In this document: piece after piece, positions 1-64,000 of the stretch
Layout: every line of letters starts with the position of its first letter
How positions within the stretch are numbered: position 1 is the stretch's first letter
NCBI GenBank assembly: GCA_017306865.1
Contig: JAFKHH010000016.1
Location: 372,001-436,000 of the forward strand
DNA: 64,000 bases
Direction: 5' to 3'
Origin: Filimonas sp.
Lineage (GTDB): Bacteria; Bacteroidota; Bacteroidia; Chitinophagales; Chitinophagaceae
Program-made: the position numbers and the translations under genes
Notes under the pieces: model-generated
Seen by the model: only the letters and a program-made list of their open reading frames with translations
What the model was told of the DNA's origin: nothing
Databases searched by the model: none

Positions 1-93
1 CAATACTTTGCGGCCGTTAGCTGTTTCCATACGTTTGCGGAAACCGTGTACCGTCTTACGACGACGTCTGTGTGGTTGAAATGTACGTTTCAT
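1..93 (-). CDS. rpmH: 50S ribosomal protein L34 (C-terminal part cut by window edge)
   Basis: The 31 visible codons read [20 protein letters not shown] and continue with [11 protein letters not shown]. This is the highly basic, strongly conserved N-terminal two thirds of L34, a small structural protein of the large ribosomal subunit. The family is usually 44 to 53 residues, so about 15 to 20 residues lie beyond the window edge. The ATG is the only sensible start. A good promoter lies 84 bp upstream of it. It is separated from the outer-membrane gene upstream on the same strand by a hairpin terminator, so it is its own transcription unit at this end. Confidence 0.95.
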
Positions 94-176
94 AAAAATG
101 TTTTTAAACTAACCCAAAAATGATATTTCAACAAACAGGTAACAGTCACCATCACTGGCACCCGGTGAAAGGACGG

Positions 177-206
177 CAAAGGTAGTAAAAATATGGTTGC
201 TGCAAA
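177..206 (-). promoter_or_regulatory. rpmH promoter, TTTG-N18-TACCTTTG
   Basis: On the minus strand TTTG (206-203) is followed after 18 nt by TACCTTTG (184-177), an exact match to the Bacteroidota primary sigma consensus TAnnTTTG with the expected -33 TTTG. It would give an untranslated leader of roughly 75 nt before the rpmH ATG. Seen as a motif only; activity is inferred. Confidence 0.6.
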
Positions 207-221
207 ACAATATTGGCCTTA

Positions 222-256
222 ATTTTAAAAAATTGAGGGGGTAAGAATACCCCCTC
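222..256 (-). terminator. Rho-independent terminator after the outer-membrane protein gene
   Basis: A perfect 9-bp stem (GAGGGGGTA at 235-243 with TACCCCCTC at 248-256) closes a 4-nt loop. On the minus strand it is followed by a T-rich tail (complement of the A-rich stretch at 222-232). It lies 58 bp past the stop of the minus-strand gene ending at 314. Confidence 0.75.
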
Positions 257-313
257 GTTCCCTTATTAATCTATAATTGGGCATTACTACCCAACAAGTT
301 GAAAGCCAAAGGC

Positions 314-1564
314 TTAATCATATTTTTTAACCTTGGTGAACCAGAAATCCCTGTAACTAAGCATTACACCGACTTGTACATAGTTCTGCTGCAAAAGGTT
401 TTTTTGTGTCGTTCCAAACTGTCCAACTTCCAGGTTAAACTGGTAAGACAGGGCAGATCTCCTGGAGTTAAGGCCAAGACCAACTGTAGCCCCGTACGTC
501 TTCAGTTGCGTGTTATACATCTGCAGGTAAGAACCTCCATAAAAGCCACCGGCCTGTACATAATATTTTTCAAACTTCAGGCCCTGGTAATACAGCTTTT
601 TAGAATATTCAACTCCGGCAGAGATACGATTGCTGTTTACTAACTGATAGGTCAATCCTTTATATCCTATATCAGTCCATTGCTGTTGCGTAAAATCTGT
701 GGCGAAAGTCCACTTATCGTTGTATGTAGCGGAAATGCCGCCTGTGTACATTATCGGCAATGTAAAATAGCCTGTCTTATATTTTTCATCACTTACAATC
801 GTCTGCGAACCATCCGTTACTGTTAACGAATAATCTGCATTCATTGTTGTCTTGTTAGAAAAAGTTGCACCGGCAGATACTGACCATTTTTTAGAAATAC
901 GTGTATTGTATAGCGCACCAAACTTGTAATACATTTTACTTAGGTAAATATCGCGCTGTGTTGTAATCGCCGATCCTATTACGTTATCTGTTGGCAGGTT
1001 TTCTGTCTGTGACAGGGAACCGGAAAGAAATGCGCTTTCAACACCTACTGAGAAATTTTTAAACGGTGTGAATGCATTGGCAAGATAAAATTTGTGTACC
1101 CCACCAGTTCCTGTATAGTATCCGTTTATACTTGCATTACTACCTTGTACATCTTTAGGCGCATGAAAAGAATAATTGCTGCTGCTAAATGGTAATATAC
1201 CAAAGCTAATGCCCCACCAGGGCTTTATCTTGATTGCCATAGCCAGTTTTTCTATCTGGAAGTCACTGGAGTTACCAGTACTGCTTATCTGGTCTGAATT
1301 GTAAGTAACACCTTTATACCGCCCTGCCATTTCTACAGCGAAGAAATGATCATCCAACCTGCTGTAAGAGGCAGGGTTTGCATGATACATTGCTTTACCT
1401 GAAAACAAACTTACACCGGAGTTGCCCATACCATAGGACCTGTCGAAATAACTGTTTTCAATATCACCTATGCCAATAATAGAATAGGCAGAGGTGTTAT
1501 TTTGAGACCAGGCAGGAACTTTAGAAAATAACGCAATGATTAATATGGTCGTGATTTTTCTCAT
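314..1564 (-). CDS. Outer-membrane beta-barrel protein, FadL/aromatic-hydrocarbon-porin-like
   Basis: This 416-residue protein has a clear Sec signal peptide (residues 1-20, ending near WSQ). After it comes a region with the pattern YS..GIGD....RSYGMGN......NPASYS, typical of a large family of Bacteroidota outer-membrane proteins distantly related to FadL-type barrels. The rest alternates aromatic and polar residues as in transmembrane beta strands and ends FWFTKVKKYD. The same N-terminal pattern and a very similar ending (VWFIKRKYD) occur in the product of the gene at 54663-56033, so the two are paralogs. It starts only 6 bp after the DUF4270 gene, so the two probably form one operon. The substrate is unknown; a transport or envelope-stability role is inference. 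Confidence 0.7.
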   Translation of the reverse strand: MRKITTILIIALFSKVPAWSQNNTSAYSIIGIGDIENSYFDRSYGMGNSGVSLFSGKAMYHANPASYSRLDDHFFAVEMAGRYKGVTYNSDQISSTGNSSDFQIEKLAMAIKIKPWWGISFGILPFSSSNYSFHAPKDVQGSNASINGYYTGTGGVHKFYLANAFTPFKNFSVGVESAFLSGSLSQTENLPTDNVIGSAITTQRDIYLSKMYYKFGALYNTRISKKWSVSAGATFSNKTTMNADYSLTVTDGSQTIVSDEKYKTGYFTLPIMYTGGISATYNDKWTFATDFTQQQWTDIGYKGLTYQLVNSNRISAGVEYSKKLYYQGLKFEKYYVQAGGFYGGSYLQMYNTQLKTYGATVGLGLNSRRSALSYQFNLEVGQFGTTQKNLLQQNYVQVGVMLSYRDFWFTKVKKYD

Positions 1565-1570
1565 TTGAAT

Positions 1571-2899
1571 TTATTGTACAGCCAGGTAATAGATTATCAG
1601 CTGTATTCTACTATTTGGGTTTATGGCACTGCCCACCAGTATCCTGTCAAACTTTGTTGTATGGCTTGGAGACGGTGGCACTAATAGTAAGCCGTTTTGA
1701 CTGGTAGGGCTTGCTGAGATCTGCTGTTGCAGATAAGAAGTAACATCATACTGGTAAGAGGTGTTCTGCCCAGACATCTCATCTATCACCAGATTACCGG
1801 TCTGTGTAACAGTTTGTCCGTTTACAGATGCCGCCAGATCACTACCCAGTTGATTATTAATATCCGTTACAGATAACCTTAATTGCGGTGGCAATGTATA
1901 AAGACCTGTGTAAGTATTTTTCAACGGAACTACCATCAATCTTGCCTGTAGTATCCCTTTGTAATTATTTGCCTGTAACAATGATCTTAAAGTAGGGAAA
2001 CTAATCTTAGGCATTGCTCCCGTTATATATTGGCCATAGGCAATATTATTAGTAGATGTAGATGGAATTTCTTTTTTAGTAAGAGAGCCAAAATTCAGAT
2101 TTCCCAAAACAGTTCCCGTACGGTCAATAGAAATATTATTGAACTGATGGGTATTGTTCACCATGCTAAACTTAAACACCTGTTGTGTAGTTACTGCAGC
2201 CGGTTCTTTATAATAGAGTCGCATAGTAATACTGTCTTTAAAGCCCATAATACAGCTATTGCTATTGCCCGGTGCTATACATACTCCTTTAAAATAGTCA
2301 ATGAATTTGTCTGTCGCAGAAATGCGATCATCTTTAGTCTGCAGCATTTGTAAAAATGTAGCAGCCATTGCATCTGGCAAGCGAATAGAGATCGTATCAA
2401 TAATCGTGTTCGGCATTACTTTATATGTGCCCTGGCCAATTACGCCCGGTAATGCAGGAATAGTGTCTTTGTTAAACAAAGTGGTGCTTACTCCCTTTGG
2501 CAATATATTATTGGCTAACTGGTAAACATTCAGGCTATATGGCTGGGTTGTATCGCCATAAAAGGTCTTATTGTATTTCAATACGATAGTAAGAGAATCA
2601 AATACAGCCTTTACGGTAGGCGCAGTCTCTACAGTTGGAGGAGAAAATTCAAAATATGATTTACTGGATACTACACCAAAGTATGGATCTGTATAACCAC
2701 CTATTAATGCGACACCGGTACCGGAAGTTGTAAATGAGTCAACGTAGACAGTAGTGAGTACAGGTTGTATGGTATCTACTTTTACAATTTGTGTGTTTCC
2801 ATTGTCGAGGAACTGTGAGCCGAAGTTCACATCAGCTTTTGTACAGGCTGTTGCAATGCAAACAATAAAAGCGAATAGATAATAAAGGTTTCTTTTCAT
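1571..2899 (-). CDS. DUF4270 family lipoprotein
   Basis: 442 residues from the chosen start. The reading frame extends 15 codons further upstream, but the ATG at 2899 gives a textbook lipoprotein signal: MKRNLYYLF, a hydrophobic stretch, then the lipobox ATAC with the modified cysteine near residue 19. The mature part begins with a V.FG..FLD....V motif and has many beta-strand-like segments (DTIQPVLTTVYVDSF and FDSLTIVLKYN). This is typical of DUF4270, a Bacteroidota-specific family of surface or periplasmic lipoproteins without known function. It precedes the barrel-protein gene by 6 bp, suggesting the pair acts together at the outer membrane. Upstream lies a 330-bp divergent spacer. Family assignment is from recognition of the N-terminal pattern. 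Confidence 0.7.
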   Translation of the reverse strand: MKRNLYYLFAFIVCIATACTKADVNFGSQFLDNGNTQIVKVDTIQPVLTTVYVDSFTTSGTGVALIGGYTDPYFGVVSSKSYFEFSPPTVETAPTVKAVFDSLTIVLKYNKTFYGDTTQPYSLNVYQLANNILPKGVSTTLFNKDTIPALPGVIGQGTYKVMPNTIIDTISIRLPDAMAATFLQMLQTKDDRISATDKFIDYFKGVCIAPGNSNSCIMGFKDSITMRLYYKEPAAVTTQQVFKFSMVNNTHQFNNISIDRTGTVLGNLNFGSLTKKEIPSTSTNNIAYGQYITGAMPKISFPTLRSLLQANNYKGILQARLMVVPLKNTYTGLYTLPPQLRLSVTDINNQLGSDLAASVNGQTVTQTGNLVIDEMSGQNTSYQYDVTSYLQQQISASPTSQNGLLLVPPSPSHTTKFDRILVGSAINPNSRIQLIIYYLAVQ

Positions 2900-3229
2900 G
2901 TAAACTTTTATGCGCGATGTAGGCCGCATTAAAAAAGTCAGCAATGTTAAGCAGGCGCTTCGTTAGTGAATTGTTAGTATATATAAACAACCATTAATGG
3001 TCGATTAGATAAGAGAATGTATGGATAAGTGATTTTTTAGGCCGCCGAACACTATTTGTTATAATTTGTTAAAACAGTAATTCATTAAGCGGCAAATAAC
3101 ATTCACTCATCGATTAAAACAGATCAAAAAGCAGCACTTACACGCTTTTCAGGACGTTAATACATTTATAAAGTTGTTTTGCTGTTTATTACGTGCTATT
3201 AATTTTACCCGATAAGTATCGCAGCCGAT
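2900..3229. other. 330-bp divergent intergenic region
   Basis: The spacer separates the DUF4270 operon (minus) from the histidine-kinase operon (plus). I see no open reading frame of substance. A plausible plus-strand promoter is listed separately at 3178-3207. On the minus strand TAACATTG (2949-2942) is a 7-of-8 match to the -7 consensus 43 nt upstream of the DUF4270 start. The centre is AT-rich and without clear inverted repeats. Confidence 0.4.
3178..3207 (+). promoter_or_regulatory. Candidate promoter of the LytS/LytTR operon
   Basis: TTTG (3178-3181) is followed after 18 nt by TAATTTTA (3200-3207), a 7-of-8 match to TAnnTTTG, and the kinase ATG follows 22 nt later. Motif match only. Confidence 0.4.
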
Positions 3230-4420
3230 ATGCATATTTCCAAAACCTGGCGAATAATATTACAAGCAGCTTTATGGCTTATTGTTTTCTTATTTCCACT
3301 ATTCCTGTATAATGTAAGGGTTCTTGATCCTAACTTTTATTTGAAAGAGTGTATTAACAATGCATTTCTTATTGCACTGTTTTACTTTCATATGAACGTG
3401 TTGATCCCCAGGTATTTTGTGAAGAACAAAATACTGATCTACCTCAGCTTCATCCTGGTTTCTATTGCTGTGATTGCTACAGAACAGCACATTGTAGAAT
3501 ACACGACGTTTGAAAAGATAGCGAAGACTACCACATCTCACCGGCCGGTAATTATGCCGCTGCGGCAGATAGCGATGAAACAGCATTTGCAGGTGCCGCC
3601 CAACGACAGCACTATGCGCCGGGATAGCTTTGCGCCGCGAGATGCATTCTTCATGTCCCGCAGAATAAAGGAGTGGGATAGGAAAATATTAAGTCTTCCA
3701 GCCTTTATCTTTTTTATGACACTGCGTAAATCATTCATTTCTGCCTTGTTCATATTACTTGCAGGAGGTTTTATAAAGATTGCATTACAATGGTTTAAGA
3801 CAGAACGGGAAAAGGAGATACTGGAAAAAGAGAAATTGAATGCAGAGCTGGGATTTTTAAAGTCCCAGGTTAACCCGCATTTTCTCTTCAATTCTTTAAA
3901 CAGTATTTATTCGCTTGCGCACAAGAAGGCGGATGAAACAGAAACGGCCATATTACAGTTATCGCAGATGATGCGATATATGATCTACGATTCTAATACC
4001 AACAATGTACTGCTGGATAAAGAGTTAGAATATCTGCAAAATTATATTGACTTAAAAAAACTACGTCTCGCCGGTAACATAGATGTCCGGTTTAACGTGA
4101 GCGGCAACACCAAAGGTTTGATCATAGAACCAATGCTACTGATCCCTTTCATTGAGAATGCATTTAAGCATGGCATCAGCTATGCCGAAAACTGTTATAT
4201 CAATATATCTATTACTTGCACAGATGATACATTGAAAATGGAGGTTTCTAACAAGCTAATCAAAAGAGCAAAAGATGAAGTAGGAGGACTTGGCCTGGAA
4301 AATGTTCGAAAGCGCCTGAACCTGCTTTATCCTGATAGTTATACGCTTGACATAGCTACTTCAGACAATACATACACTACAACTTTAATACTCGCTTTAA
4401 AAAATATCGCACATGATTAA
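3230..4420 (+). CDS. LytS/YehU-type sensor histidine kinase
   Basis: This 396-residue inner-membrane kinase has hydrophobic segments near residues 9-27, 45-58, 70-88 and 168-188. A short extracytoplasmic stretch lies between the third and fourth. The cytoplasmic part has the His_kinase (PF06580) signature QVNPHFLFNSLNSI with the phosphoacceptor at His217. A GHKL ATPase N-box follows (PFIENAFKH, Asn310), then a G-box near GGLGLENVRKRL. This family lacks a classical HisKA domain and pairs with LytTR regulators. That matches the next gene, which overlaps it by 8 bp (ATGATTAA), so the two are translationally coupled. No recognisable sensor domain is visible, so the stimulus is unknown. Confidence 0.9.
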   Translation: MHISKTWRIILQAALWLIVFLFPLFLYNVRVLDPNFYLKECINNAFLIALFYFHMNVLIPRYFVKNKILIYLSFILVSIAVIATEQHIVEYTTFEKIAKTTTSHRPVIMPLRQIAMKQHLQVPPNDSTMRRDSFAPRDAFFMSRRIKEWDRKILSLPAFIFFMTLRKSFISALFILLAGGFIKIALQWFKTEREKEILEKEKLNAELGFLKSQVNPHFLFNSLNSIYSLAHKKADETETAILQLSQMMRYMIYDSNTNNVLLDKELEYLQNYIDLKKLRLAGNIDVRFNVSGNTKGLIIEPMLLIPFIENAFKHGISYAENCYINISITCTDDTLKMEVSNKLIKRAKDEVGGLGLENVRKRLNLLYPDSYTLDIATSDNTYTTTLILALKNIAHD

Positions 4421-5129
4421 TTGCATTGTTATTGATGATGAACCGCTGGCTGTTGAAATACTGGAAGACTTTATTAGTAAAGTTCCGGCGACGCAACTTG
4501 TGGGAAAATACACGAATGCGCTCGCAGCACTACAGCAGTTGGAAAATGAAGAGATCGATCTTCTTTTTCTTGATATTAAAATGCCGGATATTTCAGGCAT
4601 AGATTTCTTCTCCAGCCTGAAGCGAAAGCCTGCAGTTATCTTCACTACAGCATACCAGGAATATGCAGTGGAGAGCTATAACCTGGACGCAATAGATTAC
4701 CTGGTGAAACCCATACCATTCAACCGGTTTTTGAACGCCGTAGGAAAGGCCCAGGAATATATTACGTCGACAAAAAATGTCAAGAAAGAGGTAAATACTT
4801 CTACCGCCCGAAAATTCATTTTCATTAAAACAGAATACAAGATTGTGCGCATTGAACTTGATGACATCCTGTATATCGAAGGTTTGAAAGATTATTCCAA
4901 GATCTATCTGAAAGATAATCCGAAGCCAATATTTACTCTACAGAACCTGAAGTCTTTTGAAACAAAGTTCCAAGCAGATGAGTTTATACGGGTGCATCGC
5001 TCTTATATCGTATCTGTGAGCAAGATCAACATGATCTGTAAAAATCGTGTGGTTATCGGTCAAACGGATATACCTGTCAGCATTGGTTTCCGCAATAATT
5101 TGTTAGATGTAGTGCATAAAAACTCTTAA
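4413..5129 (+). CDS. LytTR-family response regulator
   Basis: 238 residues. An N-terminal receiver domain (1-115) has the acidic pair at residues 8-9, the phosphoacceptor Asp54 in LLFLDIKMPD, the conserved Thr79 and Lys99 in YLVKP. The C-terminal LytTR DNA-binding domain (about 130-235) shows IFIKTEYKIVRIELDDILYI near its start and FIRVHRSYIVS later, both typical. It regulates transcription by binding direct repeats as a dimer in characterised relatives. It overlaps the kinase gene by 8 bp. The genes it controls are not evident; the Kelch/DUF4907 pair 166 bp downstream is one candidate by position only. Confidence 0.92.
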   Translation: MINCIVIDDEPLAVEILEDFISKVPATQLVGKYTNALAALQQLENEEIDLLFLDIKMPDISGIDFFSSLKRKPAVIFTTAYQEYAVESYNLDAIDYLVKPIPFNRFLNAVGKAQEYITSTKNVKKEVNTSTARKFIFIKTEYKIVRIELDDILYIEGLKDYSKIYLKDNPKPIFTLQNLKSFETKFQADEFIRVHRSYIVSVSKINMICKNRVVIGQTDIPVSIGFRNNLLDVVHKNS

Positions 5130-5295
5130 TCCATCAGTGTTTGCCATTCGTTCTTCCTGCTAAAAATCAAAAGATCGAATACGCAACTGGTAGATAAAAA
5201 CAAGTCATTTATCTTAAAATAGTGCCTACAAATCCATTTTAACGATTTTAGGCCATTGTGTTCAGATAATTTCAGCGCAAAATCAGAAAATTTAT

Positions 5296-6336
5296 ATGAG
5301 TCGGATGAAGCATATTCTATTTGCTGCAGGTTCTTTAGCCCTTAGCATGTTGGCAGTTTCCTGCCACAAAGACTCCGGTACTCCTGACGACCAGGAAGGT
5401 AACTGGGTAATAAGATCAGAGTTTGATGGTATTGTAAGATCCCGTGCAGTATCCTTTGTAGTCAATGATACTGCTTATGTTGGTACTGGCTACAATCGTA
5501 ATACTTATGCCAGCCAATATAATTTTTATAAGTATGTATTGACAGATCAAACTGATTACTGGACTCAGATCGCTGATTTTCCTGGCACTGCCCGCAATTC
5601 CGCAGTTGGCTTCAACATCGGTAGCAAAGGATATGTAGGTACTGGGTCTGATGGTGTAAATATGCTGAAAGACTTTTGGGAATATAACCCGGCAACTGGT
5701 AAATGGACTAGAAAGGCAGATTTTGGAGGTACAGCACGTATTGATGCTACAGGATTCGGTATCGGTTCACTTGGATACATTACCACTGGTTTTGATAATA
5801 ACTACTTAAAGGATATGTGGCAGTACGATCCTGTTGCTGATAAATGGACTTCTATTATCAGCCTGGGTGGTGCTAAACGTGCTGGTGCAGTTTCATTTGT
5901 TTACAACAACAAAGCATATATCGTTACGGGTTATAACAACGGTTCCCCGGTTAATGACTTCTTTGTGTTTGATCCATCAAATACAAACCAGCCATGGACT
6001 GAGTTACGCAAAATTACCAACGTTGATGCTAATTCAACTATCGACGATGATTATACGGACATTCAACGTCAGTACGGTGTTGCATTTGTAATTGGCACTA
6101 AAGCTTATTTATCAACAGGCGACAACAATGGTAGCATTACTTCTAAAACATGGTGTTATGATTTCGCGTCCGACTCATGGACAAGAAGGACATCCTATGA
6201 AAGAAGTGGCAGAACCGGTGCTGTAGGTTTTGCAGTAAAAGGCAGAGGTTTTGTTGGTACGGGTAAATCAGGCTCTCTTGATTTTGATAATTTCGATGAG
6301 TTTATCCCTACACAAACATATAATGCAAATGACTAG
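5296..6336 (+). CDS. Kelch-repeat beta-propeller lipoprotein
   Basis: 346 residues. The signal peptide ends in the lipobox LAVSC (Cys23), so this is a lipoprotein; the true start may be the fourth codon (MKHILFAAG at 5305). The mature protein has six visible Kelch-like repeats, each with a pattern like R..AV.F.....AYV.TGY. They begin at FVVNDTAYVGTGY, FNIGSKGYVGTGS, FGIGSLGYITTGF, FVYNNKAYIVTGY, FVIGTKAYLSTGD and FAVKGRGFVGTGK, and probably form one six-bladed propeller. Such proteins act as surface interaction modules or in sugar metabolism. It overlaps the DUF4907 gene by 8 bp, so both are made together. Function is not known. Confidence 0.8.
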   Translation: MSRMKHILFAAGSLALSMLAVSCHKDSGTPDDQEGNWVIRSEFDGIVRSRAVSFVVNDTAYVGTGYNRNTYASQYNFYKYVLTDQTDYWTQIADFPGTARNSAVGFNIGSKGYVGTGSDGVNMLKDFWEYNPATGKWTRKADFGGTARIDATGFGIGSLGYITTGFDNNYLKDMWQYDPVADKWTSIISLGGAKRAGAVSFVYNNKAYIVTGYNNGSPVNDFFVFDPSNTNQPWTELRKITNVDANSTIDDDYTDIQRQYGVAFVIGTKAYLSTGDNNGSITSKTWCYDFASDSWTRRTSYERSGRTGAVGFAVKGRGFVGTGKSGSLDFDNFDEFIPTQTYNAND

Positions 6337-6682
6337 TAGAGGATCATTACGTTTCTTTGTAACCCTGTGTAGCATTATAGTCGTAAGCATCAGTTTGTTT
6401 TCCTGTAAAGCAAAGGGGAAGGATAACGGTAAAGACCGGTTACCTGTGGTAATGAAAACAATGAAGGATAGTACTGGTACCGGTTGGGGATATGAAGTGT
6501 ATGTAGATCACAAATTATTTATTAAACAACCTGTTATTCCTGCTGTTCCCGGTAATCATGCATTCTTTTCAGAAGCAGATGCTAAACTGGCTGGAGACCT
6601 GGTTGTAAAAAAAATAACGCATGGTCAGCAACCATTTATAACACAAGATGAGTTACATCAGTTGAAAATTACTTTACCCTGA
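6329..6682 (+). CDS. DUF4907 family small lipoprotein
   Basis: 117 residues from the ATG at 6329; ATG at 6323 is an alternative. The frame is open further upstream, but that part lies inside the Kelch gene and would bury the signal peptide. The N-terminus is a lipoprotein signal with SLFSC (Cys22). The short mature domain has GWGYEVYVDHKLFIKQP, IPAVPGNHAFF and then a helix ending in KKITHGQQP, matching the DUF4907 pattern as I remember it. The ATGACTAG overlap with the Kelch stop implies translational coupling. DUF4907 has no known function; the repeated pairing with Kelch proteins suggests a partner or anchor role (inference). Confidence 0.7.
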   Translation: MTSRGSLRFFVTLCSIIVVSISLFSCKAKGKDNGKDRLPVVMKTMKDSTGTGWGYEVYVDHKLFIKQPVIPAVPGNHAFFSEADAKLAGDLVVKKITHGQQPFITQDELHQLKITLP

Positions 6683-6706
6683 CGTAACATCGTTTTCGAA
6701 ATAATT

Positions 6707-6738
6707 AAAAATGCCTTTGTAATTACAAAGGCATTTTT
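6707..6738. terminator. Bidirectional terminator between the Kelch operon and murI
   Basis: A perfect 14-bp inverted repeat (AAAAATGCCTTTGT region, loop AATT at 6721-6724) with an A-run on the left and a T-run on the right, between two converging genes. It can serve both strands. Confidence 0.85.
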
Positions 6739-6744
6739 AATTAT

Positions 6745-7563
6745 TTATAGTTCCAGGTGTTTTGCTTCGACACGTTCCCCATAAAATACAGAAGCATGCT
6801 CATTAAAGTCATCTGCATCATCTGTGGTGTAAAATGCTTTCATTCCACTTCTGCTAATGTTTGATTCTATTTCAGGATGACGCAACAGGTAATCAAAAAG
6901 GCTTTCTGCTACTATTTCCCCTTGAACAATGATCTTTGTGCCCTCCGGGGTGTATTGTTGAATTTTATCTTTTATCAAGGGATAATGAGTGCATGCAAGA
7001 AGTATAGTATCCATTCCCGGCAACTGTTCCAATAAATGCTGTACATTTTGCTTTATAAAAAAGTCGGCTCCCGCTTTATTATGCTCATTATTTTCAATAA
7101 GCGGAACCCACATAGGGCAGGCTTCCTGTGCCACCGCTACTTCCGGGAAGAATTTATTTATTTCTATCAGGTAAGATTGAGAATTAACGGTGCCTTTGGT
7201 AGCTAATATCCCTACTTTATTTGTAGCGGTATAATTTCCGATCACTTCCGTTGTGGGTCTTATTACTCCCAACACCCTTTTACCGGGCGCAATGCGCTCT
7301 AAATCGCGTTGCTGAATACTTCTAAGTGCTTTTGCAGAGGCTGTATTGCATGCAAGTACCACCAGTGGGCAGCCTTGCTCAAAAAACCATTCTACACACT
7401 GCAGTGTGTAGTGATAAACTGTTTCAAAAGACCTGGTTCCGTATGGCGCCCTTGCATTGTCGCCTAAATAGATATAGTCATAACCTGGCAGCTTTTTTAC
7501 TATCTCTTTCAAAACAGTGAGGCCGCCATAGCCGGAATCGAATACACCAATAGGTTGTTGCAT
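6745..7563 (-). CDS. murI: Glutamate racemase
   Basis: 272 residues, the normal length. It interconverts L- and D-glutamate for peptidoglycan and is cofactor-independent. Both catalytic cysteines are present in their motifs: Cys72 in LACNTASAKAL and Cys191 in LLACTHYPLI, with the N-terminal GVFDSGYGGLTVL that binds substrate (Asp9, Ser10) and GDNARAPYG. It is the last gene of the nadK-porG-uppS-bamA-skp-skp-murI block, but a strong hairpin separates it from the upstream skp, so it may have its own promoter. A TATTTTTG box (7575-7568) overlaps the terminator T-tract right before the ATG; its use is uncertain. Confidence 0.97.
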   Translation of the reverse strand: MQQPIGVFDSGYGGLTVLKEIVKKLPGYDYIYLGDNARAPYGTRSFETVYHYTLQCVEWFFEQGCPLVVLACNTASAKALRSIQQRDLERIAPGKRVLGVIRPTTEVIGNYTATNKVGILATKGTVNSQSYLIEINKFFPEVAVAQEACPMWVPLIENNEHNKAGADFFIKQNVQHLLEQLPGMDTILLACTHYPLIKDKIQQYTPEGTKIIVQGEIVAESLFDYLLRHPEIESNISRSGMKAFYTTDDADDFNEHASVFYGERVEAKHLEL

Positions 7564-7571
7564 GTACCAAA

Positions 7572-7607
7572 AATAAGAACCATCCTGTAAAAAGGATGGT
7601 TCTTATT
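7572..7607 (-). terminator. Rho-independent terminator after the second skp gene
   Basis: A 15-bp perfect stem (AATAAGAACCATCCT / AGGATGGTTCTTATT) with a 6-nt loop, followed on the minus strand by a T-run, lies between the OmpH gene and murI. Confidence 0.85.
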
Positions 7608-7632
7608 CAATATATCTACCGAATGGTATTTA

Positions 7633-8259
7633 CTATTTTTTAGGCGTTGTTGGTCTTGCACCACCAGCACCCGGAGCTGGCTTCTTAGGCGCATCTTCTG
7701 CGTCTGGTTGGCCACCACCTAATTCAGCAGGCAAAGTGATCTTCATTTCTTTTGCCACTTTTACAAAGATGTTATCAACACTGTTACCAGAACCCAGGAA
7801 TTCAATAGCACCTGGCTTCAACACAACTAAGTATTTGTTAGCGTCTAATACTTTTTTGTAAGCAGTCGCTACTCTTTCATATAAAGGTTGCGCCAAAATA
7901 GCCATTTTCTGATCTACTTTCTGTTGTGCTATTTGCTGCCAATAAACGATCTGCATACCTACGCGCTGACGTTGTTCTTTGCTATAGTCCAGAATAGCTT
8001 TTGACTTGTTAGCTGCAGAGTCTATTTTATAAGTGCTGTCAAGACGTTTGAATTCAGAATTCAATACATCATATTCAGCACCCAGAGAGTCACGCTGATA
8101 TATTTGGATCAGGCTATCTACCTTTCTGTATTCAGGTAAAGCCTGCATCATGATCTCGATGTCAAAAAAACCAACTTTAGGCGCAGTTTGCGCTTTAGAT
8201 GTAGTAGCACCCAGTAAAAGTCCCACAACAGCCAACATTGAAAAGACAACCTTTTTCAT
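7633..8259 (-). CDS. OmpH/Skp-family periplasmic chaperone with proline/alanine/glycine tail
   Basis: 208 residues from the ATG at 8259, which begins a standard signal peptide (MKKVVFSML to SKA|Q); the upstream extension is out of context. The mature part starts with the Skp pattern KVGFFDIEIMMQALPEYRKVD and continues as a long charged helix predicted to be one arm of the trimeric jellyfish fold. Skp proteins hold unfolded outer-membrane proteins for delivery to BamA. Unlike its neighbour it ends with a low-complexity tail rich in Pro, Ala and Gly (last 35 residues). It is the second of two tandem skp genes directly after bamA, a common Bacteroidota arrangement. Confidence 0.88.
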   Translation of the reverse strand: MKKVVFSMLAVVGLLLGATTSKAQTAPKVGFFDIEIMMQALPEYRKVDSLIQIYQRDSLGAEYDVLNSEFKRLDSTYKIDSAANKSKAILDYSKEQRQRVGMQIVYWQQIAQQKVDQKMAILAQPLYERVATAYKKVLDANKYLVVLKPGAIEFLGSGNSVDNIFVKVAKEMKITLPAELGGGQPDAEDAPKKPAPGAGGARPTTPKK

Positions 8260-8360
8260 TTTTGTTCTTGTTTTAAGTTTTACACTCAACAACCATCTAA
8301 CTTTTACTGACGGGTTGTTCGAATTTAGATTTGTTTATTAAAATTTATGAACGGGTCTAA

Positions 8361-8888
8361 TTAACTCTTTACACCTAAATCTCTTAAGATATCGTCGCTC
8401 TTGTCCAGTTTAGGGTCAGCAAATATAACGGTAATTCCTTCACTTTTATCGAGTATAAAATCATACCCACGGGCTACCGCTAATTTCTGTACCGCATTGT
8501 AAACCTTGTCTTGCAGCGGCTTAATTAACTTCTGTCTTTCTTTGAAAAGATCCCCGTCATAACCGAACCTTTTTTTCTGTAAATCCCGGATGTCCTTTTC
8601 TTTATTATATAGCTCGTCTTCTCTCTTTTTTTGTAACTCACTGCTTAGCATTACTTTCTCTGCATCATACTCTTTATACATTCTGTCCATTTCAGCTTGC
8701 TTTGTATCAATCTCTTTCTGCCATGTATCACTAGCCTGCTGTAACTTTTTCTCGGCGTCTTTATACTCCGGGATCCTGTCCAGGATATATTTTGTATCTA
8801 TAATAGCATAACGCTGTGCGGAAGCATGAGAATTAACTCCAATTACCCCGGCAATTGTTAATAATGCAATAACAAAAATCCTTTTCAT
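8361..8888 (-). CDS. OmpH/Skp-family periplasmic chaperone
   Basis: 175 residues with a signal peptide (residues 1-24, cut near ASA|Q). The mature domain opens with RYAIIDTKYILDRIPEYKDA, the usual Skp beta-strand and helix start. A long coiled-coil of Lys/Glu/Asp-rich heptads follows (about 45-125), then the closing strands RGYDFILDKSEG and VIFADPKLD. It would bind unfolded barrel proteins in the periplasm. The gene lies 42 bp after bamA and 101 bp before the next skp on the same strand. Two copies probably have overlapping but not identical clients (inference). Confidence 0.92.
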   Translation of the reverse strand: MKRIFVIALLTIAGVIGVNSHASAQRYAIIDTKYILDRIPEYKDAEKKLQQASDTWQKEIDTKQAEMDRMYKEYDAEKVMLSSELQKKREDELYNKEKDIRDLQKKRFGYDGDLFKERQKLIKPLQDKVYNAVQKLAVARGYDFILDKSEGITVIFADPKLDKSDDILRDLGVKS

Positions 8889-8930
8889 ACTGCAAATATT
8901 TTATAGGCGATTTAATAGGTTTTATACCTG

Positions 8931-11711
8931 CTATTCCGGCTCAAAGCCTAACATAAAGGTAAAGCGGCCAGCATTTTTCATGCTGAATTTGCCATCTGGT
9001 CCCAGACGATCCAATCCTATGCCATAGTCAAAGCCAAGCAGACCAAACATCGGCAGGAAGAAACGCATACCTACACCAACAGAACGACGCAACTGGAATG
9101 GATTGTAATCTTTAAATGAATACCATCCGTTTGCAGCCTCGAAGAAGGTGAGACCATATATAGTACTGCTTGGATTCAGGCTAAGCGGGTAGCGCAGCTC
9201 CATTGTGTACTTGTTAAAGATAGTGAAGTATTCTGATGCACCCTGCTGATCAGGGTTCACATTTACATTAGATGACTGGTATACAGGATAACCTCTGTGG
9301 GAAATGATATCATAACCCAGCAATGCGTAAGTATTACTTAAACCTGCGTCACCCACCTGGAAACGTTCAAACGGAGAGATCTGCAACCTGCTGTCATAGC
9401 GGCCTATGAAACCATATTTAGCAGATGCTTTCAACACGAACTGTTTGTTCCTGTCCTCACCATGTGGTCTGCCGATAGGTACATACCATTCACCAGTGAA
9501 ACGCCATTTATGATATTCAATCCATGTGTATGGATTTTCGTTGTTCTTGAAGAAGTTAGAGTTGATCAGCGAGTACGGTGGTGTTACCTGTACACTTGCC
9601 AGGAAGTTAGAACCACTACGTGGGAAGATTGGCTGATCCACAGATGAACGTTGCAACGCTATCTTAAGGTTCAGGTTATTGGAATAACCATTCCTCCAGA
9701 TCGTACCATCTGCAAGACGCAGGTTCTGATCTATCGCATAGTTTTTCAACTTGTAGCGCGCATAGCTTAAGGTAAAGCCCAAGGAGAAATAGTCATCCGG
9801 CCATTTCAACTGTTTTGCTAAACCAACTGATGCACCAGTAGTTCTGAAGTAAGAAGTATCACCTGCTTGTTTTGTATAAGTGCCCGTTGTCGGGTCATAC
9901 GCGTTGGCATACTTCGTATCAAAGAAGCTTACTGTAAACGCATTTCTGTGTTTACCACCTAACCACGGCTCCGTAAATGATATATTATAAGAGCGGTATG
10001 CTCGTCCGTTACTTTGCACACGAAGGCTCAGCTTTTGTCCATCACCTGTTGGTAATGGATCCCATGCCTTTTTACTGAAGATATTTTTAATAGAGAAGTT
10101 ATTGAAAGATACACCCAATGTACCCGTCAAACCGATACCACCACCGAAGCCGGCACTCAGCTCTAACTGATCACTGGATTTTTCTTCTACGCTCCATGTG
10201 ATGTCTACCGTACCATCTTCCGGGTTCGGAACTATGTTAGGTGTGATCTTCTCCTGGTTAAAATAACCAAGATTCGCGATCTCACGTTGAGAACGGATCA
10301 CATCAGAACGGCTGAACTTGTCACCCGGCATTGTTCTTAACTCACGACGGATTACATATTCTTTGGTCTTTTCGTTACCTGTGATCTTAATATTTTTATA
10401 GGTAGCCTGAGGCCCTTCCATTACACGGATCTCATAATCGATCGTATCACCATATACTGCAGTCTCAACAGGGTCTGTACGGAAGAACAGGTAACCATCA
10501 TCCATATAAAGGCCACTGATGTCCCCACCTTCCGGCGCTCCACCCTTACCTAATTTTTTGTTCAATAATTCTGCGTTATAGACATCGCCCTTCTTGATGC
10601 CAAGAATTGCTGTCAATACAGAATCAGAATATTTTGTATTACCTCTCCATGAAATGGTACCAAAGTAATATTTGTGCCCCTCATTTACTTTGATAGAGAT
10701 ATTCATATTCCCTCTCTGGTTATAACTAATAGCCGGAGTACCTACGATGGTAGCATCCCTGTAACCTTTAGAGTTATAATATTCAATAACGGACTGCTTA
10801 TCTTCTTCAAATTTTTTGTCATTAAACTTAGCGCTTGTGAAAAGCTTAAGACGTACGTAAGGATCTAATACCTTTTTAGTTTTAGAATAAGTAAGGTATC
10901 CTTTATCATGCAAGTATTGTTCGAAAGTATATACTTTAGGATTGAAAGATGAATCACGGTCCCTGGATGGGAATAGTGTGAGGCGGGTCATTTCTTTTGT
11001 TCCTTTCAACTGGCGTTTCAGCACAGACTCATCCATTGTGTTGCCTGAGAATGCAATATCATTAATTCTAACCTTGTTTCCTTTTGTAATGTCAAATGTG
11101 AGGAAAAGGTAATTTTCAGATGACGGATCTTTGGATTCTTCAATATCAACAGTAACGCTTCTATAACCTTTCTCAAAGAAGAAACGCTTGATGGCGTCTA
11201 CCGCAGTCACTTTCATATTTTCAGTGATCACACGGCCTACAACCAGTCCTGTTTTTGATTTTAGATCATCCTGTTCGCCTTTTTTCGCTCCTTTGAAGAA
11301 GAATTTAGACAAACGCGGACGCTCTGTCACACTTATTTCTACCCAGATATTTTTTCCTTCCAGTTTAGTGATATACACTTTTACATCACTAAAATAATTT
11401 TGGGACCAAAGCTTATTGATCACTCTTGCAAAAGCATCACCACCGGGTATTGTAACCTCATCGCCGACAGCCAGGCCGGAAAGGGATAACAACAATGGCT
11501 CATCAAAGTAATTGTTACCAACAACTTTAATAGATGCTACTTTATACTTTTTTGGAACCTTCTCATTAAAAATATTGATCAGATCGGCATCAATAGTAGT
11601 AATTTTCTTCGAAGTGTCGGTTGAAGGATTAACTGGTACCTGTGCAAAGGCAAAATGACTGCTAACGCAGATTACGATTGTCAGGAATAACGATTTATAC
11701 AAGTTCTGCAT
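8931..11711 (-). CDS. bamA: Outer-membrane protein assembly factor BamA
   Basis: 926 residues, longer than the roughly 800 of E. coli but usual for Bacteroidota. After the signal peptide (1-23) there are POTRA-type repeats, for example YKVASIKVVGNNYFDE, NKVRINDIAFSGNTMDE and ATYKNIKITGNEKTKEYVI, about five in all over residues 50-490. The C-terminal half is the 16-strand Omp85 barrel, with the lid-lock RGYPVYQ motif near residue 800 in place of E. coli VRGF. BamA folds and inserts outer-membrane beta-barrels. It follows uppS and precedes two skp genes, so chaperone and insertase are co-located. A 138-bp gap separates it from uppS and contains a 7-of-8 match to the -7 consensus. Confidence 0.96.
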   Translation of the reverse strand: MQNLYKSLFLTIVICVSSHFAFAQVPVNPSTDTSKKITTIDADLINIFNEKVPKKYKVASIKVVGNNYFDEPLLLSLSGLAVGDEVTIPGGDAFARVINKLWSQNYFSDVKVYITKLEGKNIWVEISVTERPRLSKFFFKGAKKGEQDDLKSKTGLVVGRVITENMKVTAVDAIKRFFFEKGYRSVTVDIEESKDPSSENYLFLTFDITKGNKVRINDIAFSGNTMDESVLKRQLKGTKEMTRLTLFPSRDRDSSFNPKVYTFEQYLHDKGYLTYSKTKKVLDPYVRLKLFTSAKFNDKKFEEDKQSVIEYYNSKGYRDATIVGTPAISYNQRGNMNISIKVNEGHKYYFGTISWRGNTKYSDSVLTAILGIKKGDVYNAELLNKKLGKGGAPEGGDISGLYMDDGYLFFRTDPVETAVYGDTIDYEIRVMEGPQATYKNIKITGNEKTKEYVIRRELRTMPGDKFSRSDVIRSQREIANLGYFNQEKITPNIVPNPEDGTVDITWSVEEKSSDQLELSAGFGGGIGLTGTLGVSFNNFSIKNIFSKKAWDPLPTGDGQKLSLRVQSNGRAYRSYNISFTEPWLGGKHRNAFTVSFFDTKYANAYDPTTGTYTKQAGDTSYFRTTGASVGLAKQLKWPDDYFSLGFTLSYARYKLKNYAIDQNLRLADGTIWRNGYSNNLNLKIALQRSSVDQPIFPRSGSNFLASVQVTPPYSLINSNFFKNNENPYTWIEYHKWRFTGEWYVPIGRPHGEDRNKQFVLKASAKYGFIGRYDSRLQISPFERFQVGDAGLSNTYALLGYDIISHRGYPVYQSSNVNVNPDQQGASEYFTIFNKYTMELRYPLSLNPSSTIYGLTFFEAANGWYSFKDYNPFQLRRSVGVGMRFFLPMFGLLGFDYGIGLDRLGPDGKFSMKNAGRFTFMLGFEPE

Positions 11712-11849
11712 CCAAAATTGCTGTTTGTTTGAAAACCGGGCTGAATGAGCATATGTCTCTATTCAACAGTTGGTTTTGGGATAAGTGGCGGCAAATTAAC
11801 GGGAATAATTAAAAGTGTTTGTTAAATCAGCCGTTTAAAATTTTTTATA

Positions 11850-12614
11850 TTAATGTAAAGCGGCTGCCTCCTGTTTCAGTTGGTCGCTTGTTTTGCCAAA
11901 ACGGCGTTCACGGCCCTGGAAATCAATAATAGCTTCATAAAGGTTCTTTTTCCTGAAATCAGGCCAACGGGTGTTGGTAAAATATAGTTCTGCATATGCT
12001 AATTGGTACAACAGGAAGTTGCTAATACGATACTCGCCACTGGTACGAATCATCAGCTCCGGATCGGGAAACTGACTGGTGGTGAGGTACTTTTGCAATG
12101 TATCCTGGTTTATGTAAGAAGGATCGATTTTTCCGGTTTTTACGTCTTCGGCTATCAGTTTTACAGCATTTACCAGCTCCCAACGGCTACTGTAGCTCAA
12201 TGCCATTATCAGGTTAAGGCCTGTATTCTGGGCAGTTTCGTCGAGTGCTTCACCTAGTGCTTTGCGGGCATTTTCAGGTAACATGCCCGTATCTCCGATA
12301 ACGTGTAGCTTAATATTATTTTTATTTAATACAGGTACTTCTTTCCTGATCGTATCGACCAGCAGTTCCATCAATCCCGATACTTCATACTCCGGGCGAT
12401 CCCAGTTTTCTGTACTAAACGCGTATAAGGTAAGGTATTCAATGCCCAGCTCTGCACAGCCCTCTACAATATTGCGCACGCTTTCCACACCATGAAAATG
12501 GCCGTATAACCTGTCCTGGCCTTTTTCTTTGGCCCATCTGCCATTTCCATCCATAATAATAGCAATATGGCGGGGCAGGCTCTGCATATCTATCTTTTCC
12601 TTCAATCCTTGCAT
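11850..12614 (-). CDS. uppS: Isoprenyl transferase (undecaprenyl diphosphate synthase)
   Basis: 254 residues from the chosen start. Makes the C55 carrier lipid for peptidoglycan and surface polysaccharide from isopentenyl and farnesyl diphosphate. The catalytic loop IAIIMDGNGRWAKEKG carries Asp22, and the signature RTSGEYRISNFLLYQLAYAE is complete. The frame is open for 8 more codons upstream (ATG at 12638), but an exact -7 box TACATTTG (12643-12636) would overlap that codon. Transcription would start after it, so the ATG at 12614 is preferred. In relatives this gene directly follows porG; here the T9SS cargo gene on the opposite strand lies between them. Confidence 0.95.
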   Translation of the reverse strand: MQGLKEKIDMQSLPRHIAIIMDGNGRWAKEKGQDRLYGHFHGVESVRNIVEGCAELGIEYLTLYAFSTENWDRPEYEVSGLMELLVDTIRKEVPVLNKNNIKLHVIGDTGMLPENARKALGEALDETAQNTGLNLIMALSYSSRWELVNAVKLIAEDVKTGKIDPSYINQDTLQKYLTTSQFPDPELMIRTSGEYRISNFLLYQLAYAELYFTNTRWPDFRKKNLYEAIIDFQGRERRFGKTSDQLKQEAAALH

Positions 12615-12635
12615 AATCGGGCGTTGTGCGGCAGA

Positions 12636-12643
12636 CAAATGTA
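12636..12643 (-). promoter_or_regulatory. -7 promoter box of uppS (TACATTTG)
   Basis: Exact TAnnTTTG match on the minus strand, 21 nt before the ATG at 12614. It decides the uppS start because it overlaps the more distal ATG at 12638. No convincing -33 element was seen. Confidence 0.45.
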
Positions 12644-12784
12644 ATAAAATGAGGCGGCTAAATTACTACACATCGGCGGTTTAGTAAACTTTTAAGCTGT
12701 TTAGTGTTTTTTTCATTGACGGGAATAATATTAATGTGCTATCATTGTCTTGAATTGTAATCCAAATAAATTAACCGCTAACAG

Positions 12785-15100
12785 ATGCCTTTCTGTCGTA
12801 GATGGTCCATTTTCCTATGCTTTTGCCTTGTTTTGGCAACTAAGCAATCTTATGGCCAGATTTCATTGACTGCTACGACCAATGCGGACAGCCTTGTCAG
12901 AAAAATTGCAGGTGCAGGAATTACCATATCCAACGCAAAATATAAAGGTGGAACATACTCCGCAGGCATTTTCAAAAACACGAATACCCTGCTATTATTG
13001 GATTCGGGCATTGCACTTACTACGGGTTATGTTGTTGCCCAGCCCGGCGGTAACGGCATTGCAGGACCTGCATCGCTGAATGCGATCAATAAACTAGGCT
13101 TACCCGGCGACGAAGATTTAAAAAACTATAGCGGAGACTCAAACCTGATTACAAGGGATGCCTGCTCACTTGAGTTTGACTTTATTCCCCAGGGTGACTC
13201 AATTTCAGTTAGTTATGTATTTGCGTCCGAAGAATACCCGATGTATAATTGTGGCAATTACAACGATATTTTTGCCTTTCTTATTTCCGGGCCGGGATAC
13301 GCCAAAGCAACAAATATTGCCCTAATACCAGGTTCCAACCTACCGGTATCTATTAATACGATCAATGATGGCACGACTTCTAATGGGAATTTGTTGTCCA
13401 AATGCCAGGAAGCAGGCCCTGGCTCACCATTCACGCAGTATTATGTGAACAACAGCACCAGCCTATATATAATATATAATGGTATGACTGTTACACTAAC
13501 TGCCAAAGCCAAAGTAACGCCTTGTGCTACATACCATATAAAACTGGCCATTGCCGATGTGCTGGACGACAACTATGATAGTGGGGTGTTCATTGCTGCA
13601 AATAGCTTTAAATCGCAGGTTGTACAACTGAGCACTCAAAGTGGCCTGTTTGATTCAGCAGCCAATAAGCGCTTAATGGTGGAAGGTTGCAGTGGTACGC
13701 AGTTACGGTTATCAAGAGCTAAGGATGCCTCGTACTCTCCCTCTACTGTTAAACTTGTGTATAAAGGTACGGCCACTTATGGTATAGATTATAATAGCGC
13801 TCCCCAGATTGTTCAGTTTGCAACCGGCGACACACTAAAGACAATAGATCTTTTCCCTGTAGCAGACAACATCCGTGAAGGGGATGAGACGGTAAACATC
13901 TTTGCATCAACGTCTAACTGCACGAACGATTTTTCCGACAGCATTACTATCATCATAAAGGACAGCATTGCTTATAGCAATACTTACAATGTACCCCTTT
14001 GCTCTGCATTTGCCGCTAAACTAAGCGCACAGGTAAACGATACTACCAGCAACAAGTACACCTGGAGCACGGGCCAGCAGACAAAAGACATCTTTGTAAC
14101 CAAGCCTGGCACATATACAGCAATACATGAGTTTGCCAGCAATTGTTTTAACCTGGACACCTTCTATGTGGCTAAAGGCGATCCTGTTATTCATCTTGGA
14201 AACGATACAACCATTTGTAACCGCGACAGCCTGGTGCTGGACAGCCATAGCCTTGGAAATACTATACTATGGAGTGACGGCAGTCAAGGCCAACAATTGA
14301 TTATAAAGAATGCAGGCAAATACTGGGTACAGGTTACCACACCTGCCGGCTGTTATGCTGCGGATACAATGTCCTTATCTATAAAAACATTGCCGATCGT
14401 AGACCTTGGCAGGGATACTTCACTTTGTTCGTATGAGCGGATCCTGTTAAACGCATACTATCCCGGTGCTACATATCAATGGAGTAATGGCAGCACTGAA
14501 TACCAGATAAATGTGCCGGCTGTTGCCAATATGTACAAAGTAGCAGTATCGCTAAGTGGCTGCGTCTTTCATGATTCCATATTTGTAGGCGCGAAAAAAA
14601 TGCCGGTTGCAGATGCCGGTCCGGATGTCTATATCCAACGTGGCGGCTCTGCGAAATTAACGGCTGCGCCAGGGCCGCAGAATGACATCTTTAAATGGAC
14701 CCCATCATTGTATTTAAGCAATGCTGATATAGCCAATCCTTATGCGACAGTACCTTCTGATTATACTTACCTGTTAACCGTAACATCTAAAGAAGGTTGC
14801 TTCGCCAGCGATCAGGTAAATGTGTTTGTAAAAGATGGGTTACATATCCCGAATTCATTTTCACCAAATGGCGATGGTATTAATGATACCTGGCGGGTGC
14901 CATTGCTTAATTCTATCGTGAAAGCACGGGTTAGTATTTATGACCGCAATGGGCAAACGGTGTTTTCTTCAAATGGTTATGATGTGGAATGGGATGGCAC
15001 TTTGCACAATAAGCCGTTGCCGATCGGCACTTACTATTATGTAATAGAGCCAAATAATGGTCTGCCATTGATGAAAGGCTGGATTCAGTTGGTACGATAA
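12785..15100 (+). CDS. T9SS type B cargo with choice-of-anchor L domain
   Basis: 771 residues. A signal peptide (1-24, ending YGQ) is followed by a choice-of-anchor L domain (about 25-280), with the motifs SNAKYKGG, GIALTTG, EFDFIPQGDSISVSYVFASE and YNDIFAFLISGPG. The middle holds a Calx-beta-like stretch (GIDYNSAPQIVQFATGDT) and Ig-like repeats with LGNDTTIC and LGRDTSLC starts. From residue 687 there is a type B gliding-motility C-terminal domain: IPNSFSPNGDGINDTW, then IYDRNGQTVF, GTLHNKPLPIGTYYY and a closing strand. This domain directs export and surface attachment or release by the type IX system. It sits inverted between porG and uppS. Likely an adhesin or surface structural protein; ligand unknown. 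Confidence 0.85.
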   Translation: MPFCRRWSIFLCFCLVLATKQSYGQISLTATTNADSLVRKIAGAGITISNAKYKGGTYSAGIFKNTNTLLLLDSGIALTTGYVVAQPGGNGIAGPASLNAINKLGLPGDEDLKNYSGDSNLITRDACSLEFDFIPQGDSISVSYVFASEEYPMYNCGNYNDIFAFLISGPGYAKATNIALIPGSNLPVSINTINDGTTSNGNLLSKCQEAGPGSPFTQYYVNNSTSLYIIYNGMTVTLTAKAKVTPCATYHIKLAIADVLDDNYDSGVFIAANSFKSQVVQLSTQSGLFDSAANKRLMVEGCSGTQLRLSRAKDASYSPSTVKLVYKGTATYGIDYNSAPQIVQFATGDTLKTIDLFPVADNIREGDETVNIFASTSNCTNDFSDSITIIIKDSIAYSNTYNVPLCSAFAAKLSAQVNDTTSNKYTWSTGQQTKDIFVTKPGTYTAIHEFASNCFNLDTFYVAKGDPVIHLGNDTTICNRDSLVLDSHSLGNTILWSDGSQGQQLIIKNAGKYWVQVTTPAGCYAADTMSLSIKTLPIVDLGRDTSLCSYERILLNAYYPGATYQWSNGSTEYQINVPAVANMYKVAVSLSGCVFHDSIFVGAKKMPVADAGPDVYIQRGGSAKLTAAPGPQNDIFKWTPSLYLSNADIANPYATVPSDYTYLLTVTSKEGCFASDQVNVFVKDGLHIPNSFSPNGDGINDTWRVPLLNSIVKARVSIYDRNGQTVFSSNGYDVEWDGTLHNKPLPIGTYYYVIEPNNGLPLMKGWIQLVR

Positions 15101-15105
15101 AAAAA

Positions 15106-15125
15106 GCCCGGCAAATATGCCGGGC
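15106..15125. terminator. Bidirectional terminator between the T9SS cargo and porG-like gene
   Basis: Perfect 8-bp GC-rich stem GCCCGGCA / TGCCGGGC with loop AATA, preceded by an A-run and placed 5 bp after the cargo stop, between converging genes. Confidence 0.8.
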
Positions 15126-15154
15126 CGAATATTTTAGTATGATTGAATCCTTAC

Positions 15155-16000
15155 TTATGGCTTAGGACAACGGTAGGACGAAAGATTAAAAGAAACACCT
15201 ACCTGGAATATTACGTAACTATCTTTTTGAGAACTATTTCCTCTTTGTCTTCCTTTTATCCCTATTGGTGTTCCGGTTTCGTAACTTCTATCCTGCAGCA
15301 AGTATGCTACGGAAGGGCTTCCGTCCGGTAACGGAGGAAATGCGTCAGGCGCATAAGTACCGCTAACGTCGTCTATATAATCTGTAGTGGTAAAGCGATA
15401 GCCGATCTCACCAAACAGGTTTACACTTTCATTCAGTGCATATTTTACACCTACTGCCAACGGAAAACACATTGCCATAGAGCCATAGGTTTTCCTGTCT
15501 GGATATAGCGAGCTTCCTTGTCCTTCTGTTCCTAGCGGACGGAGCATATATTTCTGCCCGTTCAGGTATGCATACGGATCATAGGAAAATACGCCCAGGC
15601 CAAGAGACACATACGGTGTCCAGCTATAGCCTTCTACTCCCGGGTAAAATTTGAAGAAATTAAAGTCTGCACTCAAAGAGGCTTCCCAGATATTGGTATT
15701 AAAACTCAGGTTCCTTCTTTTCTGCGTTTCATTTTTACTATAAACATCCGAATAACCTAATGCAGCGTAGTTTGCCGCCAGTTTAAGGCCAAGGTAGTTG
15801 TTCAATTGCTTACGGAAAAAGATGCCGCCGGAAAATTTCGGGCGGTTAATAGCGGCACGCGTATTCAGGTCACCAAAATAATGGGCTGCTCCTATCCCTA
15901 TTCCAAATTCTCCCTCCTGCACATAGCTATCCATATATTGGGCCTTGGCTGAATACATTGAGCCAAAGATCGTTGCGAGTAGAATTATTCTCTTAAACAT
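15155..16000 (-). CDS. porG: PorG-like outer-membrane protein (DUF6089 family), T9SS component
   Basis: 281 residues with a signal peptide (1-20, SAKAQ). The mature protein begins with the DUF6089 pattern YVQEGEFGIGIGAAHYFGD and continues as an eight-strand-like barrel (IFFRKQLNNYLGLKLAANYA, PYVSLGLGVFSYDPYA, NLFGEIGYRFTTTDYIDDVSG). In Porphyromonas gingivalis the protein of this family encoded next to uppS and bamA is PorG, which binds the PorK/PorN ring of the type IX secretion system. Here it follows nadK (65 bp gap), the same gene neighbourhood apart from the inserted cargo gene. The name is by family and context; other DUF6089 paralogs with unknown roles exist. Confidence 0.72.
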   Translation of the reverse strand: MFKRIILLATIFGSMYSAKAQYMDSYVQEGEFGIGIGAAHYFGDLNTRAAINRPKFSGGIFFRKQLNNYLGLKLAANYAALGYSDVYSKNETQKRRNLSFNTNIWEASLSADFNFFKFYPGVEGYSWTPYVSLGLGVFSYDPYAYLNGQKYMLRPLGTEGQGSSLYPDRKTYGSMAMCFPLAVGVKYALNESVNLFGEIGYRFTTTDYIDDVSGTYAPDAFPPLPDGSPSVAYLLQDRSYETGTPIGIKGRQRGNSSQKDSYVIFQVGVSFNLSSYRCPKP

Positions 16001-16065
16001 ATTGTATGCTAAAATAACGAATGTTGTTATAACGAAAAACCCTGCCGTTTTCTTATTTGAAATAA

Positions 16066-16944
16066 TTAATTTCTTTTATCAAGCCCCCAGGTCAGCTTGG
16101 TACGAAGCGTCGAAAGGAAGCTATTTTCGTTCAACCTGACAAGATTTACACCAAAAAGTTCCTTTTTTACGGCTAACTGCACATCTTTTCCTACTATTTG
16201 CTTCCTGGCATCCATTGTACAAATAAATTGCTCGGCCCGTCCTTCCACCTCAAAAGAAATAATGTTTGTATCCGGTACTATGATCGGGCGAACATTCAGG
16301 TTGTGCGGCGCAACGGGCGTAATGAGGAAACTACCAGACTCCGGGAATACGATCGGGCCGTTACAGCTTAGGTTATACCCGGTAGAGCCTGTGGGCGTAG
16401 ACACGATCAATCCGTCGGCCCAATAGGTATTTAAAAATTCCCCATTCAGGTAGGTGTGGATCTTGATCATCGGCGAGGTATCCCGTTTATGGATCGCAAA
16501 TTCATTCAGTGCAAACGGTGCGTCGTTAAACATCGGCACATTTGCATCCAGGTGAATGAGGCTACGTTTATCAATCACATAGGTACCGTTGATCAACGCA
16601 TCAACCGCGCTGCTTAATTCTTCCTTACCTATACTGGCCAGGAAGCCCAGCCTGCCGAAGTTGATGCCGAGAATGGGTACTTCCTTATCCCTGATGAGGG
16701 CTACAGAATCCAATATGGTGCCGTCTCCACCAAGACTGATCAAGCACTCAACAGTATCGTCAAGGTCTTTTTCTGTTTTGAAAATGATTGTTTCCGGCGC
16801 TATTGCCAGCACATCTTCATAATATGCAACAATAGCTTCATGCAAGTAAATAGAAATATTGTGGCGCTGCAGCTCATGCACCAGTGTAAGTAAGTGTCCG
16901 TGTTGCTCTGCGTCTAATCCCCGGCTGTAAATAGCGACTTTCAT
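16066..16944 (-). CDS. nadK: NAD kinase
   Basis: 292 residues. Phosphorylates NAD to NADP. The GGDG motif is at residues 72-75 (LISLGGDGTILD), followed by the family signatures INFGRLGFLA, ALNEFAIHK and ADGLIVSTPTGSTGYNLSCNG, all intact. An exact -7 box TAGCTTTG lies 26 nt upstream of the ATG. It leads the nadK-porG operon on the minus strand; NAD kinase upstream of porG and uppS is a conserved neighbourhood in Bacteroidota. Confidence 0.96.
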   Translation of the reverse strand: MKVAIYSRGLDAEQHGHLLTLVHELQRHNISIYLHEAIVAYYEDVLAIAPETIIFKTEKDLDDTVECLISLGGDGTILDSVALIRDKEVPILGINFGRLGFLASIGKEELSSAVDALINGTYVIDKRSLIHLDANVPMFNDAPFALNEFAIHKRDTSPMIKIHTYLNGEFLNTYWADGLIVSTPTGSTGYNLSCNGPIVFPESGSFLITPVAPHNLNVRPIIVPDTNIISFEVEGRAEQFICTMDARKQIVGKDVQLAVKKELFGVNLVRLNENSFLSTLRTKLTWGLDKRN

Positions 16945-16969
16945 GCTGTAATAATATTACCGCTTTTTA

Positions 16970-16977
16970 CAAAGCTA
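16970..16977 (-). promoter_or_regulatory. -7 promoter box of nadK (TAGCTTTG)
   Basis: Exact TAnnTTTG match on the minus strand (16977 to 16970), 25 nt before the nadK ATG; a GTTG about 22 nt upstream could serve as a weak -33 element. Confidence 0.5.
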
Positions 16978-17189
16978 GTGTTTAATATGTTCCTGCTCTC
17001 AACATTCTCAGTTTTCCCACTCAGAAATACGGAAGTATCCGCTATACGCTTGTTTCATAACGCAGGGATAATATAAAAATAACAGTTTGCCACCATATAC
17101 TTTCTTTAGCCAATATGCTTGTATCACAATTTTTTTAAACACGTTTATGCATTTTTTCTAATAACTGCATCCATAAGAAAACGTGTTTT

Positions 17190-20174
17190 ATGAAACGATT
17201 CATGTCCGTACTATATGTTATGGTTATAATAAGTGCATGCAGTATGCCAAAAGCAAAGGCTCAGATGCCAGAAATAAAAACCGACGGACAATCATCTGGT
17301 AAGGTGTATCTGCAAAAATTAGCTGTAGATGTAAGAATAACAGGAGCCGTGGCTACAACTACATGGACAATGACTTTTAAAAACACGACGTCAAAAATAT
17401 TGGAAGGTGAACTTACATTTCCTTTAGCTGATGGTATCACAGTATCCAGGTATGCATTAGATATAAATGGTAAAATGCGAGAGGCTGTTCCGGTGGAGAA
17501 AGCAAAAGCTACACAAGTGTTTGAAGCAATAGAAAGAAGGCAAGTTGATCCGGGTTTGCTGGAAAAGATAGACGGCAATAGTTTTCGTACGCGCATTTAC
17601 CCTATCAACCCAAACAGTACGAGAACAGTTACTATTGCGTACGATGAAACACTTCGCCTTACAGGCAATACGTCTTTAGTGTACCGGTTACCATTTGCAT
17701 TTGAAAGGCCCATTGAATTGTTTGACATCAACATTTCTGTTTTGCAAAACACGGTGAAACCTGTTTTTGAAGAAAACCTTGACAATGAACTTTCTTTTAA
17801 AGAATGGGAAAACAACTACACCGCATCGCAAACTTTCAAAAACTATGTAGCGGATAAGCCTGTTGCAATTCAAATTCCAAAGCAATATGATAAGACGGAG
17901 GTATTGATGCAGCATGTGGGTAATCATTATGTATTCCTCGCGAATGCTTTTGTGAAAGATATATCAAGAGAAAAGGTTTTGCCAAGTACAATCACTGTTT
18001 TATGGGATGCCTCACTAAGCGGTATTTATCGTGATACAAAAAAAGAAATCCGTTTACTGGAAGAATACCTGAAAAAAGTGAATAATGTGAAAGTAACGCT
18101 GGTAACATTCAGCAATACTATTCTTGCCAGCAAAGAATATGTGATTACAAATGGAGTAACCAGTGAGCTGAAAGCTGCATTGCAAAATGTGGTATATGAT
18201 GGCGGTACCCAATTGGGTGTTTTAGACTTGAAGAAATGGCCTGCAGATGAATACTTATTATTCAGCGATGGGCATTCTACTTATAACAAGGCTGACATCT
18301 CATTTGCAAATGCACCGGTACATGCGATCAACTCATCTGCAAAAGCTGATTACCCTTCGTTGCATTTTATAACACAAAAAAGTGGCGGCACTTTTATCAA
18401 TCTTATTAATACTGAAATAGCAGCAGCTAAAAAATTATTGCTTTACCAATCATTGCAATTCCTGGGAGTAAAGGCGAATAATAACATAGAGGAAACTTTC
18501 CCCGCCTTGCCAACTCCTGTATCCGGCAGCGTTGCTGTTACAGGTTTTTCTTATGAGCCTAAACAGGAAATTGTTTTACTGTTTGGCTATGGTAATAAGG
18601 TTATTTCTGAGCAGCGTGTATCCCTCAATTTTGATAAACAACAAACCGACAAAGTTGATTTATCCAAAATATGGGCGCAACAAAAAATTGGAGAGTTGGA
18701 TATTCAATATGATGCGAATAAATCGACAATAGAGCAACTGGGAAAACGATATGGCATCATAACAAGAAACACTTCATTAATGGTACTGGAAAATGTGGCT
18801 GATTATGTACAGTATGAGATAGAGCCACCAGTAGAATTGAGAGACGAATATGATCGCCTGATCAAGCAACGCAGCGAGCAAAGGCAGAACCGTGTAAATA
18901 CGTCTCTGAACAATGCAGAACACTTCTTTAATGAGTTGCTGAAATGGTGGAATATGGATATACAATACCAGGTACGGAAAAAAGTACAGGCAGATTCTAT
19001 AGCTTCATTACAAAGAAATGTTGCAGGCAATGCTAGTCGCTCGCGAACAACTACTCCAGCACCCCACCCTAATCTACGCAGAACGGATGCAGCCGCAACG
19101 ATGAATGCAGCACCGGTAGCATCTGAGTTGAGGTTAGATGAAGTGGTTATAACCGGGTTTTCGAAAGCAAAGAAAACACAATCTACAAGATTTACACCGC
19201 CAGCAATTGCTGCCGATGCAGAAATGAAAGGAGAAGATGAGGATGAAACGCCAATCGGTTCATTCACCATAAAAGCACAAGCGGGTGATAGTAATTATCT
19301 GAATGCAATCAGGAAGGAAGTTCCGGCGAAACAATATGAAAAGTATTTATCCATACGAGATAAATACAAAGATATTCCGGTCTTCTATTTCACTGTTGCC
19401 AATTATTTCTTTGGTAAGGGTGAGAAAGAAATCGCACTACGCATACTGTCCAATATTGCAGAGTTGGATGCAGAGAATTATGAATTATACAAACTGCTTG
19501 GTTATAAGCTAAAGGAGATAAAGGAATTTGAACCAGCAGCTTTCGCTTTCAGAAAAGTATTGGAATGGCGGCCAATGGATCCGCAAAGCTATCGTGACTA
19601 TGCGCTTGCGCTCGAAGATGCCGGTAAATATCAACAGGCGTTGGATACTTTATACGTGGCTATTACTAACAATTACGCAGAGAATATCAGCAATATGTAT
19701 TACGGCATTGAGGAAACAATATTGCCGGAAATAAACAGGCTGATTGCTTTATATGGCGATAGGCTAAACATTACCCGCATTCCTAAAAAAATAATACAGG
19801 CAATGCCGGTTGATATACGCGTGGTACTGAACTGGAATATGAATGATACGGATATTGATCTGTGGGTGACTGACCCGAACGATGAGAAGTGTTACTACAG
19901 CTACAAGTCAACTGTAATGGGCGGCAGAATATCTACTGATTTCACGCGCGGCTTTGGCCCTGAGCAGTTTTTATTGCGTAAGGCGATGAAAGGAAAGTAT
20001 AAAGTAGAGATCAATTATTATGGTGATCGTCAGTTAAAAATAGCAGGGCCTACAACTGTAATGGCAGAGGTATTCACGCGTTATGGTACTGCTAACGAAA
20101 AAAGACAGATCATCACCTTACAAATGAAGAAGGATGCGAAAGGTGGTGTACTGATTGGTGAATTTGATTTTTAG
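17190..20174 (+). CDS. VIT-VWA-TPR-DUF2135 surface or periplasmic protein with TonB-box-like segment
   Basis: 994 residues. The N-terminal signal could be a lipoprotein signal (lipobox ISAC, Cys17) or be cut after KAKA. Domains in order: VIT (about 28-155); a von Willebrand A domain with an apparently complete MIDAS (DASLS at 273-277, Thr340, Asp360); and a low-complexity linker (about 620-690) holding RLDEVVITGFSK at 648-659, which resembles SusC-type TonB boxes. Then come TPR-like helices (about 720-850) and a C-terminal DUF2135 domain starting near WNMNDTDIDLWVTDPN. VIT/VWA proteins bind ligands through a metal ion; DUF2135 is of unknown role. It is monocistronic, with terminators downstream. 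Function unknown; an interaction scaffold at the envelope is inference. Confidence 0.8.
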   Translation: MKRFMSVLYVMVIISACSMPKAKAQMPEIKTDGQSSGKVYLQKLAVDVRITGAVATTTWTMTFKNTTSKILEGELTFPLADGITVSRYALDINGKMREAVPVEKAKATQVFEAIERRQVDPGLLEKIDGNSFRTRIYPINPNSTRTVTIAYDETLRLTGNTSLVYRLPFAFERPIELFDINISVLQNTVKPVFEENLDNELSFKEWENNYTASQTFKNYVADKPVAIQIPKQYDKTEVLMQHVGNHYVFLANAFVKDISREKVLPSTITVLWDASLSGIYRDTKKEIRLLEEYLKKVNNVKVTLVTFSNTILASKEYVITNGVTSELKAALQNVVYDGGTQLGVLDLKKWPADEYLLFSDGHSTYNKADISFANAPVHAINSSAKADYPSLHFITQKSGGTFINLINTEIAAAKKLLLYQSLQFLGVKANNNIEETFPALPTPVSGSVAVTGFSYEPKQEIVLLFGYGNKVISEQRVSLNFDKQQTDKVDLSKIWAQQKIGELDIQYDANKSTIEQLGKRYGIITRNTSLMVLENVADYVQYEIEPPVELRDEYDRLIKQRSEQRQNRVNTSLNNAEHFFNELLKWWNMDIQYQVRKKVQADSIASLQRNVAGNASRSRTTTPAPHPNLRRTDAAATMNAAPVASELRLDEVVITGFSKAKKTQSTRFTPPAIAADAEMKGEDEDETPIGSFTIKAQAGDSNYLNAIRKEVPAKQYEKYLSIRDKYKDIPVFYFTVANYFFGKGEKEIALRILSNIAELDAENYELYKLLGYKLKEIKEFEPAAFAFRKVLEWRPMDPQSYRDYALALEDAGKYQQALDTLYVAITNNYAENISNMYYGIEETILPEINRLIALYGDRLNITRIPKKIIQAMPVDIRVVLNWNMNDTDIDLWVTDPNDEKCYYSYKSTVMGGRISTDFTRGFGPEQFLLRKAMKGKYKVEINYYGDRQLKIAGPTTVMAEVFTRYGTANEKRQIITLQMKKDAKGGVLIGEFDF

Positions 20175-20215
20175 TACTCAGTTGTTGTAGATATATCAAC
20201 TCTAATCCCTAACGC

Positions 20216-20246
20216 AATCCCGTGGCTTTTGTCGCGGGATTTTTTG
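20216..20246 (+). terminator. Terminator after the VIT/VWA gene
   Basis: A 7-bp stem AATCCCG (20216-20222) / CGGGATT (20235-20241) followed by a T-run, 42 bp downstream of the stop. Confidence 0.65.
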
Positions 20247-20250
20247 TTGC

Positions 20251-20300
20251 CGCGGAGACACCAAGACACAAAGGTTTCACTAAGAAGTTTTCGCTTCGCT
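20251..20300. repeat. Degenerate CACAAAG-type intergenic repeat remnant
   Basis: The segment CGCGGAGACACCAAGACACA followed by AAGGTTTCACTAAG resembles the degenerate gene-poor repeat also visible near 30500-30710, 43372-43436 and 52121-52190. It carries no reading frame. Confidence 0.4.
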
Positions 20301-20330
20301 AACATGTCGAACAGCACTTTTATATTAAAC

Positions 20331-20362
20331 AAAAAACCCGCAATAGCTATTGCGGGTTTTTT
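20331..20362. terminator. Bidirectional terminator between VIT/VWA and CBS genes
   Basis: Near-perfect palindrome AAAAAACCCGCAATA-GC-TATTGCGGGTTTTTT, with A-run and T-run on the two sides, 24 bp from the CBS gene stop. Confidence 0.85.
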
Positions 20363-20385
20363 ATTTAAACTATTTAAAAGACAAC

Positions 20386-21045
20386 TTACATTTTCAAATA
20401 AGTCATCAGCAGATCGTAGTTTTCTTTGAGTTCGTTTTCGTAAGATTCCTCACCAAAGTAGTATTGCACGTTATATTCATAACGCTGGAAGGTGGCTAGA
20501 ATATCTGAGATCTCGTATTTGTTTACTTTTACTGTTGCCTGTAGCATTCCATTAGCGGGATTAACGCTTGTGTTCAATTGGGTAATATAGGCGTCGTTTG
20601 TTTCCACGAGCCTGCTTATCTCGCCAAAAGAAAAATTACGCTTTTCCATTTCCAATACAATCAACCCTCCCGGCTCTTCTGCACCTGTAAACTTGTTACA
20701 CGCTGCGAGTAATTCTGCCTGGGTGATCACGCCTTGCAATTCATGTTCATCGTTGAGTACAGGAACTACAGAAATATTTTGTGTGACAGCTAATTTAAGT
20801 GCGGTAAGAAAGTGGTCATTTAAACGGATGGATGTCCTGATCCATTGCTGTTCCAGTATGGCGATTGTGGCAGACTCATCTGCATCCAGCAGATCATCTT
20901 TACCAACGAGTCCTACAAACTTTTCATCATTAACAACAGGCAGGTGCAGAATATCGTAATCGTCCATTAGCTGTAAGACAACAGAGACCTTATCACTCAT
21001 GGTGACAGAAGGATAATTGTTTACTATTAACTGGGCGGCTAACAT
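20386..21045 (-). CDS. CBS-domain-pair protein
   Basis: 219 residues from the ATG at 21045; an upstream TTG would add ten residues but is a poor choice. Two CBS motifs are seen in the first 120 residues (LIVNNYPSVTMSD... LHLPVVNDEKFVGLVGKDDLL and LAVTQNISVVPVLNDEHELQGVITQAELL). Pairs of these bind adenosine nucleotides. The C-terminal 90 residues resemble an ACT-like regulatory domain (GGLIVLEMEKRNFSFGEISR). This type of protein is often encoded near nadK and an alpha/beta hydrolase in Bacteroidota, as here. It follows the hydrolase gene by 33 bp, so the two are likely co-transcribed. Its ligand and target are unknown. Confidence 0.82.
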   Translation of the reverse strand: MLAAQLIVNNYPSVTMSDKVSVVLQLMDDYDILHLPVVNDEKFVGLVGKDDLLDADESATIAILEQQWIRTSIRLNDHFLTALKLAVTQNISVVPVLNDEHELQGVITQAELLAACNKFTGAEEPGGLIVLEMEKRNFSFGEISRLVETNDAYITQLNTSVNPANGMLQATVKVNKYEISDILATFQRYEYNVQYYFGEESYENELKENYDLLMTYLKM

Positions 21046-21078
21046 TCCATTACACGTTTCTAATCTAGACAACAAAAA

Positions 21079-21858
21079 TTAAGCTACTGTTGCAGCGCGC
21101 TGGTTCAAGTTCGTCAAAAAAGATTCCAATATTTTATTGAACTCGCCTGGCACTTCCATCATAGGAGCGTGACCGCACTGATCAATAAAATATAATTCAC
21201 TATTTGGAATTAGCTTATTGAATTCTTTAGCAACAAACGGTGGTGTAATTGTATCATTATTACCCCAGATCAGCAATGTAGGCTGTTTGATCTGGCTTAT
21301 TTCTTCACCAAGGTTGTTGCGGATTGCACTTTTAGCAAGTGCAATGATTTTGATCACTTTCAACCTGTTGTTTGTGATCTCAAACACTTCATCTACCAGT
21401 TCTTTGGTAGCCATTTTAGGATCAAAAAAGGTAAGCTCCGTTTTTTTACGGATGTACTCATAGTCCCCGCGTTTAGGATAACTATCTCCCATACCGTTCT
21501 CAAACAGGCCCGAACTTCCGGTAAGGATTAATGATTTGATCCTTTCAGGATGTTTCAGGATATGTACCAATGCTACGTGGCCGCCCAGGGAGTTGCCCAA
21601 CAGGTGAATGTCCGTATAGCCTTTGGCTTCTATGAATTTATGTACATACTTCTCCAAGCCACCAACGGTAGTGTGGAAAATGTCGAGGTCGAATAACGGC
21701 AACAGGGGTACAATGACTTTATACTGAGTCCGAAAATGTTCCACCAGGTCGCTAAAATTACTCAATGCGCCGAAAAGCCCATGTAATAATACAAGCGGTT
21801 CACCTTCGCCCTCTTCTACGTATCTGAATTTATCGTATTGTTTGATCTCGTAACTCAT
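21079..21858 (-). CDS. Alpha/beta hydrolase
   Basis: 259 residues from the ATG at 21858, one codon inside a GTG. The fold shows the oxyanion region VLLHGLFGA, the nucleophile elbow GNSLGGH (Ser), the acid in LLIWGNNDTITPP (Asp) and the base in DQCGHAPMMEVP (His), so the triad is complete. Similar to epoxide-hydrolase/2-hydroxymuconic-semialdehyde-hydrolase-like enzymes, but the substrate cannot be inferred. No signal peptide, so cytoplasmic. It is first in a probable two-gene unit with the CBS protein. Confidence 0.88.
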   Translation of the reverse strand: MSYEIKQYDKFRYVEEGEGEPLVLLHGLFGALSNFSDLVEHFRTQYKVIVPLLPLFDLDIFHTTVGGLEKYVHKFIEAKGYTDIHLLGNSLGGHVALVHILKHPERIKSLILTGSSGLFENGMGDSYPKRGDYEYIRKKTELTFFDPKMATKELVDEVFEITNNRLKVIKIIALAKSAIRNNLGEEISQIKQPTLLIWGNNDTITPPFVAKEFNKLIPNSELYFIDQCGHAPMMEVPGEFNKILESFLTNLNQRAATVA

Positions 21859-22074
21859 CACTTAAAACTTTCTATTGGCTAACAGCCGTATGGATGCGTA
21901 CAAATAAACAGAATTCAGCCGAAAAAACCCAAATTCAATTTATTTAGTGCCGCGAATTACTGCAAAACTTAATTACTAAAGTACTTGTTTTACGTTAATA
22001 AATGCTTACTAATATAGAAAGATTGATAGGAAACGTCCAAAACCACCATTTCTATTGTGTTTGTGTCAGGATGT

Positions 22075-22611
22075 CTATGATTTTGATGTCGCAATTTTCC
22101 CAAAAAAAGCTTCCAGCTCAGCAAACATATCTTTGAAAATGGGTATGACTTTACCAAATCCATCTATCACCCACGGACCTAACGGCTGCAAAACAGGATA
22201 GCATACAGAATCTGTAAGTGTTTCTTGTTTTATTACACCCATTTTTACGACAAAGAAAAGTATTACGCTAAATACAATGCCATAAAGCAGGAGATAAAAG
22301 AGGATACCGCCAAGCCTGTTTATCCAGCCCATCATAGCTACAGACATGGCAGCTTCTATAAGTTTGGCGCACCAGCGAATAAGCAACGCAACTCCGATCA
22401 TAACGATCAAAAAGGAAAGGAAAGGGAGCCACTTACCAGATACGTGTGTGCTTTGCTCCAGCCAGCCGGCAACAACAGCAGACAATTTTAATGCGGCTGC
22501 AAGGCCAATAAAGACTGCCAGGAAGGAAAAGACGGCGACTACAAGCCCTTTTGTAAATCCTTTAAAAATGGCATAGAGGAGGATCACTACACAGGCTATA
22601 TCTATAATCAT
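22075..22611 (-). CDS. CvpA family membrane protein
   Basis: 178 residues with four hydrophobic segments (about 2-25, 27-48, 62-82, 98-123). It has the CvpA-type start IDIACVVILLYAIFKGFTKGLV and the glycine-containing GWINRLGGILFYLLLYGIV. CvpA-like proteins are inner-membrane proteins linked to colicin V production and envelope stress in Enterobacteria; the biochemical role is unclear. The C-terminal 35 residues are polar and carry a helix with FGK repeats. It is the last of the run gldC, yqeY, cvpA on the minus strand. Confidence 0.85.
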   Translation of the reverse strand: MIIDIACVVILLYAIFKGFTKGLVVAVFSFLAVFIGLAAALKLSAVVAGWLEQSTHVSGKWLPFLSFLIVMIGVALLIRWCAKLIEAAMSVAMMGWINRLGGILFYLLLYGIVFSVILFFVVKMGVIKQETLTDSVCYPVLQPLGPWVIDGFGKVIPIFKDMFAELEAFFGKIATSKS

Positions 22612-22628
22612 AGGCAGAATTGTTTCAA

Positions 22629-22754
22629 CGTTTTAATAGTTTACGGGGTTCATTCAGAGATTGAAAACAAGTAAGCTATCATTTCAATGTTTCAGAAGTT
22701 TACAGGTTTCAACATTTCAGATGAACCCTGTAAACTTTTGGAACTATTAAACTA
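22629..22754. repeat. Imperfect inverted repeat of the GTTTAATAGTTT type
   Basis: GTTTTAATAGTTTACGGGGT (22629-22648, continuing TCAT) pairs imperfectly with ATGAACCCTGTAAAC and the following CTATTAAAC (about 22720-22754). The arms flank about 70 bp. No reading frame is present in the space between cvpA and yqeY; this looks like a dispersed intergenic repeat. Confidence 0.45.
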
Positions 22755-23204
22755 TTATTTCAACAACTCTTTCACCACAGCAGAGATGGCTTTACCATCT
22801 GCCTGGCCTGCCAGTTTCTTAGAAACTGTGCCCATCACCTTACCCATATCAGCAGGAGATGTAGCACCCAGTTCTGCAATTACTGCCGCTACCGCCTCTT
22901 TCAGTTCAGCTTCGCTCAGTTGCTTAGGCAGAAATTTTTCGATCACGCTTATTTCTTCCTGCTCTTTCTGTGCCAGGTCTGCACGGTTTTGCTGCTGGAA
23001 TATTTCTAAAGAATCTTTACGTTGTTTTACCAGCTTTTGCAACAGCTTCAATTCTCCATCTTCTGATATTGCACCATTCGCACCCGGTTCTGTTTTCGCT
23101 TTTATAATTTCAGCTTTTATTGCACGCAGTCCACGTAGAACAGGTTCATCTTTTGCTTTCATGGCCTCTTTCAGCTCAACCATGATCTTTTGTTCTAAGC
23201 TCAT
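22755..23204 (-). CDS. GatB/YqeY domain protein
   Basis: 149 residues, the full length for YqeY. The sequence has the start MSLEQKIMVELKEAMKAKD, the helical QLVKQRKDSLEIFQQQNRADL region and the C-terminal ELGATSPADMGKVMGTVSKK motif. The domain is shared with the tail of the GatB subunit of aspartyl/glutamyl-tRNA amidotransferase and binds tRNA there; the free-standing form is of uncertain function. It lies 88 bp after gldC on the same strand. Confidence 0.9.
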   Translation of the reverse strand: MSLEQKIMVELKEAMKAKDEPVLRGLRAIKAEIIKAKTEPGANGAISEDGELKLLQKLVKQRKDSLEIFQQQNRADLAQKEQEEISVIEKFLPKQLSEAELKEAVAAVIAELGATSPADMGKVMGTVSKKLAGQADGKAISAVVKELLK

Positions 23205-23292
23205 ATTTTTTGTGTTTTAGGTGTTAAAAAGGTGGAAGGCTATAAGTCTGAGGAAAAGCCTTACGCTTTATACCTCATATCCTATTCTCATC

Positions 23293-23637
23293 TTAGCCAT
23301 TCTCTTTCATCTGTATTTCTCTAAACTTATTGTAGAAGGTTTTTGCAAAGTCCTTCAGGTCTTTTACCAGCTCATCCTGCCCGGTTGCACGCTTGTAGGT
23401 ATCGGCCATTGTGATCATAACCTGGTAATAGAAGTCTGCCATTTCATCTACCATCATTTCTTTTGTCCACAGGTCTATACGAAGGGCGCTTTTGTCTGCA
23501 CTATCCCAAAAAGCCAGCATCATGGCTTTTGCACGCTGAAACTCGTCAGCAGTGCTTCCACTTGCTTTCCAGCTAATATCTTCCGGTATTTTATCCTCAC
23601 CCAGCGCGATGTCTATGGTAATAGTCGATTTCGTCAT
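23293..23637 (-). CDS. gldC: Gliding motility protein GldC
   Basis: 114 residues, the normal size for GldC. The sequence KSTITIDIALGEDKIPEDIS followed by W, then FWDSADKSALRIDLWTKEMM and MVDEMADFYYQ is diagnostic. The protein has no signal peptide and is expected in the cytoplasm. GldC increases gliding efficiency in Flavobacterium johnsoniae but is not essential there, and it is kept in non-gliding species with the type IX system. An exact -7 box TATTTTTG lies 19 nt upstream. Together with the PorG-like gene and the two type B cargo genes it shows that this genome has a T9SS. Confidence 0.93.
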   Translation of the reverse strand: MTKSTITIDIALGEDKIPEDISWKASGSTADEFQRAKAMMLAFWDSADKSALRIDLWTKEMMVDEMADFYYQVMITMADTYKRATGQDELVKDLKDFAKTFYNKFREIQMKENG

Positions 23638-23655
23638 TTTTCAATTATTAGACGG

Positions 23656-23663
23656 CAAAAATA
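23656..23663 (-). promoter_or_regulatory. -7 promoter box of gldC (TATTTTTG)
   Basis: Exact TAnnTTTG match on the minus strand, 18 nt before the gldC ATG, in the short gap after the glycosyltransferase gene. Confidence 0.4.
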
Positions 23664-23668
23664 CAAGG

Positions 23669-24781
23669 TTATGCTGAATGGCTGATGATTTGAGATACAA
23701 GAGGCTCAAAAGCCTGCCGCCGCAGGTGTTTCAGCCGTTGGGAGCCTTTCGCGATCAATTGACTGCGGAAATTCTCGTCTTTGTATATGCGGATCATATT
23801 GTCTCCTAATTGCTGAAAATCCTGTGCTTCAGCATATAAAACCGCCTCTTCCCCATATTCTTTAAATACAGGAATATCAGATGTCAGTACAGGCACCTCA
23901 CAAGCCATGGCTTCCAATAACTCGAGCGCGGCATCTTCATACTTTGACGGACGGATAACCGCGTATGCAGAAGCGACCAATTTGGAAAAGGTTTCGGGAT
24001 ATAACAATTCGGGGGTAATCACATCATCTTTATACTTGTAGTTGTCAAGATTATCCAACTCCTCTTCATGCACATCGGGAATATCACCCATCAGCAATAG
24101 TTTCATACTGCTGTGTTGCCATTTTTTAAATACAGAAAAGGCCCGCAATAGCTTCCCGATCTGCCTGTTTGAATAAAGCGTGCCTGTAAACAGGAAATAT
24201 TCGCAACCGCCCGCATACTGCACTTTCATATTTTCTTTTGTTGTCCATTCCACAGGTACAAAAGCATCTGTTGGCAATTGCGGTACTACTGTTATTTTCT
24301 CAGTGGCAATTTGCAATTTGTCTGCAAGCTGCTGTTTACAGAAAGAAGATACGGTGATAATGTGAGTGGCTTTCCCTGCATTTTTACGAAGATCATCGGC
24401 GTTATGAAAAGCATCTTTTTTCAATACTTTGTCTTCTGCCAGCGCCTGTACAGATTCTACGAGCAATATTTGTGGCACTTTAGTGGCAGCACAAAATCCA
24501 TTTAAAGCAAAAAACAACTGCACCTGCTCTTTCTTTAATACGGCAGGCACTTTTGTATTGTACCATAAAAGGTGGCCGATAGCACTACTGTTACCAGGCT
24601 TGATGAGGAATAGCCTGCCTGCAGCTTTAATATATTCGGGCAATTCTAGGTTTTCTTCAGAAAGAAAAATATACTCATGAGAAGGGAACTGTTGCAAGAG
24701 GTTCTTCAAAAAGAACAGTGCATAGCTTTCTTCTTCGTTGTAAACATATTTCAGGAAAGTAATATCAATTGCGATTCGCAT
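23669..24781 (-). CDS. Glycosyltransferase family 4-like (GT-B) enzyme
   Basis: 370 residues from the ATG at 24781 (MRIAIDITFLKYV); the reading frame is open 8 codons further. The C-terminal half has the family signature FLFTGTLYSNRQIGKLLRAF, a KLLLMGD strand, and YAVIRPSKYEDAALELLEAMACEVPVLTSDIPVFKEYG, which includes the EX7E-type donor-binding loop. No signal peptide; it would work at the inner face of the membrane on a lipid-linked sugar or transfer to a surface polymer. It is not next to other sugar genes. Donor and acceptor unknown. Confidence 0.88.
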   Translation of the reverse strand: MRIAIDITFLKYVYNEEESYALFFLKNLLQQFPSHEYIFLSEENLELPEYIKAAGRLFLIKPGNSSAIGHLLWYNTKVPAVLKKEQVQLFFALNGFCAATKVPQILLVESVQALAEDKVLKKDAFHNADDLRKNAGKATHIITVSSFCKQQLADKLQIATEKITVVPQLPTDAFVPVEWTTKENMKVQYAGGCEYFLFTGTLYSNRQIGKLLRAFSVFKKWQHSSMKLLLMGDIPDVHEEELDNLDNYKYKDDVITPELLYPETFSKLVASAYAVIRPSKYEDAALELLEAMACEVPVLTSDIPVFKEYGEEAVLYAEAQDFQQLGDNMIRIYKDENFRSQLIAKGSQRLKHLRRQAFEPLVSQIISHSA

Positions 24782-24838
24782 GATGCAAAATAATCGCAAA
24801 ATCAACTCCTGTGCAAATCGATTGATTTTTTGTAAAAG

Positions 24839-27800
24839 CTATCGCAAAATGGTCACAGATCCTTTTATCTGTTCTCTTCCGTTTTTCGGGTTGATGATAT
24901 AATAGTATGTTCCAACCGGAAGAGGTTTGCCATTAAACGTACCGTCCCAGTCTTTACCGTAGCCTTTGGACATAAAAATCTGCTGTCCATACCTGTTATA
25001 GATCTCTACCGTACAGTCAGGATAACTTTCGAGATATCGCAAATGCCAGGTATCATTTACACCATCGCCATTGGGTGAAAATGCATTTGGCGGTACAACG
25101 GTTTTAAGTACGGTAACTTTTATGCTTTCACTCACCGCACAACCGCCATCGCCCGTAAGCGTCACCGTATATGTTATATCATCTTTAGGCGTAGTATAAG
25201 GTTGTGCAATAGTTGCACTGTTCAGGTAGGTAGCAGGGGACCATACAAACTGCCCGTTATTGGCATAATAAGTCGGTTTTAGTTGCAGCGTGCCACCTTC
25301 CAGCACCACAATACCACTTACAATAGATAATTTAGGATATGGGTACACGGTAATAGCCTGTGTGGCCGTATCACTTACGCAGAGGTCTGCGTTTGTTACA
25401 ACCAGTTTTGCCGTATAGTTTCCTGAATCTTTATAGGTGTGCAACGGATTTTGTATTGAACCTGTATAGGCGTCTCCAAATATCCAGTTGTAAGATTTGA
25501 TAGCACTGGAGTACCCATTGCTATTGTCTGTAAACTGGATAGCTGCGCCTGCACATATAGCTGTTGCAGAGCTGGTAAACGCAGCTTTTGGCTGTACGTT
25601 TATTACAATAGTTTGATCTTTTGTATTCAAACAACTTTGCCCGGAATAAGAAACCATCCGGATCGTGTAAGATGCTTTGTTTGTTGGGGTAGGATATTGA
25701 TGTGTGTATGTTTTTTGGCTTATCGGCATTACATCCGTATCTGCTGTAGTGGGATAATTAGCCACATCCCAATAGGTGATTGTTTTGGTAACCGACCCAA
25801 TATCAACAGTAGAATTGTTTTGTATAATAACCTGTTTGTTGCTACACAATACAGCATTCAACACACTAAAGTCTGCTTTAGGTATTGCACCATTTACAGT
25901 AAATTGTTGTACCACTTTAGTAGCACAATTATTGGCTGAAGTAACCGTTTCTGTTACGGGGTATGTGCCCGTAGCTGTGTATTTATGTTTTGGACTTGCC
26001 GTGGTGGCAGTGTTATTTACAGTTGTTGCATTGGCATCGCCAAAGTTCCATAAATAAGTGAGGGTAGTATTGTTAGCAGTTGCCACTGTACTTGTATCAT
26101 TAAACTGTGCGAAGGCATCGTTCAGGCATACGGCAGGCATAGTGAACCCTGCCACCGGAAAACTCCCGATGGTGAAAGTTTTTGATACGGCACTGCTTTT
26201 ACAGCCAGTCGAGGTTTCTACCAGCAAAGAAGGTGTATAAGAGCCTGCTGATGCATATAGTACGCCGTTACTTACGCCTTGCGTAAGTGTATCTTTTTTC
26301 CCGTTGTTATAATCCCAATACCATTTGGATAAAGTACCTGTGGCAATAGTAGATGTACTAGTAAAGATCACAGGCGAATTCACACAGGTGGTATCTGAAA
26401 TAGTAAAAGATGCTACAGGCGATGTAGTAATGGCTATAGGCTTAGTCGTATCTGCTTCACAACCTATGTCAGTGATGATCTGTAGTTTGATGTTGTGCGT
26501 TCCTGCTGCTGCAAATTTTTTCACCAGCGATTTTACACTATCAATTGTATTATCGTCAAAGCTCCATGCATATTTGGATATAGTTCTGCCAAGCGTAGCA
26601 GATGCATCAGACAGGTAAACGGAATCATTCACACAGCCGGTATGTGTATATTTCCAGTCTGCAGTTGGCTTGCCATATACCTGCATGTTGTACTCAAGCT
26701 CCTGTAAGCCGCTACAGCCATCTGCAGTAGGATTATTCACAGTTACCTTCAGCAGATAAGCTCCTGTACCGGTGAACGTATATTTTCCCGGCAGTTTAAA
26801 TACATACAATGTTTTTGCATCCTTCTGAAAAGAGCTATCCGGAACCGGTGCATTGCTGGTAATGGGTGTGTTTGGAGAGATGCCTGTGCTGTTACCAAAA
26901 TCCCACGAAATACTCACCGGCTGATAAGGTAGCGTAATAGATAATGATACCGGGTTATTAACGCATGTAGCAGGTGCATTGATCTTGGCATAAGGGCTTT
27001 GTACGGAGATGTACTGATACTGGTCTACCATGTTAGCCCCTGCGTTGTAACCATAGCTTTCCGCACTACCATACCCATAGGCAATTGCATTAAAACCAGA
27101 ATCGGCCTGCAAACTGTGAAAACCTGCGCCAACAGGCACTTGTGCATAGGAGTAATCCTGTGATGTAGATACCGGCTGGAAACTCAACACCGGGTTTCCA
27201 TCCAGCCGCAATGTTGACGTGGCTGCCGTTTTCATTACCACATTGATGAAGTGTGATGTAATGGCGTAGTGACTGGTAGAATTGAGCGTAATGTTGCTGA
27301 TTGTTTGTTCCACCGGACTTAAGCAGATCATTTCCGGGTCACCATTACCACCCAATACGGTATTGCCACATTGGTTTGCGGTAGAAATGTATTGTGCAAC
27401 CATTACAGGCTGATCAGCTTCTATCACAGAAGGCTGGTTTGTCTGGAACTGGTAAAAACGATTTATCTGGAGGTTTGTTAACTGCTGTCCGTTCAATCTT
27501 ACAACAGTTGCAGGATCGGAGATCATAACACGGAAAAAGTTATTATCCATGTTCTTGGTTGGTACCGTAATGTATTTTTTGCCCCATGCACTAGAGGGGA
27601 ACATTTGTTGTATAACGTTGTCTGCAGAGCTACCACCGGATGATGTAGTACAACGGATATTGAGTTTACCTGTTCCGGCAAATACCGCAATTTTTTTACA
27701 ACCGCCTGCCCCGCTGCTCACTGTACGTATACGTGTGCCGGACAGGTCAACGCCTGTCTGATCGGAACCACTACCACCTGTAAGCGCGCCCAGCAGGTTA

Positions 27801-28408
27801 AAGACTTCGCCTTTATTCAATGTAGTTGTAAACGCTACACCAGCTGGATGAGTTAATGTAGATGCTGAAGGCGTGATTTCCACCGTAGTGTTGTCTTCTG
27901 TGGCAATCACAAATGCAAATGGATATGAGTAGGCTGAATTGGATACTTGTGTAAAGCCCAGTACATAATAGTCTTGCCCTAATGTTGGTGTTGGAAAAAG
28001 TAATGTTGCGCCGGATACGCTGGCGTTGTAAATGTGTGCATACGCAACAATGGGTTTGTCGCTGGTAATATGAATACCCTTGGTAGACTTGCCCTCAGCC
28101 GCCAGGCGTGCATCATCTGTGCCTGATTTAGGCATGGCATCAGACTCTGTTACTGCATTTGCTTTCACATTGTATGTTCTTGTCCACCCGGTAGCTGGCA
28201 CCTGTACGGTAACTACAGCATCCTGGTCTGAAGTGAAATATAATACCATGTCCTGCGAGCCACCCGTTGTGTTCACGGTGCCATTGCTATTGTACATATT
28301 TACGTGCGCACCATAGCCCACCCAAAAGTCTTTGCCTTTGTTTGAAAAATCCTGTGCAGATAATCCGGAGGTAATGAACAGGAGAAGCAGTAGTATATAT
28401 CGTTTCAT
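24839..28408 (-). CDS. Large PKD-repeat T9SS type B cargo with IgGFc-binding-like N-terminal domain
   Basis: 1189 residues. After the signal peptide (1-18, SAQ) the first 450 residues match the IgGFc-binding domain pattern: NKGKDFWVGYGAH, STKGIHITSDKPIVAYAHIY, ATLLFPTPTLGQDYYV, FPSSAWGKKYITVPT and PVMVAQYIS. Then come about five or six PKD-like repeats, recognisable by WDFGN, WSFDDN, WDYNNG, WNFGDAN and WIFGDAY cores. The last 86 residues (1104-1189) form a type B sorting domain beginning VVPPNAFSPNGDGVNDTW. This is a large surface-exposed adhesin-type protein exported by the type IX system. The name of the N-terminal domain comes from mammalian FcgBP and implies no antibody binding here. Confidence 0.87.
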   Translation of the reverse strand: MKRYILLLLLFITSGLSAQDFSNKGKDFWVGYGAHVNMYNSNGTVNTTGGSQDMVLYFTSDQDAVVTVQVPATGWTRTYNVKANAVTESDAMPKSGTDDARLAAEGKSTKGIHITSDKPIVAYAHIYNASVSGATLLFPTPTLGQDYYVLGFTQVSNSAYSYPFAFVIATEDNTTVEITPSASTLTHPAGVAFTTTLNKGEVFNLLGALTGGSGSDQTGVDLSGTRIRTVSSGAGGCKKIAVFAGTGKLNIRCTTSSGGSSADNVIQQMFPSSAWGKKYITVPTKNMDNNFFRVMISDPATVVRLNGQQLTNLQINRFYQFQTNQPSVIEADQPVMVAQYISTANQCGNTVLGGNGDPEMICLSPVEQTISNITLNSTSHYAITSHFINVVMKTAATSTLRLDGNPVLSFQPVSTSQDYSYAQVPVGAGFHSLQADSGFNAIAYGYGSAESYGYNAGANMVDQYQYISVQSPYAKINAPATCVNNPVSLSITLPYQPVSISWDFGNSTGISPNTPITSNAPVPDSSFQKDAKTLYVFKLPGKYTFTGTGAYLLKVTVNNPTADGCSGLQELEYNMQVYGKPTADWKYTHTGCVNDSVYLSDASATLGRTISKYAWSFDDNTIDSVKSLVKKFAAAGTHNIKLQIITDIGCEADTTKPIAITTSPVASFTISDTTCVNSPVIFTSTSTIATGTLSKWYWDYNNGKKDTLTQGVSNGVLYASAGSYTPSLLVETSTGCKSSAVSKTFTIGSFPVAGFTMPAVCLNDAFAQFNDTSTVATANNTTLTYLWNFGDANATTVNNTATTASPKHKYTATGTYPVTETVTSANNCATKVVQQFTVNGAIPKADFSVLNAVLCSNKQVIIQNNSTVDIGSVTKTITYWDVANYPTTADTDVMPISQKTYTHQYPTPTNKASYTIRMVSYSGQSCLNTKDQTIVINVQPKAAFTSSATAICAGAAIQFTDNSNGYSSAIKSYNWIFGDAYTGSIQNPLHTYKDSGNYTAKLVVTNADLCVSDTATQAITVYPYPKLSIVSGIVVLEGGTLQLKPTYYANNGQFVWSPATYLNSATIAQPYTTPKDDITYTVTLTGDGGCAVSESIKVTVLKTVVPPNAFSPNGDGVNDTWHLRYLESYPDCTVEIYNRYGQQIFMSKGYGKDWDGTFNGKPLPVGTYYYIINPKNGREQIKGSVTILR

Positions 28409-28504
28409 CGAGGGTAGTTACTAAATCAGGGACGGGAAATTACGATGACAGTTTAATGAAACCCGCGCCAGACGGGATTAATAATATTAAAATGTGATTA
28501 AGAG

Positions 28505-28590
28505 CGATAACGTGAAGCGTGAACCGGGAGACGTGAATGGGCTTTTAAATGGATAAGCTATTCACGATTGCCGATTCACGTTTCCTGATT
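28505..28590. repeat. Dispersed inverted repeat (TTCACGATTGCCGATTCACG type)
   Basis: CGTGAAGCGTGAA (28511-28523) faces TTCACGATTGCCGATTCACG (28561-28580). The last 14 nt of the latter (28567-28580) are the exact reverse complement of 56616-56629, in a hairpin 28 kb away. No reading frame. This lies between the DUF885 gene and the long cargo gene, both on the minus strand, and may affect transcription read-through. Confidence 0.5.
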
Positions 28591-28611
28591 ATTCCTTGCG
28601 TTTTGCGTTAT

Positions 28612-30393
28612 TTATTTAGCCTGCCTCTTCGCCCATGCGTCCATCTTCACTTCTACAATTTCCAGGGGCATACAGCCATCCTTAAGAAACTCATCATGGA
28701 AATTGCTAAGTTTAAAGGCATCTTTTAGTTGTGCAGCGTATTTTTCTCTCAGCTCACGGATCTTCAATGCACCTATTTTATAGCTTAGTGCCTGGCCCGG
28801 TATAGCCATGTATCTTTCTATTTCTGCTGTTGCGCCATCTTCGCTGATCGCTTCGTTTTCCATCATATACTGGATGGCTTGCTCACGTGTCATGCCTTTG
28901 GTATGCATAGCTACATCTACAACCAGGCGCACGGCACGGTGCATCTCATCACCCAGCGCACCCATGTATTGATATGGATCTGTATATAATCCCAACTCCT
29001 TGCCCAGGCTTTCGCAGTACAGTGCCCAGCCTTCGCCATAAGCACCGTACCAACTAAAACGTCTGAACTTAGGCAGCGCCTGGTTTTCCTGTTGCAGGCT
29101 TACCTGGTAGTGATGGCCCGGTATAGCCTCGTGCAGGAAAAGACTTTCCATACCGCTGGTTGTATTAAACTTAGTTGCGTCTACAATAGGTACATAGAAG
29201 ATGCCCGGCCTTGTTCCATCCGGTGAACCCTGGTTGTATTCTGCACTAGCGCTGGCTGCCCTGAATGCTTCGGTTTGCCTGATCTCAAACGGGGTCTTTG
29301 GTGTACGGCCAAACATCTTTTTCAGGTTAGGCGTAATCTTGGCCTGAATAGCACGAAAAGCATCCAACACTTCCTGCGGCGTTTTGTACGGCATGAACTG
29401 TTTATCCGTTTTCATGTATTCGAAAAATGCTTTCAGATCACTTGGGAAGTCCACCGCCACTCTTACACTATCCATAATGGCGCGTATGCGTTTTACTTCT
29501 GCAAGGCCTGTATTATAAATTTCGTCCGGTGATTTATCCGTGGTTGTCCAATACCTAACGAGGTATTTATAATATTTAGCACCATCAGGCACATCGTTAA
29601 TGCCTGTTGTAACCCTTGCTTTTGCCAGGTATGTATTGGAAAAGTAATCGCCTAATTCTTTATATGCAGGTACGATCGCTGTTTGTATTGCTTTCGTGTA
29701 TTCGTCTGTTAGTCTTTTTTTATCTGCCTCACTGAAACCAGCAGGGAATTTTGTAACAGGACCATAGAACAGGCTTTTGGATGCAGTGTCTGTTACCATT
29801 GCAGTCATTTGTGGTATCATTTTTACCACCAGTGTTTTTGGTAACACATAATTGGCAGCAATGCCTTTGTTGAAATAAACAATAGCACTATCCGCCCATG
29901 CTTTGAAGCCATACATACGCTTCAGCCAGTTGTCGTAGTCGCGTACAGTTTTGAAGGGTTGGAAACCGTCGCCGCTACCCAATTGCCCCATTGTTAACGG
30001 CAAGCCCCAGAACTGCTGGGAAGGTGTATAGTTGTCATGAAAAGACAGGCCTTCTATATCCATTTCCATTTCGCGCTTGAAAATGTCGAGGCTGATCTTA
30101 TCGTTCGCATTCAGGTTGTCGCGTTCAAACTTGGAGAGATAAGTAAGGTATTTACCATAGAACTTCTTCAGCGTAGCGCGATAGCTATCTGTAAAATCTA
30201 CCGGTAACTGATCGTTGTAAGCTGAATCGCCATTTTGGGTAGACTCTACCGGGAAATACTGCATTCTTTCCGCATAATATTTATCGAAAAGTGCAGCCAG
30301 TTCTTTATTGTCTTCGAGGGTTGCATTCCGGTTGCTCAGCTCGCAACCAGCCATTGTAACCACTGCGAGGCAGGCAAAAAGTAATTTTCTCAT
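28612..30393 (-). CDS. DUF885 family metallopeptidase-like lipoprotein
   Basis: 593 residues from the ATG at 30393, which gives a lipoprotein signal MRKLLFACLAVVTMAGC (Cys17). Family features are the QFWGLPLTMGQLGSG segment, the zinc-binding-like motif LFLHEAIPGHHYQ (HExxxGHH) near residue 430, and downstream GEGWALYCESLGKELGLY. DUF885 proteins resemble M32/M3-type gluzincin peptidases; activity has been shown for few members. The lipid anchor places it in the outer or inner membrane facing the periplasm. It has no evident operon partner. Confidence 0.85.
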   Translation of the reverse strand: MRKLLFACLAVVTMAGCELSNRNATLEDNKELAALFDKYYAERMQYFPVESTQNGDSAYNDQLPVDFTDSYRATLKKFYGKYLTYLSKFERDNLNANDKISLDIFKREMEMDIEGLSFHDNYTPSQQFWGLPLTMGQLGSGDGFQPFKTVRDYDNWLKRMYGFKAWADSAIVYFNKGIAANYVLPKTLVVKMIPQMTAMVTDTASKSLFYGPVTKFPAGFSEADKKRLTDEYTKAIQTAIVPAYKELGDYFSNTYLAKARVTTGINDVPDGAKYYKYLVRYWTTTDKSPDEIYNTGLAEVKRIRAIMDSVRVAVDFPSDLKAFFEYMKTDKQFMPYKTPQEVLDAFRAIQAKITPNLKKMFGRTPKTPFEIRQTEAFRAASASAEYNQGSPDGTRPGIFYVPIVDATKFNTTSGMESLFLHEAIPGHHYQVSLQQENQALPKFRRFSWYGAYGEGWALYCESLGKELGLYTDPYQYMGALGDEMHRAVRLVVDVAMHTKGMTREQAIQYMMENEAISEDGATAEIERYMAIPGQALSYKIGALKIRELREKYAAQLKDAFKLSNFHDEFLKDGCMPLEIVEVKMDAWAKRQAK

Positions 30394-30777
30394 AAAAGAA
30401 TTTGAAGTTTGAAAATATACAATTCTTAGCAATGTCAACTTATTTCACGCAAAGGGTGTGTGGATTTGAGATTTGATATTTTTGATTTGAAATTGGGCTG
30501 CTTCAAGTATCGCCGAGAACACAGAGAAAGCGCAGAGACCGCAAAGCGGTTTCTGTATGTGATCTTATGTTCCCTTGAAAGAATCAAACATTGCTATTAC
30601 TAAAACATTCTGAGGCTTATCTATGTCTATGTGTTTAAAAACTTCGCTCAGATTAGCTTCGCGGCCTGCGTGTAATCCTTTGTGGGCCTTGTGGTTAACA
30701 TTCGAAACAATGAAACGGCGGAATTTCGGGCAATTTGAGCCGCAAACGCTAATTTTGCAGTCCTTTTAATACAGAAT
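30394..30777. other. 384-bp spacer with degenerate repeat sequence before lysS
   Basis: No coding frame is apparent. The part from 30500 to 30710 contains ACACAGAGAAAGCGCAGAGA, CCGCAAAGCGG and, further on, CCTTTGTGGGCCTTGTGGTT. These are pieces of the degenerate CACAAAG/CTTTGTGG intergenic repeat also met at 20251, 43372 and 52121. The right end holds the lysS -7 box. Confidence 0.5.
30750..30757 (+). promoter_or_regulatory. -7 promoter box of lysS (TAATTTTG)
   Basis: Exact TAnnTTTG match, 20 nt before the lysS ATG. A TTTG at 30734-30737 is too close to be a normal -33 element, so only the -7 box is claimed. Confidence 0.45.
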
Positions 30778-32304
30778 ATGAGTCAACATTTGTCTGAACA
30801 GGAGATTATCCGTCGCGAAAAATTGAAAAAACTGCAGGAAGCGGGCATCGACCCTTACCCTGCGCCGTTGTATCCCGTAACCCACTTTTCTACAGATATA
30901 AAGGAAGCTTACACTGAAGAAAAGAAGGAGGAGTTTGCGAATGTATGTGTGGCAGGAAGGATCATGAGCAATAGTGGTATGGGTAAAGTTTTATTCATAA
31001 AGATTCAAGATAGTAAAGGTATCATCCAATTATATGTAAAGCGTGACGATATCTGCCCAGGGGAGGACAAGTCTTTATGGGACAATCTGATTAAAAACAA
31101 TATTGACCTTGGCGACATTGTTGGTGTCACAGGTTTTGTTTTCATCACCAAAACAGGAGAGATTTCTGTTCACGCGCAAACATTTACACTACTGACAAAG
31201 GCATTAAAACCTTTACCGGTTGTAAAACGCGATGAAGAAGGTAATGTGTTTGATGCGGTAACTGATCCTGAATTCAGGTATCGCCAGCGTTATGTGGACC
31301 TGATCATCAATCCGGATGTAAAGGACACATTTGTAAAACGTACCAAACTGATCAATACGATCCGTGATTTCTTAAATGAAAGAGGTGCATTGGAAGTAGA
31401 CACACCTGTGTTACAAGCAATTCCTGGTGGCGCAGCAGCAAGACCATTTATTACGCACCACAACACATTGGACGTACCTTTCTACCTGCGTATTGCAAAT
31501 GAGCTTTACCTGAAAAGATTGATCGTTGGTGGTTTTGACTGGGTATATGAGTTTAGCCGCAACTTCCGGAACGAGGGCATGGACAGAACACACAACCCGG
31601 AGTTCACCGTACTGGAATGGTACACTGCGTATAAAGATTACCTGTGGATGATGGAGATTACAGAGCAGTTGTTTGAGAAGCTGGCTATTGCACTGCATGG
31701 CACAACTGATGTAAAGGTTGGTGAGAATATACTGAGCTTTAAAGCACCATTCAAACGTATCAGTATTCTGGACGCGATCAAAGAAAATACGGGCATAGAT
31801 GTAAGTGAAAAAGATGAAGAGGGCTTGCGTGATGTTTGCCGCCAGTTGAAAATAGACGTTGATAAGAGCATGGGCAAGGGCAAGCTGATCGATGAAATAT
31901 TTGGTGCAACAAGTGAACATACTTATTTGCAACCAACATTCATCATCGATTACCCGATCGAGATGAGCCCGCTGACGAAGAAACATCGCAGCAAAGCAGG
32001 ACTGGTAGAACGTTTTGAGTTAATGATCAATGGCAAGGAAGTGGCAAACGCTTACAGCGAGTTGAACGACCCTATTGACCAGCGCGAGCGTTTTGAAGAA
32101 CAGTCTAAATTGATGGAGCGTGGTGATGATGAGGCCATGTACATCGATTATGATTTCTTACGCTCACTGGAATATGGTATGCCTCCTACTTCTGGTATCG
32201 GCATCGGTATCGACAGGCTTTGCATGATGCTGACAAATCAGCCATCTATCCAGGACGTATTGTTCTTCCCTCAAATGAGACCAGAGAAAAATGACAATGA
32301 ATAA
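30778..32304 (+). CDS. lysS: Lysyl-tRNA synthetase, class II
   Basis: 508 residues, normal for LysS. An OB-fold anticodon-binding domain (about 55-150) is followed by the class II catalytic core: motif 1 near TPVLQAIPGGAAARPF, motif 2 FRNEGMDRTHNPEFT and motif 3 GIGIGIDRLCMMLTN. The conserved family end LFFPQMRPE is present. Charges tRNA-Lys. A strong terminator follows, so the gene is its own unit. Confidence 0.97.
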   Translation: MSQHLSEQEIIRREKLKKLQEAGIDPYPAPLYPVTHFSTDIKEAYTEEKKEEFANVCVAGRIMSNSGMGKVLFIKIQDSKGIIQLYVKRDDICPGEDKSLWDNLIKNNIDLGDIVGVTGFVFITKTGEISVHAQTFTLLTKALKPLPVVKRDEEGNVFDAVTDPEFRYRQRYVDLIINPDVKDTFVKRTKLINTIRDFLNERGALEVDTPVLQAIPGGAAARPFITHHNTLDVPFYLRIANELYLKRLIVGGFDWVYEFSRNFRNEGMDRTHNPEFTVLEWYTAYKDYLWMMEITEQLFEKLAIALHGTTDVKVGENILSFKAPFKRISILDAIKENTGIDVSEKDEEGLRDVCRQLKIDVDKSMGKGKLIDEIFGATSEHTYLQPTFIIDYPIEMSPLTKKHRSKAGLVERFELMINGKEVANAYSELNDPIDQRERFEEQSKLMERGDDEAMYIDYDFLRSLEYGMPPTSGIGIGIDRLCMMLTNQPSIQDVLFFPQMRPEKNDNE

Positions 32305-32349
32305 TTGTGTTATTGATACATTGTTTAATTATTAGTTGAACAATAAATG

Positions 32350-32381
32350 AAACAGGCTGCTAAGATTTTAGCAGCCTGTTT
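32350..32381 (+). terminator. Terminator after lysS
   Basis: A perfect 14-bp stem AAACAGGCTGCTAA / TTAGCAGCCTGTTT around loop GATT, starting 46 bp past the lysS stop and followed by a short T stretch. Confidence 0.8.
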
Positions 32382-32553
32382 TGCTTCTGGGATTTTTTTA
32401 ATGACATCTATTAAATAACAGCTTCTCTTTTTACGTTTTCATTACTTCAGTTGCTATTATGGTACAGAAATGCCGCAGGACTTTATCCACAAAGGGTGCT
32501 TTTTGGACTGTATTACAATTTTATTTCCCTGTTAAAACTAAAATATTAACATT

Positions 32554-33087
32554 ATGAATTTTGAAATTTTAAAACAAAAAATTGAGGCTGCTGCAAGGAA
32601 GGCTTTTATTGAAATGTATGACCAACATAATGCAGAAGGCATTTATGCTTTTGCATTGTATAGTGATGAAGGTGCAATGACAGTATGCCCATCCACAAAT
32701 ACGTTAAAACACCTCGAATCGGCAGATAAAGAAGATCTTGACTACTATAAATTCGAGCCAGCCGAATGGAAATATGAGATGCAAGGAGCAGATGATGATT
32801 TCAATAGCATTTGTGACGAACTTAGAGAAGAATTAGACAAAAATGAAGATAACGACGAGTGGTTTAAAGATTTCCAGAAAAGACTGTATGACACCTGTAT
32901 AGAAGTATTAGAAAAGCTAAAACAAGAAAATTTCTTCCGCAATATCACAGGCAAAGATATATACCTGACTTTTACTGCTAGTGAATACGAGTTTAGCAAT
33001 AAACAGTCGAAAGATATTGTAACAAGGTTGAATGATAATGAGTACAGAACAGAATACCTGAATTGGATGAAAAGTTGGGGGAGGTAA
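32554..33087 (+). CDS. DUF4303 family protein, immunity-like
   Basis: 177 residues, cytoplasmic (no signal). The N-terminal part shows the DUF4303 pattern: an amphipathic helix, then IYAFALYSDEGAMTVCPSTNT, then YKFEPAEWKYE. It is acidic and helix-rich afterwards and ends WMKSWGR. DUF4303 proteins are often found next to polymorphic toxins or in stand-alone arrays of immunity genes. The codon use is visibly more AT-rich than in lysS before it. An ankyrin-repeat gene follows by 52 bp. No toxin gene is present, so an orphan immunity role is inference. Confidence 0.7.
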   Translation: MNFEILKQKIEAAARKAFIEMYDQHNAEGIYAFALYSDEGAMTVCPSTNTLKHLESADKEDLDYYKFEPAEWKYEMQGADDDFNSICDELREELDKNEDNDEWFKDFQKRLYDTCIEVLEKLKQENFFRNITGKDIYLTFTASEYEFSNKQSKDIVTRLNDNEYRTEYLNWMKSWGR

Positions 33088-33139
33088 TGTTAGTATCAAA
33101 TGAAATCGTATCGTTTCTTTATCCTTAACCCACTTTATA

Positions 33140-34201
33140 ATGAAACTATTTGGACCAACTTCAGAATTAACACCGCTAGCAACTTTAATAATAAATCAGG
33201 ATATTGATGCACTAGAAAAAGAAGTTTCTAATGGTTGGGACATTAATAAAAAATTTATCATCACAAAACATATAGAGAAACATCCTCTAACACTTGCGCT
33301 TTGTGAAAACAAGCAAAAAGTAATTGACTGGCTACTTTCAAAAAACGTAGAGCTAAATGATAAAGAATCTCCCGCCATTCTGATGGCTTGCTCAAATTGC
33401 AATGTAAAAACAATCAAACGTCTGGTAGAAAATGGCGCCACTATTAATACAGCATATAAGGCAGCCGGACAGTCCGAAATGAGTGCCGCCTTATATGGCA
33501 ACAATTATGAAGCCGTGATGTTTTTACTTCAAAGCGGATATGACATGAAAAGTGATGGCAATTCTTTACGACAAGCTGTATCGAATAGACAATATAAAGC
33601 TATTGATCTGTTTCTAAATGCAGATATTGATGTAAACTTTTGCAAACCTAATATGGTTTTCCCGTACAATTCTACCCCTGTTCATGTTGCTGCTGAAAAC
33701 AATGATCTGGCTACTGTAAAATTATTAGTTCAACACGGTGCTAATGTTACTATAAAAGATAAATATGGGGAACGCCCTTATAACTGCGCAGTAGAAAACA
33801 AGAACGAGGAAATGATGCTTTTTCTTAAATCACAGGAACCAGAGCAATGGCACAATGAAGAACAAAGGCTTCTTGATTTAAAAAATTATAAAATTCCTAC
33901 CGAACTGTTACAGATTTTATGTAGCGAAGACAGAAAAATAGAATTACCAGGAAATGAACATACCATGTTTATTGTGTTTAGTTCTTTGCTAAACGCAAAA
34001 GAAGTGAACTGGAAAAAACATAAATTTCTGGATCTATTAAGCGAAGTTGACAACTACGATAGTGGCGGTTTTTTGGTGTGGTATCCTAAAAAGAAATGTC
34101 TAGCCCATGCGGATTATGAGCATGAAGAATTCAAAGAGTTATGTAACATAAAAGAGTTTTTCGACAATCCTGCTAAGCAGATTGAAAAAATATTTGAATA
34201 A
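33140..34201 (+). CDS. Ankyrin-repeat protein
   Basis: 353 residues. Ankyrin repeats cover about residues 15-230, recognisable by NKQKVIDWLLSKNVELN, NVKTIKRLVENGATIN, NYEAVMFLLQSGYDMK and the classic TPVHVAAENNDLATVKLLVQ followed by HGANV. The C-terminal 120 residues have no recognised domain and include WKKHKFLDLLSEVDNYDSGG. No signal peptide. Ankyrin proteins bind other proteins and are frequent in immunity arrays of polymorphic toxin systems. Base composition is AT-rich like the neighbouring DUF4303 gene, which suggests joint acquisition. Function unproven. Confidence 0.82.
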   Translation: MKLFGPTSELTPLATLIINQDIDALEKEVSNGWDINKKFIITKHIEKHPLTLALCENKQKVIDWLLSKNVELNDKESPAILMACSNCNVKTIKRLVENGATINTAYKAAGQSEMSAALYGNNYEAVMFLLQSGYDMKSDGNSLRQAVSNRQYKAIDLFLNADIDVNFCKPNMVFPYNSTPVHVAAENNDLATVKLLVQHGANVTIKDKYGERPYNCAVENKNEEMMLFLKSQEPEQWHNEEQRLLDLKNYKIPTELLQILCSEDRKIELPGNEHTMFIVFSSLLNAKEVNWKKHKFLDLLSEVDNYDSGGFLVWYPKKKCLAHADYEHEEFKELCNIKEFFDNPAKQIEKIFE

Positions 34202-34257
34202 CTCACCAATCTGACAAATAGGAATGCTTTTTACTCTTCATCATATTAACACAGAAA

Positions 34258-34356
34258 ATGTTAAAACAGATCAGACGACAATTAGCCGCAGTAGAAGAAA
34301 TTGTAGCAACCCTGGTAAAACATTTTGGTGTTGACTATTGGACAAAGAGAATATAA
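34258..34356 (+). CDS. Possible small protein or gene remnant (32 aa)
   Basis: A 32-codon frame translating to MLKQIRRQLAAVEEIVATLV followed by KHFGVDYWTKRI. It is amphipathic and basic, with no recognised family. It lies in the 299-bp space after the ankyrin gene and may be a true small protein, a fragment of a lost gene, or chance. No clear ribosome-binding site. Confidence 0.2.
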   Translation: MLKQIRRQLAAVEEIVATLVKHFGVDYWTKRI

Positions 34357-34426
34357 GAATTTTATTTCCTCAACGTGTGCTCTAATAGCGAGTTCGTAAA
34401 GGCAGAAACCACGGAAAAGACATTAT

Positions 34427-34459
34427 AATCCTGACAGGTCTTAAAGACCTGTCAGGATT
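34427..34459. repeat. Perfect palindrome of the CCTGACAGG/CCTGTCAGG type
   Basis: AATCCTGACAGGTCTT (34427-34442) and AAGACCTGTCAGGATT (34444-34459) are exact reverse complements around one base. This resembles the CCTGTCAGGTCTTAAAGACC-like palindromes I associate with intergenic regions of many Bacteroidota. It could also end transcription of the minus-strand gene stopping at 34501. Confidence 0.7.
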
Positions 34460-34500
34460 TCGCAACCGTTCTCAGATGTACTATCTAGTGAAGAGCATAT

Positions 34501-34917
34501 TTAATCCACATCTCCTAATGTTATCCGTAAACGATTAAGTGCATTCATCAAGGATATACTGGCCGTGATTTCTACTACTTCTTTTTCCGAAAACTGTTGC
34601 AGCATTTGCGTCCTTACTGTATCCAGATCATTGTGTAGGAGCGTGATGGCTTCTGCCCATTGTAAAACCAGCTTCTGTTTTTGGTTAAATGCGTTTGTCA
34701 GTTTCCAACCAGGTAATTTATCTATTACTTGCAGACTCATTCCAAAACGGCGTAATTCTTCTGCATGAAAGGCACAACAATAGGCACAGCCGTTTAATTG
34801 TGATACGCGCAACTCTGCCAAAGCAACAAGCGTTTCATCTATACCTGATGTTCTTATGCTGCGGTGGGACTTATATAGAAAGCCAATTGTTTCCTGCGAA
34901 ATCTCTTTGTAGTTCAT
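34501..34917 (-). CDS. Carboxymuconolactone decarboxylase family (AhpD-like) protein
   Basis: 138 residues. The AhpD-type active site is clear: Glu35 in LAELRVSQ, and NGCAYCCAFHAEE with Cys44, Cys47 and His51. In AhpD-like members these form a thiol-based peroxidase or proton-relay site. The protein is cytoplasmic. It lies downstream of an HxlR regulator on the same strand (90 bp gap), with an MFS exporter divergent, so a response to electrophiles or oxidants is plausible (inference). An extra cysteine (Cys48) directly follows the CxxC. Confidence 0.87.
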   Translation of the reverse strand: MNYKEISQETIGFLYKSHRSIRTSGIDETLVALAELRVSQLNGCAYCCAFHAEELRRFGMSLQVIDKLPGWKLTNAFNQKQKLVLQWAEAITLLHNDLDTVRTQMLQQFSEKEVVEITASISLMNALNRLRITLGDVD

Positions 34918-35007
34918 CCGAATATTTTTTGCAAAGCTGCTATGAAATGGAGTAAAAAAGATGAGGCTTACAAAGAGGTGCGCTACTTACATTTTAGTAA
35001 GGATCAT

Positions 35008-35370
35008 TTATTGTTCCTTTTTAGGAGGATACTCAATTCCTTCTTCCCTGATGAGCTGATAACCATACATCATAATAGTTTCTATAACAGGTATTGCCTG
35101 CTTCCCTTTCTCGGTAAGGCTATATTCTACTTTTGGTGGTACGGTTGCGTAGGCAATACGTTCTATTAGCCCTTTACTTTCCAGCTCTTTCAATTGGCTG
35201 GTGAGCATTTTATCTGTGATATGGGGAATGTCTTTTTTCAGTTCACTAAATCGCTGCGTGTTTCTCGCAAGCCTCCAGAGAATGGGCATTTTCCATGTGC
35301 CTCCTATATGGCTTAAGGCAAACTCTATGGGCGTGTAATACAATTTCTTATCGTGAAAAAACTCTGGCAT
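35008..35370 (-). CDS. HxlR-family transcriptional regulator
   Basis: 120 residues, full length. Winged helix with the signatures ALSHIGGTWKMPILWRLA, RFSELKKDIPHITDKMLTSQ, LKELESKGLIER and VEYSLTEKG. The N-terminal cysteine used for redox sensing in relatives such as HypR is absent, as is any other cysteine, so it probably senses a ligand. It is divergent from the MFS gene (107 bp shared spacer) and upstream of the AhpD-like gene; it likely represses one or both. Confidence 0.92.
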   Translation of the reverse strand: MPEFFHDKKLYYTPIEFALSHIGGTWKMPILWRLARNTQRFSELKKDIPHITDKMLTSQLKELESKGLIERIAYATVPPKVEYSLTEKGKQAIPVIETIMMYGYQLIREEGIEYPPKKEQ

Positions 35371-35477
35371 AGTCGGTGTTAATTGGTGATCACTTACTTA
35401 AATGAAAGTACCCTACAAAAAGGTAAGCAAGATGAATATGCTTATGCGCAACTGCAAATTTGCAAAAAAATTTCTGA

Positions 35478-36629
35478 ATGAAGAATCGTTCGTTGTATGT
35501 ATTGGCGCTTGGTATATTTGGTTTGGCAACAACCGAATTTGGCGTTGTTGGTATCCTCCCTCAATTGGCAAAAGCATTTAATGTTTCTATTGATAAGGCG
35601 GGCTGGTTAATCAGTGCTTTTGCTTTAATCGTCGCTTGCTTTGGCCCATTTGTAGTTCTACTCACTTCGCGTATTAACCGTAAGAAAATGATGTGTATTG
35701 CGCTATTGGTTTTTTGTATTGCCAATGTGTTTTCTGCACTAGCTACCAGTTTTACATGGATGTTGATTGCACGTATGTTGCCAGCATTTTTTCACCCGGT
35801 ATTCTGGTCAATTGCGTTGACTACAGCCGCAGGCTTAGTTGACCAAAAGGATGCACCTAAGGCGGTAAGCATTGTGTTTGGCGGCTTCACCATTGCGTGT
35901 GTATTAGGCACACCATTGTTAAGCTTTGTTACGAATACAGACAACTGGCAGGCCGCATTTTACCTGTCTGCTATTATCAATGCACTTTCGTTGCTTGGTT
36001 TATATTATTCTCTTCCTGCGTCAGTTCATACGGAAGTGCGCACAACAGTCAATTATGCAAGTGTATTGAGAGCGCCTGCTTTATGGTTCAATATTGTCGT
36101 TTCATTTTTTATTATTTCTGCCATGTATTGCAGCTATAGTTATATAGCAGATTACATGGAAAAAGTATTGAATGTGCATGGTAATATGATTAGCATAATG
36201 CTGATACTATTTGGCGTGACAGGAGTAATAGGAAATATACTGGCAGGAAAATATATGAGCAAAAACAGCCGCGCAACGTTACTTATTTTTGTTCTTGCAT
36301 TAATTGCAGTTCACCTGTTTCTCTATTTTAGTGATACAGCATTGTATGTAGTAGTTGGGTTAATTGCGTTGTGGGGCTTTATACATACTGCAGGGTTTGT
36401 TATCAGTAATATAAATGTTACTGCGTCTTCTCCTGCAGCACCAGAATTTTTAAATAGCATTTTTACTTCCGTAGGTAACTTTGCTGTAACAATGGGCGCA
36501 ACTGCCGGAGGTTTTTGGATTAAATATTTTGGTGTACATAACATTGTATGGGGAAGTATATTCTTTCTATGTCTTGCTATGGCAGCAGTAATAATCAGAA
36601 CGCGGATAAGGCCTGTTATTAATGCCTAA
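35478..36629 (+). CDS. MFS transporter (DHA1/AraJ-type sugar or drug exporter)
   Basis: 383 residues with twelve hydrophobic segments, consistent with the drug:H+ antiporter-1 group (AraJ/YdhP-like). The first segment has TTEFGVVGILPQLAKAFNVS and loop 2-3 has SRINRKKMM, the usual basic motif A region; AWGFIH-like LIALWGFIHTAGF is seen near the tenth helix. Exports drugs or sugars in relatives. Divergent from hxlR, a standard regulator-exporter pair. Confidence 0.9.
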   Translation: MKNRSLYVLALGIFGLATTEFGVVGILPQLAKAFNVSIDKAGWLISAFALIVACFGPFVVLLTSRINRKKMMCIALLVFCIANVFSALATSFTWMLIARMLPAFFHPVFWSIALTTAAGLVDQKDAPKAVSIVFGGFTIACVLGTPLLSFVTNTDNWQAAFYLSAIINALSLLGLYYSLPASVHTEVRTTVNYASVLRAPALWFNIVVSFFIISAMYCSYSYIADYMEKVLNVHGNMISIMLILFGVTGVIGNILAGKYMSKNSRATLLIFVLALIAVHLFLYFSDTALYVVVGLIALWGFIHTAGFVISNINVTASSPAAPEFLNSIFTSVGNFAVTMGATAGGFWIKYFGVHNIVWGSIFFLCLAMAAVIIRTRIRPVINA

Positions 36630-36826
36630 TCGGACCTTATTTGATCTTAGTCACAAGAAAGAAATTGTCAATATTCAATATACTATTACTTACCTGTTTA
36701 GGATATACATGCAAACTTTAAGGCCCGCTGTTAATAAAAGTCGTTCTGTTGTATTTTCTATTATCATATCAAATTACTATTTTGGATACATGTATTTCAA
36801 TGCAGGAATGATTAAAAAATATTTAT

Positions 36827-36946
36827 ATGACTTTATGCAGTTTCATTCTAACCGATTTTATTAAAGGCGTAATATCCGGGTTTTTAATAACCCTGATTCT
36901 TGTTCTTGTAATCAGATACTTTAGCCGTAAGAAAAAGCAAGCTTAA
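36827..36946 (+). CDS. Possible single-pass small membrane protein (39 aa)
   Basis: The frame MTLCSFILTDFIKGVISGFL followed by ITLILVLVIRYFSRKKKQA has one hydrophobic helix (about residues 13-31). A strongly basic tail follows, the charge pattern of a membrane-anchored protein with its C-terminus inside. It ends 14 bp before a terminator hairpin, which supports it as a transcribed unit. No homolog is recognised and the ribosome-binding site is weak, so this is a candidate only. Confidence 0.4.
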   Translation: MTLCSFILTDFIKGVISGFLITLILVLVIRYFSRKKKQA

Positions 36947-36960
36947 AGAATAAACACAAA

Positions 36961-36988
36961 AAGAGGGAATGAAAAATCATTCCCTCTT
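36961..36988. terminator. Bidirectional terminator
   Basis: Perfect 12-bp stem AAGAGGGAATGA / TCATTCCCTCTT, loop AAAA, between the small membrane frame (+) and the minus-strand gene ending at 37014. Confidence 0.75.
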
Positions 36989-37013
36989 ATATGCTTTTTA
37001 AAAAATCTGTGCA

Positions 37014-38516
37014 TTACTGCACGTTGATGGTTGCTCTTTCACTTTCATTACCTGTTCTGCCTACGGCACTAACTGCTACTGCTGTGAGTATCGCTGTGCC
37101 CTTAGCTGTTGGCAAAGAAAAACTTCTATCGTTTTGATTTACGATTTTATAATCCCAATTTTTTCCATATTTAAAATAGATAATCCAGCGAAACACATCT
37201 TTCGCTTCTGTGTGTGACCATTGTATGTTCACGTTACTACCAGCTACTTCTTTTTTAACCGTAGGCGCAGCAGGCGCTTTGCTATCCAGCCAGGGGCTTG
37301 CAGGCACCAATGCGTCTTTTTTATATACGCCATCTATCAGCGTTTGTGCAAGTACAGTGTTTTTTACGTCGGATGATATGCTCCAGTGTATTGCACCTGC
37401 ACTCTGTGGAAGCATGCCGCGGGTTACCATTATTTCATTAATAGTTTCGTTCACCGTTTTATAGCCGGTATCTCGCCCTACATTTATGCCTGGCCAAAGA
37501 TGGCGCTGCATGGTATTTTCTTGTTGCCACCAGCCTAAAAGTACCGGGAAGCTTTGTGGTATTTTGTTGATGGGCCAATACAACTGCGGTGCGAAATAAT
37601 CAATCCATCCTTTGTTTAACCACAGTTTTGCATCAGCATACAGTTTATCATATTGGTCAAATCCTTCTATAGAAGATGGATAACCCGGGCGCCACATGCC
37701 GAAAGGGCTTAGTCCAAACTTTACCCATTTTTTTTCTGCTTTTATTTCTTTGTACAATCTTTCTATCAGCGTATTCACACCATCCCTGCGCCAGTCATCG
37801 CGGGATAGTTTTCCTCCTTTGCGTTGGTAAGCGGCCCAGCTTGCGCTGTCTGGAAAATCTTCGTTCTTGTTATAAGAAGGATAAGGATAAAAATAATCGT
37901 CGAAATGAACGCCGTCTATATCATATCGCTTTACAATATCTTTTACAACGGACGAAGTATAATCCTGTACTTCTTTCCTGCTTGGATCCATCCACCAATA
38001 ACCTTCTTTTAGCTTCATCACTAATTCAGGATGCTTCTTTACGATGGATTGCTCGCTTATCTCTTTTCCATCTACATGATGTGCGCGGTACGGATTTAAC
38101 CAGACGTGCAGTTCCACCCCGCGCTCATGCGCGGCCTTTACCCAATATTCCAACGGGTCGTAAAATGGTACAGGGGGCTTGCCTTGCTGTCCTGTCAGAA
38201 AATAAGACCACGGTTCTATATCGCTTTTATACAAAGCATCTGCCTGCGGCCTTACCTGTAAGATAACGGCATTGAAATGATGCTCTTTCAAAAAATCGAG
38301 CAACGCGAGCGCTTCCTGTTGCTGCTGTTCACTACTAAGGCCCGGTTTGCTGGGCCAGTTAATGTTAGCAACAGTTGCTACCCATGCAGCACGAAATTCT
38401 TTCTGCACCTGCGGTACATCTGTCGTTGTAACAGTTGTAGTTGTTTTCCTGGAAGTGGCGCATCCCGCAAGCAATAACAGGCTAAGTGCGGAGAGGGCTG
38501 CAAATCGTTTTAGCAT
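37014..38516 (-). CDS. Glycoside-hydrolase-like lipoprotein (GHL10/DUF187, YngK-like)
   Basis: 500 residues. Lipoprotein signal with LLLLAGC (Cys19). The catalytic-type TIM barrel begins with FRAAWVATVANINWPS and contains FNAVILQVRPQADALY, GVELHVWLNPYRAH and YDIDGVHFDDYFYPYP. It also has WIDYFAPQLYWPI, all typical for GHL10 (PF02638). The last 90 residues form a fibronectin III-like domain. Members cut or bind surface polysaccharides; substrate not known. Lipid anchoring places it at the outer membrane or periplasm. No operon partner; its start is fixed by the signal peptide. Confidence 0.87.
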   Translation of the reverse strand: MLKRFAALSALSLLLLAGCATSRKTTTTVTTTDVPQVQKEFRAAWVATVANINWPSKPGLSSEQQQQEALALLDFLKEHHFNAVILQVRPQADALYKSDIEPWSYFLTGQQGKPPVPFYDPLEYWVKAAHERGVELHVWLNPYRAHHVDGKEISEQSIVKKHPELVMKLKEGYWWMDPSRKEVQDYTSSVVKDIVKRYDIDGVHFDDYFYPYPSYNKNEDFPDSASWAAYQRKGGKLSRDDWRRDGVNTLIERLYKEIKAEKKWVKFGLSPFGMWRPGYPSSIEGFDQYDKLYADAKLWLNKGWIDYFAPQLYWPINKIPQSFPVLLGWWQQENTMQRHLWPGINVGRDTGYKTVNETINEIMVTRGMLPQSAGAIHWSISSDVKNTVLAQTLIDGVYKKDALVPASPWLDSKAPAAPTVKKEVAGSNVNIQWSHTEAKDVFRWIIYFKYGKNWDYKIVNQNDRSFSLPTAKGTAILTAVAVSAVGRTGNESERATINVQ

Positions 38517-38674
38517 TGGTTGTCTTGGTTATAATAGTAAGGAGTAGCTCTAAAATAGCAAACTATTGCCATTTTAACGCACAAACCTGCAATTAAAATT
38601 GCAATTTACTGCTATGGGCATTTCATCAGGGGGGAAGCCGTAAAGAGATGGCCTTACAAGTCGGCATATTACAG

Positions 38675-39139
38675 TCAGAGAGAAACAGCCGCAATCTTAC
38701 TTTCTTTAAAATAAAATACGATTTCTTTTGTGCTTTCGCCCTTTGGGATAGTTGCTACGGCTAAAGGCGTTTGCTTGTATGAAAGTAAAGAAGGGTTTTC
38801 GGTTACGGTGTAGTACACATTCATTTGTCTGCCGCTTAGTTCTGCTTTGGAAAAGCGTATTGTAACATCCTTATTAGTTGGTTTCATTGCAACCGCTACT
38901 ACAAACTGACCACTAAAATTGGGCGTTCGCACTTCGTTCGTCATTGTTTTCGCAACACCGAAAGTGTTATAGAAAACATCCGGCGACCTGATAGCAATGT
39001 AGTTCACGTCTTCAATTAACTGTGATGTGTTTTTTATAAAATAATTATCCAGCGGCACTACTCCTACAGAAGAAGGAATGGGTTGGGTAATACGGCAGGA
39101 AATAAGGAAAAACAGCGCTATTCCAACACTCTTTTTCAT
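38675..39139 (-). CDS. Small lipoprotein, weakly PrcB-like
   Basis: 154 residues; lipoprotein signal with FLISC (Cys15). The mature part has SGQFVVAVAMKPTNKDVTIR and ATIPKGESTKEIVFYF. This recalls the C-terminal beta domain of PrcB, a protease-complex subunit, but the match is weak. No recognised partner. It is divergent from the DUF4251 gene (163 bp apart). Confidence 0.55.
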   Translation of the reverse strand: MKKSVGIALFFLISCRITQPIPSSVGVVPLDNYFIKNTSQLIEDVNYIAIRSPDVFYNTFGVAKTMTNEVRTPNFSGQFVVAVAMKPTNKDVTIRFSKAELSGRQMNVYYTVTENPSLLSYKQTPLAVATIPKGESTKEIVFYFKESKIAAVSL

Positions 39140-39302
39140 AGTGTCTTGGTTTTATATGTCTCTACAACAAATAATTACCGCAGCGGTTCAATATCATGGA
39201 AGCAAAACAGTAAGGTTGTTGATTTTCACATATCTTATAAACAATTCAGCAGCTTATTTCGTAAATTACTAGTGGTATCATTTCTACTTAAAACCAGTTA
39301 TT

Positions 39303-39818
39303 ATGAAAACGCACACACGTATAGCCAGCCTGTTGGTTATCATTTTTTCAATAATACTTATCAGCACATCTTCTTTTGCACAAACGAAGGATCAGAAAAA
39401 AGCAGCGAAAGCGGAGAAAATAAAAACAGCAGTAGAAAGCAAGCAATATGTTTTTGTAGCACAGACTATGATCCCTATAGGTTTTCGCTCCAGGCAGGTT
39501 ACTACACCTTACGATGTAAGTGTATTTGGCGATAGTCTTATTTCTTATCTCCCGTATATGGGCAGGGCGTATAATGCAAGCTATGGCAGTACAGATAGTC
39601 CGCTAAGTTTTACGTCTACGCAATTCGATTATTCGAAGACTGATAGAAAGAAGGGCGGCTGGGATGTGGTAATAAAAACAAAGGACATTACAGCAGACAC
39701 GTACACTTACCAGTTGACCATTTACGACAACGGCTCGGCCTACTTACAGGTATCGGGTAACAATCGCCAGTCTATTTCATTTGACGGCTATGTTACTCCA
39801 AGGAAAACAAAAAAATAA
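39303..39818 (+). CDS. DUF4251 family secreted protein
   Basis: 171 residues with a signal peptide (1-26, ending SSFAQ). The mature part begins with a Lys/Ala-rich helix, then YVFVAQTMIPIGFRSRQVTT, DSLISYLPYMGRAY and a beta-rich C-terminus with ISFDGYVTP, the standard DUF4251 layout. Found only in Bacteroidota, periplasmic, function unknown. It seems monocistronic. Confidence 0.82.
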   Translation: MKTHTRIASLLVIIFSIILISTSSFAQTKDQKKAAKAEKIKTAVESKQYVFVAQTMIPIGFRSRQVTTPYDVSVFGDSLISYLPYMGRAYNASYGSTDSPLSFTSTQFDYSKTDRKKGGWDVVIKTKDITADTYTYQLTIYDNGSAYLQVSGNNRQSISFDGYVTPRKTKK

Positions 39819-39975
39819 AATACCTGGTCTTTTAACTATTGCTATCTTCAGCGTCACGCACTTTTGACGAATTATTCTACCCTGTCGTAAGAATAATTCA
39901 CCAATGCTATGCGTTTATAAGACACCATACCCTGCTAAATATATTTTTTATATCACTCATAATATTTCTTAACCT

Positions 39976-41067
39976 ATGCCTGCAAACATTTTACTGGAAA
40001 CGCAGAACGTGCGAAACACGCTATTAGCAACAGTTGAACAAAACGATCAAACGGTTTATTTCTACATCTGGCCCGGAGACAATCTTTATCGCACTTACCC
40101 TATGCGCGCTTGTTGGGTACGCAATATTCAGCCAGCTCCGGTATCTCTCGACCTTAGCAGAATGGAAGAGGGCTTACCACCTATGATGCCTGCAGGTAAT
40201 TGTGACCATCCTGAAGGAGCAGCCTCTTTTGATGAGGACCACAACCTTGAGATAGTATGGTTTGAAGAAGATGACGGCGCTGCGCTTTTGCAAGGAGAAG
40301 AGGTGCTTGCTATTATTCCCGGTTGGAGTTTGTACATGGAGCATCCTGTTGCGTATGCACAGTCCTGTACAGTACAAAATGAGCAATTAAATATGTTTCC
40401 GTTGGAAAATGATAATGCGTTGTTACAACGGCTAGACAAAACATTTTCTTTTTGGAATAGCTGGAACGATGATAAAAACTGGGATGGCATTCAATCTTAT
40501 TTTTTGAGCAAGTACGAAGGTTTGTTTGGAGCACATACACAATACTTTGCCATTGATGGTAACAAGTGGCCTCCTATGGCACTGGTCCGTTTTAAAAGGG
40601 ATCAATATGATATATTCCTTACGCTGGGCGTAAGCATACGCCCGATGCCGTGGGTGGATTTTTTGTTTGATGATGCAAGTGGGTTCAGGAGAATAGAATT
40701 AGGTGTTGCGATAGATAATACACAATACACAGAGCAGGAAATGATGCAAATGGCGCAATTCATTGCAGGTATGGCAGACTCACCCTGGAATAAAATAAGC
40801 TGGCTGGGCGAAGGGCATACGATCGATTCGCAAGCTGCATCTGCTCCTTGCACAGGCTTTATCTTGTCAAGCGCCGTGTATAACGGGCCATCTTTCGAGG
40901 ACTTTTCTTTATATGACGATAAGATAAACCTGTTATGGGCCGTGCCTATTCATGCAACCGAAATGCAATCTGCAATAAGCCAGTCAAATGGTGGCTTTAT
41001 GTTGCTGGAAAAACTGATAGAGCAGGATGTGAGCTGGGTTACAAAAAGACGCAATGCGATACTATAA
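39976..41067 (+). CDS. Suppressor-of-fused (SUFU) domain protein
   Basis: 363 residues, cytoplasmic. The N-terminal 170 residues have no named domain and are acidic (EIVWFEEDDGAALLQGEEV). The C-terminal half resembles the SUFU domain (PF05076): YDIFLTLGVSIRPMP, FRRIELGVAID, WLGEGHTID, then LLWAVPIHATEMQ near the end. In bacteria this domain is common in immunity proteins of polymorphic toxin systems. No toxin is next to it. A terminator follows closely. It is about 6 kb from the DUF4303/ankyrin pair. Role is inference. Confidence 0.7.
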   Translation: MPANILLETQNVRNTLLATVEQNDQTVYFYIWPGDNLYRTYPMRACWVRNIQPAPVSLDLSRMEEGLPPMMPAGNCDHPEGAASFDEDHNLEIVWFEEDDGAALLQGEEVLAIIPGWSLYMEHPVAYAQSCTVQNEQLNMFPLENDNALLQRLDKTFSFWNSWNDDKNWDGIQSYFLSKYEGLFGAHTQYFAIDGNKWPPMALVRFKRDQYDIFLTLGVSIRPMPWVDFLFDDASGFRRIELGVAIDNTQYTEQEMMQMAQFIAGMADSPWNKISWLGEGHTIDSQAASAPCTGFILSSAVYNGPSFEDFSLYDDKINLLWAVPIHATEMQSAISQSNGGFMLLEKLIEQDVSWVTKRRNAIL

Positions 41068-41091
41068 CGGGAGCTAAATAAATACAGAAAT

Positions 41092-41127
41092 AAAAAAGCG
41101 TCATTGAAATTTCAATGACGCTTTTTT
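41092..41127. terminator. Bidirectional terminator between SUFU gene and nitroreductase
   Basis: Perfect 18-bp palindrome AAAAAAGCGTCATTGAAA / TTTCAATGACGCTTTTTT with A-run and T-run, between converging genes. Confidence 0.88.
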
Positions 41128-41144
41128 GCTTCAACAAACAAAGA

Positions 41145-41729
41145 TTATTTGTGATAAACAACTTTTTCGTTTAATGGAACAAGACGTTTGCCTTCTGTTG
41201 CAGGCTTGTCTGTATAACCCATGTACAATACACCCATTACTACATCTTCTTCTGCAAGACCCAGGTATTCTTTCATAGCAGGATGCAGTATTCTGCCACC
41301 TGTGCTCCACAACACAGCAATATCTAATGCCTGTGCGCCGAGTAATATGTTTTGTACTGCCGCAGATGTAGCAGCTATTTCTTCCAATGCAGGAATATTT
41401 GGATTGGAACCACGCTTCATATATACTGCTATCACATTAGAAACCATGTCTCCCATGTGTAGGAATTTATCATAAGTAGCCTGTATATATTTTTCCTCCG
41501 GCGTTGTTTTCTTATACAGCTCTGCGTGGTCTGCACAGAATTTTTTTACACCGTCGTTGCTATATACAACAAAACGCCAAGGTTCTGTATTAGCGTGTGT
41601 GGGTGCCCAATCAGCCAGCTCTAGCAATTGTTCAATTATTGCATCGTCAATTTTTTTCCCATTCATCTGTGGAGGCTTATTGCTCCTCCGTTGCAGGATC
41701 ACCTGCTTAATTGTTTCAAATGCGTTCAT
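41145..41729 (-). CDS. Nitroreductase family flavoprotein
   Basis: 194 residues, normal for a small FMN-dependent nitroreductase. Features are the FMN-binding QRRSNKPPQ near the start, LADWAPTHANTEPWRFVVY, AATSAAVQNILLGAQALDIAV and GVLYMGYTD. It reduces nitro groups, quinones or similar with NAD(P)H; the natural substrate is unknown. An exact -7 box TATTTTTG (41741-41734) lies so close to the ATG that the transcript would have almost no leader. Confidence 0.9.
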   Translation of the reverse strand: MNAFETIKQVILQRRSNKPPQMNGKKIDDAIIEQLLELADWAPTHANTEPWRFVVYSNDGVKKFCADHAELYKKTTPEEKYIQATYDKFLHMGDMVSNVIAVYMKRGSNPNIPALEEIAATSAAVQNILLGAQALDIAVLWSTGGRILHPAMKEYLGLAEEDVVMGVLYMGYTDKPATEGKRLVPLNEKVVYHK

Positions 41730-41733
41730 GCCG

Positions 41734-41741
41734 CAAAAATA
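41734..41741 (-). promoter_or_regulatory. -7 promoter box of the nitroreductase gene (TATTTTTG)
   Basis: Exact TAnnTTTG on the minus strand, only 4 nt before the ATG at 41729, so a nearly leaderless transcript would result. Confidence 0.3.
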
Positions 41742-41756
41742 GGATTGTTGACTTGA

Positions 41757-41930
41757 TGCATGGTTAAATTGTTACATTGTTTTATTGTTATATGGCGAAA
41801 CCGCTTTGTGTAACCCATTTTTTACCATATTCGAAAACAGGTAACAATGATGCATGGCTGCACTGCTTAATTGATGCATTGTTAAACACATCAATTAAAC
41901 AATTTAACCATATAACAATTATATTCTCTT
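41757..41930. repeat. ATTGTT-type inverted repeat
   Basis: The left part ACATTGTTTTATTGTTATATGG and the right part CCATATAACAAT (41908-41919) form an inverted repeat (ATTGTTATATGG pairs with CCATATAACAAT) around 110 bp. Similar ATTGTT strings occur at 43246-43290, 61635-61727 and 62288-62340. No coding frame. Confidence 0.5.
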
Positions 41931-43223
41931 TATATCTGCTCCCAGCGCATTCAACCGTTGATCTATATACTGGTAACCGCGGTCTATCTGCTCAATGTTC
42001 TGGATCACACTTGTGCCTTCTGCACTCAGTGCCGCTATCAACAATGCCTGTCCGGCACGAATATCGGGGCTGCTCATGGTAATGCCACGCAGCGAGTGCT
42101 GCCTGCCTATTCCGATTACCGTTGCCCTGTGCGGATCGCAAAGTATGATCTGTGCGCCCATATCTATCAGCTTATCTACAAAGAACAAACGGCTTTCAAA
42201 CATTTTCTGGTGTATAAGCACACTGCCTTTTGCCTGCGTAGCTACTACCAGTACAATGCTTAAAAGATCCGGTGTAAAGCCTGGCCATGGGTTATCGTAG
42301 ATGGTAAGAATACCGCCATCAAGAAAGGTTGCGATCTCATAACTTTCCTGTGAGGGAATATAAATATCATCACCTTTTATTTCCATTTGTATGCCCAGTT
42401 GCCTGAACTTCTCAGGTATGATACCTAAGTTTTCGACCCCCGCATTCTTTATGGTGATCTCACTTTGTGTCATTGCAGCCAGACCGATGAAACTTCCTAC
42501 TTCTATCATATCCGGCAACATGCGATGTGTGGTGCCTCCTAACGCATCTACGCCTTCTATGGTCAACAGGTTGCTGCCCACTCCGCTGATCTTTGCTCCC
42601 ATGCGGTTCAGCATTTTACATAACTGCTGCAAGTATGGTTCACACGCAGCGTTGTAGATAGTAGTAATACCTTGTGCCAGTACTGCCGCCATTACAATGT
42701 TGGCCGTGCCTGTTACAGACGGCTCATCCAGCAACATATATGTGCCTTGCAGGCGTGGCGAGCTTATTTTGAAATAGCCCTGGTCGTCATAGTAATCAAA
42801 CTTTGCCCCTAACTTTTCAAAGCCGATGATGTGTGTGTCTAATCTTCTGCGGCCAATCTTGTCACCACCCGGTTTAGGGATATATGCTTTTTTAAAGCGC
42901 GCCAGCATAGGCCCCGCGATCATTACACTGCCACGTAGCTTACCACCTTTTTTCCTGAACGTTTCCGAACTTAGAAAATCTACATCTACATCATCTGCTT
43001 TAAAAATACAGGTATCCCTTTGTGGCCGCTGCACTTTTACGCCCATGTCCTGCAACAGTTCAATAAGCAGGTTTACGTCAAGGATATCCGGAATGTTTGT
43101 AATGGTTACTTCTTCCGGTGTTAGCAACACTGCCGAAATAATCTGTAATGCTTCGTTCTTTGCACCCTGTGGTGTGATGTCGCCTTTTAATCTATTGCCA
43201 CCTTTTACTTCAAATGAGGCCAT
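41919..43223 (-). CDS. murA: UDP-N-acetylglucosamine 1-carboxyvinyltransferase with Asp in place of the fosfomycin-target Cys
   Basis: 434 residues. First committed step of peptidoglycan synthesis: transfers enolpyruvate to UDP-GlcNAc. Lys22-Asn23 (GAKNEALQ) and the loop are present. The position equal to E. coli Cys115 is Asp121: the loop reads KPGGDKIGRRRLDTH and the codon is GAC at 42863-42861. Such C-to-D variants are active but not alkylated by fosfomycin, so intrinsic insensitivity is expected. It lies downstream of the DUF4290 gene, a neighbour usual in Bacteroidota, but a hairpin between them suggests a separate promoter. Confidence 0.96.
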   Translation of the reverse strand: MASFEVKGGNRLKGDITPQGAKNEALQIISAVLLTPEEVTITNIPDILDVNLLIELLQDMGVKVQRPQRDTCIFKADDVDVDFLSSETFRKKGGKLRGSVMIAGPMLARFKKAYIPKPGGDKIGRRRLDTHIIGFEKLGAKFDYYDDQGYFKISSPRLQGTYMLLDEPSVTGTANIVMAAVLAQGITTIYNAACEPYLQQLCKMLNRMGAKISGVGSNLLTIEGVDALGGTTHRMLPDMIEVGSFIGLAAMTQSEITIKNAGVENLGIIPEKFRQLGIQMEIKGDDIYIPSQESYEIATFLDGGILTIYDNPWPGFTPDLLSIVLVVATQAKGSVLIHQKMFESRLFFVDKLIDMGAQIILCDPHRATVIGIGRQHSLRGITMSSPDIRAGQALLIAALSAEGTSVIQNIEQIDRGYQYIDQRLNALGADIKRI

Positions 43224-43593
43224 TGTGATTTCTAAATTTGAAATATGTGAATTTAAAAATTGTTTAATTGTTACATGGCTGCACTGTTACGCCATTCCGG
43301 GTTTGCAAAGGCCCTCACTTTATCGGTGGCACTATCAAGTTAATCACTGCTGTTGCTACTATTTTACAAAGTACACAAAGGCTTTTCCTGGTGTTCCTTA
43401 TGGAATAACGTTGTGACCTTTGTGGTTATATTTTACCATATTGTACTTTGCCCTGTTTTAACTTAACACTACATAAATGACAATAAAAAAATCCGGTTCC
43501 CAAAGTAATTACAAACTTTTGGAAACCGGAATTTTATAGTAAGATTAAAAAATGAAAAACAATTTAGCAATACAGTGACACTACAGTTAAAGC
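43224..43593. other. 370-bp spacer between murA and DUF4290 genes
   Basis: No coding frame. Holds an ATTGTT-type repeat (43246-43290), a CACAAAG/CTTTGTGG repeat remnant (about 43372-43436) and the terminator at 43485-43535 for the DUF4290 gene. A murA promoter is expected here, but no exact TAnnTTTG box was found close to the start. Confidence 0.45.
43485..43535 (-). terminator. Terminator after the DUF4290 gene
   Basis: Imperfect inverted repeat AATCCGGTTCCCAAAGT / ACTTTTGGAAACCGGAATT around ATTACAA-type loop, followed on the minus strand by a T-run (complement of the A-run at 43485-43490). Confidence 0.65.
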
Positions 43594-44346
43594 TTATTTG
43601 AAACGCTTTTTGAAATTCTGGTTTCTGCCGTTATTGCTGTTGTTATTATTTCTTCCGTTATTGTTGTTATTTCTTCCGCCACCGCCGCTGTTGTTGTTTC
43701 TGCCGTTGTTATTGTTGCTGCGGCCACCTTTAAAGTTGTTTTGCTGTCTGCGGCCACCTGTGCGGTATTCATCGCGATCGTGCGTTTGCGTGCGATGTTT
43801 GATGTATGGAGTGTTACTAAACTCCAGTTCTCCACCAGTAAGGTTATTCAGCTCGCTACGGATTGCATCATCATGCACCAGCTCTTTATGCCAGTTGCTA
43901 TACGCCAGCTTCATGTAATAAGCTATTGAGTGTGCAAAGCCAGCTTTCTTCTCGGCATCTTCTTCTTTCAATGCTTTGTCTATTACTTCTTCCAGGTTTT
44001 TACCCAGGTGAGAGTATCTTGGGTAGCGCTTAGGATAAGCCATTGGTTCCGGCTTTGCCTTGTACGTTTCTTTTTGAGGTATTGGATATGGGCTATCTAC
44101 ATCCAGCTTAAAATCGCTGATGTAAAAAAGATGGTCCCATAGCATGTGCCTGAAATCTTCTACATTTTTCAGGTGTGGGTTCAGGAAACCCATTAGTTCT
44201 ATTACCACCTTTGTTTGTAGCTGACGCTTCTCTCTGTCCTCTATTGAAAGTAAATATTCTACCATCTTCTGAATATGGCGGCCATATTCACGCATTACCA
44301 GGTAATTCCTCCCGGTATTATACTCCATGTTTTCCGCTTTGGTCAT
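43594..44346 (-). CDS. DUF4290 protein with Asn/Gly/Arg-rich tail
   Basis: 250 residues; the start may be the 7th codon (MEYNTGRN at 44328), as relatives start there. The DUF4290 domain (about 7-190) shows YNTGRNYLVMREYGRHIQKM, LMGFLNPHLKNVEDFRHMLW and GFAHSIAYYMKLAYSNWHKE. The last 55 residues are low-complexity (RSNNNNGRNNNS, GGGG and similar, ending NQNFKKRFK). Such Arg/Gly/Asn tails often bind RNA or promote condensation. It is encoded next to murA in Bacteroidota and its role is unknown. Confidence 0.85.
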   Translation of the reverse strand: MTKAENMEYNTGRNYLVMREYGRHIQKMVEYLLSIEDREKRQLQTKVVIELMGFLNPHLKNVEDFRHMLWDHLFYISDFKLDVDSPYPIPQKETYKAKPEPMAYPKRYPRYSHLGKNLEEVIDKALKEEDAEKKAGFAHSIAYYMKLAYSNWHKELVHDDAIRSELNNLTGGELEFSNTPYIKHRTQTHDRDEYRTGGRRQQNNFKGGRSNNNNGRNNNSGGGGRNNNNNGRNNNNSNNGRNQNFKKRFK

Positions 44347-44433
44347 GTCTCTATTTAAATCTATGTGAGCAAATGTACAATATAATATGTGTTGAAGTCG
44401 AACACCAAGCCGGTTACAGCTTCCGCAGGTTCT

Positions 44434-45417
44434 CTATACGGGTTGAATGAGCCTGAAACAGTTTGGTAAAATTTCAATGTTTAATTCTTCTTCTGTTTCT
44501 ACCGGTTCTCCGTCTATATGCAACGGCGCCAGTTTAAGGTTTTTAATGGTCAGAGAAGGCGTTTGAAAATACAGGATATTCTTTTTTGAAATGTCATCTA
44601 CCAGTTCCTGTAGTTTATTGTTTCCCCTAATCTGCCGCAATATAGCAAAAGGCAGCTTTGCTTTGTTCATTTTTTGAACAATTACAATATCCAGCATACC
44701 GTCGCTCATGTTTGCATTAGGCGCAATAGTAAAATTGTTGCCAAACTGGTTACCATTTGCTATGCTGATGAAAAACGCATCTGTAAAGAACGAAAACGTG
44801 TCCAGCATTATTTCAAACTGGTAAGGCTGTGCCTTAAAATAGTTCAGCAGGCTCTGTTGTGTATAGGTAAACAGTCCCCTGGATGCTTTTGAGGCAAAAT
44901 TATGTGCCACCTGTGCATCAAAGCCCAAGCCACTTAGCATACAAGAGAATCGTCCATTGATCAGGAAGCTATCTACCGGCTTTGCCGTACCTGCCAGCAC
45001 CAGTTCCAATGCTTTCTTTGGCTTTTTGGGAATGCCGGCTGCTAATGCAAGGCCGTTGCCGCTACCATAAGGAATAATGCCAAAGCGTACGGGTTCATTG
45101 CGCAGCGCGCCTATTACCTGGTTCACAGTGCCATCTCCACCAATGATAACTATGTCTGTAATGTTTTCACTGATAATCCGGTCTCTTAAAAAATCGTAGT
45201 TGCCTGCCTGGTTTGTAGCTTCTATTTCGTAAGCAACCTCTTGCTGCTTACATACAGCTTCTATATTTTTTAATAGGAGGTCTTTTTTTGAGGTACCTGA
45301 TATTGGATTTACCAGGTAGATAATTTTGCGCTTTCCGGTCGTCGTCTTTTGTATCCTGCTTTCTTGCTTCAATTCAACTTGTTTCACTGTTGCAAAGTTA
45401 TCGTTAGGAATATTCAT
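44434..45417 (-). CDS. Diacylglycerol/sphingosine-kinase-like lipid kinase (YegS/DagK family)
   Basis: 327 residues. The catalytic domain has IYLVNPISGTSKK, the GGDGTVNQVIGAL nucleotide loop and GIIPYGSGNGLALAAGIP, all intact, and the C-terminal part has the APLHIDGEPV motif. It phosphorylates a membrane lipid; the substrate is not inferable. An exact -7 box TAACTTTG (45400-45393) lies inside the first codons, and a GTG follows (codon 11), so the true start might be downstream of the annotated ATG. Confidence 0.87.
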   Translation of the reverse strand: MNIPNDNFATVKQVELKQESRIQKTTTGKRKIIYLVNPISGTSKKDLLLKNIEAVCKQQEVAYEIEATNQAGNYDFLRDRIISENITDIVIIGGDGTVNQVIGALRNEPVRFGIIPYGSGNGLALAAGIPKKPKKALELVLAGTAKPVDSFLINGRFSCMLSGLGFDAQVAHNFASKASRGLFTYTQQSLLNYFKAQPYQFEIMLDTFSFFTDAFFISIANGNQFGNNFTIAPNANMSDGMLDIVIVQKMNKAKLPFAILRQIRGNNKLQELVDDISKKNILYFQTPSLTIKNLKLAPLHIDGEPVETEEELNIEILPNCFRLIQPV

Positions 45418-45716
45418 AACTATCTGGATATGTTTTTTGCTTTAAAGAGCTGTTTTGGAAAAGCCAGTTCTTATACAAACAACATTCCATTCACACTCAA
45501 ACTCGAATGTAGCCAATAAACTAACGTTTATTGATGTTTTTCCGCCTTTTTTGGCAGTCTTAACTTATTGTATAGATTCCCGGAGATAGATAAATATTTA
45601 TTATGTGACATTTTTTCCGCAATCCACCGAGTTTTGATGTAGTTCCACAGATTTTTTTGCAAGGATCGTGCAATAATATTTAAAGAATGGACGGCTATTG
45701 GGCTGGGTGCAAGGAG

Positions 45717-45724
45717 TATCTTTG
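45717..45724 (+). promoter_or_regulatory. Upstream -7 box for typA (TATCTTTG)
   Basis: Exact TAnnTTTG, 190 nt before the typA ATG; a TTGG about 15 nt upstream is only a poor -33. Confidence 0.3.
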
Positions 45725-45828
45725 CCTCTCATTGGGGGTTACGCTAACCTATGAACGCACCCAAGTTTATTTTTTTGTAAAATAAGTCTTTAATCTATTT
45801 TCAATTTCCCCAGCCCGCAGCATTTACG

Positions 45829-45836
45829 TACCTTTG
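45829..45836 (+). promoter_or_regulatory. Proximal -7 box for typA (TACCTTTG)
   Basis: Exact TAnnTTTG, 78 nt before the ATG, in a promoter-like AT-rich setting; leader about 70 nt. Confidence 0.5.
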
Positions 45837-45914
45837 CGAACTTTTAAGCGACAGATCTGCCCTTCGGCATACGATTAGTCTGTTACTGAAGGCTTTTACA
45901 ACAGCAATTTAATT

Positions 45915-47723
45915 ATGGAAATAAGAAATATAGCCATTATTGCGCACGTTGACCACGGCAAGACGACTCTGGTTGACCGCATTTTACACACAGCTAAAGT
46001 GTTTCGTGATAACCAGGAGACTGGTGAGTTGATTATGGATAACAACGACCTGGAAAGGGAACGTGGTATTACCATATTTAGTAAAAACGCAGCCGTTACC
46101 TACAATGGTGTAAAAATCAACGTGATAGATACTCCGGGCCACGCCGACTTCGGTGGAGAAGTGGAACGTGTATTGAAAATGGCTGATGGTGTTATTTTGT
46201 TGGTGGATGCGTTTGAAGGGCCAATGCCTCAAACACGTTTCGTACTGCAAAAAGCATTGCAACTGAATTTGCGCCCGATAGTGGTTATCAATAAAGTAGA
46301 TAAGCCAAACTGCCGTCCTGACGAAGTGCATGACGCTGTATTCGAGTTATTCTTTAACCTGGATGCTACTGAAGAGCAACTGGATTTCCCTACTTTCTAT
46401 GGTAGCGGTAAAAATGGTTGGTTCAATGATTCTCTGACTCCTACAGAAGATATCACTCCGTTAATGGATGGTATTATTAAATATGTACCTGCCCCTAAGG
46501 TAGCTGAAGGACCTCTTCAGTTACAGATCACTTCACTGGATTACTCTTCTTTCCTTGGCCGTATCGCCGTAGGTAGAGTAGCCCGTGGTGTTATTAAGGA
46601 AAACCAGCCAATTGCTTTGATGCAGGCTGATGGCACTATCAAGAAAACACGTGTGAGAGAATTGTATGTATTTGAAGGCATGGGTAAAAAGAAAGTAACA
46701 GAAGTACTTGCCGGTGACCTTTGTGCTGTAGTTGGTATTGAAGATTTCAACATTGGTGATACTATTGCTGATGCGGAAAATCCTGAAGCATTACCAGTGA
46801 TCAGTGTGGATGAGCCGACAATGAATATGACATTCAGCATCAACAACTCTCCATTCTACGGCCGCGATGGTAAATTCGTTACCAGCCGTCACCTGAGAGA
46901 CCGTTTGATGAAAGAAACAGAAAAGAACCTTGCCCTGCGTGTTATAGATACGGACAGCGGTGACTCTTTCCTTGTTTATGGACGTGGTATCCTTCACTTG
47001 GGTATCCTGATCGAAACAATGCGCCGTGAAGGATATGAACTGACTGTAGGTCAGCCACAGGTAATCGTAAAAACAATTGATGGTAAGAAATGTGAACCAT
47101 ACGAAAACCTGGTAGTAGACGTACCACAGGAGTTTGCCAGTAAAGTAATCGACCTTGTTACGCGCCGTAAAGGTGAAATGCACGTAATGGAAACTAAAGG
47201 TGAAATGCAACACCTGGAGTTTGAAATTCCTTCACGTGGTTTGATCGGTTTACGTACACAAATGCTGACAGCAACAACGGGTGAAGCTGTAATGGCACAC
47301 CGTTTTACAGAATACAAACCTTGGAAAGGTCTTATCCCTGGTAGAAATAACGGGGTTTTACTTTCTAAGAGCCAGGAAAAAACTACAGGTTACTCTATCG
47401 ATAAGTTGCAGGACCGTGGTACTTTCTTTGTAGATCCGGGAGAAGATGTGTACGCAGGCCAGATCATTGCGGAGCATATTAAACCAGGAGACCTTGTAGT
47501 AAACGCTACAGAAGGAAAGAAATTGACGAACCACCGTGCAAGCGGAAGCGATGACGCAACACGTATTGCGCCAAAAACATTGATGACACTGGAAGAATGT
47601 ATGGAATACATACAGGGCGACGAATGTATAGAGGTTACACCAAACTTCATTCGTATGCGTAAAGTAGTTCTTGATGAGGAAGAGCGTAAAAAAGTAGCGA
47701 AGACAATGAAGGCTGACGCTTAG
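45915..47723 (+). CDS. typA: Translational GTPase TypA/BipA
   Basis: 602 residues, normal for TypA. The N-terminal G domain has [15 protein letters not shown] (P-loop), RERGITI (switch 1), [12 protein letters not shown] (G3) and NKVD (G4). It is followed by EF-G-like domains and the TypA-specific C-terminus ([12 protein letters not shown], then [19 protein letters not shown]). Binds 70S ribosomes and is needed for growth at low temperature or stress. Divergent from the lipid kinase gene; a strong terminator follows. Confidence 0.97.
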
Positions 47724-47755
47724 TATTTAAGCTAAACGTCATTGAGCATATAAAT

Positions 47756-47784
47756 AAAAAACCTCCTGTAACAGGAGGTTTTTT
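47756..47784 (+). terminator. Terminator after typA
   Basis: Perfect 13-bp stem AAAAAACCTCCTG / CAGGAGGTTTTTT around TAA, with the T-run part of the stem. Confidence 0.87.
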
Positions 47785-47785
47785 A

Positions 47786-47820
47786 TTTGGTCAAAGTCTT
47801 AACGGGATCACCTAACTTTG
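47786..47820 (+). promoter_or_regulatory. Promoter of the small CxxC membrane protein
   Basis: TTTG (47786-47789) and TAACTTTG (47813-47820) are separated by 23 nt; the second is an exact TAnnTTTG match and lies 20 nt before the ATG at 47841. The position makes the longer in-frame start at 47787 unlikely. Confidence 0.5.
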
Positions 47821-47840
47821 CGTGTGTAAATTTCTGCAGT

Positions 47841-48071
47841 ATGAAAAAGCGTGTGTTATCAATTGGTCTTGCAGTGATCTTATCTGGTATTTCTGTTGCA
47901 GCGTCTGCGCAATGTTCTATTTGCACAAAGACCGCATCGCAACTGGGGGAAGGACCGGCACAAAGCCTGAACTCAGGCATCATTTACCTGATGATGACAC
48001 CGTTAGCGATCATGGGCGTTATTGGCTACCGCTGGTGGAAGAGGGAGAAAGAAGTAACTGCCAATAACTAA
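47841..48071 (+). CDS. Small CxxC membrane protein (76 aa)
   Basis: From the ATG at 47841 the protein has a signal/anchor helix (MKKRVLSIGLAVILSGISVA), then AQCSICTKTASQLGEG with the pair Cys25/Cys28. A PAQSLNSGIIYLMMTPLAIM segment (a second membrane helix) and a basic end RWWKREKE follow. I recognise this layout as a small conserved protein in Bacteroidota, often close to cytochrome oxidase genes; its function is unknown. The CxxC may bind a metal or form a disulfide (inference). Start is fixed by the promoter. Confidence 0.7.
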   Translation: MKKRVLSIGLAVILSGISVAASAQCSICTKTASQLGEGPAQSLNSGIIYLMMTPLAIMGVIGYRWWKREKEVTANN

Positions 48072-48961
48072 TTTCCTGCATCATACGTAGCAATGAAGGC
48101 ATATAAATTCTTCACCTGTCTTTTACGTAGTTCTTCAAACAATAACTGGCGCGTAACGCCTTTCATCCTGTTTTTTTGAATAAGGTGATATGCGCGGTCT
48201 GCCATCAGCAATTCTTTTCTTTCATTTGATTGCGGCTGGTCAAGAAACCGCTTTATAGCCTCATACAGTTCATCAATACCGCTTTTTTGCGAAGCCACTG
48301 TTTTTACTATCGGAATATTTTTTGCTATTCGGCGCATAGCAGGCGAGAAAGCTGCTGCCAGGTTTTTAATGTAGCTATCTGCACCCGGTCTGTCTGCTTT
48401 GTTTACCACAAATACATCAGCAATTTCCATAATGCCGGCCTTCATCGTTTGTATTTCGTCTCCACCTTCCGGTACTAATACTACAACGGTGACATCTGCC
48501 AACCCTGCAATTTCCACTTCGCTTTGCCCAACGCCTACCGTTTCTACAATAATGTAATCAAAACCGGCGGACTTCATCACATCAGTTATTTCAATAATGC
48601 TGGCCTGCAGGCCTCCAAGATTGCCGCGCGAACCAAGCGAGCGGATAAAAACACTTGGGTTCACATACCATTCACTCATGCGTATGCGGTCGCCTAGAAT
48701 AGCGCCCAGGTTGAAGGGGGAAGACGGGTCTACACACAGTACACCTACTTTATGCCCTTTGGCAACCAGTACACCAACCAGTGCATCCGTCAGGGTACTT
48801 TTGCCTGCCCCCGGCGAGCCGGTAATACCAATAACGGGTGTATCGTGTGTATCAAGATTGCGCAACAATTCTTCATAACCTGCAAGCTCATTCTCTACAA
48901 GCGTAATGTTTCTTGCCAGCCGTTTGGCGTCTGCTACGGTTATAATATTGTTTGCTGCCAT
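48068..48961 (-). CDS. meaB: Methylmalonyl-CoA mutase-associated GTPase MeaB
   Basis: 297 residues; the P-loop GSPGAGKST is at residues 48-56, with VLCVDPSSPFNLGAILGDRI, IRSLGSRGNLGGLQASI and IIVETVGVGQSEVEIA, the family signatures. MeaB (ArgK) protects and reloads methylmalonyl-CoA mutase, the B12 enzyme of propionate metabolism. The mutase genes are not in this window. The start is 1 bp after the stop of the glycosyltransferase gene upstream, so both are probably co-transcribed; its last codons overlap the CxxC gene tail by 4 bp in antisense. Confidence 0.95.
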   Translation of the reverse strand: MAANNIITVADAKRLARNITLVENELAGYEELLRNLDTHDTPVIGITGSPGAGKSTLTDALVGVLVAKGHKVGVLCVDPSSPFNLGAILGDRIRMSEWYVNPSVFIRSLGSRGNLGGLQASIIEITDVMKSAGFDYIIVETVGVGQSEVEIAGLADVTVVVLVPEGGDEIQTMKAGIMEIADVFVVNKADRPGADSYIKNLAAAFSPAMRRIAKNIPIVKTVASQKSGIDELYEAIKRFLDQPQSNERKELLMADRAYHLIQKNRMKGVTRQLLFEELRKRQVKNLYAFIATYDAGN

Positions 48962-48962
48962 T

Positions 48963-49763
48963 CTATAAATATTGATCTACTCCTTTTTCTGCACGTGTTA
49001 CTTTGTTGGCAATGGTATTATTCATCAATTCCACATTGCGTTGTTCCAGTTCACGAGAGGCTTCTTTGTGGAATAAATGATAGGAAATGCCCCCCATTTT
49101 GATGAATTGCTTTTTGATGCCGGCGTTGATCAGCCGGATGGCGATCTCACTATCCTCTTTGCCCCAGCCTGTAAATGCTTCATTATATCCATTCACGCGA
49201 ATAAGATCTTCGCGCCAAAAAGCCATATTGCAACCTTTTACGTAGTATTTATTTTTACCTCTCGTCTTATAGAAAGGTGAAAGTGCATGGCGTAGGAATT
49301 TACTGCGCAGGCCATTGAAAAAGTTCCTGCTATTCTTCGTGTATGCTTTTACATCTATGGTCTTATTTGTAATCAAGAAGTAAGTAGAGTCCCGGTTCAA
49401 CAGTACGCGGCTGCCTGAGGTAAAGTATCCTTTTTTGCTCAGCTCCAGGTGGTCGTGAATAAAATAGGGATGCAGGATCAGGTCTCCGTCTACCTGTATT
49501 ATATATTCATAAGCGGCGGCAGCAATACCTTTATTCCTGATACGGGACAGTTGAAACCCTTCGTCCGGTTGCCAGATATGCCTGATAGGTACAGGAAAAT
49601 CCCGCTGAAATTTCTGGATCAGTTGTTTTGTTTCATCTTTAGAGCCGTCATCAGCAATAATTACTTCATCTGGCAGAACTTTTTGCTGTCGTACGCTTTG
49701 CAGGCACAGCTCTAATGCACCAGGCCAGTTATACGTTGCTATTAAAAGGGAACATTTTTGCAT
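48963..49763 (-). CDS. Glycosyltransferase family 2 (galactosyltransferase-type C-terminus)
   Basis: 266 residues. GT-A fold: SLLIATYNWPGALELCLQS, nucleotide-binding VIIADDGSKDE, metal-binding DGD (92-94) in IQVDGDLILHP. The C-terminal GCNMAFWREDLIRVNGYNEAF and GWGKEDSEIAIRL part is the chondroitin-polymerase-like galactosyltransferase region. Probably adds a sugar to lipopolysaccharide or a capsule. Upstream of meaB by 1 bp; divergent from the next glycosyltransferase. Confidence 0.88.
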   Translation of the reverse strand: MQKCSLLIATYNWPGALELCLQSVRQQKVLPDEVIIADDGSKDETKQLIQKFQRDFPVPIRHIWQPDEGFQLSRIRNKGIAAAAYEYIIQVDGDLILHPYFIHDHLELSKKGYFTSGSRVLLNRDSTYFLITNKTIDVKAYTKNSRNFFNGLRSKFLRHALSPFYKTRGKNKYYVKGCNMAFWREDLIRVNGYNEAFTGWGKEDSEIAIRLINAGIKKQFIKMGGISYHLFHKEASRELEQRNVELMNNTIANKVTRAEKGVDQYL

Positions 49764-49940
49764 GCGGGAGCAAATTAATCAAACAAAACTATTCGCAAAA
49801 GAATTGTAAACACCGTTGCTACAATTTGACAGAGAGTCCTTTTTTTTGTTTCTTTGAATACCCTGCACACTATTTAGAATGAATAAATTAATTTTTAAAG
49901 TTGTGCAACGTATTCCCTTATAACACAATCACCCGCGGAC

Positions 49941-50831
49941 ATGACAATCGTTGCAACGATCATAACTTATAACCGGTTATCGCTATTACAGGAATGTATA
50001 GCGGCTGTGAAGAAGCAGTCGCGGCCTGTTGACCGTATCATTGTGATCAATAATGCATCTACTGATGGTACTACTGAGTGGCTGGCTGAACAAAGTGGCC
50101 TGACAGTTATTTGCCAGGAAAACAAGGGTGGTACTTGGGGCTTCAACACCGGGCTGAAAAATGCTTACGAAGCTGGCGCTGACTGGGTATGGGTAATGGA
50201 TGATGATACGATCCCTTATGAAGATACGTTGGAGAAGCTGGTGAAGGCTATTGAGATGAACAATGATCCTATGCCAGGTTTTTATGGTAGCAAAGTTGTC
50301 TGGAAAGATGGATCTGAGCACCTGATGAATATACAGGAGATAGATTACTCAGATGCGGATAAACTGCAACACATGCAACTGAATCACATGAAGCCTGTTC
50401 GCTACAATTCTTTTGTCTCCATTCTTGTATCCCGCAATGCAGTAGAAAAAGCAGGACTTCCTATAAAAGAGTTTTTTATCTGGTGCGATGATATCGAATT
50501 TACCAGGCGTATTATAGATGCCGGCTATTCAGGCACACTGGTTGAAAATAGCCTGGTCTTACATAAGACCCCGGAAAATTATAAGGTAGATATATTCATT
50601 GACAAGCCTGCCAACATCTGGAAATATAAATACGGATTGCGTAATGAACTGTATATCCGTAAGCATCATAAAAGCAATTCGAGTTTTTGGAGAAATATAT
50701 TGAAACGACTCTTTGTCTGGCCTTTTTTGATCCTTTTCAGACGAAAGAACGCAAGATGGACGTTTATAAAAACAGTGTGGCGTTCTACGATCAGTGCAGT
50801 GAGCTTTAACCCAACAATAGAGCACATATAG
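49941..50831 (+). CDS. Glycosyltransferase family 2
   Basis: 296 residues. VATIITYNRLSLLQECI, IVINNASTDGTTEWLAE, NKGGTWGFNTGLK and the metal-binding DDD at 87-89 (WVWVMDDDTIP) place it in the GT2 rhamnosyl/galactofuranosyl-transferase-like group. A second acidic motif FIWCDDIEFTRRI follows. It precedes the GT87 gene by 33 bp. Expected to extend an O-antigen or other surface glycan; sugar unknown. Confidence 0.88.
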   Translation: MTIVATIITYNRLSLLQECIAAVKKQSRPVDRIIVINNASTDGTTEWLAEQSGLTVICQENKGGTWGFNTGLKNAYEAGADWVWVMDDDTIPYEDTLEKLVKAIEMNNDPMPGFYGSKVVWKDGSEHLMNIQEIDYSDADKLQHMQLNHMKPVRYNSFVSILVSRNAVEKAGLPIKEFFIWCDDIEFTRRIIDAGYSGTLVENSLVLHKTPENYKVDIFIDKPANIWKYKYGLRNELYIRKHHKSNSSFWRNILKRLFVWPFLILFRRKNARWTFIKTVWRSTISAVSFNPTIEHI

Positions 50832-50864
50832 TAACCGAACATATTATTTATAAAAACCCTGCAA

Positions 50865-52118
50865 ATGTCCGTTAAGAAGTACCTGACCAAAAGGAATGGA
50901 TATATCCTTTTGATCATAATAGCTGTGCTTACAGCTTACATTTCTACTACCGATGGTGGTGATTTTGACGTGTACCTGGGCGCCGCCAAAAAGCTGAATG
51001 ATGGACAAAACATCTATGCTCCACCTTTTGTAAAAGGCCTGCAATATTATTACAGCGTATTCTTTGCACTATTGCTGATCCCCTTTCACAAATTTATTTT
51101 CGTTACCGAGTTTATCTGGCTGCTAGCATCCTATTATTGGCTTTACAGGATCTGGCTGTTATGTAAAGACTACTTCCATGTTGAAAGGCTAACAGCAAAG
51201 CAACAAAACCAGTGGCTGCTGTTTACGTTCCTGCTTGCCCTACAATTTATCATGTATAACATTTCTGTTATACAAGTCACTATTTTTCTCTTGTGGGCCA
51301 TACTGGAATCACTACGTCTTATACAGCAGAAAAAAGAGATTACCGCAGGTTTGTTGCTGGCATTGATCATCAATATTAAGGTGATGCCGATACTGATGCT
51401 GCCGTATCTTTTTTACAGGGGATATTTTAAAACGATCGTTACGATCATCATTGCTTCCGTAGCGCTCATTTATCTGCCAGCCATCTTTATCGGCAATGAG
51501 TATAACAATTTCCTGCTTGCGGAATGGTGGAAGATCATTAACCCGCAGAACAAAGAGCATTTGTTTGAGACTAATATTGGTCCGCACAGCCTTGTTGCAC
51601 TGATTCCAGTTTACTTAACAGATACAACCGGTGATCTTGCTTTCAAAAGAAACTTTGTAAACCTGGATGCAGCTACAGTAACGACGATCATCAATGCCTG
51701 CAGACTGTTACTACTGGCTATTTCTTTATGCTACCTGAGAAGTATGCCGTTTAAAAAGGAAAACAACAAACTGAAATCATTCTGGGAAATAGCTTATTTC
51801 CTGCTCATCATTCCTTTACTGATGCCGCACCAGATGAAATATGCGTTCTTGTTTTCTCTGCCAATGATCATGTATGTACTGTATTTCTATCTCCTTACCT
51901 GGAAGGAACCGCGAACAACAGGATATAAAGTGATCTTTATCCTGTTTGCAATAACCATATTATTTTACTCGCCTATTTACGGAAGGGACCTGATCGGGAA
52001 ATTCTTATTTCGTTATACACAGCATTTCCGTTATCTGACTATAGCAACACTGTTACTTATTCCAGTGTCATTGTATTGCAATCCGAAAAAGATAGCAGAG
52101 AGTGCCAGAAACAGTTAG
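50865..52118 (+). CDS. Membrane glycosyltransferase, GT87/DUF2029 family
   Basis: 417 residues with about ten hydrophobic segments. The first loop has DGGDFDVYLGAAKKLNDG and NIYAPPF, typical for GT87 (polyprenyl-phosphate-mannose mannosyltransferase-like), with the acidic pair FDVYLGAA likely catalytic. Such proteins use a polyprenyl-phosphate sugar donor at the outer side of the inner membrane. It follows the GT2 gene and ends at a strong hairpin. No substrate can be named. Confidence 0.78.
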   Translation: MSVKKYLTKRNGYILLIIIAVLTAYISTTDGGDFDVYLGAAKKLNDGQNIYAPPFVKGLQYYYSVFFALLLIPFHKFIFVTEFIWLLASYYWLYRIWLLCKDYFHVERLTAKQQNQWLLFTFLLALQFIMYNISVIQVTIFLLWAILESLRLIQQKKEITAGLLLALIINIKVMPILMLPYLFYRGYFKTIVTIIIASVALIYLPAIFIGNEYNNFLLAEWWKIINPQNKEHLFETNIGPHSLVALIPVYLTDTTGDLAFKRNFVNLDAATVTTIINACRLLLLAISLCYLRSMPFKKENNKLKSFWEIAYFLLIIPLLMPHQMKYAFLFSLPMIMYVLYFYLLTWKEPRTTGYKVIFILFAITILFYSPIYGRDLIGKFLFRYTQHFRYLTIATLLLIPVSLYCNPKKIAESARNS

Positions 52119-52125
52119 CACTCTC

Positions 52126-52182
52126 TGCGTATTCTCCGCGCGCGCTGCGTTACTATATCGCAGCGCGCGCAGAGAATACGCA
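52126..52182. terminator. 24-bp near-perfect hairpin, possible bidirectional terminator or dispersed repeat
   Basis: Left arm 52126-52149 and right arm 52159-52182 are reverse complements over 24 bp with one mismatch, loop 9 nt; the stem contains GCGCGCGCTGCG. It lies 7 bp after the GT87 stop and before the stop of the converging gene. No T-run follows, so termination is uncertain; it resembles the CGCAGAG-type repeat class. Confidence 0.65.
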
Positions 52183-52228
52183 AAGGACACCGAGAGCTTA
52201 CTCACAACTGACCACTTACAGTTGTCTT

Positions 52229-53104
52229 CTATATTTTTTTATAGTTCCTGAAATCGAATGGACGTATGCCTGTTATTTTTTCAAATGCATACAACATCCT
52301 GTCTTTAAAGGACAGTTTCTTTTTAGAAAGATCGAGCTGTATGTCCCAGTTCTTTTTGCCAATCCTGTCTTTCATTACAGCAGGGTGTGTGCCTGCAAAT
52401 TTTTCGAGAGAGTCAAATTCTTCGTAATTGAAGAAGTCTTCCGAGTTCATCCACTTTTGCCAGTTTTCTGAGTCCTGGTTCCAATACCTGCTTACTTCTT
52501 TCATCTTTTTCTTCATTTGCTCTGGACTTTTTACCCAGCCATAATGATAGATGTATGCATCTATTGACTTTACCAACAATTTCTCTTTTCCATTCACACG
52601 GAAGCCTTGCGCATCTTTATACGCTTTTATATTTTTATCGTTCTTTATTATACGTACTTCATGTGTGTACCATTTGCGGCTATCGCCTATATAGTTGTAT
52701 GTACCATAAAAGTGCGCATACTTAAAGAGCAGGCCTTGCACACGTTTATCATCTTTGTATTTTTTACAGCCTTCCAATATAGCTGCATGATATTTTTCAT
52801 GCACCACTTCATCTGCCTGTATATAAAAAGCCCAGTCACTGGCAGGATCAATCAATTGGAATGCTTTATCTGTTTCTACCGCCAGTACAGCGCCACCAGC
52901 TCTTAATGCAGGATCCCATACTGAATCAAAAATCCTGATCTTAGGATCGCCGATCGATTGAATGAGTCCTTTAGTATCATCGCTACTATCTCCTACCAGC
53001 ACAACCATTTCATCCACTACAGGTAAAATAGACCTGATGGCTTCAACGATCGGATAATCATTGACTAAAGCATTTTTGATAATAGTAAAACCGGAAATTT
53101 TCAT
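52229..53104 (-). CDS. Glycosyltransferase family 2-like protein
   Basis: 291 residues from the ATG at 53104; a TTG two codons upstream was rejected. The GT-A start ISGFTIIKNALVNDYPIVEA, VVDEMVVLVGDSSDDT and the metal-binding ADE at 97-99 (YIQADEVVH) are clear. Later WYTHEVRIIKN is found where the acceptor site is in relatives. Similar to lipopolysaccharide core or O-antigen transferases; donor unknown. Transcribed towards the GT87 gene, so it has its own promoter. Confidence 0.82.
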   Translation of the reverse strand: MKISGFTIIKNALVNDYPIVEAIRSILPVVDEMVVLVGDSSDDTKGLIQSIGDPKIRIFDSVWDPALRAGGAVLAVETDKAFQLIDPASDWAFYIQADEVVHEKYHAAILEGCKKYKDDKRVQGLLFKYAHFYGTYNYIGDSRKWYTHEVRIIKNDKNIKAYKDAQGFRVNGKEKLLVKSIDAYIYHYGWVKSPEQMKKKMKEVSRYWNQDSENWQKWMNSEDFFNYEEFDSLEKFAGTHPAVMKDRIGKKNWDIQLDLSKKKLSFKDRMLYAFEKITGIRPFDFRNYKKI

Positions 53105-53199
53105 ATACAATGATTGGAGGGCAAAGAACGGAAAAAGCGGTCATAACCTTACACTAAAAAGGACCCGGCAATAAAATAATAACTCATCTTTGCAGGTGT

Positions 53200-53841
53200 A
53201 TGACAAATTTCATCCGCATATTTCCGCTGGGGGTTGTTGTGTACCCAAACGAAAAACTGAACCTGCACATTTTTGAAGACAGGTATCGCCAGTTGATTCA
53301 TGAATGCTACGCAGAGAAGAAACCATTTGGTATTCCCACGGTCATAGATGATAAGGTGATGGAGATGGGCACGCTGGTAGAGATCAGGGAAATTGTAAAG
53401 ACGTACGACGATGGTAAAATGGATATTACGACAAAAGGCCTGCATGTGTTCAGGGTACTGGAGATAATAAAGGAAGTGCCGGACAAGCTATACAGTGGTG
53501 CTATTGTTACCTACCCGGAAAACAATGAGCTGCAACAGCGCGAGATGATCAAAAGGGTAATGGCTGGTATACGTGAATTGCACAAATTGCTGAAGGTGGA
53601 GAAAAATTTTACTAAACCAGATGAAGAATTAGTGAGCTACGACATTGCGCATCACGCAGGGTTGTCTATACAGGAGGAATACGAGTTCCTGGGATTGCTA
53701 CAGGAAAATCAGCGCCTGGAATACCTGAAACGGCATTTAGCCAAAGTGCTTCCCGTTATCAAAGGCATGGAAGAACTGAAAGAACGTATACATTTAAACG
53801 GGCACTTTAAGGAGCTGAAAGGCTTCAACCTTGACTTCTGA
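53200..53841 (+). CDS. LON peptidase substrate-binding domain protein
   Basis: 213 residues made of the LON N-terminal domain alone, with no ATPase or protease part. The start FIRIFPLGVVVYPNEKLNLH, the FEDRYRQLIHEC and GIPTVIDD segments are typical. Such stand-alone proteins (LonN-type) bind unfolded or target proteins, but function is poorly known. It precedes coaX by 121 bp. A CATCTTTG just before the ATG is one base off the -7 consensus. Confidence 0.88.
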   Translation: MTNFIRIFPLGVVVYPNEKLNLHIFEDRYRQLIHECYAEKKPFGIPTVIDDKVMEMGTLVEIREIVKTYDDGKMDITTKGLHVFRVLEIIKEVPDKLYSGAIVTYPENNELQQREMIKRVMAGIRELHKLLKVEKNFTKPDEELVSYDIAHHAGLSIQEEYEFLGLLQENQRLEYLKRHLAKVLPVIKGMEELKERIHLNGHFKELKGFNLDF

Positions 53842-53962
53842 TTTTGGGGAAAGCGGAAGATTAAGTCGAAAATTGTTTTCAAGTCCCTTTCTTTGCACTG
53901 CTTTTTATGACTGGCGGGTACAGCAACATGAAAACATTCCTTTATTAAGCGAAAAAACGATT

Positions 53963-54685
53963 ATGCAAACCACTCTCTGCTTTGATTTTGGCAATACGCG
54001 CCTGAAATGTGCCGTTTTTGAGGGTCGTGATGTAAAAGAAGTGCTGGTTTTGCCTGATGCTTCAGAAAAGAGTATTACAGACATCCTGGAGAAGTATAAT
54101 CCTACCAAAAGCATTTTATCTTCCGTTATCAACCACGACGAGGCAATTGAGACATTGCTGGCGAAGCATACCCGGTTTCACAAACTGGACCATTTGAGCA
54201 AGCTACCCGTAACAACACCGGTTGGCAAACCGGAAACTATTGGCGCGGACAGGCTGGCTCTTGTAGCTGCTGCGGTAGACCTGTTCCCGGGTCAGCATAA
54301 CCTGGTGATCGGGCTTGGCTCCTGCATTACGTTCAACTTTGTCAATAAATTCCACGAATTTCTTGGCGGCAGTATTTCGCCGGGGCTGGAAATGCGCTTT
54401 AAATCCATGCATGATTATACGGCTAAACTGCCATTGATAAAGCCAGACTGGAATTTTCCGCTGGTTGGTTACGATACGCGGACGAACATGCTGAGTGGGG
54501 TAATATTGGGCATGAGTAAAGAAATTGATGGAATTATAGACGCTTATGCCGAAAAATACAGCAACTTTAACGCGCTTTTAACCGGTGGGGATATGGGCTT
54601 TTTTGCCCCTCATCTCAAAAACAAGATATTTGCAGACCCTTATTTAATCTATAAAGGCTTATATGCTATTAGTGAATACAACTAA
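53963..54685 (+). CDS. coaX: Type III pantothenate kinase
   Basis: 240 residues from ATG 53963; the open frame further upstream is not protein-like. The ASKHA fold start CFDFGNTRLKCAVFEG with Asp8, the PETIGADRLALVAAA loop and GGSISPGLEMRFKSMHDYTA are present. It makes 4'-phosphopantothenate, the first step of coenzyme A. The P-loop segment reads GLGSCITFNFV in place of the more common GTA.T.D, a substitution worth checking. It overlaps the next gene by 23 bp, so they are coupled. Confidence 0.9.
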   Translation: MQTTLCFDFGNTRLKCAVFEGRDVKEVLVLPDASEKSITDILEKYNPTKSILSSVINHDEAIETLLAKHTRFHKLDHLSKLPVTTPVGKPETIGADRLALVAAAVDLFPGQHNLVIGLGSCITFNFVNKFHEFLGGSISPGLEMRFKSMHDYTAKLPLIKPDWNFPLVGYDTRTNMLSGVILGMSKEIDGIIDAYAEKYSNFNALLTGGDMGFFAPHLKNKIFADPYLIYKGLYAISEYN

Positions 54686-56033
54686 ACGTATTGGTTTTCT
54701 TGCTATTGCGCTGTGCTTGACATTGTCGCTGACTGCCCAGATAAACTCACCTTATTCAAGGTATGGTTTGGGAGATCTTATTCCTGCACAACCTGCAGCA
54801 TCAAGAGGTATGGGCGGTATCTCCGCTCCGTTTGTAGATATACAAGCCCTCAACACTTCTAACCCAGCTAGTTATGGTAGTATCGGTATTGTGACTTATG
54901 ACTTGGGCGTAACCATCGATACCAGGACAATGAGGAGTGTAGCCCCGGAGGGTAAATACAAATCCACTGCTTTTATTCCGGCTTATTTACAAATCGGTGT
55001 CCCGATCAATAGAACAAGGCACATTGGCGCTGTTTTAGGCATCAGGCCCGTAACGAACATTAATTATAGCCTGATGACAGGCGGTAGAAACCCAAATGCC
55101 AGCAATGACAGCATTAATGTGCTGTATGAAGGTAACGGAGGATTGAATGAAATTTTCGCCGGTCTTGGTAAGAAATGGGGCAATTTCGCTGTCGGTTTCA
55201 ATGCCGGCTATAGTTTTGGCAAAAAGGACATTAGTACAAAAGTGCTTCCTTACAATGATTCATTGACCTATTACAAAGGCAATTCATACTCCACTACTTC
55301 TTTCAACAGTCCGTTTATTGACCTGGGTGTACAGTATGAGTTCCCGCTTTCCAAGATTGATGACAAGGAGAATAAAACGACCACTACGTATTCATTACGC
55401 ATTGGGGCCAACGCTAAGTTGCAGCAAAAGCTAAATGCAACCAGCAACATAACGAATGAAACATTTGAATATACGAATAGTGGCGACACTATGCGTGTGG
55501 ACAGTGTTTACAAAACTGCTACTGCGAAGGGTAAGATCGACATCCCTGTTTCTTACAGAGCGGGTGTTATGTTCTTGAAGACTTATTCCAACTCTTATGG
55601 CATGACAGCTACACATTGGGGCATTGGTGCGGAATATGAAAACACGCAATGGTCTAAATATTCTTACTTTGGTGTAAAAGACCCATCGCTGGTGAATAGC
55701 TGGGTGGTGCGCCTGGGTGGCCAGATTACACCGGAACCAGACCCTATCCGTGCGCATAGCTTTTGGGGTCGTTCTACTTACAAAGCAGGTTTTTATGCCG
55801 GGCAGGATTATATCAATGCTGACGGAAACAAGACGAAGGTTATGGCCTTTACATTTGGCATTGGCTTTGACCTGAGAAAGCCCAATTATATACAGCAGTA
55901 CACTAAGATTAATACGGCTTTTGAATTTGGAAAGCGCGGCAGTAATGTTAATAATGTTACCGAAAACTTTTTCAAATTTACAGTAGGCTTATCTTTGAGC
56001 GACGTTTGGTTTATTAAACGTAAATATGATTAA
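54663..56033 (+). CDS. Outer-membrane protein paralogous to the 314-1564 product
   Basis: 456 residues. Signal peptide (1-25, ending LTAQ). N-terminal pattern YSRYGLGDLIPAQPAASRGM followed by GG and NPASY, as in the protein at 314-1564, and a long beta-rich barrel ending WFIKRKYD. In Bacteroidota the gene between coaX and lptC is regularly such a membrane protein. It overlaps coaX by 23 bp and lptC by 8 bp. Possibly involved in LPS or lipid transport with LptC (inference from context). Confidence 0.75.
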   Translation: MLLVNTTKRIGFLAIALCLTLSLTAQINSPYSRYGLGDLIPAQPAASRGMGGISAPFVDIQALNTSNPASYGSIGIVTYDLGVTIDTRTMRSVAPEGKYKSTAFIPAYLQIGVPINRTRHIGAVLGIRPVTNINYSLMTGGRNPNASNDSINVLYEGNGGLNEIFAGLGKKWGNFAVGFNAGYSFGKKDISTKVLPYNDSLTYYKGNSYSTTSFNSPFIDLGVQYEFPLSKIDDKENKTTTTYSLRIGANAKLQQKLNATSNITNETFEYTNSGDTMRVDSVYKTATAKGKIDIPVSYRAGVMFLKTYSNSYGMTATHWGIGAEYENTQWSKYSYFGVKDPSLVNSWVVRLGGQITPEPDPIRAHSFWGRSTYKAGFYAGQDYINADGNKTKVMAFTFGIGFDLRKPNYIQQYTKINTAFEFGKRGSNVNNVTENFFKFTVGLSLSDVWFIKRKYD

Positions 56034-56601
56034 AACTATCAAGCATACAATATTTATACTAGCAGCCTTATCTACAGGCTGCTTTTTTATTGCCGGATGT
56101 GAAAACGACATCAAGCAGGTGCGTGCACTTGGGCAGAAAACCAAGGATGTAGAGGTGATTACCAAGGTGACCAGCTACCTGAGCCAGGATGCCAAAATGA
56201 AGGCTAAACTGACGGCGCCTTTGATGACACGTTACCAGGGAGATTCTGTTTTAGTTGAATTTCCTAAAACAGTACACGTGGATTTTTATGAGGATAGTTT
56301 AAAAGTAGAAAGCTTTGTCTTCGCCAAATACGGCCGTTACATAGAAAACCAGCGTAAAGTGCTTTTGCGCGACAGTGTGGTTGTTATCAACCTGATGAAG
56401 GGGGATACTTTACGTACAGAGGAGTTGTGGTGGGACCAGAACCGCCAATTGTTCTATACAGACAAACCAGTCCACATAAGGCAGCCAGACCAGAAAATGG
56501 ATGGCGCTTATGGCATGGAAGCCGATCAGAATTTCAGAAAATGGACCTTATTCAGCACTTCAGGCGTTATGAATGTTGCAGACTCGACGATACCACACTA
56601 A
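56026..56601 (+). CDS. lptC: LPS export protein LptC (lipoprotein form)
   Basis: 191 residues. The N-terminus has a lipobox-like FFIAGC (Cys25) rather than the plain membrane anchor of E. coli LptC. The beta-jellyroll has VTSYLSQDAKMKAKLTAPLM, VHVDFYEDSLKVESFVFAKY and MDGAYGMEADQNFRKWTLF, typical of LptC-like proteins of Bacteroidota. It passes lipopolysaccharide from the inner-membrane ABC complex to the periplasmic bridge. ATGATTAA overlap with the barrel gene shows coupling. A hairpin follows at 56606. Confidence 0.88.
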   Translation: MIKTIKHTIFILAALSTGCFFIAGCENDIKQVRALGQKTKDVEVITKVTSYLSQDAKMKAKLTAPLMTRYQGDSVLVEFPKTVHVDFYEDSLKVESFVFAKYGRYIENQRKVLLRDSVVVINLMKGDTLRTEELWWDQNRQLFYTDKPVHIRQPDQKMDGAYGMEADQNFRKWTLFSTSGVMNVADSTIPH

Positions 56602-56605
56602 CATG

Positions 56606-56648
56606 AGTCGGTAATCGTGAATCGGCAATTTATTCACGATTACCGACT
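56606..56648. repeat. Perfect 16-bp inverted repeat after lptC
   Basis: AGTCGGTAATCGTGAA (56606-56621) and TTCACGATTACCGACT (56633-56648) are exact reverse complements with an 11-nt loop, 5 bp after the lptC stop. The segment 56616-56629 is repeated in reverse complement at 28567-28580. It may serve as a transcript end, although no T-run follows. Confidence 0.65.
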
Positions 56649-56754
56649 GACGGCTCCCGTTATAAAAGATTAAACGCTCACTCATCTTTTATGAAGATTC
56701 TGTTATAAATACCTGCTAAACATTTCGTTTACCCGCCTGTTATAGTATCAACAC

Positions 56755-56762
56755 TAATTTTG
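56755..56762 (+). promoter_or_regulatory. -7 promoter box of the aldo/keto reductase gene (TAATTTTG)
   Basis: Exact TAnnTTTG, 20 nt before the ATG at 56783. Confidence 0.45.
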
Positions 56763-56782
56763 TACACCTAAAACAGACAGTT

Positions 56783-57772
56783 ATGGAATATCGTAGAATG
56801 GGTAAGACAGGATTGCAATTAAGTGCGCTCAGCCTGGGAAGCTGGGTTACTTTTCACAAGCAGATCAATGATGGTATAGCAGACGGGTTGATGAGCATTG
56901 CGTATGAAAACGGGGTGAACTTTTTTGATAATGCAGAGGTCTATGCACTTGGTGAAAGTGAAAAAATGATGGGGCGTGTGCTGCAGTCTAAAGGCTGGGA
57001 CAGGTCTTCCTACGTAATATCTTCCAAAGTATTTTTTGGCTGGCATGGCAAGGAGAACAAACCGAACCAGACAGGACTTTCCCGCAAACACATTACAGAG
57101 GCGTGCCATGAGGCGTTGCAAAGATTGCAGGTAGACTACATCGACCTTTTCTTTTGCCACCGCCCGGATAAATCTACTCCTATTGAGGAGGTGGTATGGA
57201 GCATGAACCTGCTGATACAACAGGGTAAAATATTATATTGGGGCACAAGTGAGTGGAGTGCGCAGGAAATAATGGAGGCGCATATGTTTGCAGAGCGTTA
57301 TCGCCTGATTGGCCCGGCTATGGAACAGCCTGAGTATAACCTGTTTAACAGGCATAAGGTAGAAGCTGATTTTTCCCAGATATACAAAACCGTTGGCCTG
57401 GGCACTACTATCTGGAGCCCGTTGGCGAGCGGGTTACTGACTGGTAAATATAATGATGGCATACCTGAAGGCAGCCGTCTTTCACTGTCTGGCTTCGAAT
57501 GGCTGAAGGACCGTACTGCAACTGAAGAAAAAATAAAGCGAGTACAGCAGTTACAGCAACTGGCAAACGAATTAAACGTATCGCTCACAAACCTGTCTAT
57601 TGCATGGTGCATTAGCAATCCGAATGTAACAACCGCTATCCTGGGTGCTACAAAGGAGGAGCAACTGAAAGAGAACCTGCGTTCACTGGAAGTTTTGCCA
57701 TTGTTGACGCCGGAAGTATTGCAAAAAATAGATGAGATCATGCAGACTAAACCGGTATTACCGGAATATTAG
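56783..57772 (+). CDS. Aldo/keto reductase, Kv-beta-like
   Basis: 329 residues. The catalytic tetrad is complete: Asp49 and Tyr54 in FFDNAEVYALGESE, Lys82 in VISSKVFFGWHG, His126 in LFFCHRPD. The typical WSPLASGLLTGKYNDG is found near residue 215. This group (AKR6/7-like) reduces aldehydes or ketones with NADPH; no partner channel exists here. It has its own promoter and terminator and separates lptC from the downstream genes. Confidence 0.93.
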   Translation: MEYRRMGKTGLQLSALSLGSWVTFHKQINDGIADGLMSIAYENGVNFFDNAEVYALGESEKMMGRVLQSKGWDRSSYVISSKVFFGWHGKENKPNQTGLSRKHITEACHEALQRLQVDYIDLFFCHRPDKSTPIEEVVWSMNLLIQQGKILYWGTSEWSAQEIMEAHMFAERYRLIGPAMEQPEYNLFNRHKVEADFSQIYKTVGLGTTIWSPLASGLLTGKYNDGIPEGSRLSLSGFEWLKDRTATEEKIKRVQQLQQLANELNVSLTNLSIAWCISNPNVTTAILGATKEEQLKENLRSLEVLPLLTPEVLQKIDEIMQTKPVLPEY

Positions 57773-57784
57773 ACCATAATCAAG

Positions 57785-57840
57785 AAGCTGTAAGCTGTAG
57801 AGTATGGTAAAAAGTTACTCACGGCTTGCAGCTTTTTTTT
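57785..57840 (+). terminator. Terminator after the aldo/keto reductase gene
   Basis: A 14-bp stem AAGCTGTAAGCTGT / ACGGCTTGCAGCTT (two G-U pairs) with a 22-nt loop followed by eight T. Confidence 0.75.
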
Positions 57841-57929
57841 ACCCTAAGGTTGCCTTTGTTTAATCGGATAAAGTAGATAAAGCAAGGCGCTTTATCGGTA
57901 TGTACAACTGCATCTGGCGATGTATTTGT

Positions 57930-59240
57930 ATGTTGAATCTTAAAAATCCCTATTCGCCAATGAAGCGTGCACCGAAGAGATACGAAGCCCCCTCAGCTAT
58001 CTATCAGGAAGTAGTACAAGCGCTAGCGCTTAACTATAATGGATATGAAGTTCACAAGATCATTGACACATTTATCAGGGATACGATCTTTCGTGGCTCT
58101 GTAAACAGGCGGTCTGATGTATGGAAAAGGCTGTTTAAAGTGTATGACTTTTCTGTTTTACCTGTAAATGATACCAAACTGTTCAGCACCTTATGCGAGT
58201 TTTCTTCCCGTAAAGAGTATGAGGAGTTGTGGGATTATGCACTTGAGGGTATTGAAGATAAGAAAACATATAAGCTGACGGAGGTGCCTCAGAAGTGGAT
58301 ACTCAACAAAAAAAACATACGCATAGGCAAGCAACTTGTAAAGAAGTTGCAGCATGTATTTAAACCACACCGCGCGCAACTGGCTGCGGCCATTACTGCA
58401 ACACTAAATAACATTGATGCTACTGAAAAACAAATTGCCGTAACTCCTGAAAAGTATCTTTCCTTCTGTAGCGTAATGTGGCTTGAAAACCTGCTAACAC
58501 AGTATTTCAACAAAAGAAACATTCCTACGTATGATCTGCAACATGGCGCAACCCGTGTGTATCGTAAAAATCCGGTAGATGAGATTGAATACAGTAACAT
58601 TGTTTCAGACTATCATTTTACATGGGGCGATTATTCACGGGATGAGTTGATCGGGTTTGGTATAGAACCGGCACGCCTGATCTCTGGTGGTTACCCACAC
58701 AGGCATACGATTAACCCGATCAGGAAACCAGTAGGCAAAAAGGTAATTGTATTCCTTTCTCGCTTTGATTTTGAACAAGAGAATTACGAAGTGCTTGCCA
58801 TTCTTGCAGCGCTGAACAAAGCATACAACGGGGCATTTTCCTTTTCGTTCAAGTTGCACCCTTCATTGAATGCAAAAAAATACGGGGAGGTAATGGAGAC
58901 ACAATACCCTGATGCAAATTTTACATTGCTAAACAGCAGAATTACTTTGCATGAGTTGTTTACAAAGGAACAGGCTGACCTATGTATTGCCGTGAATACA
59001 TCCTGCTATTTTGAGTGCTATATGCTGGGTATGCCTACTTTCCGCTACTTCAGCGAAACGTTCGACCTGGAGCATCCGGTGAGGGAAGACCTGTTTGACT
59101 CCACAGAAAAACTACAATTGCTATTGGACCGTTTGTATAATGAGTTTGGCCGGTATTATCTGCAGGAAGACATTTACCGGGAGCTTGACTATGCGTTAGG
59201 CCTGAGTAAAAATGAATACCCGGCAGTCTTAAATGCTTAA
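57930..59240 (+). CDS. GT-B-like surface carbohydrate biosynthesis protein
   Basis: The reading frame starts at 57900, but the ATG at 57930 (MLNLKNPY) or 57960 (MKRAPKRYE) is more likely; 436 residues from 57930. No signal or membrane segment. Motifs: FCSVMWLENLLTQYFNKRN, YDLQHGATRVYRKNP, DYHFTWGDYSRDELIGFGIE and ISGGYPH. They recall CDP-glycerol glycerophosphotransferase- or capsule-type GT-B enzymes where HG and WG motifs hold the donor. I cannot name the sugar. It lies between the reductase and the CNNM-type gene, without sugar-gene partners nearby. Confidence 0.6.
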   Translation: MLNLKNPYSPMKRAPKRYEAPSAIYQEVVQALALNYNGYEVHKIIDTFIRDTIFRGSVNRRSDVWKRLFKVYDFSVLPVNDTKLFSTLCEFSSRKEYEELWDYALEGIEDKKTYKLTEVPQKWILNKKNIRIGKQLVKKLQHVFKPHRAQLAAAITATLNNIDATEKQIAVTPEKYLSFCSVMWLENLLTQYFNKRNIPTYDLQHGATRVYRKNPVDEIEYSNIVSDYHFTWGDYSRDELIGFGIEPARLISGGYPHRHTINPIRKPVGKKVIVFLSRFDFEQENYEVLAILAALNKAYNGAFSFSFKLHPSLNAKKYGEVMETQYPDANFTLLNSRITLHELFTKEQADLCIAVNTSCYFECYMLGMPTFRYFSETFDLEHPVREDLFDSTEKLQLLLDRLYNEFGRYYLQEDIYRELDYALGLSKNEYPAVLNA

Positions 59241-59309
59241 TAAACAATATTATACCATTCATACCGGGTACATTGCTGTTCCCATTTTTTTATATTATTT
59301 TCGAGGTAT

Positions 59310-60590
59310 ATGACAGAAATATATTTACTGGTTCTTATTGCATGCACGCTAGTCCTGATGGGTTTTTTTGCCGGAACGGAGATCGCGTTTAACAGCGCGA
59401 ACCGGTTAAATATCGAGCTTAAGAAAAAACAAGGGAAGAGTAAGGGAATTATCCTTTCCCGCTTTATGGATAACCCCTCTGAGTTTATTGGCACCAGCCT
59501 GGTGGGGATGAATATTTTTCTTATTGTCTATGCACTCCTTTGTACAGAGTTGTTGCACATTTCCTTTTGGGGCAAAGGCTATTTTGGACTGGACATGAGC
59601 AGCCTGGGCTCTATGATAGCACGAGTGCTTGTAGACACACTGATCTTTAGTCTTATCGCACTTATTTTCGGAGAGTTTATACCCAAGGCGGTTTTCAGGG
59701 CTAAGAGCGACACACTGCTAAGTTCATTTGCACTCATTTATAACTTCTGTTATAAGATCTTCCGCCCTGTTGTTAAGTTCTTTGTGTCCATTTCGGAATG
59801 GACGTTGAAAAATTTGTTCAACGTTCGTGTGAGGGAAAGCGGAGAGGCTTTTTCCAGGATAGACCTTGATCATGTTTTTCAGCAGACAAAGGAATCGGAT
59901 GAGGATAACCAGGAACTGAATACAGAGCTGTTTGCAAATGCAATGTCCCTTCCTTTGGTCAAAGTAAGACAATGCCTTGTACCAAGAACGGAAATAGAAG
60001 CAATAGAATCTACCGCTACTATAGAAGATATACGCCGCAGGTTCCTTGAAACAAAACTGAGCAAGCTGGTAGTGTTTGGCGATAATATTGATAATATATT
60101 GGGCTATGTACACCAGTTGGACCTGTTTAAGAAACCAAAAGATATCAGCTCTATATTACTGCCAATCCCTGCCGTACCTGAAAGTATGAGTGCGACAGAC
60201 CTGATCACTAAATTTTCCAAGGAGCGCAAAAGTATTGCCTGGGTAGTAGATGAGTTTGGCGGTACAGCAGGTATTGTAACCATGGAAGATGTGCTGGAAG
60301 AAATTTTCGGCGAGATCAAAGATGAATATGACATTGAGGAGTTTGTAGAGAAGCAGCTTGCAGAAAATGAATATATTTTTTCCGGCAGGCTTGAGCTGGA
60401 TTACCTGAATGAAAAATATCATTTTGAATTTCCTGAACATGAATCGGAGACGCTTTCCGGTTATATTATACACGAATACGAAACCATTCCTAAGCTAAAA
60501 GAGCGCATTATCATAGGGCGTTACGAGTTCGACATCCTCAACGTCAGCGATACCCGTATAGAAACGGTGAAGATGAAAGTGCTGCGCTAA
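59310..60590 (+). CDS. CNNM/CorC-type transporter (hemolysin family, GldE-related)
   Basis: 426 residues. N-terminal DUF21 domain with about four membrane helices (3-27, 60-80, 90-112, 125-150), starting LVLMGFFAGTEIAFNSANRLN. A pair of CBS domains follows (about 205-335: PRTEIEAIES, VWVVDEFGGTAGIVTMEDVL-like region). A C-terminal CorC_HlyC domain comes last (350-426). It fits Mg2+/Co2+ extrusion proteins; GldE of the gliding system is a member of the same family. In many Bacteroidota such a gene lies near lptC and tatC, as here. Confidence 0.85.
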   Translation: MTEIYLLVLIACTLVLMGFFAGTEIAFNSANRLNIELKKKQGKSKGIILSRFMDNPSEFIGTSLVGMNIFLIVYALLCTELLHISFWGKGYFGLDMSSLGSMIARVLVDTLIFSLIALIFGEFIPKAVFRAKSDTLLSSFALIYNFCYKIFRPVVKFFVSISEWTLKNLFNVRVRESGEAFSRIDLDHVFQQTKESDEDNQELNTELFANAMSLPLVKVRQCLVPRTEIEAIESTATIEDIRRRFLETKLSKLVVFGDNIDNILGYVHQLDLFKKPKDISSILLPIPAVPESMSATDLITKFSKERKSIAWVVDEFGGTAGIVTMEDVLEEIFGEIKDEYDIEEFVEKQLAENEYIFSGRLELDYLNEKYHFEFPEHESETLSGYIIHEYETIPKLKERIIIGRYEFDILNVSDTRIETVKMKVLR

Positions 60591-60605
60591 AAATAGTTGT
60601 ATAAA

Positions 60606-60657
60606 GTGGATAGGGTATATAAAGTTTGGTGTTCAATACTTTATATACCCTATCTAC
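60606..60657. repeat. 20-bp inverted repeat before tatC
   Basis: GTGGATAGGGTATATAAAGT (60606-60625) pairs with ACTTTATATACCCTATCTAC (60638-60657) with one G-T wobble, loop 12 nt. No T-run follows. It lies 15 bp after the CNNM gene stop and could end its transcript. Confidence 0.6.
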
Positions 60658-60716
60658 TTAAATACATTATAAACAATCCCCGCCGAATTTTCTGACTTTT
60701 CTGATGACAATCCCTT

Positions 60717-60724
60717 TAACTTTG
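60717..60724 (+). promoter_or_regulatory. -7 promoter box of tatC (TAACTTTG)
   Basis: Exact TAnnTTTG, 25 nt before the tatC ATG at 60750. Confidence 0.5.
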
Positions 60725-60749
60725 CGCCCTCACGATAGTCTATTAAGCC

Positions 60750-61604
60750 ATGACAGAAGGTTTTTTTAACAGGAGAAACATACGCGGGGAGATGTCGTTT
60801 GTGGATCATTTGGAAGCCCTAAGGTGGCATATTATCAGATCCATTATCGCTATACTTATTCTTGCAGTTATCATATTCATTAAGATTCAATGGGTATTTG
60901 ACAACATTATTGCGGGGCCTATCAACCCCAATTTTGTTAGTTATACGGCTTTTTGTCGCTTTAGCCATTTCCTGCATTTGGGTGATGCGCTTTGCCTGCC
61001 ACCGGTGAAGGTAGATCTTCAGACTACTTCATTCGGCGGCCAGTTCCTCAGCAGCTTTACCATAGCATTTGTCGGCGGCTTTATTGGTGCATTCCCTTAC
61101 ATTTTCTGGGAGTTCTGGCGTTTTATAAAGCCTGCTCTTCGCACCAAAGAACTAAAGAATACACGCTTTGCTATCTTTTGGGTGTCTTTCTTCTTTTTCA
61201 CCGGCGCGGCGTTTGGCTATCTTGTACTGGCGCCTTTTACTTTTAACTTCCTTGCCAGCTTCAACATCAGTAACATGAGTATCATGATTACGAAGCCAAC
61301 ATTAAGTGACTATTTAGATAACCTTACTAATATTATCTTAGGCTGTGGTATTGCATTTGAATTGCCGGTACTCGCCTTTGTACTTACAAAAATTGGCCTG
61401 ATCACGCCTTCTTTCCTTCGCAAGACAAGAAAGTATGCCATTGTTGTTATCCTGATCATTGCGGCCTTTATTACACCTAGCCCGGATTGGGTAAGCCAGA
61501 CGCTGGTATTTATTCCGCTGATGGCGCTGTATGAAATAGGTGTGCTCGTATCTGCAAGAGTATATAAAGATGAGCAGAAACGCGAGAAAGAAGAATGGAG
61601 TTAA
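60750..61604 (+). CDS. tatC: Sec-independent protein translocase TatC
   Basis: 284 residues, six membrane helices. The N-terminus has MSFVDHLEALRWHI, the TatC HLEELR-like motif; later GAFPYIFWEFWRFIKPAL and the second half with FELPVLAFVLTKIGL and TPSPDWVSQ are typical. It is the twin-arginine signal receptor. No tatA gene is adjacent. Followed by rpiB (124 bp, with an ATTGTT-type repeat between them). Confidence 0.95.
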   Translation: MTEGFFNRRNIRGEMSFVDHLEALRWHIIRSIIAILILAVIIFIKIQWVFDNIIAGPINPNFVSYTAFCRFSHFLHLGDALCLPPVKVDLQTTSFGGQFLSSFTIAFVGGFIGAFPYIFWEFWRFIKPALRTKELKNTRFAIFWVSFFFFTGAAFGYLVLAPFTFNFLASFNISNMSIMITKPTLSDYLDNLTNIILGCGIAFELPVLAFVLTKIGLITPSFLRKTRKYAIVVILIIAAFITPSPDWVSQTLVFIPLMALYEIGVLVSARVYKDEQKREKEEWS

Positions 61605-61634
61605 AGAATAACAAGTACGAAGTACTAAGTTAAA

Positions 61635-61727
61635 AGTACAGGTATATTGCTCAATTGTTGAATGGCTGAATTGCTCGTGATTTACCATTGTAACAATAGA
61701 ACAATGCAACAATAAAACAATTTAACA
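61635..61727. repeat. ATTGTT-type inverted repeat between tatC and rpiB
   Basis: TTGCTCAATTGTTGAATGGC and ACAATAGAACAATGCAACAA show the ATTGTT / AACAAT repeats in opposite orientation, similar to the sequence near 41757-41930. No frame. Confidence 0.45.
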
Positions 61728-61728
61728 C

Positions 61729-62178
61729 ATGTCAACGTTCGATCTATCAAAACCTATTGCTATCGGTAGTGACCATGCCGGGTTTGAATACAAAGAGGCT
61801 ACTAAAAAATGGCTGACGGAAAAAGGATATATCGTAAAAGACCTCGGTACTTACTCTTTGGATTCTGTAGATTACCCGGACTTTGCACATCCTGTAGCAG
61901 GCATGGTAGAGAACGGAGAGGCGGCATTTGGTATTTTGTATTGCGGCTCTGCAAATGGTGTAGCTATTACAGCAAACAAACACCAGGGCATTCGTGCGGG
62001 GCTGATTTGGGACAATGAGGTTGCGAAACTGGTACGCCAACACAATGACGCAAATGTGATCTGTATGCCTGCAAGGTTTATTGCATTGCCCCTCGCATTA
62101 CAAATACTGGAAACATTTATCAGTACTTCTTTTGAGGGTGGCAGACATCAGAACAGGGTAAATAAGATCTCCTGCTAA
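61729..62178 (+). CDS. rpiB: Ribose-5-phosphate isomerase B
   Basis: 149 residues, normal RpiB size. IAIGSDHAGFEYKEATKKWL at the start, the DYPDFAHPVA segment, and FGILYCGSANGVAITANKHQ with the catalytic Cys. Near the end VICMPARFIALPLA. Interconverts ribose-5-P and ribulose-5-P. The active-site loop reads CGSANG rather than CGTGIG, common in Bacteroidota. A terminator follows. Confidence 0.95.
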   Translation: MSTFDLSKPIAIGSDHAGFEYKEATKKWLTEKGYIVKDLGTYSLDSVDYPDFAHPVAGMVENGEAAFGILYCGSANGVAITANKHQGIRAGLIWDNEVAKLVRQHNDANVICMPARFIALPLALQILETFISTSFEGGRHQNRVNKISC

Positions 62179-62229
62179 TATAGTTTCAAGGATTTCAAAG
62201 TTTAAATCGTTTCAATAGCTTTTAATATG

Positions 62230-62265
62230 CTCCGCCAGGAACCTCGTTCCTGACGGAGTTTTTTG
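62230..62265 (+). terminator. Terminator after rpiB
   Basis: A 13-bp stem CTCCGCCAGGAAC / GTTCCTGACGGAG with one mismatch, loop CTC, followed by a T-run. Confidence 0.8.
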
Positions 62266-62441
62266 TTTTTAAACCACAAGACAAATGAAGGTTTTAAACT
62301 GTTCTCAAATAAAACATTGAAACAATGGAACCATTGAAACCCTATTATTTCCCCGCTTAACCTATTTCTTCATTTTGCTTTGGTCATTTTTCCTATTTTC
62401 ACTCCTTTACTGTTCAACAGTACTGTTTAAATACACACTCA

Positions 62442-63965
62442 ATGAGAAAACTATTTGTTCCCTTAGCACTGCTGCTATCTGTATCCGCGATGGCGCAACA
62501 GAATAAGGATGCGGTTAAATTTTCACAAACAATCACAGCTTCTGACCTGAAGGCAAAACTATCTGTTCTTGCAGGCCCGGAAATGGAAGGCCGTGAAACT
62601 GCTACGGCTGGCCAGCGCAAAGCTGCAGCGTACATTGAAAATCATTTCAAACAACTGGGGCTTTTACCTGGTACTCCCCAGGGTTATCAGCAACAATACC
62701 CGGTGTTTATCGATTCTCTCAGCAAGGTTGCTTTTGCTGTAAATAGCAATAGATTCAACTTTGGTGAGAACTTTTCTATCAGCGCATCTACACTTACTGA
62801 TACGCTTGCCAAATTCAACGAAATAGTACTGGTAGGCTACGGCATCACAGATTCTTTATATGATGATTATAAGGACCTGGATGTAAAAGGAAAATGTATC
62901 CTGATAGCGGAAGGTGAACCTAAATCAGATGACGGCACTTATATTATTTCAGGCACTAAACGCCCGTCAAGAGCTTCCAGTCCGTTTTCTAAAATTGCGA
63001 ATGCAAAAAAACATGGCGCTGCATTAGTACTGTTCTACCAGACTACATTCAGAAAAACAACTAACCGTAAAGGCAATATGTACACTGCTGCAAGAGCTGG
63101 TGGCGGCGCGAATACTGTTGTTATAGATTCTACTGTTGCGGAAACGATCATAGCAGGATTACCAAAAGACCTGAATGAGATGATCAAATCCGGTCATTCT
63201 TTGTCTACAACATTCAAGGCAACAATAGATGTTGAGGTAAAAAAAGAAGTATTGAAATTACAAAGCAGCAATGTGGTTGCTATTTTACCTGGTACTGATA
63301 AAAAAGAGGAGTACGTATTTCTTACAGGCCACTATGATCACCTGGGTATTCAAAACGGGCAGATCTACTATGGCGCTGATGACGATGGCTCTGGCACTAC
63401 CAGTGTACTGCAAATGGCACAAGCTTTTGCTGCTGCTAAAGCTGCAGGCAAAGGTCCAAGAAGATCTATTGTTTTCATGACAGTTTCCGGTGAAGAAAAA
63501 GGCCTTCTGGGTTCTGAGTATTATACTTCTCACCCGACTGTAGACCTGAAAAAAGTAAGCGTAGACCTGAACACGGATATGGTTGGCAGAATTGACCCTA
63601 CATACAAAGGCGATTCTACTAACTACGTTTTTGTAATAGGTGAAGACAAGTTAAGCTCTGACCTGATCAAGGTTAGCGACAGCATCAACAAGAGCTATAT
63701 GCACATGGAGCTTGACAGAAGATATAACGATCCAAAAGATCCAAACCGTTTTTACTACAGGTCGGACCACTTCAACTTTGCAAAAAATGGTGTGCCGGTT
63801 ATATTTTACTTTAATGGTACGCATGCAGATTACCACAAGCCAACAGACACAGTAGATAAGATCAATTTTGACCTGATGGAAAAAAGGGTAAAGCTGGTTT
63901 TCTATACTGCATGGGAAATGGCAAACAGGGATGCAATGATGGTAAGAGACATTCCGCTGAACTAA
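62442..63965 (+). CDS. M28-family zinc aminopeptidase, secreted
   Basis: 507 residues. Signal peptide (1-18, AMAQ). The first 240 residues contain a PA-like insertion (KGKCILIAEGEP and a loop with TVVIDSTV). The M28 core has all metal ligands: GHYDHLG (His), GADDDGSGTTSV (Asp), VSGEEKGLLGSEYY (Glu pair), DLNTDMVGR (Asp) and THADYHKPTDT (His). It is expected in the periplasm or surface, removing N-terminal residues. No T9SS C-terminal domain is present, so export is by Sec. Its stop is 35 bp from the window end. Confidence 0.92.
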   Translation: MRKLFVPLALLLSVSAMAQQNKDAVKFSQTITASDLKAKLSVLAGPEMEGRETATAGQRKAAAYIENHFKQLGLLPGTPQGYQQQYPVFIDSLSKVAFAVNSNRFNFGENFSISASTLTDTLAKFNEIVLVGYGITDSLYDDYKDLDVKGKCILIAEGEPKSDDGTYIISGTKRPSRASSPFSKIANAKKHGAALVLFYQTTFRKTTNRKGNMYTAARAGGGANTVVIDSTVAETIIAGLPKDLNEMIKSGHSLSTTFKATIDVEVKKEVLKLQSSNVVAILPGTDKKEEYVFLTGHYDHLGIQNGQIYYGADDDGSGTTSVLQMAQAFAAAKAAGKGPRRSIVFMTVSGEEKGLLGSEYYTSHPTVDLKKVSVDLNTDMVGRIDPTYKGDSTNYVFVIGEDKLSSDLIKVSDSINKSYMHMELDRRYNDPKDPNRFYYRSDHFNFAKNGVPVIFYFNGTHADYHKPTDTVDKINFDLMEKRVKLVFYTAWEMANRDAMMVRDIPLN

Positions 63966-64000
63966 GCTTAACAAAGAATCATATTTATAAAACGGCTACA

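Follow-up and report, generated by a model that had tools for sequence, protein, structure and literature searches.

A TonB box of receptor origin in the linker of a predicted periplasmic VIT/VWA-like/DUF2135 protein of Filimonas sp., a putative client of the Ton motor

Background

The familiar work of the Ton motor is to pull on the plugs of outer-membrane receptors. TonB boxes in non-receptor proteins are familiar from colicins and related bacteriocins, which are imported toxins and not resident proteins of the host. A 994-residue protein of Filimonas sp. raises the question of what a receptor-type TonB box may be doing in a resident protein that is not a receptor. Its gene (positions 17190..20174, forward strand, ATG start) lies in a stretch of 64,000 nucleotides from contig JAFKHH010000016.1 (GenBank assembly GCA_017306865.1, positions 372,001 to 436,000), which is referred to here as the window. 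A preliminary description, made from the sequence alone, had assigned to this protein a VIT domain, a VWA domain, TPR-like helices and DUF2135, with the motif LDEVVITGF in the linker, and had proposed the motif as a docking site for TonB or for a receptor partner.

Results and discussion

Domain architecture and predicted fold

The VIT and DUF2135 domains named in the preliminary description give clear Pfam matches. The VIT domain occupies residues 41-151 (17310..17642; PF08487, E 4.4e-26) and DUF2135 residues 932-979 (19983..20126; PF09906, E 9.6e-18, 64.5 bits against a cut-off of 22), the latter as part of a C-terminal beta domain of about residues 874-993 in an AlphaFold model that was built from a 35-row alignment of homologs. 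The TPR-like helices (residues 702-858; 19293..19763) are likewise present in the model, and the Pfam TPR matches are weak, every one of them falling under its cut-off. The VWA domain held as a fold and not as a direct family match: Pfam gave no VWA match to the protein at E≤1, and the assignment was made because a homolog, L050, matches VWA_2 (E 1.8e-5, 25.7 bits, under the cut-off of 27) and because of the model, in which the fold spans about residues 266-420 (17985..18449, limits set by eye). The five MIDAS residues, D273, S275, S277, T340 and D360, are all in place as first described, and each of these columns is conserved in at least 90% of the rows of the 35-member homolog alignment. As modelled, the protein has a VWA-like fold with a MIDAS, a putative site of metal binding.

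The mean pLDDT of the model is 83.5. Values under 50 occur in residues 16-24, within the signal region, and in residues 598-690 (18981..19259), a predicted disordered linker that corresponds to the slot in which homologs carry additional modules. LDEVVITGF (residues 649-657; 19134..19160) falls inside this second stretch. The best PDB match of the model was 6fpy, heavy chain 1 of the human blood protein inter-alpha-inhibitor (E 5.2e-21, rmsd 7.6, TM-score 0.53 when normalised by target length), which shares the VIT domain and the VWA-like fold; the TPR-like helices and DUF2135 are extra in the window protein. Assignment to the XrtN, MSEP-CTERM or marine sortase-target VIT proteins was rejected, the scores lying far under the NCBIfam cut-offs (TIGR04477, 41.1 against 250 bits; TIGR04286, 39.2 against 150; TIGR03788, 60 against 551.65).

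A signal peptide was recognised by eye at residues 1-25 (17190..17264), with cleavage near the AKA-Q junction, and the predicted location of the protein is periplasmic. The lipobox-like ISAC in this signal peptide is found in the window protein alone among 35 homologs. A lipoprotein reading was set aside on this count of 1 in 35; for the window protein itself it is possible.

The linker motif as a TonB box

The motif is present in the linker where the preliminary description had placed it. Its DEVVITG differs by one residue from the DEVVVTG (residues 82-88) described as the Ton box of Bt1763, a SusC protein of Bacteroides thetaiotaomicron, in which deletion of 81-VDEVVV-86 or its replacement by alanine caused a growth defect on levan and in which the Ton box lacks ordered structure when the extension domain is isolated (PMC7782687). 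A profile of 16 columns, made from the TonB boxes of 24 receptors in this genome, gave the window box 17.5 bits. When the linker was shuffled 20,000 times, no shuffle reached this score (best 13.4 bits), and the best control among 365 non-linker chunks of homologs scored 5.7 bits. The DNA pattern coding for [LF]-[ND]-[ED]-V-[VIM]-[VIM]-[TVIMA]-G was searched through the whole 6.15-Mb genome and gave 17 matches, against none for a control pattern; 16 of them stand 14-26 nt before a PF07715 plug, and the 17th is the window motif, which has no plug after it. A chance resemblance in a low-complexity linker, which the shortness of the motif might suggest, is ruled out by the shuffles, by this placement of the genomic matches directly before plugs and by the full modules that homologs hold in the same place, and we give it practically no weight.

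The protein that carries the box gave no PF07715 plug at E≤1, no match at E<0.05 to a plug profile of our own (134 positions, from 18 receptors of the window's genome) and no Pfam beta-barrel family at E≤1. Membership in the TonB-dependent receptor family was ruled out on the lack of a plug or barrel family. SusC-type transporters are built from an extension (PF13715), a TonB box, a plug (PF07715) and a barrel (PF00593). The window protein shares the box with them, and its homologs share the extension and the plug; in contrast to the transporters, the window protein lacks the plug and the barrel family, and its box is internal, between two folded halves.

Receptor modules in homologs

Full-length homologs were drawn from relatives, from the phylum, families and order, and from genome contigs; of 395 genomes sampled across the phylum, 32 contained a match at E≤1e-60. 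The 994-residue protein was matched by 79 ORF rows, of which 71 span the linker and 57 remained after removal of repeats. Searching for the motif across VIT/VWA/DUF2135 homologs had been proposed as a check, and the outcome was divided. With a threshold of 5.74 bits, the maximum of the 365 control chunks, the box was found in the same linker in 32 of the 57 homologs, two of them over the threshold narrowly (L043 and L110, 5.8 and 5.9 against 5.74). The remaining 25 lie below it, including L055 and L091, which are box-like by eye, and conservation of the box across the whole family would by this score be too strong a claim.

The plug profile matched 31 of the 57 linkers at E<0.05 and none of 171 controls. 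Nine homologs have a near-complete plug covering 101-123 of the 134 profile positions, and 11 have the SusC-type N-terminal extension, which was counted only above 20 bits since two of the 171 controls match it weakly (8.2 and 6.3 bits). No module of any kind was found in 16 of the 57, by labels that we assigned ourselves, and degenerate relics of modules are seen in L091, L044 and L045. Within the 35-member set, Pfam at E≤0.01 detected DUF2135 in 33 members, CarbopepD_reg_2 in 10, Plug in 7 and TonB_C in 1; no barrel family was among the 25 listed. A contig fragment from a genome of the same family carries a TonB box and a plug (45.8 bits) directly before its TPR/DUF2135 part. The plug pieces of L108 (25.1 bits), L122 and L051 (22.5 and 18.2 bits, both under the cut-off of 23.9) seem, when read by eye, to come from another receptor lineage. 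These domain matches show that the VIT/VWA/DUF2135 family has received receptor modules, namely the extension, the box and the plug, in its linker. Because homologs carry these modules at the same place, the box of the window protein is, on this comparison, a TonB box by descent.

The homologs with a receptor extension and a near-complete plug could be taken to mean that the protein mimics a receptor and uses the module to enter or help a barrel, through plug exchange or as an assembly aid. We regard this as very improbable, given that the window protein has no detectable plug and that in the model of a plug-bearing homolog, L096, no more than a small part of the plug is predicted to fold (residues about 697-750), with residues 595-696 under a pLDDT of 50.

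Modules in other protein families

The window's genome contains 113 plug matches. Forty of these places, mostly with short frames, were fetched, and ten were scanned against Pfam, of which seven have a barrel family and three do not. A 542-residue M56 (BlaR1-type) membrane protein (L159:1997-3622; contig C32, about 152.7-154.3 kb) joins a plug to a TonB C-terminal domain within a single chain, with no box by profile (-0.7 bits); the genome has three more M56 proteins, and no plug match falls on any of them. A DUF4140/DUF4139 protein (L165:2145-3980; contig C1, about 1,024-1,026 kb) has a TonB box and a plug inserted within DUF4139; read by eye, a motif resembling the start of a plug precedes its box instead of following it. 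An MG2 protein (L171:906-3695; contig C3, about 248.8-251.6 kb) has a plug near its C-terminus at 18.3 bits, below the cut-off. The earlier statement that a non-receptor protein offers no obvious place for the motif was too strong, as this genome has related modules in further proteins that are not receptors. Among the literature matches listed, covering titles and the starts of abstracts, none concerned box or plug modules in VIT, DUF4139, M56 or MG2 proteins, which is weak evidence of absence with few subscription journals covered.

The DUF4139 family was found at 39 places in 59 relatives and the genome itself, and 30 of these proteins were examined. The box is present in 13, the plug in 10, and the box without a plug in six, as judged with the threshold from the VIT control set, which one protein (L183) exceeded narrowly at 6.1 bits; by eye, the DUF4139 boxes stand in quite different surroundings. 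By profile score, a box without a detectable plug is present in two unrelated families, VIT/VWA/DUF2135 and DUF4139.

TonB C-terminal domains (TonB_C) were found at eight places in the window's genome, one of them below the cut-off. One belongs to the plug-bearing M56 protein described above. Two proteins of 249 and 247 residues, with starts that look secreted by eye, end in TonB_C-like domains, one of these under its curated cut-off; their oppositely oriented genes lie beside a second DUF4139-type gene, which is a weak match (L226:1696-4928, contig C29). The VIT/VWA/TPR/DUF2135 homolog L050 (L050:1-3141) holds a TonB_C domain in the linker slot of the box (25.1 bits, just over the curated cut-off of 24.6), where it replaces box and plug. 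These places would fit an arrangement in which the box docks on other periplasmic TonB_C proteins and not on the motor TonB, as part of an adaptor network without force. We think this rather improbable; the box resembles those of receptors, and for these the motor TonB is the established partner.

Selection on the box and its history

Selection was measured in two related clades of other genera, the set containing no relative from the window's own genus. In a ten-member clade (g75), for which the plug profile finds short pieces or nothing, pairwise identity is 75% over the nine residues of the box, 74% and 80% in the folded parts and 28% in the rest of the linker. The corresponding pN is 0.177 for the box, 0.163 and 0.122 for the folded parts and 0.473 for the rest of the linker core, with a pS of 0.72-0.77 throughout; leaving out L091, which has a degenerate box, gives a box pN of 0.130. 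A four-member clade (g66) gives much the same picture, with a pN of 0.178 for the box, 0.172 and 0.099 for the folded parts and 0.450 for the rest of the linker core, at a pS of 0.58-0.76. The box has the lowest pN of 78 sufficiently filled nine-codon stretches of the linker core in g75 (all ten rows) and is the slowest of 93 in g66, ranks that are not independent tests in that the stretches overlap and the rows are related. By this codon comparison the box is held by purifying selection in the two clades while the surrounding linker drifts. Taken with the receptor modules that homologs carry at the same place, this selection makes a docking role plausible, and the reading first proposed is partly supported; against it, the box is missing by score from 25 of the 57 homologs.

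A quick tree of the 57 homologs, made with the linker left out and containing several long branches, places the window row in a starred set with L108, L037, L038 and L096. L108 carries the extension, the box and a partial plug, and the other three carry the box and a near-complete plug; L029, again with extension, box and partial plug, stands next to this set. The placement and full plug of L118, on a very long branch, were given little weight. Since the nearest rows have the box with a whole or partial plug, the window protein probably descends from a form with both, from which the plug was lost and the box kept. This direction is what the tree most simply suggests, which is short of proof.

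The main rival explanation starts from the same material and treats the box as a neutral relic. A linker tolerant of insertions would receive receptor pieces by recombination, these would then decay, and the window box would be a remnant. Donors are ample, as the 113 plug matches in the genome are presumably mostly receptors. The modules are patchy, with at least eight changes of box state and at least 11 of any module on the tree, counts that are blind to gain versus loss; shrunken and degenerate pieces are common, and homologs without a box or without any module are numerous (25 and 16 of the 57). Against decay stands the rate of the box, which in two clades is the slowest nine-codon stretch of the linker core and close to that of the folded parts, at synonymous differences that are large in both. 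It also speaks against a relic that a box without a detectable plug recurs in DUF4139 proteins, and that the sole other linker insert recognised, the TonB_C domain of L050, again belongs to the Ton system. We judge this explanation unlikely, while giving it more credence than any other rival.

Proposed role and comparison with known systems

The reading that we favour, and on balance consider somewhat probable, is that the window protein is a soluble periplasmic relative of the inter-alpha-inhibitor heavy chains with a receptor-derived box in its linker and a putative client of TonB. The TonB C-terminal domain would bind the box by adding it as a beta-strand, as it does with receptors. More speculatively, engagement of the linker box by the Ton motor might then strain or release one of the folded halves, or pull the whole protein, off an envelope partner held by the VIT/VWA half or by the TPR/DUF2135 half, force and partner both being guesses. 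The protein may be an accessory to TonB-dependent transport, as first suggested, and it is equally possible that the Ton motor acts on the protein itself. In the papers cited here an internal box between two folded halves is without tested precedent, receptor boxes preceding an anchored plug.

The mechanism proposed is modelled on TolA, which would correspond to TonB in acting at the disordered end of soluble TolB and freeing Pal. According to PMC8928145, TolA binds this end of TolB by strand addition, in the manner of a receptor box and TonB, and force is proposed to release TolB from Pal. TolB as described there is, like the window protein, soluble and periplasmic, with a disordered peptide for strand addition to a motor-driven transducer, a binding that is putative for the window protein. 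The two differ in that the window protein has other folds, an internal peptide of TonB type and not TolA type, and no known Pal-like partner. No propeller or TolB family of Pfam matched it at E≤1, and no TolB was among the best 50 PDB matches listed.

PorE and inner-membrane vWA force transducers are envelope proteins proposed to be coupled to Ton- or Tol-like motors (PMC12204202). PorE has a CP (extension-like) domain; unlike the window protein, it is a lipoprotein and contains TolB, CpoB and Pal folds. Membrane tethering sets the vWA transducers apart from the window protein as well, and the accessible text of that report mentions a TonB box for neither. The same text reports that tol-pal (TolA-TolB) loci are not identifiable in Bacteroidota.

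A broader proposal, which we put forward tentatively and as a possibility short of probable, is that in Bacteroidota the Ton motor acts on resident proteins of the periplasm as well as on receptors, with receptor boxes in two or more unrelated families (among them VIT/VWA/DUF2135 and DUF4139) and plugs in others (M56 and perhaps MG2), as a Ton-based counterpart of TolA-TolB. Should selection indeed preserve receptor-derived boxes in soluble envelope proteins, the Ton motor would have additional clients, and Tol-like work in a phylum that lacks identifiable tol-pal loci may be done by way of Ton.

Gene neighbourhood

The surroundings of the gene were compared at 24 loci from 15 genera, over about 6 kb on each side as far as the contig permitted and over less for L026-L028. 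The clusters obtained comprised the VIT gene (15 genera), three sets of short ORFs that overlap the VIT gene (3-4 genera) and a few true neighbours, these being histidine kinases in three genera and an MscS channel and a GntR/aminotransferase regulator in two each. No true neighbour was common to more than three genera, and a dedicated operon with transporter or Ton genes was not found at these loci. Because the shared neighbours are few and belong to common families, they give no link to a particular transporter, and a role of the protein with any one transporter is not supported. Elsewhere in the window, a 771-residue protein (12785-15100, forward strand) has the C-terminal stretch IPNSFSPNGDGINDTW..., an ending that we take to be typical of gliding/type IX secretion substrates.
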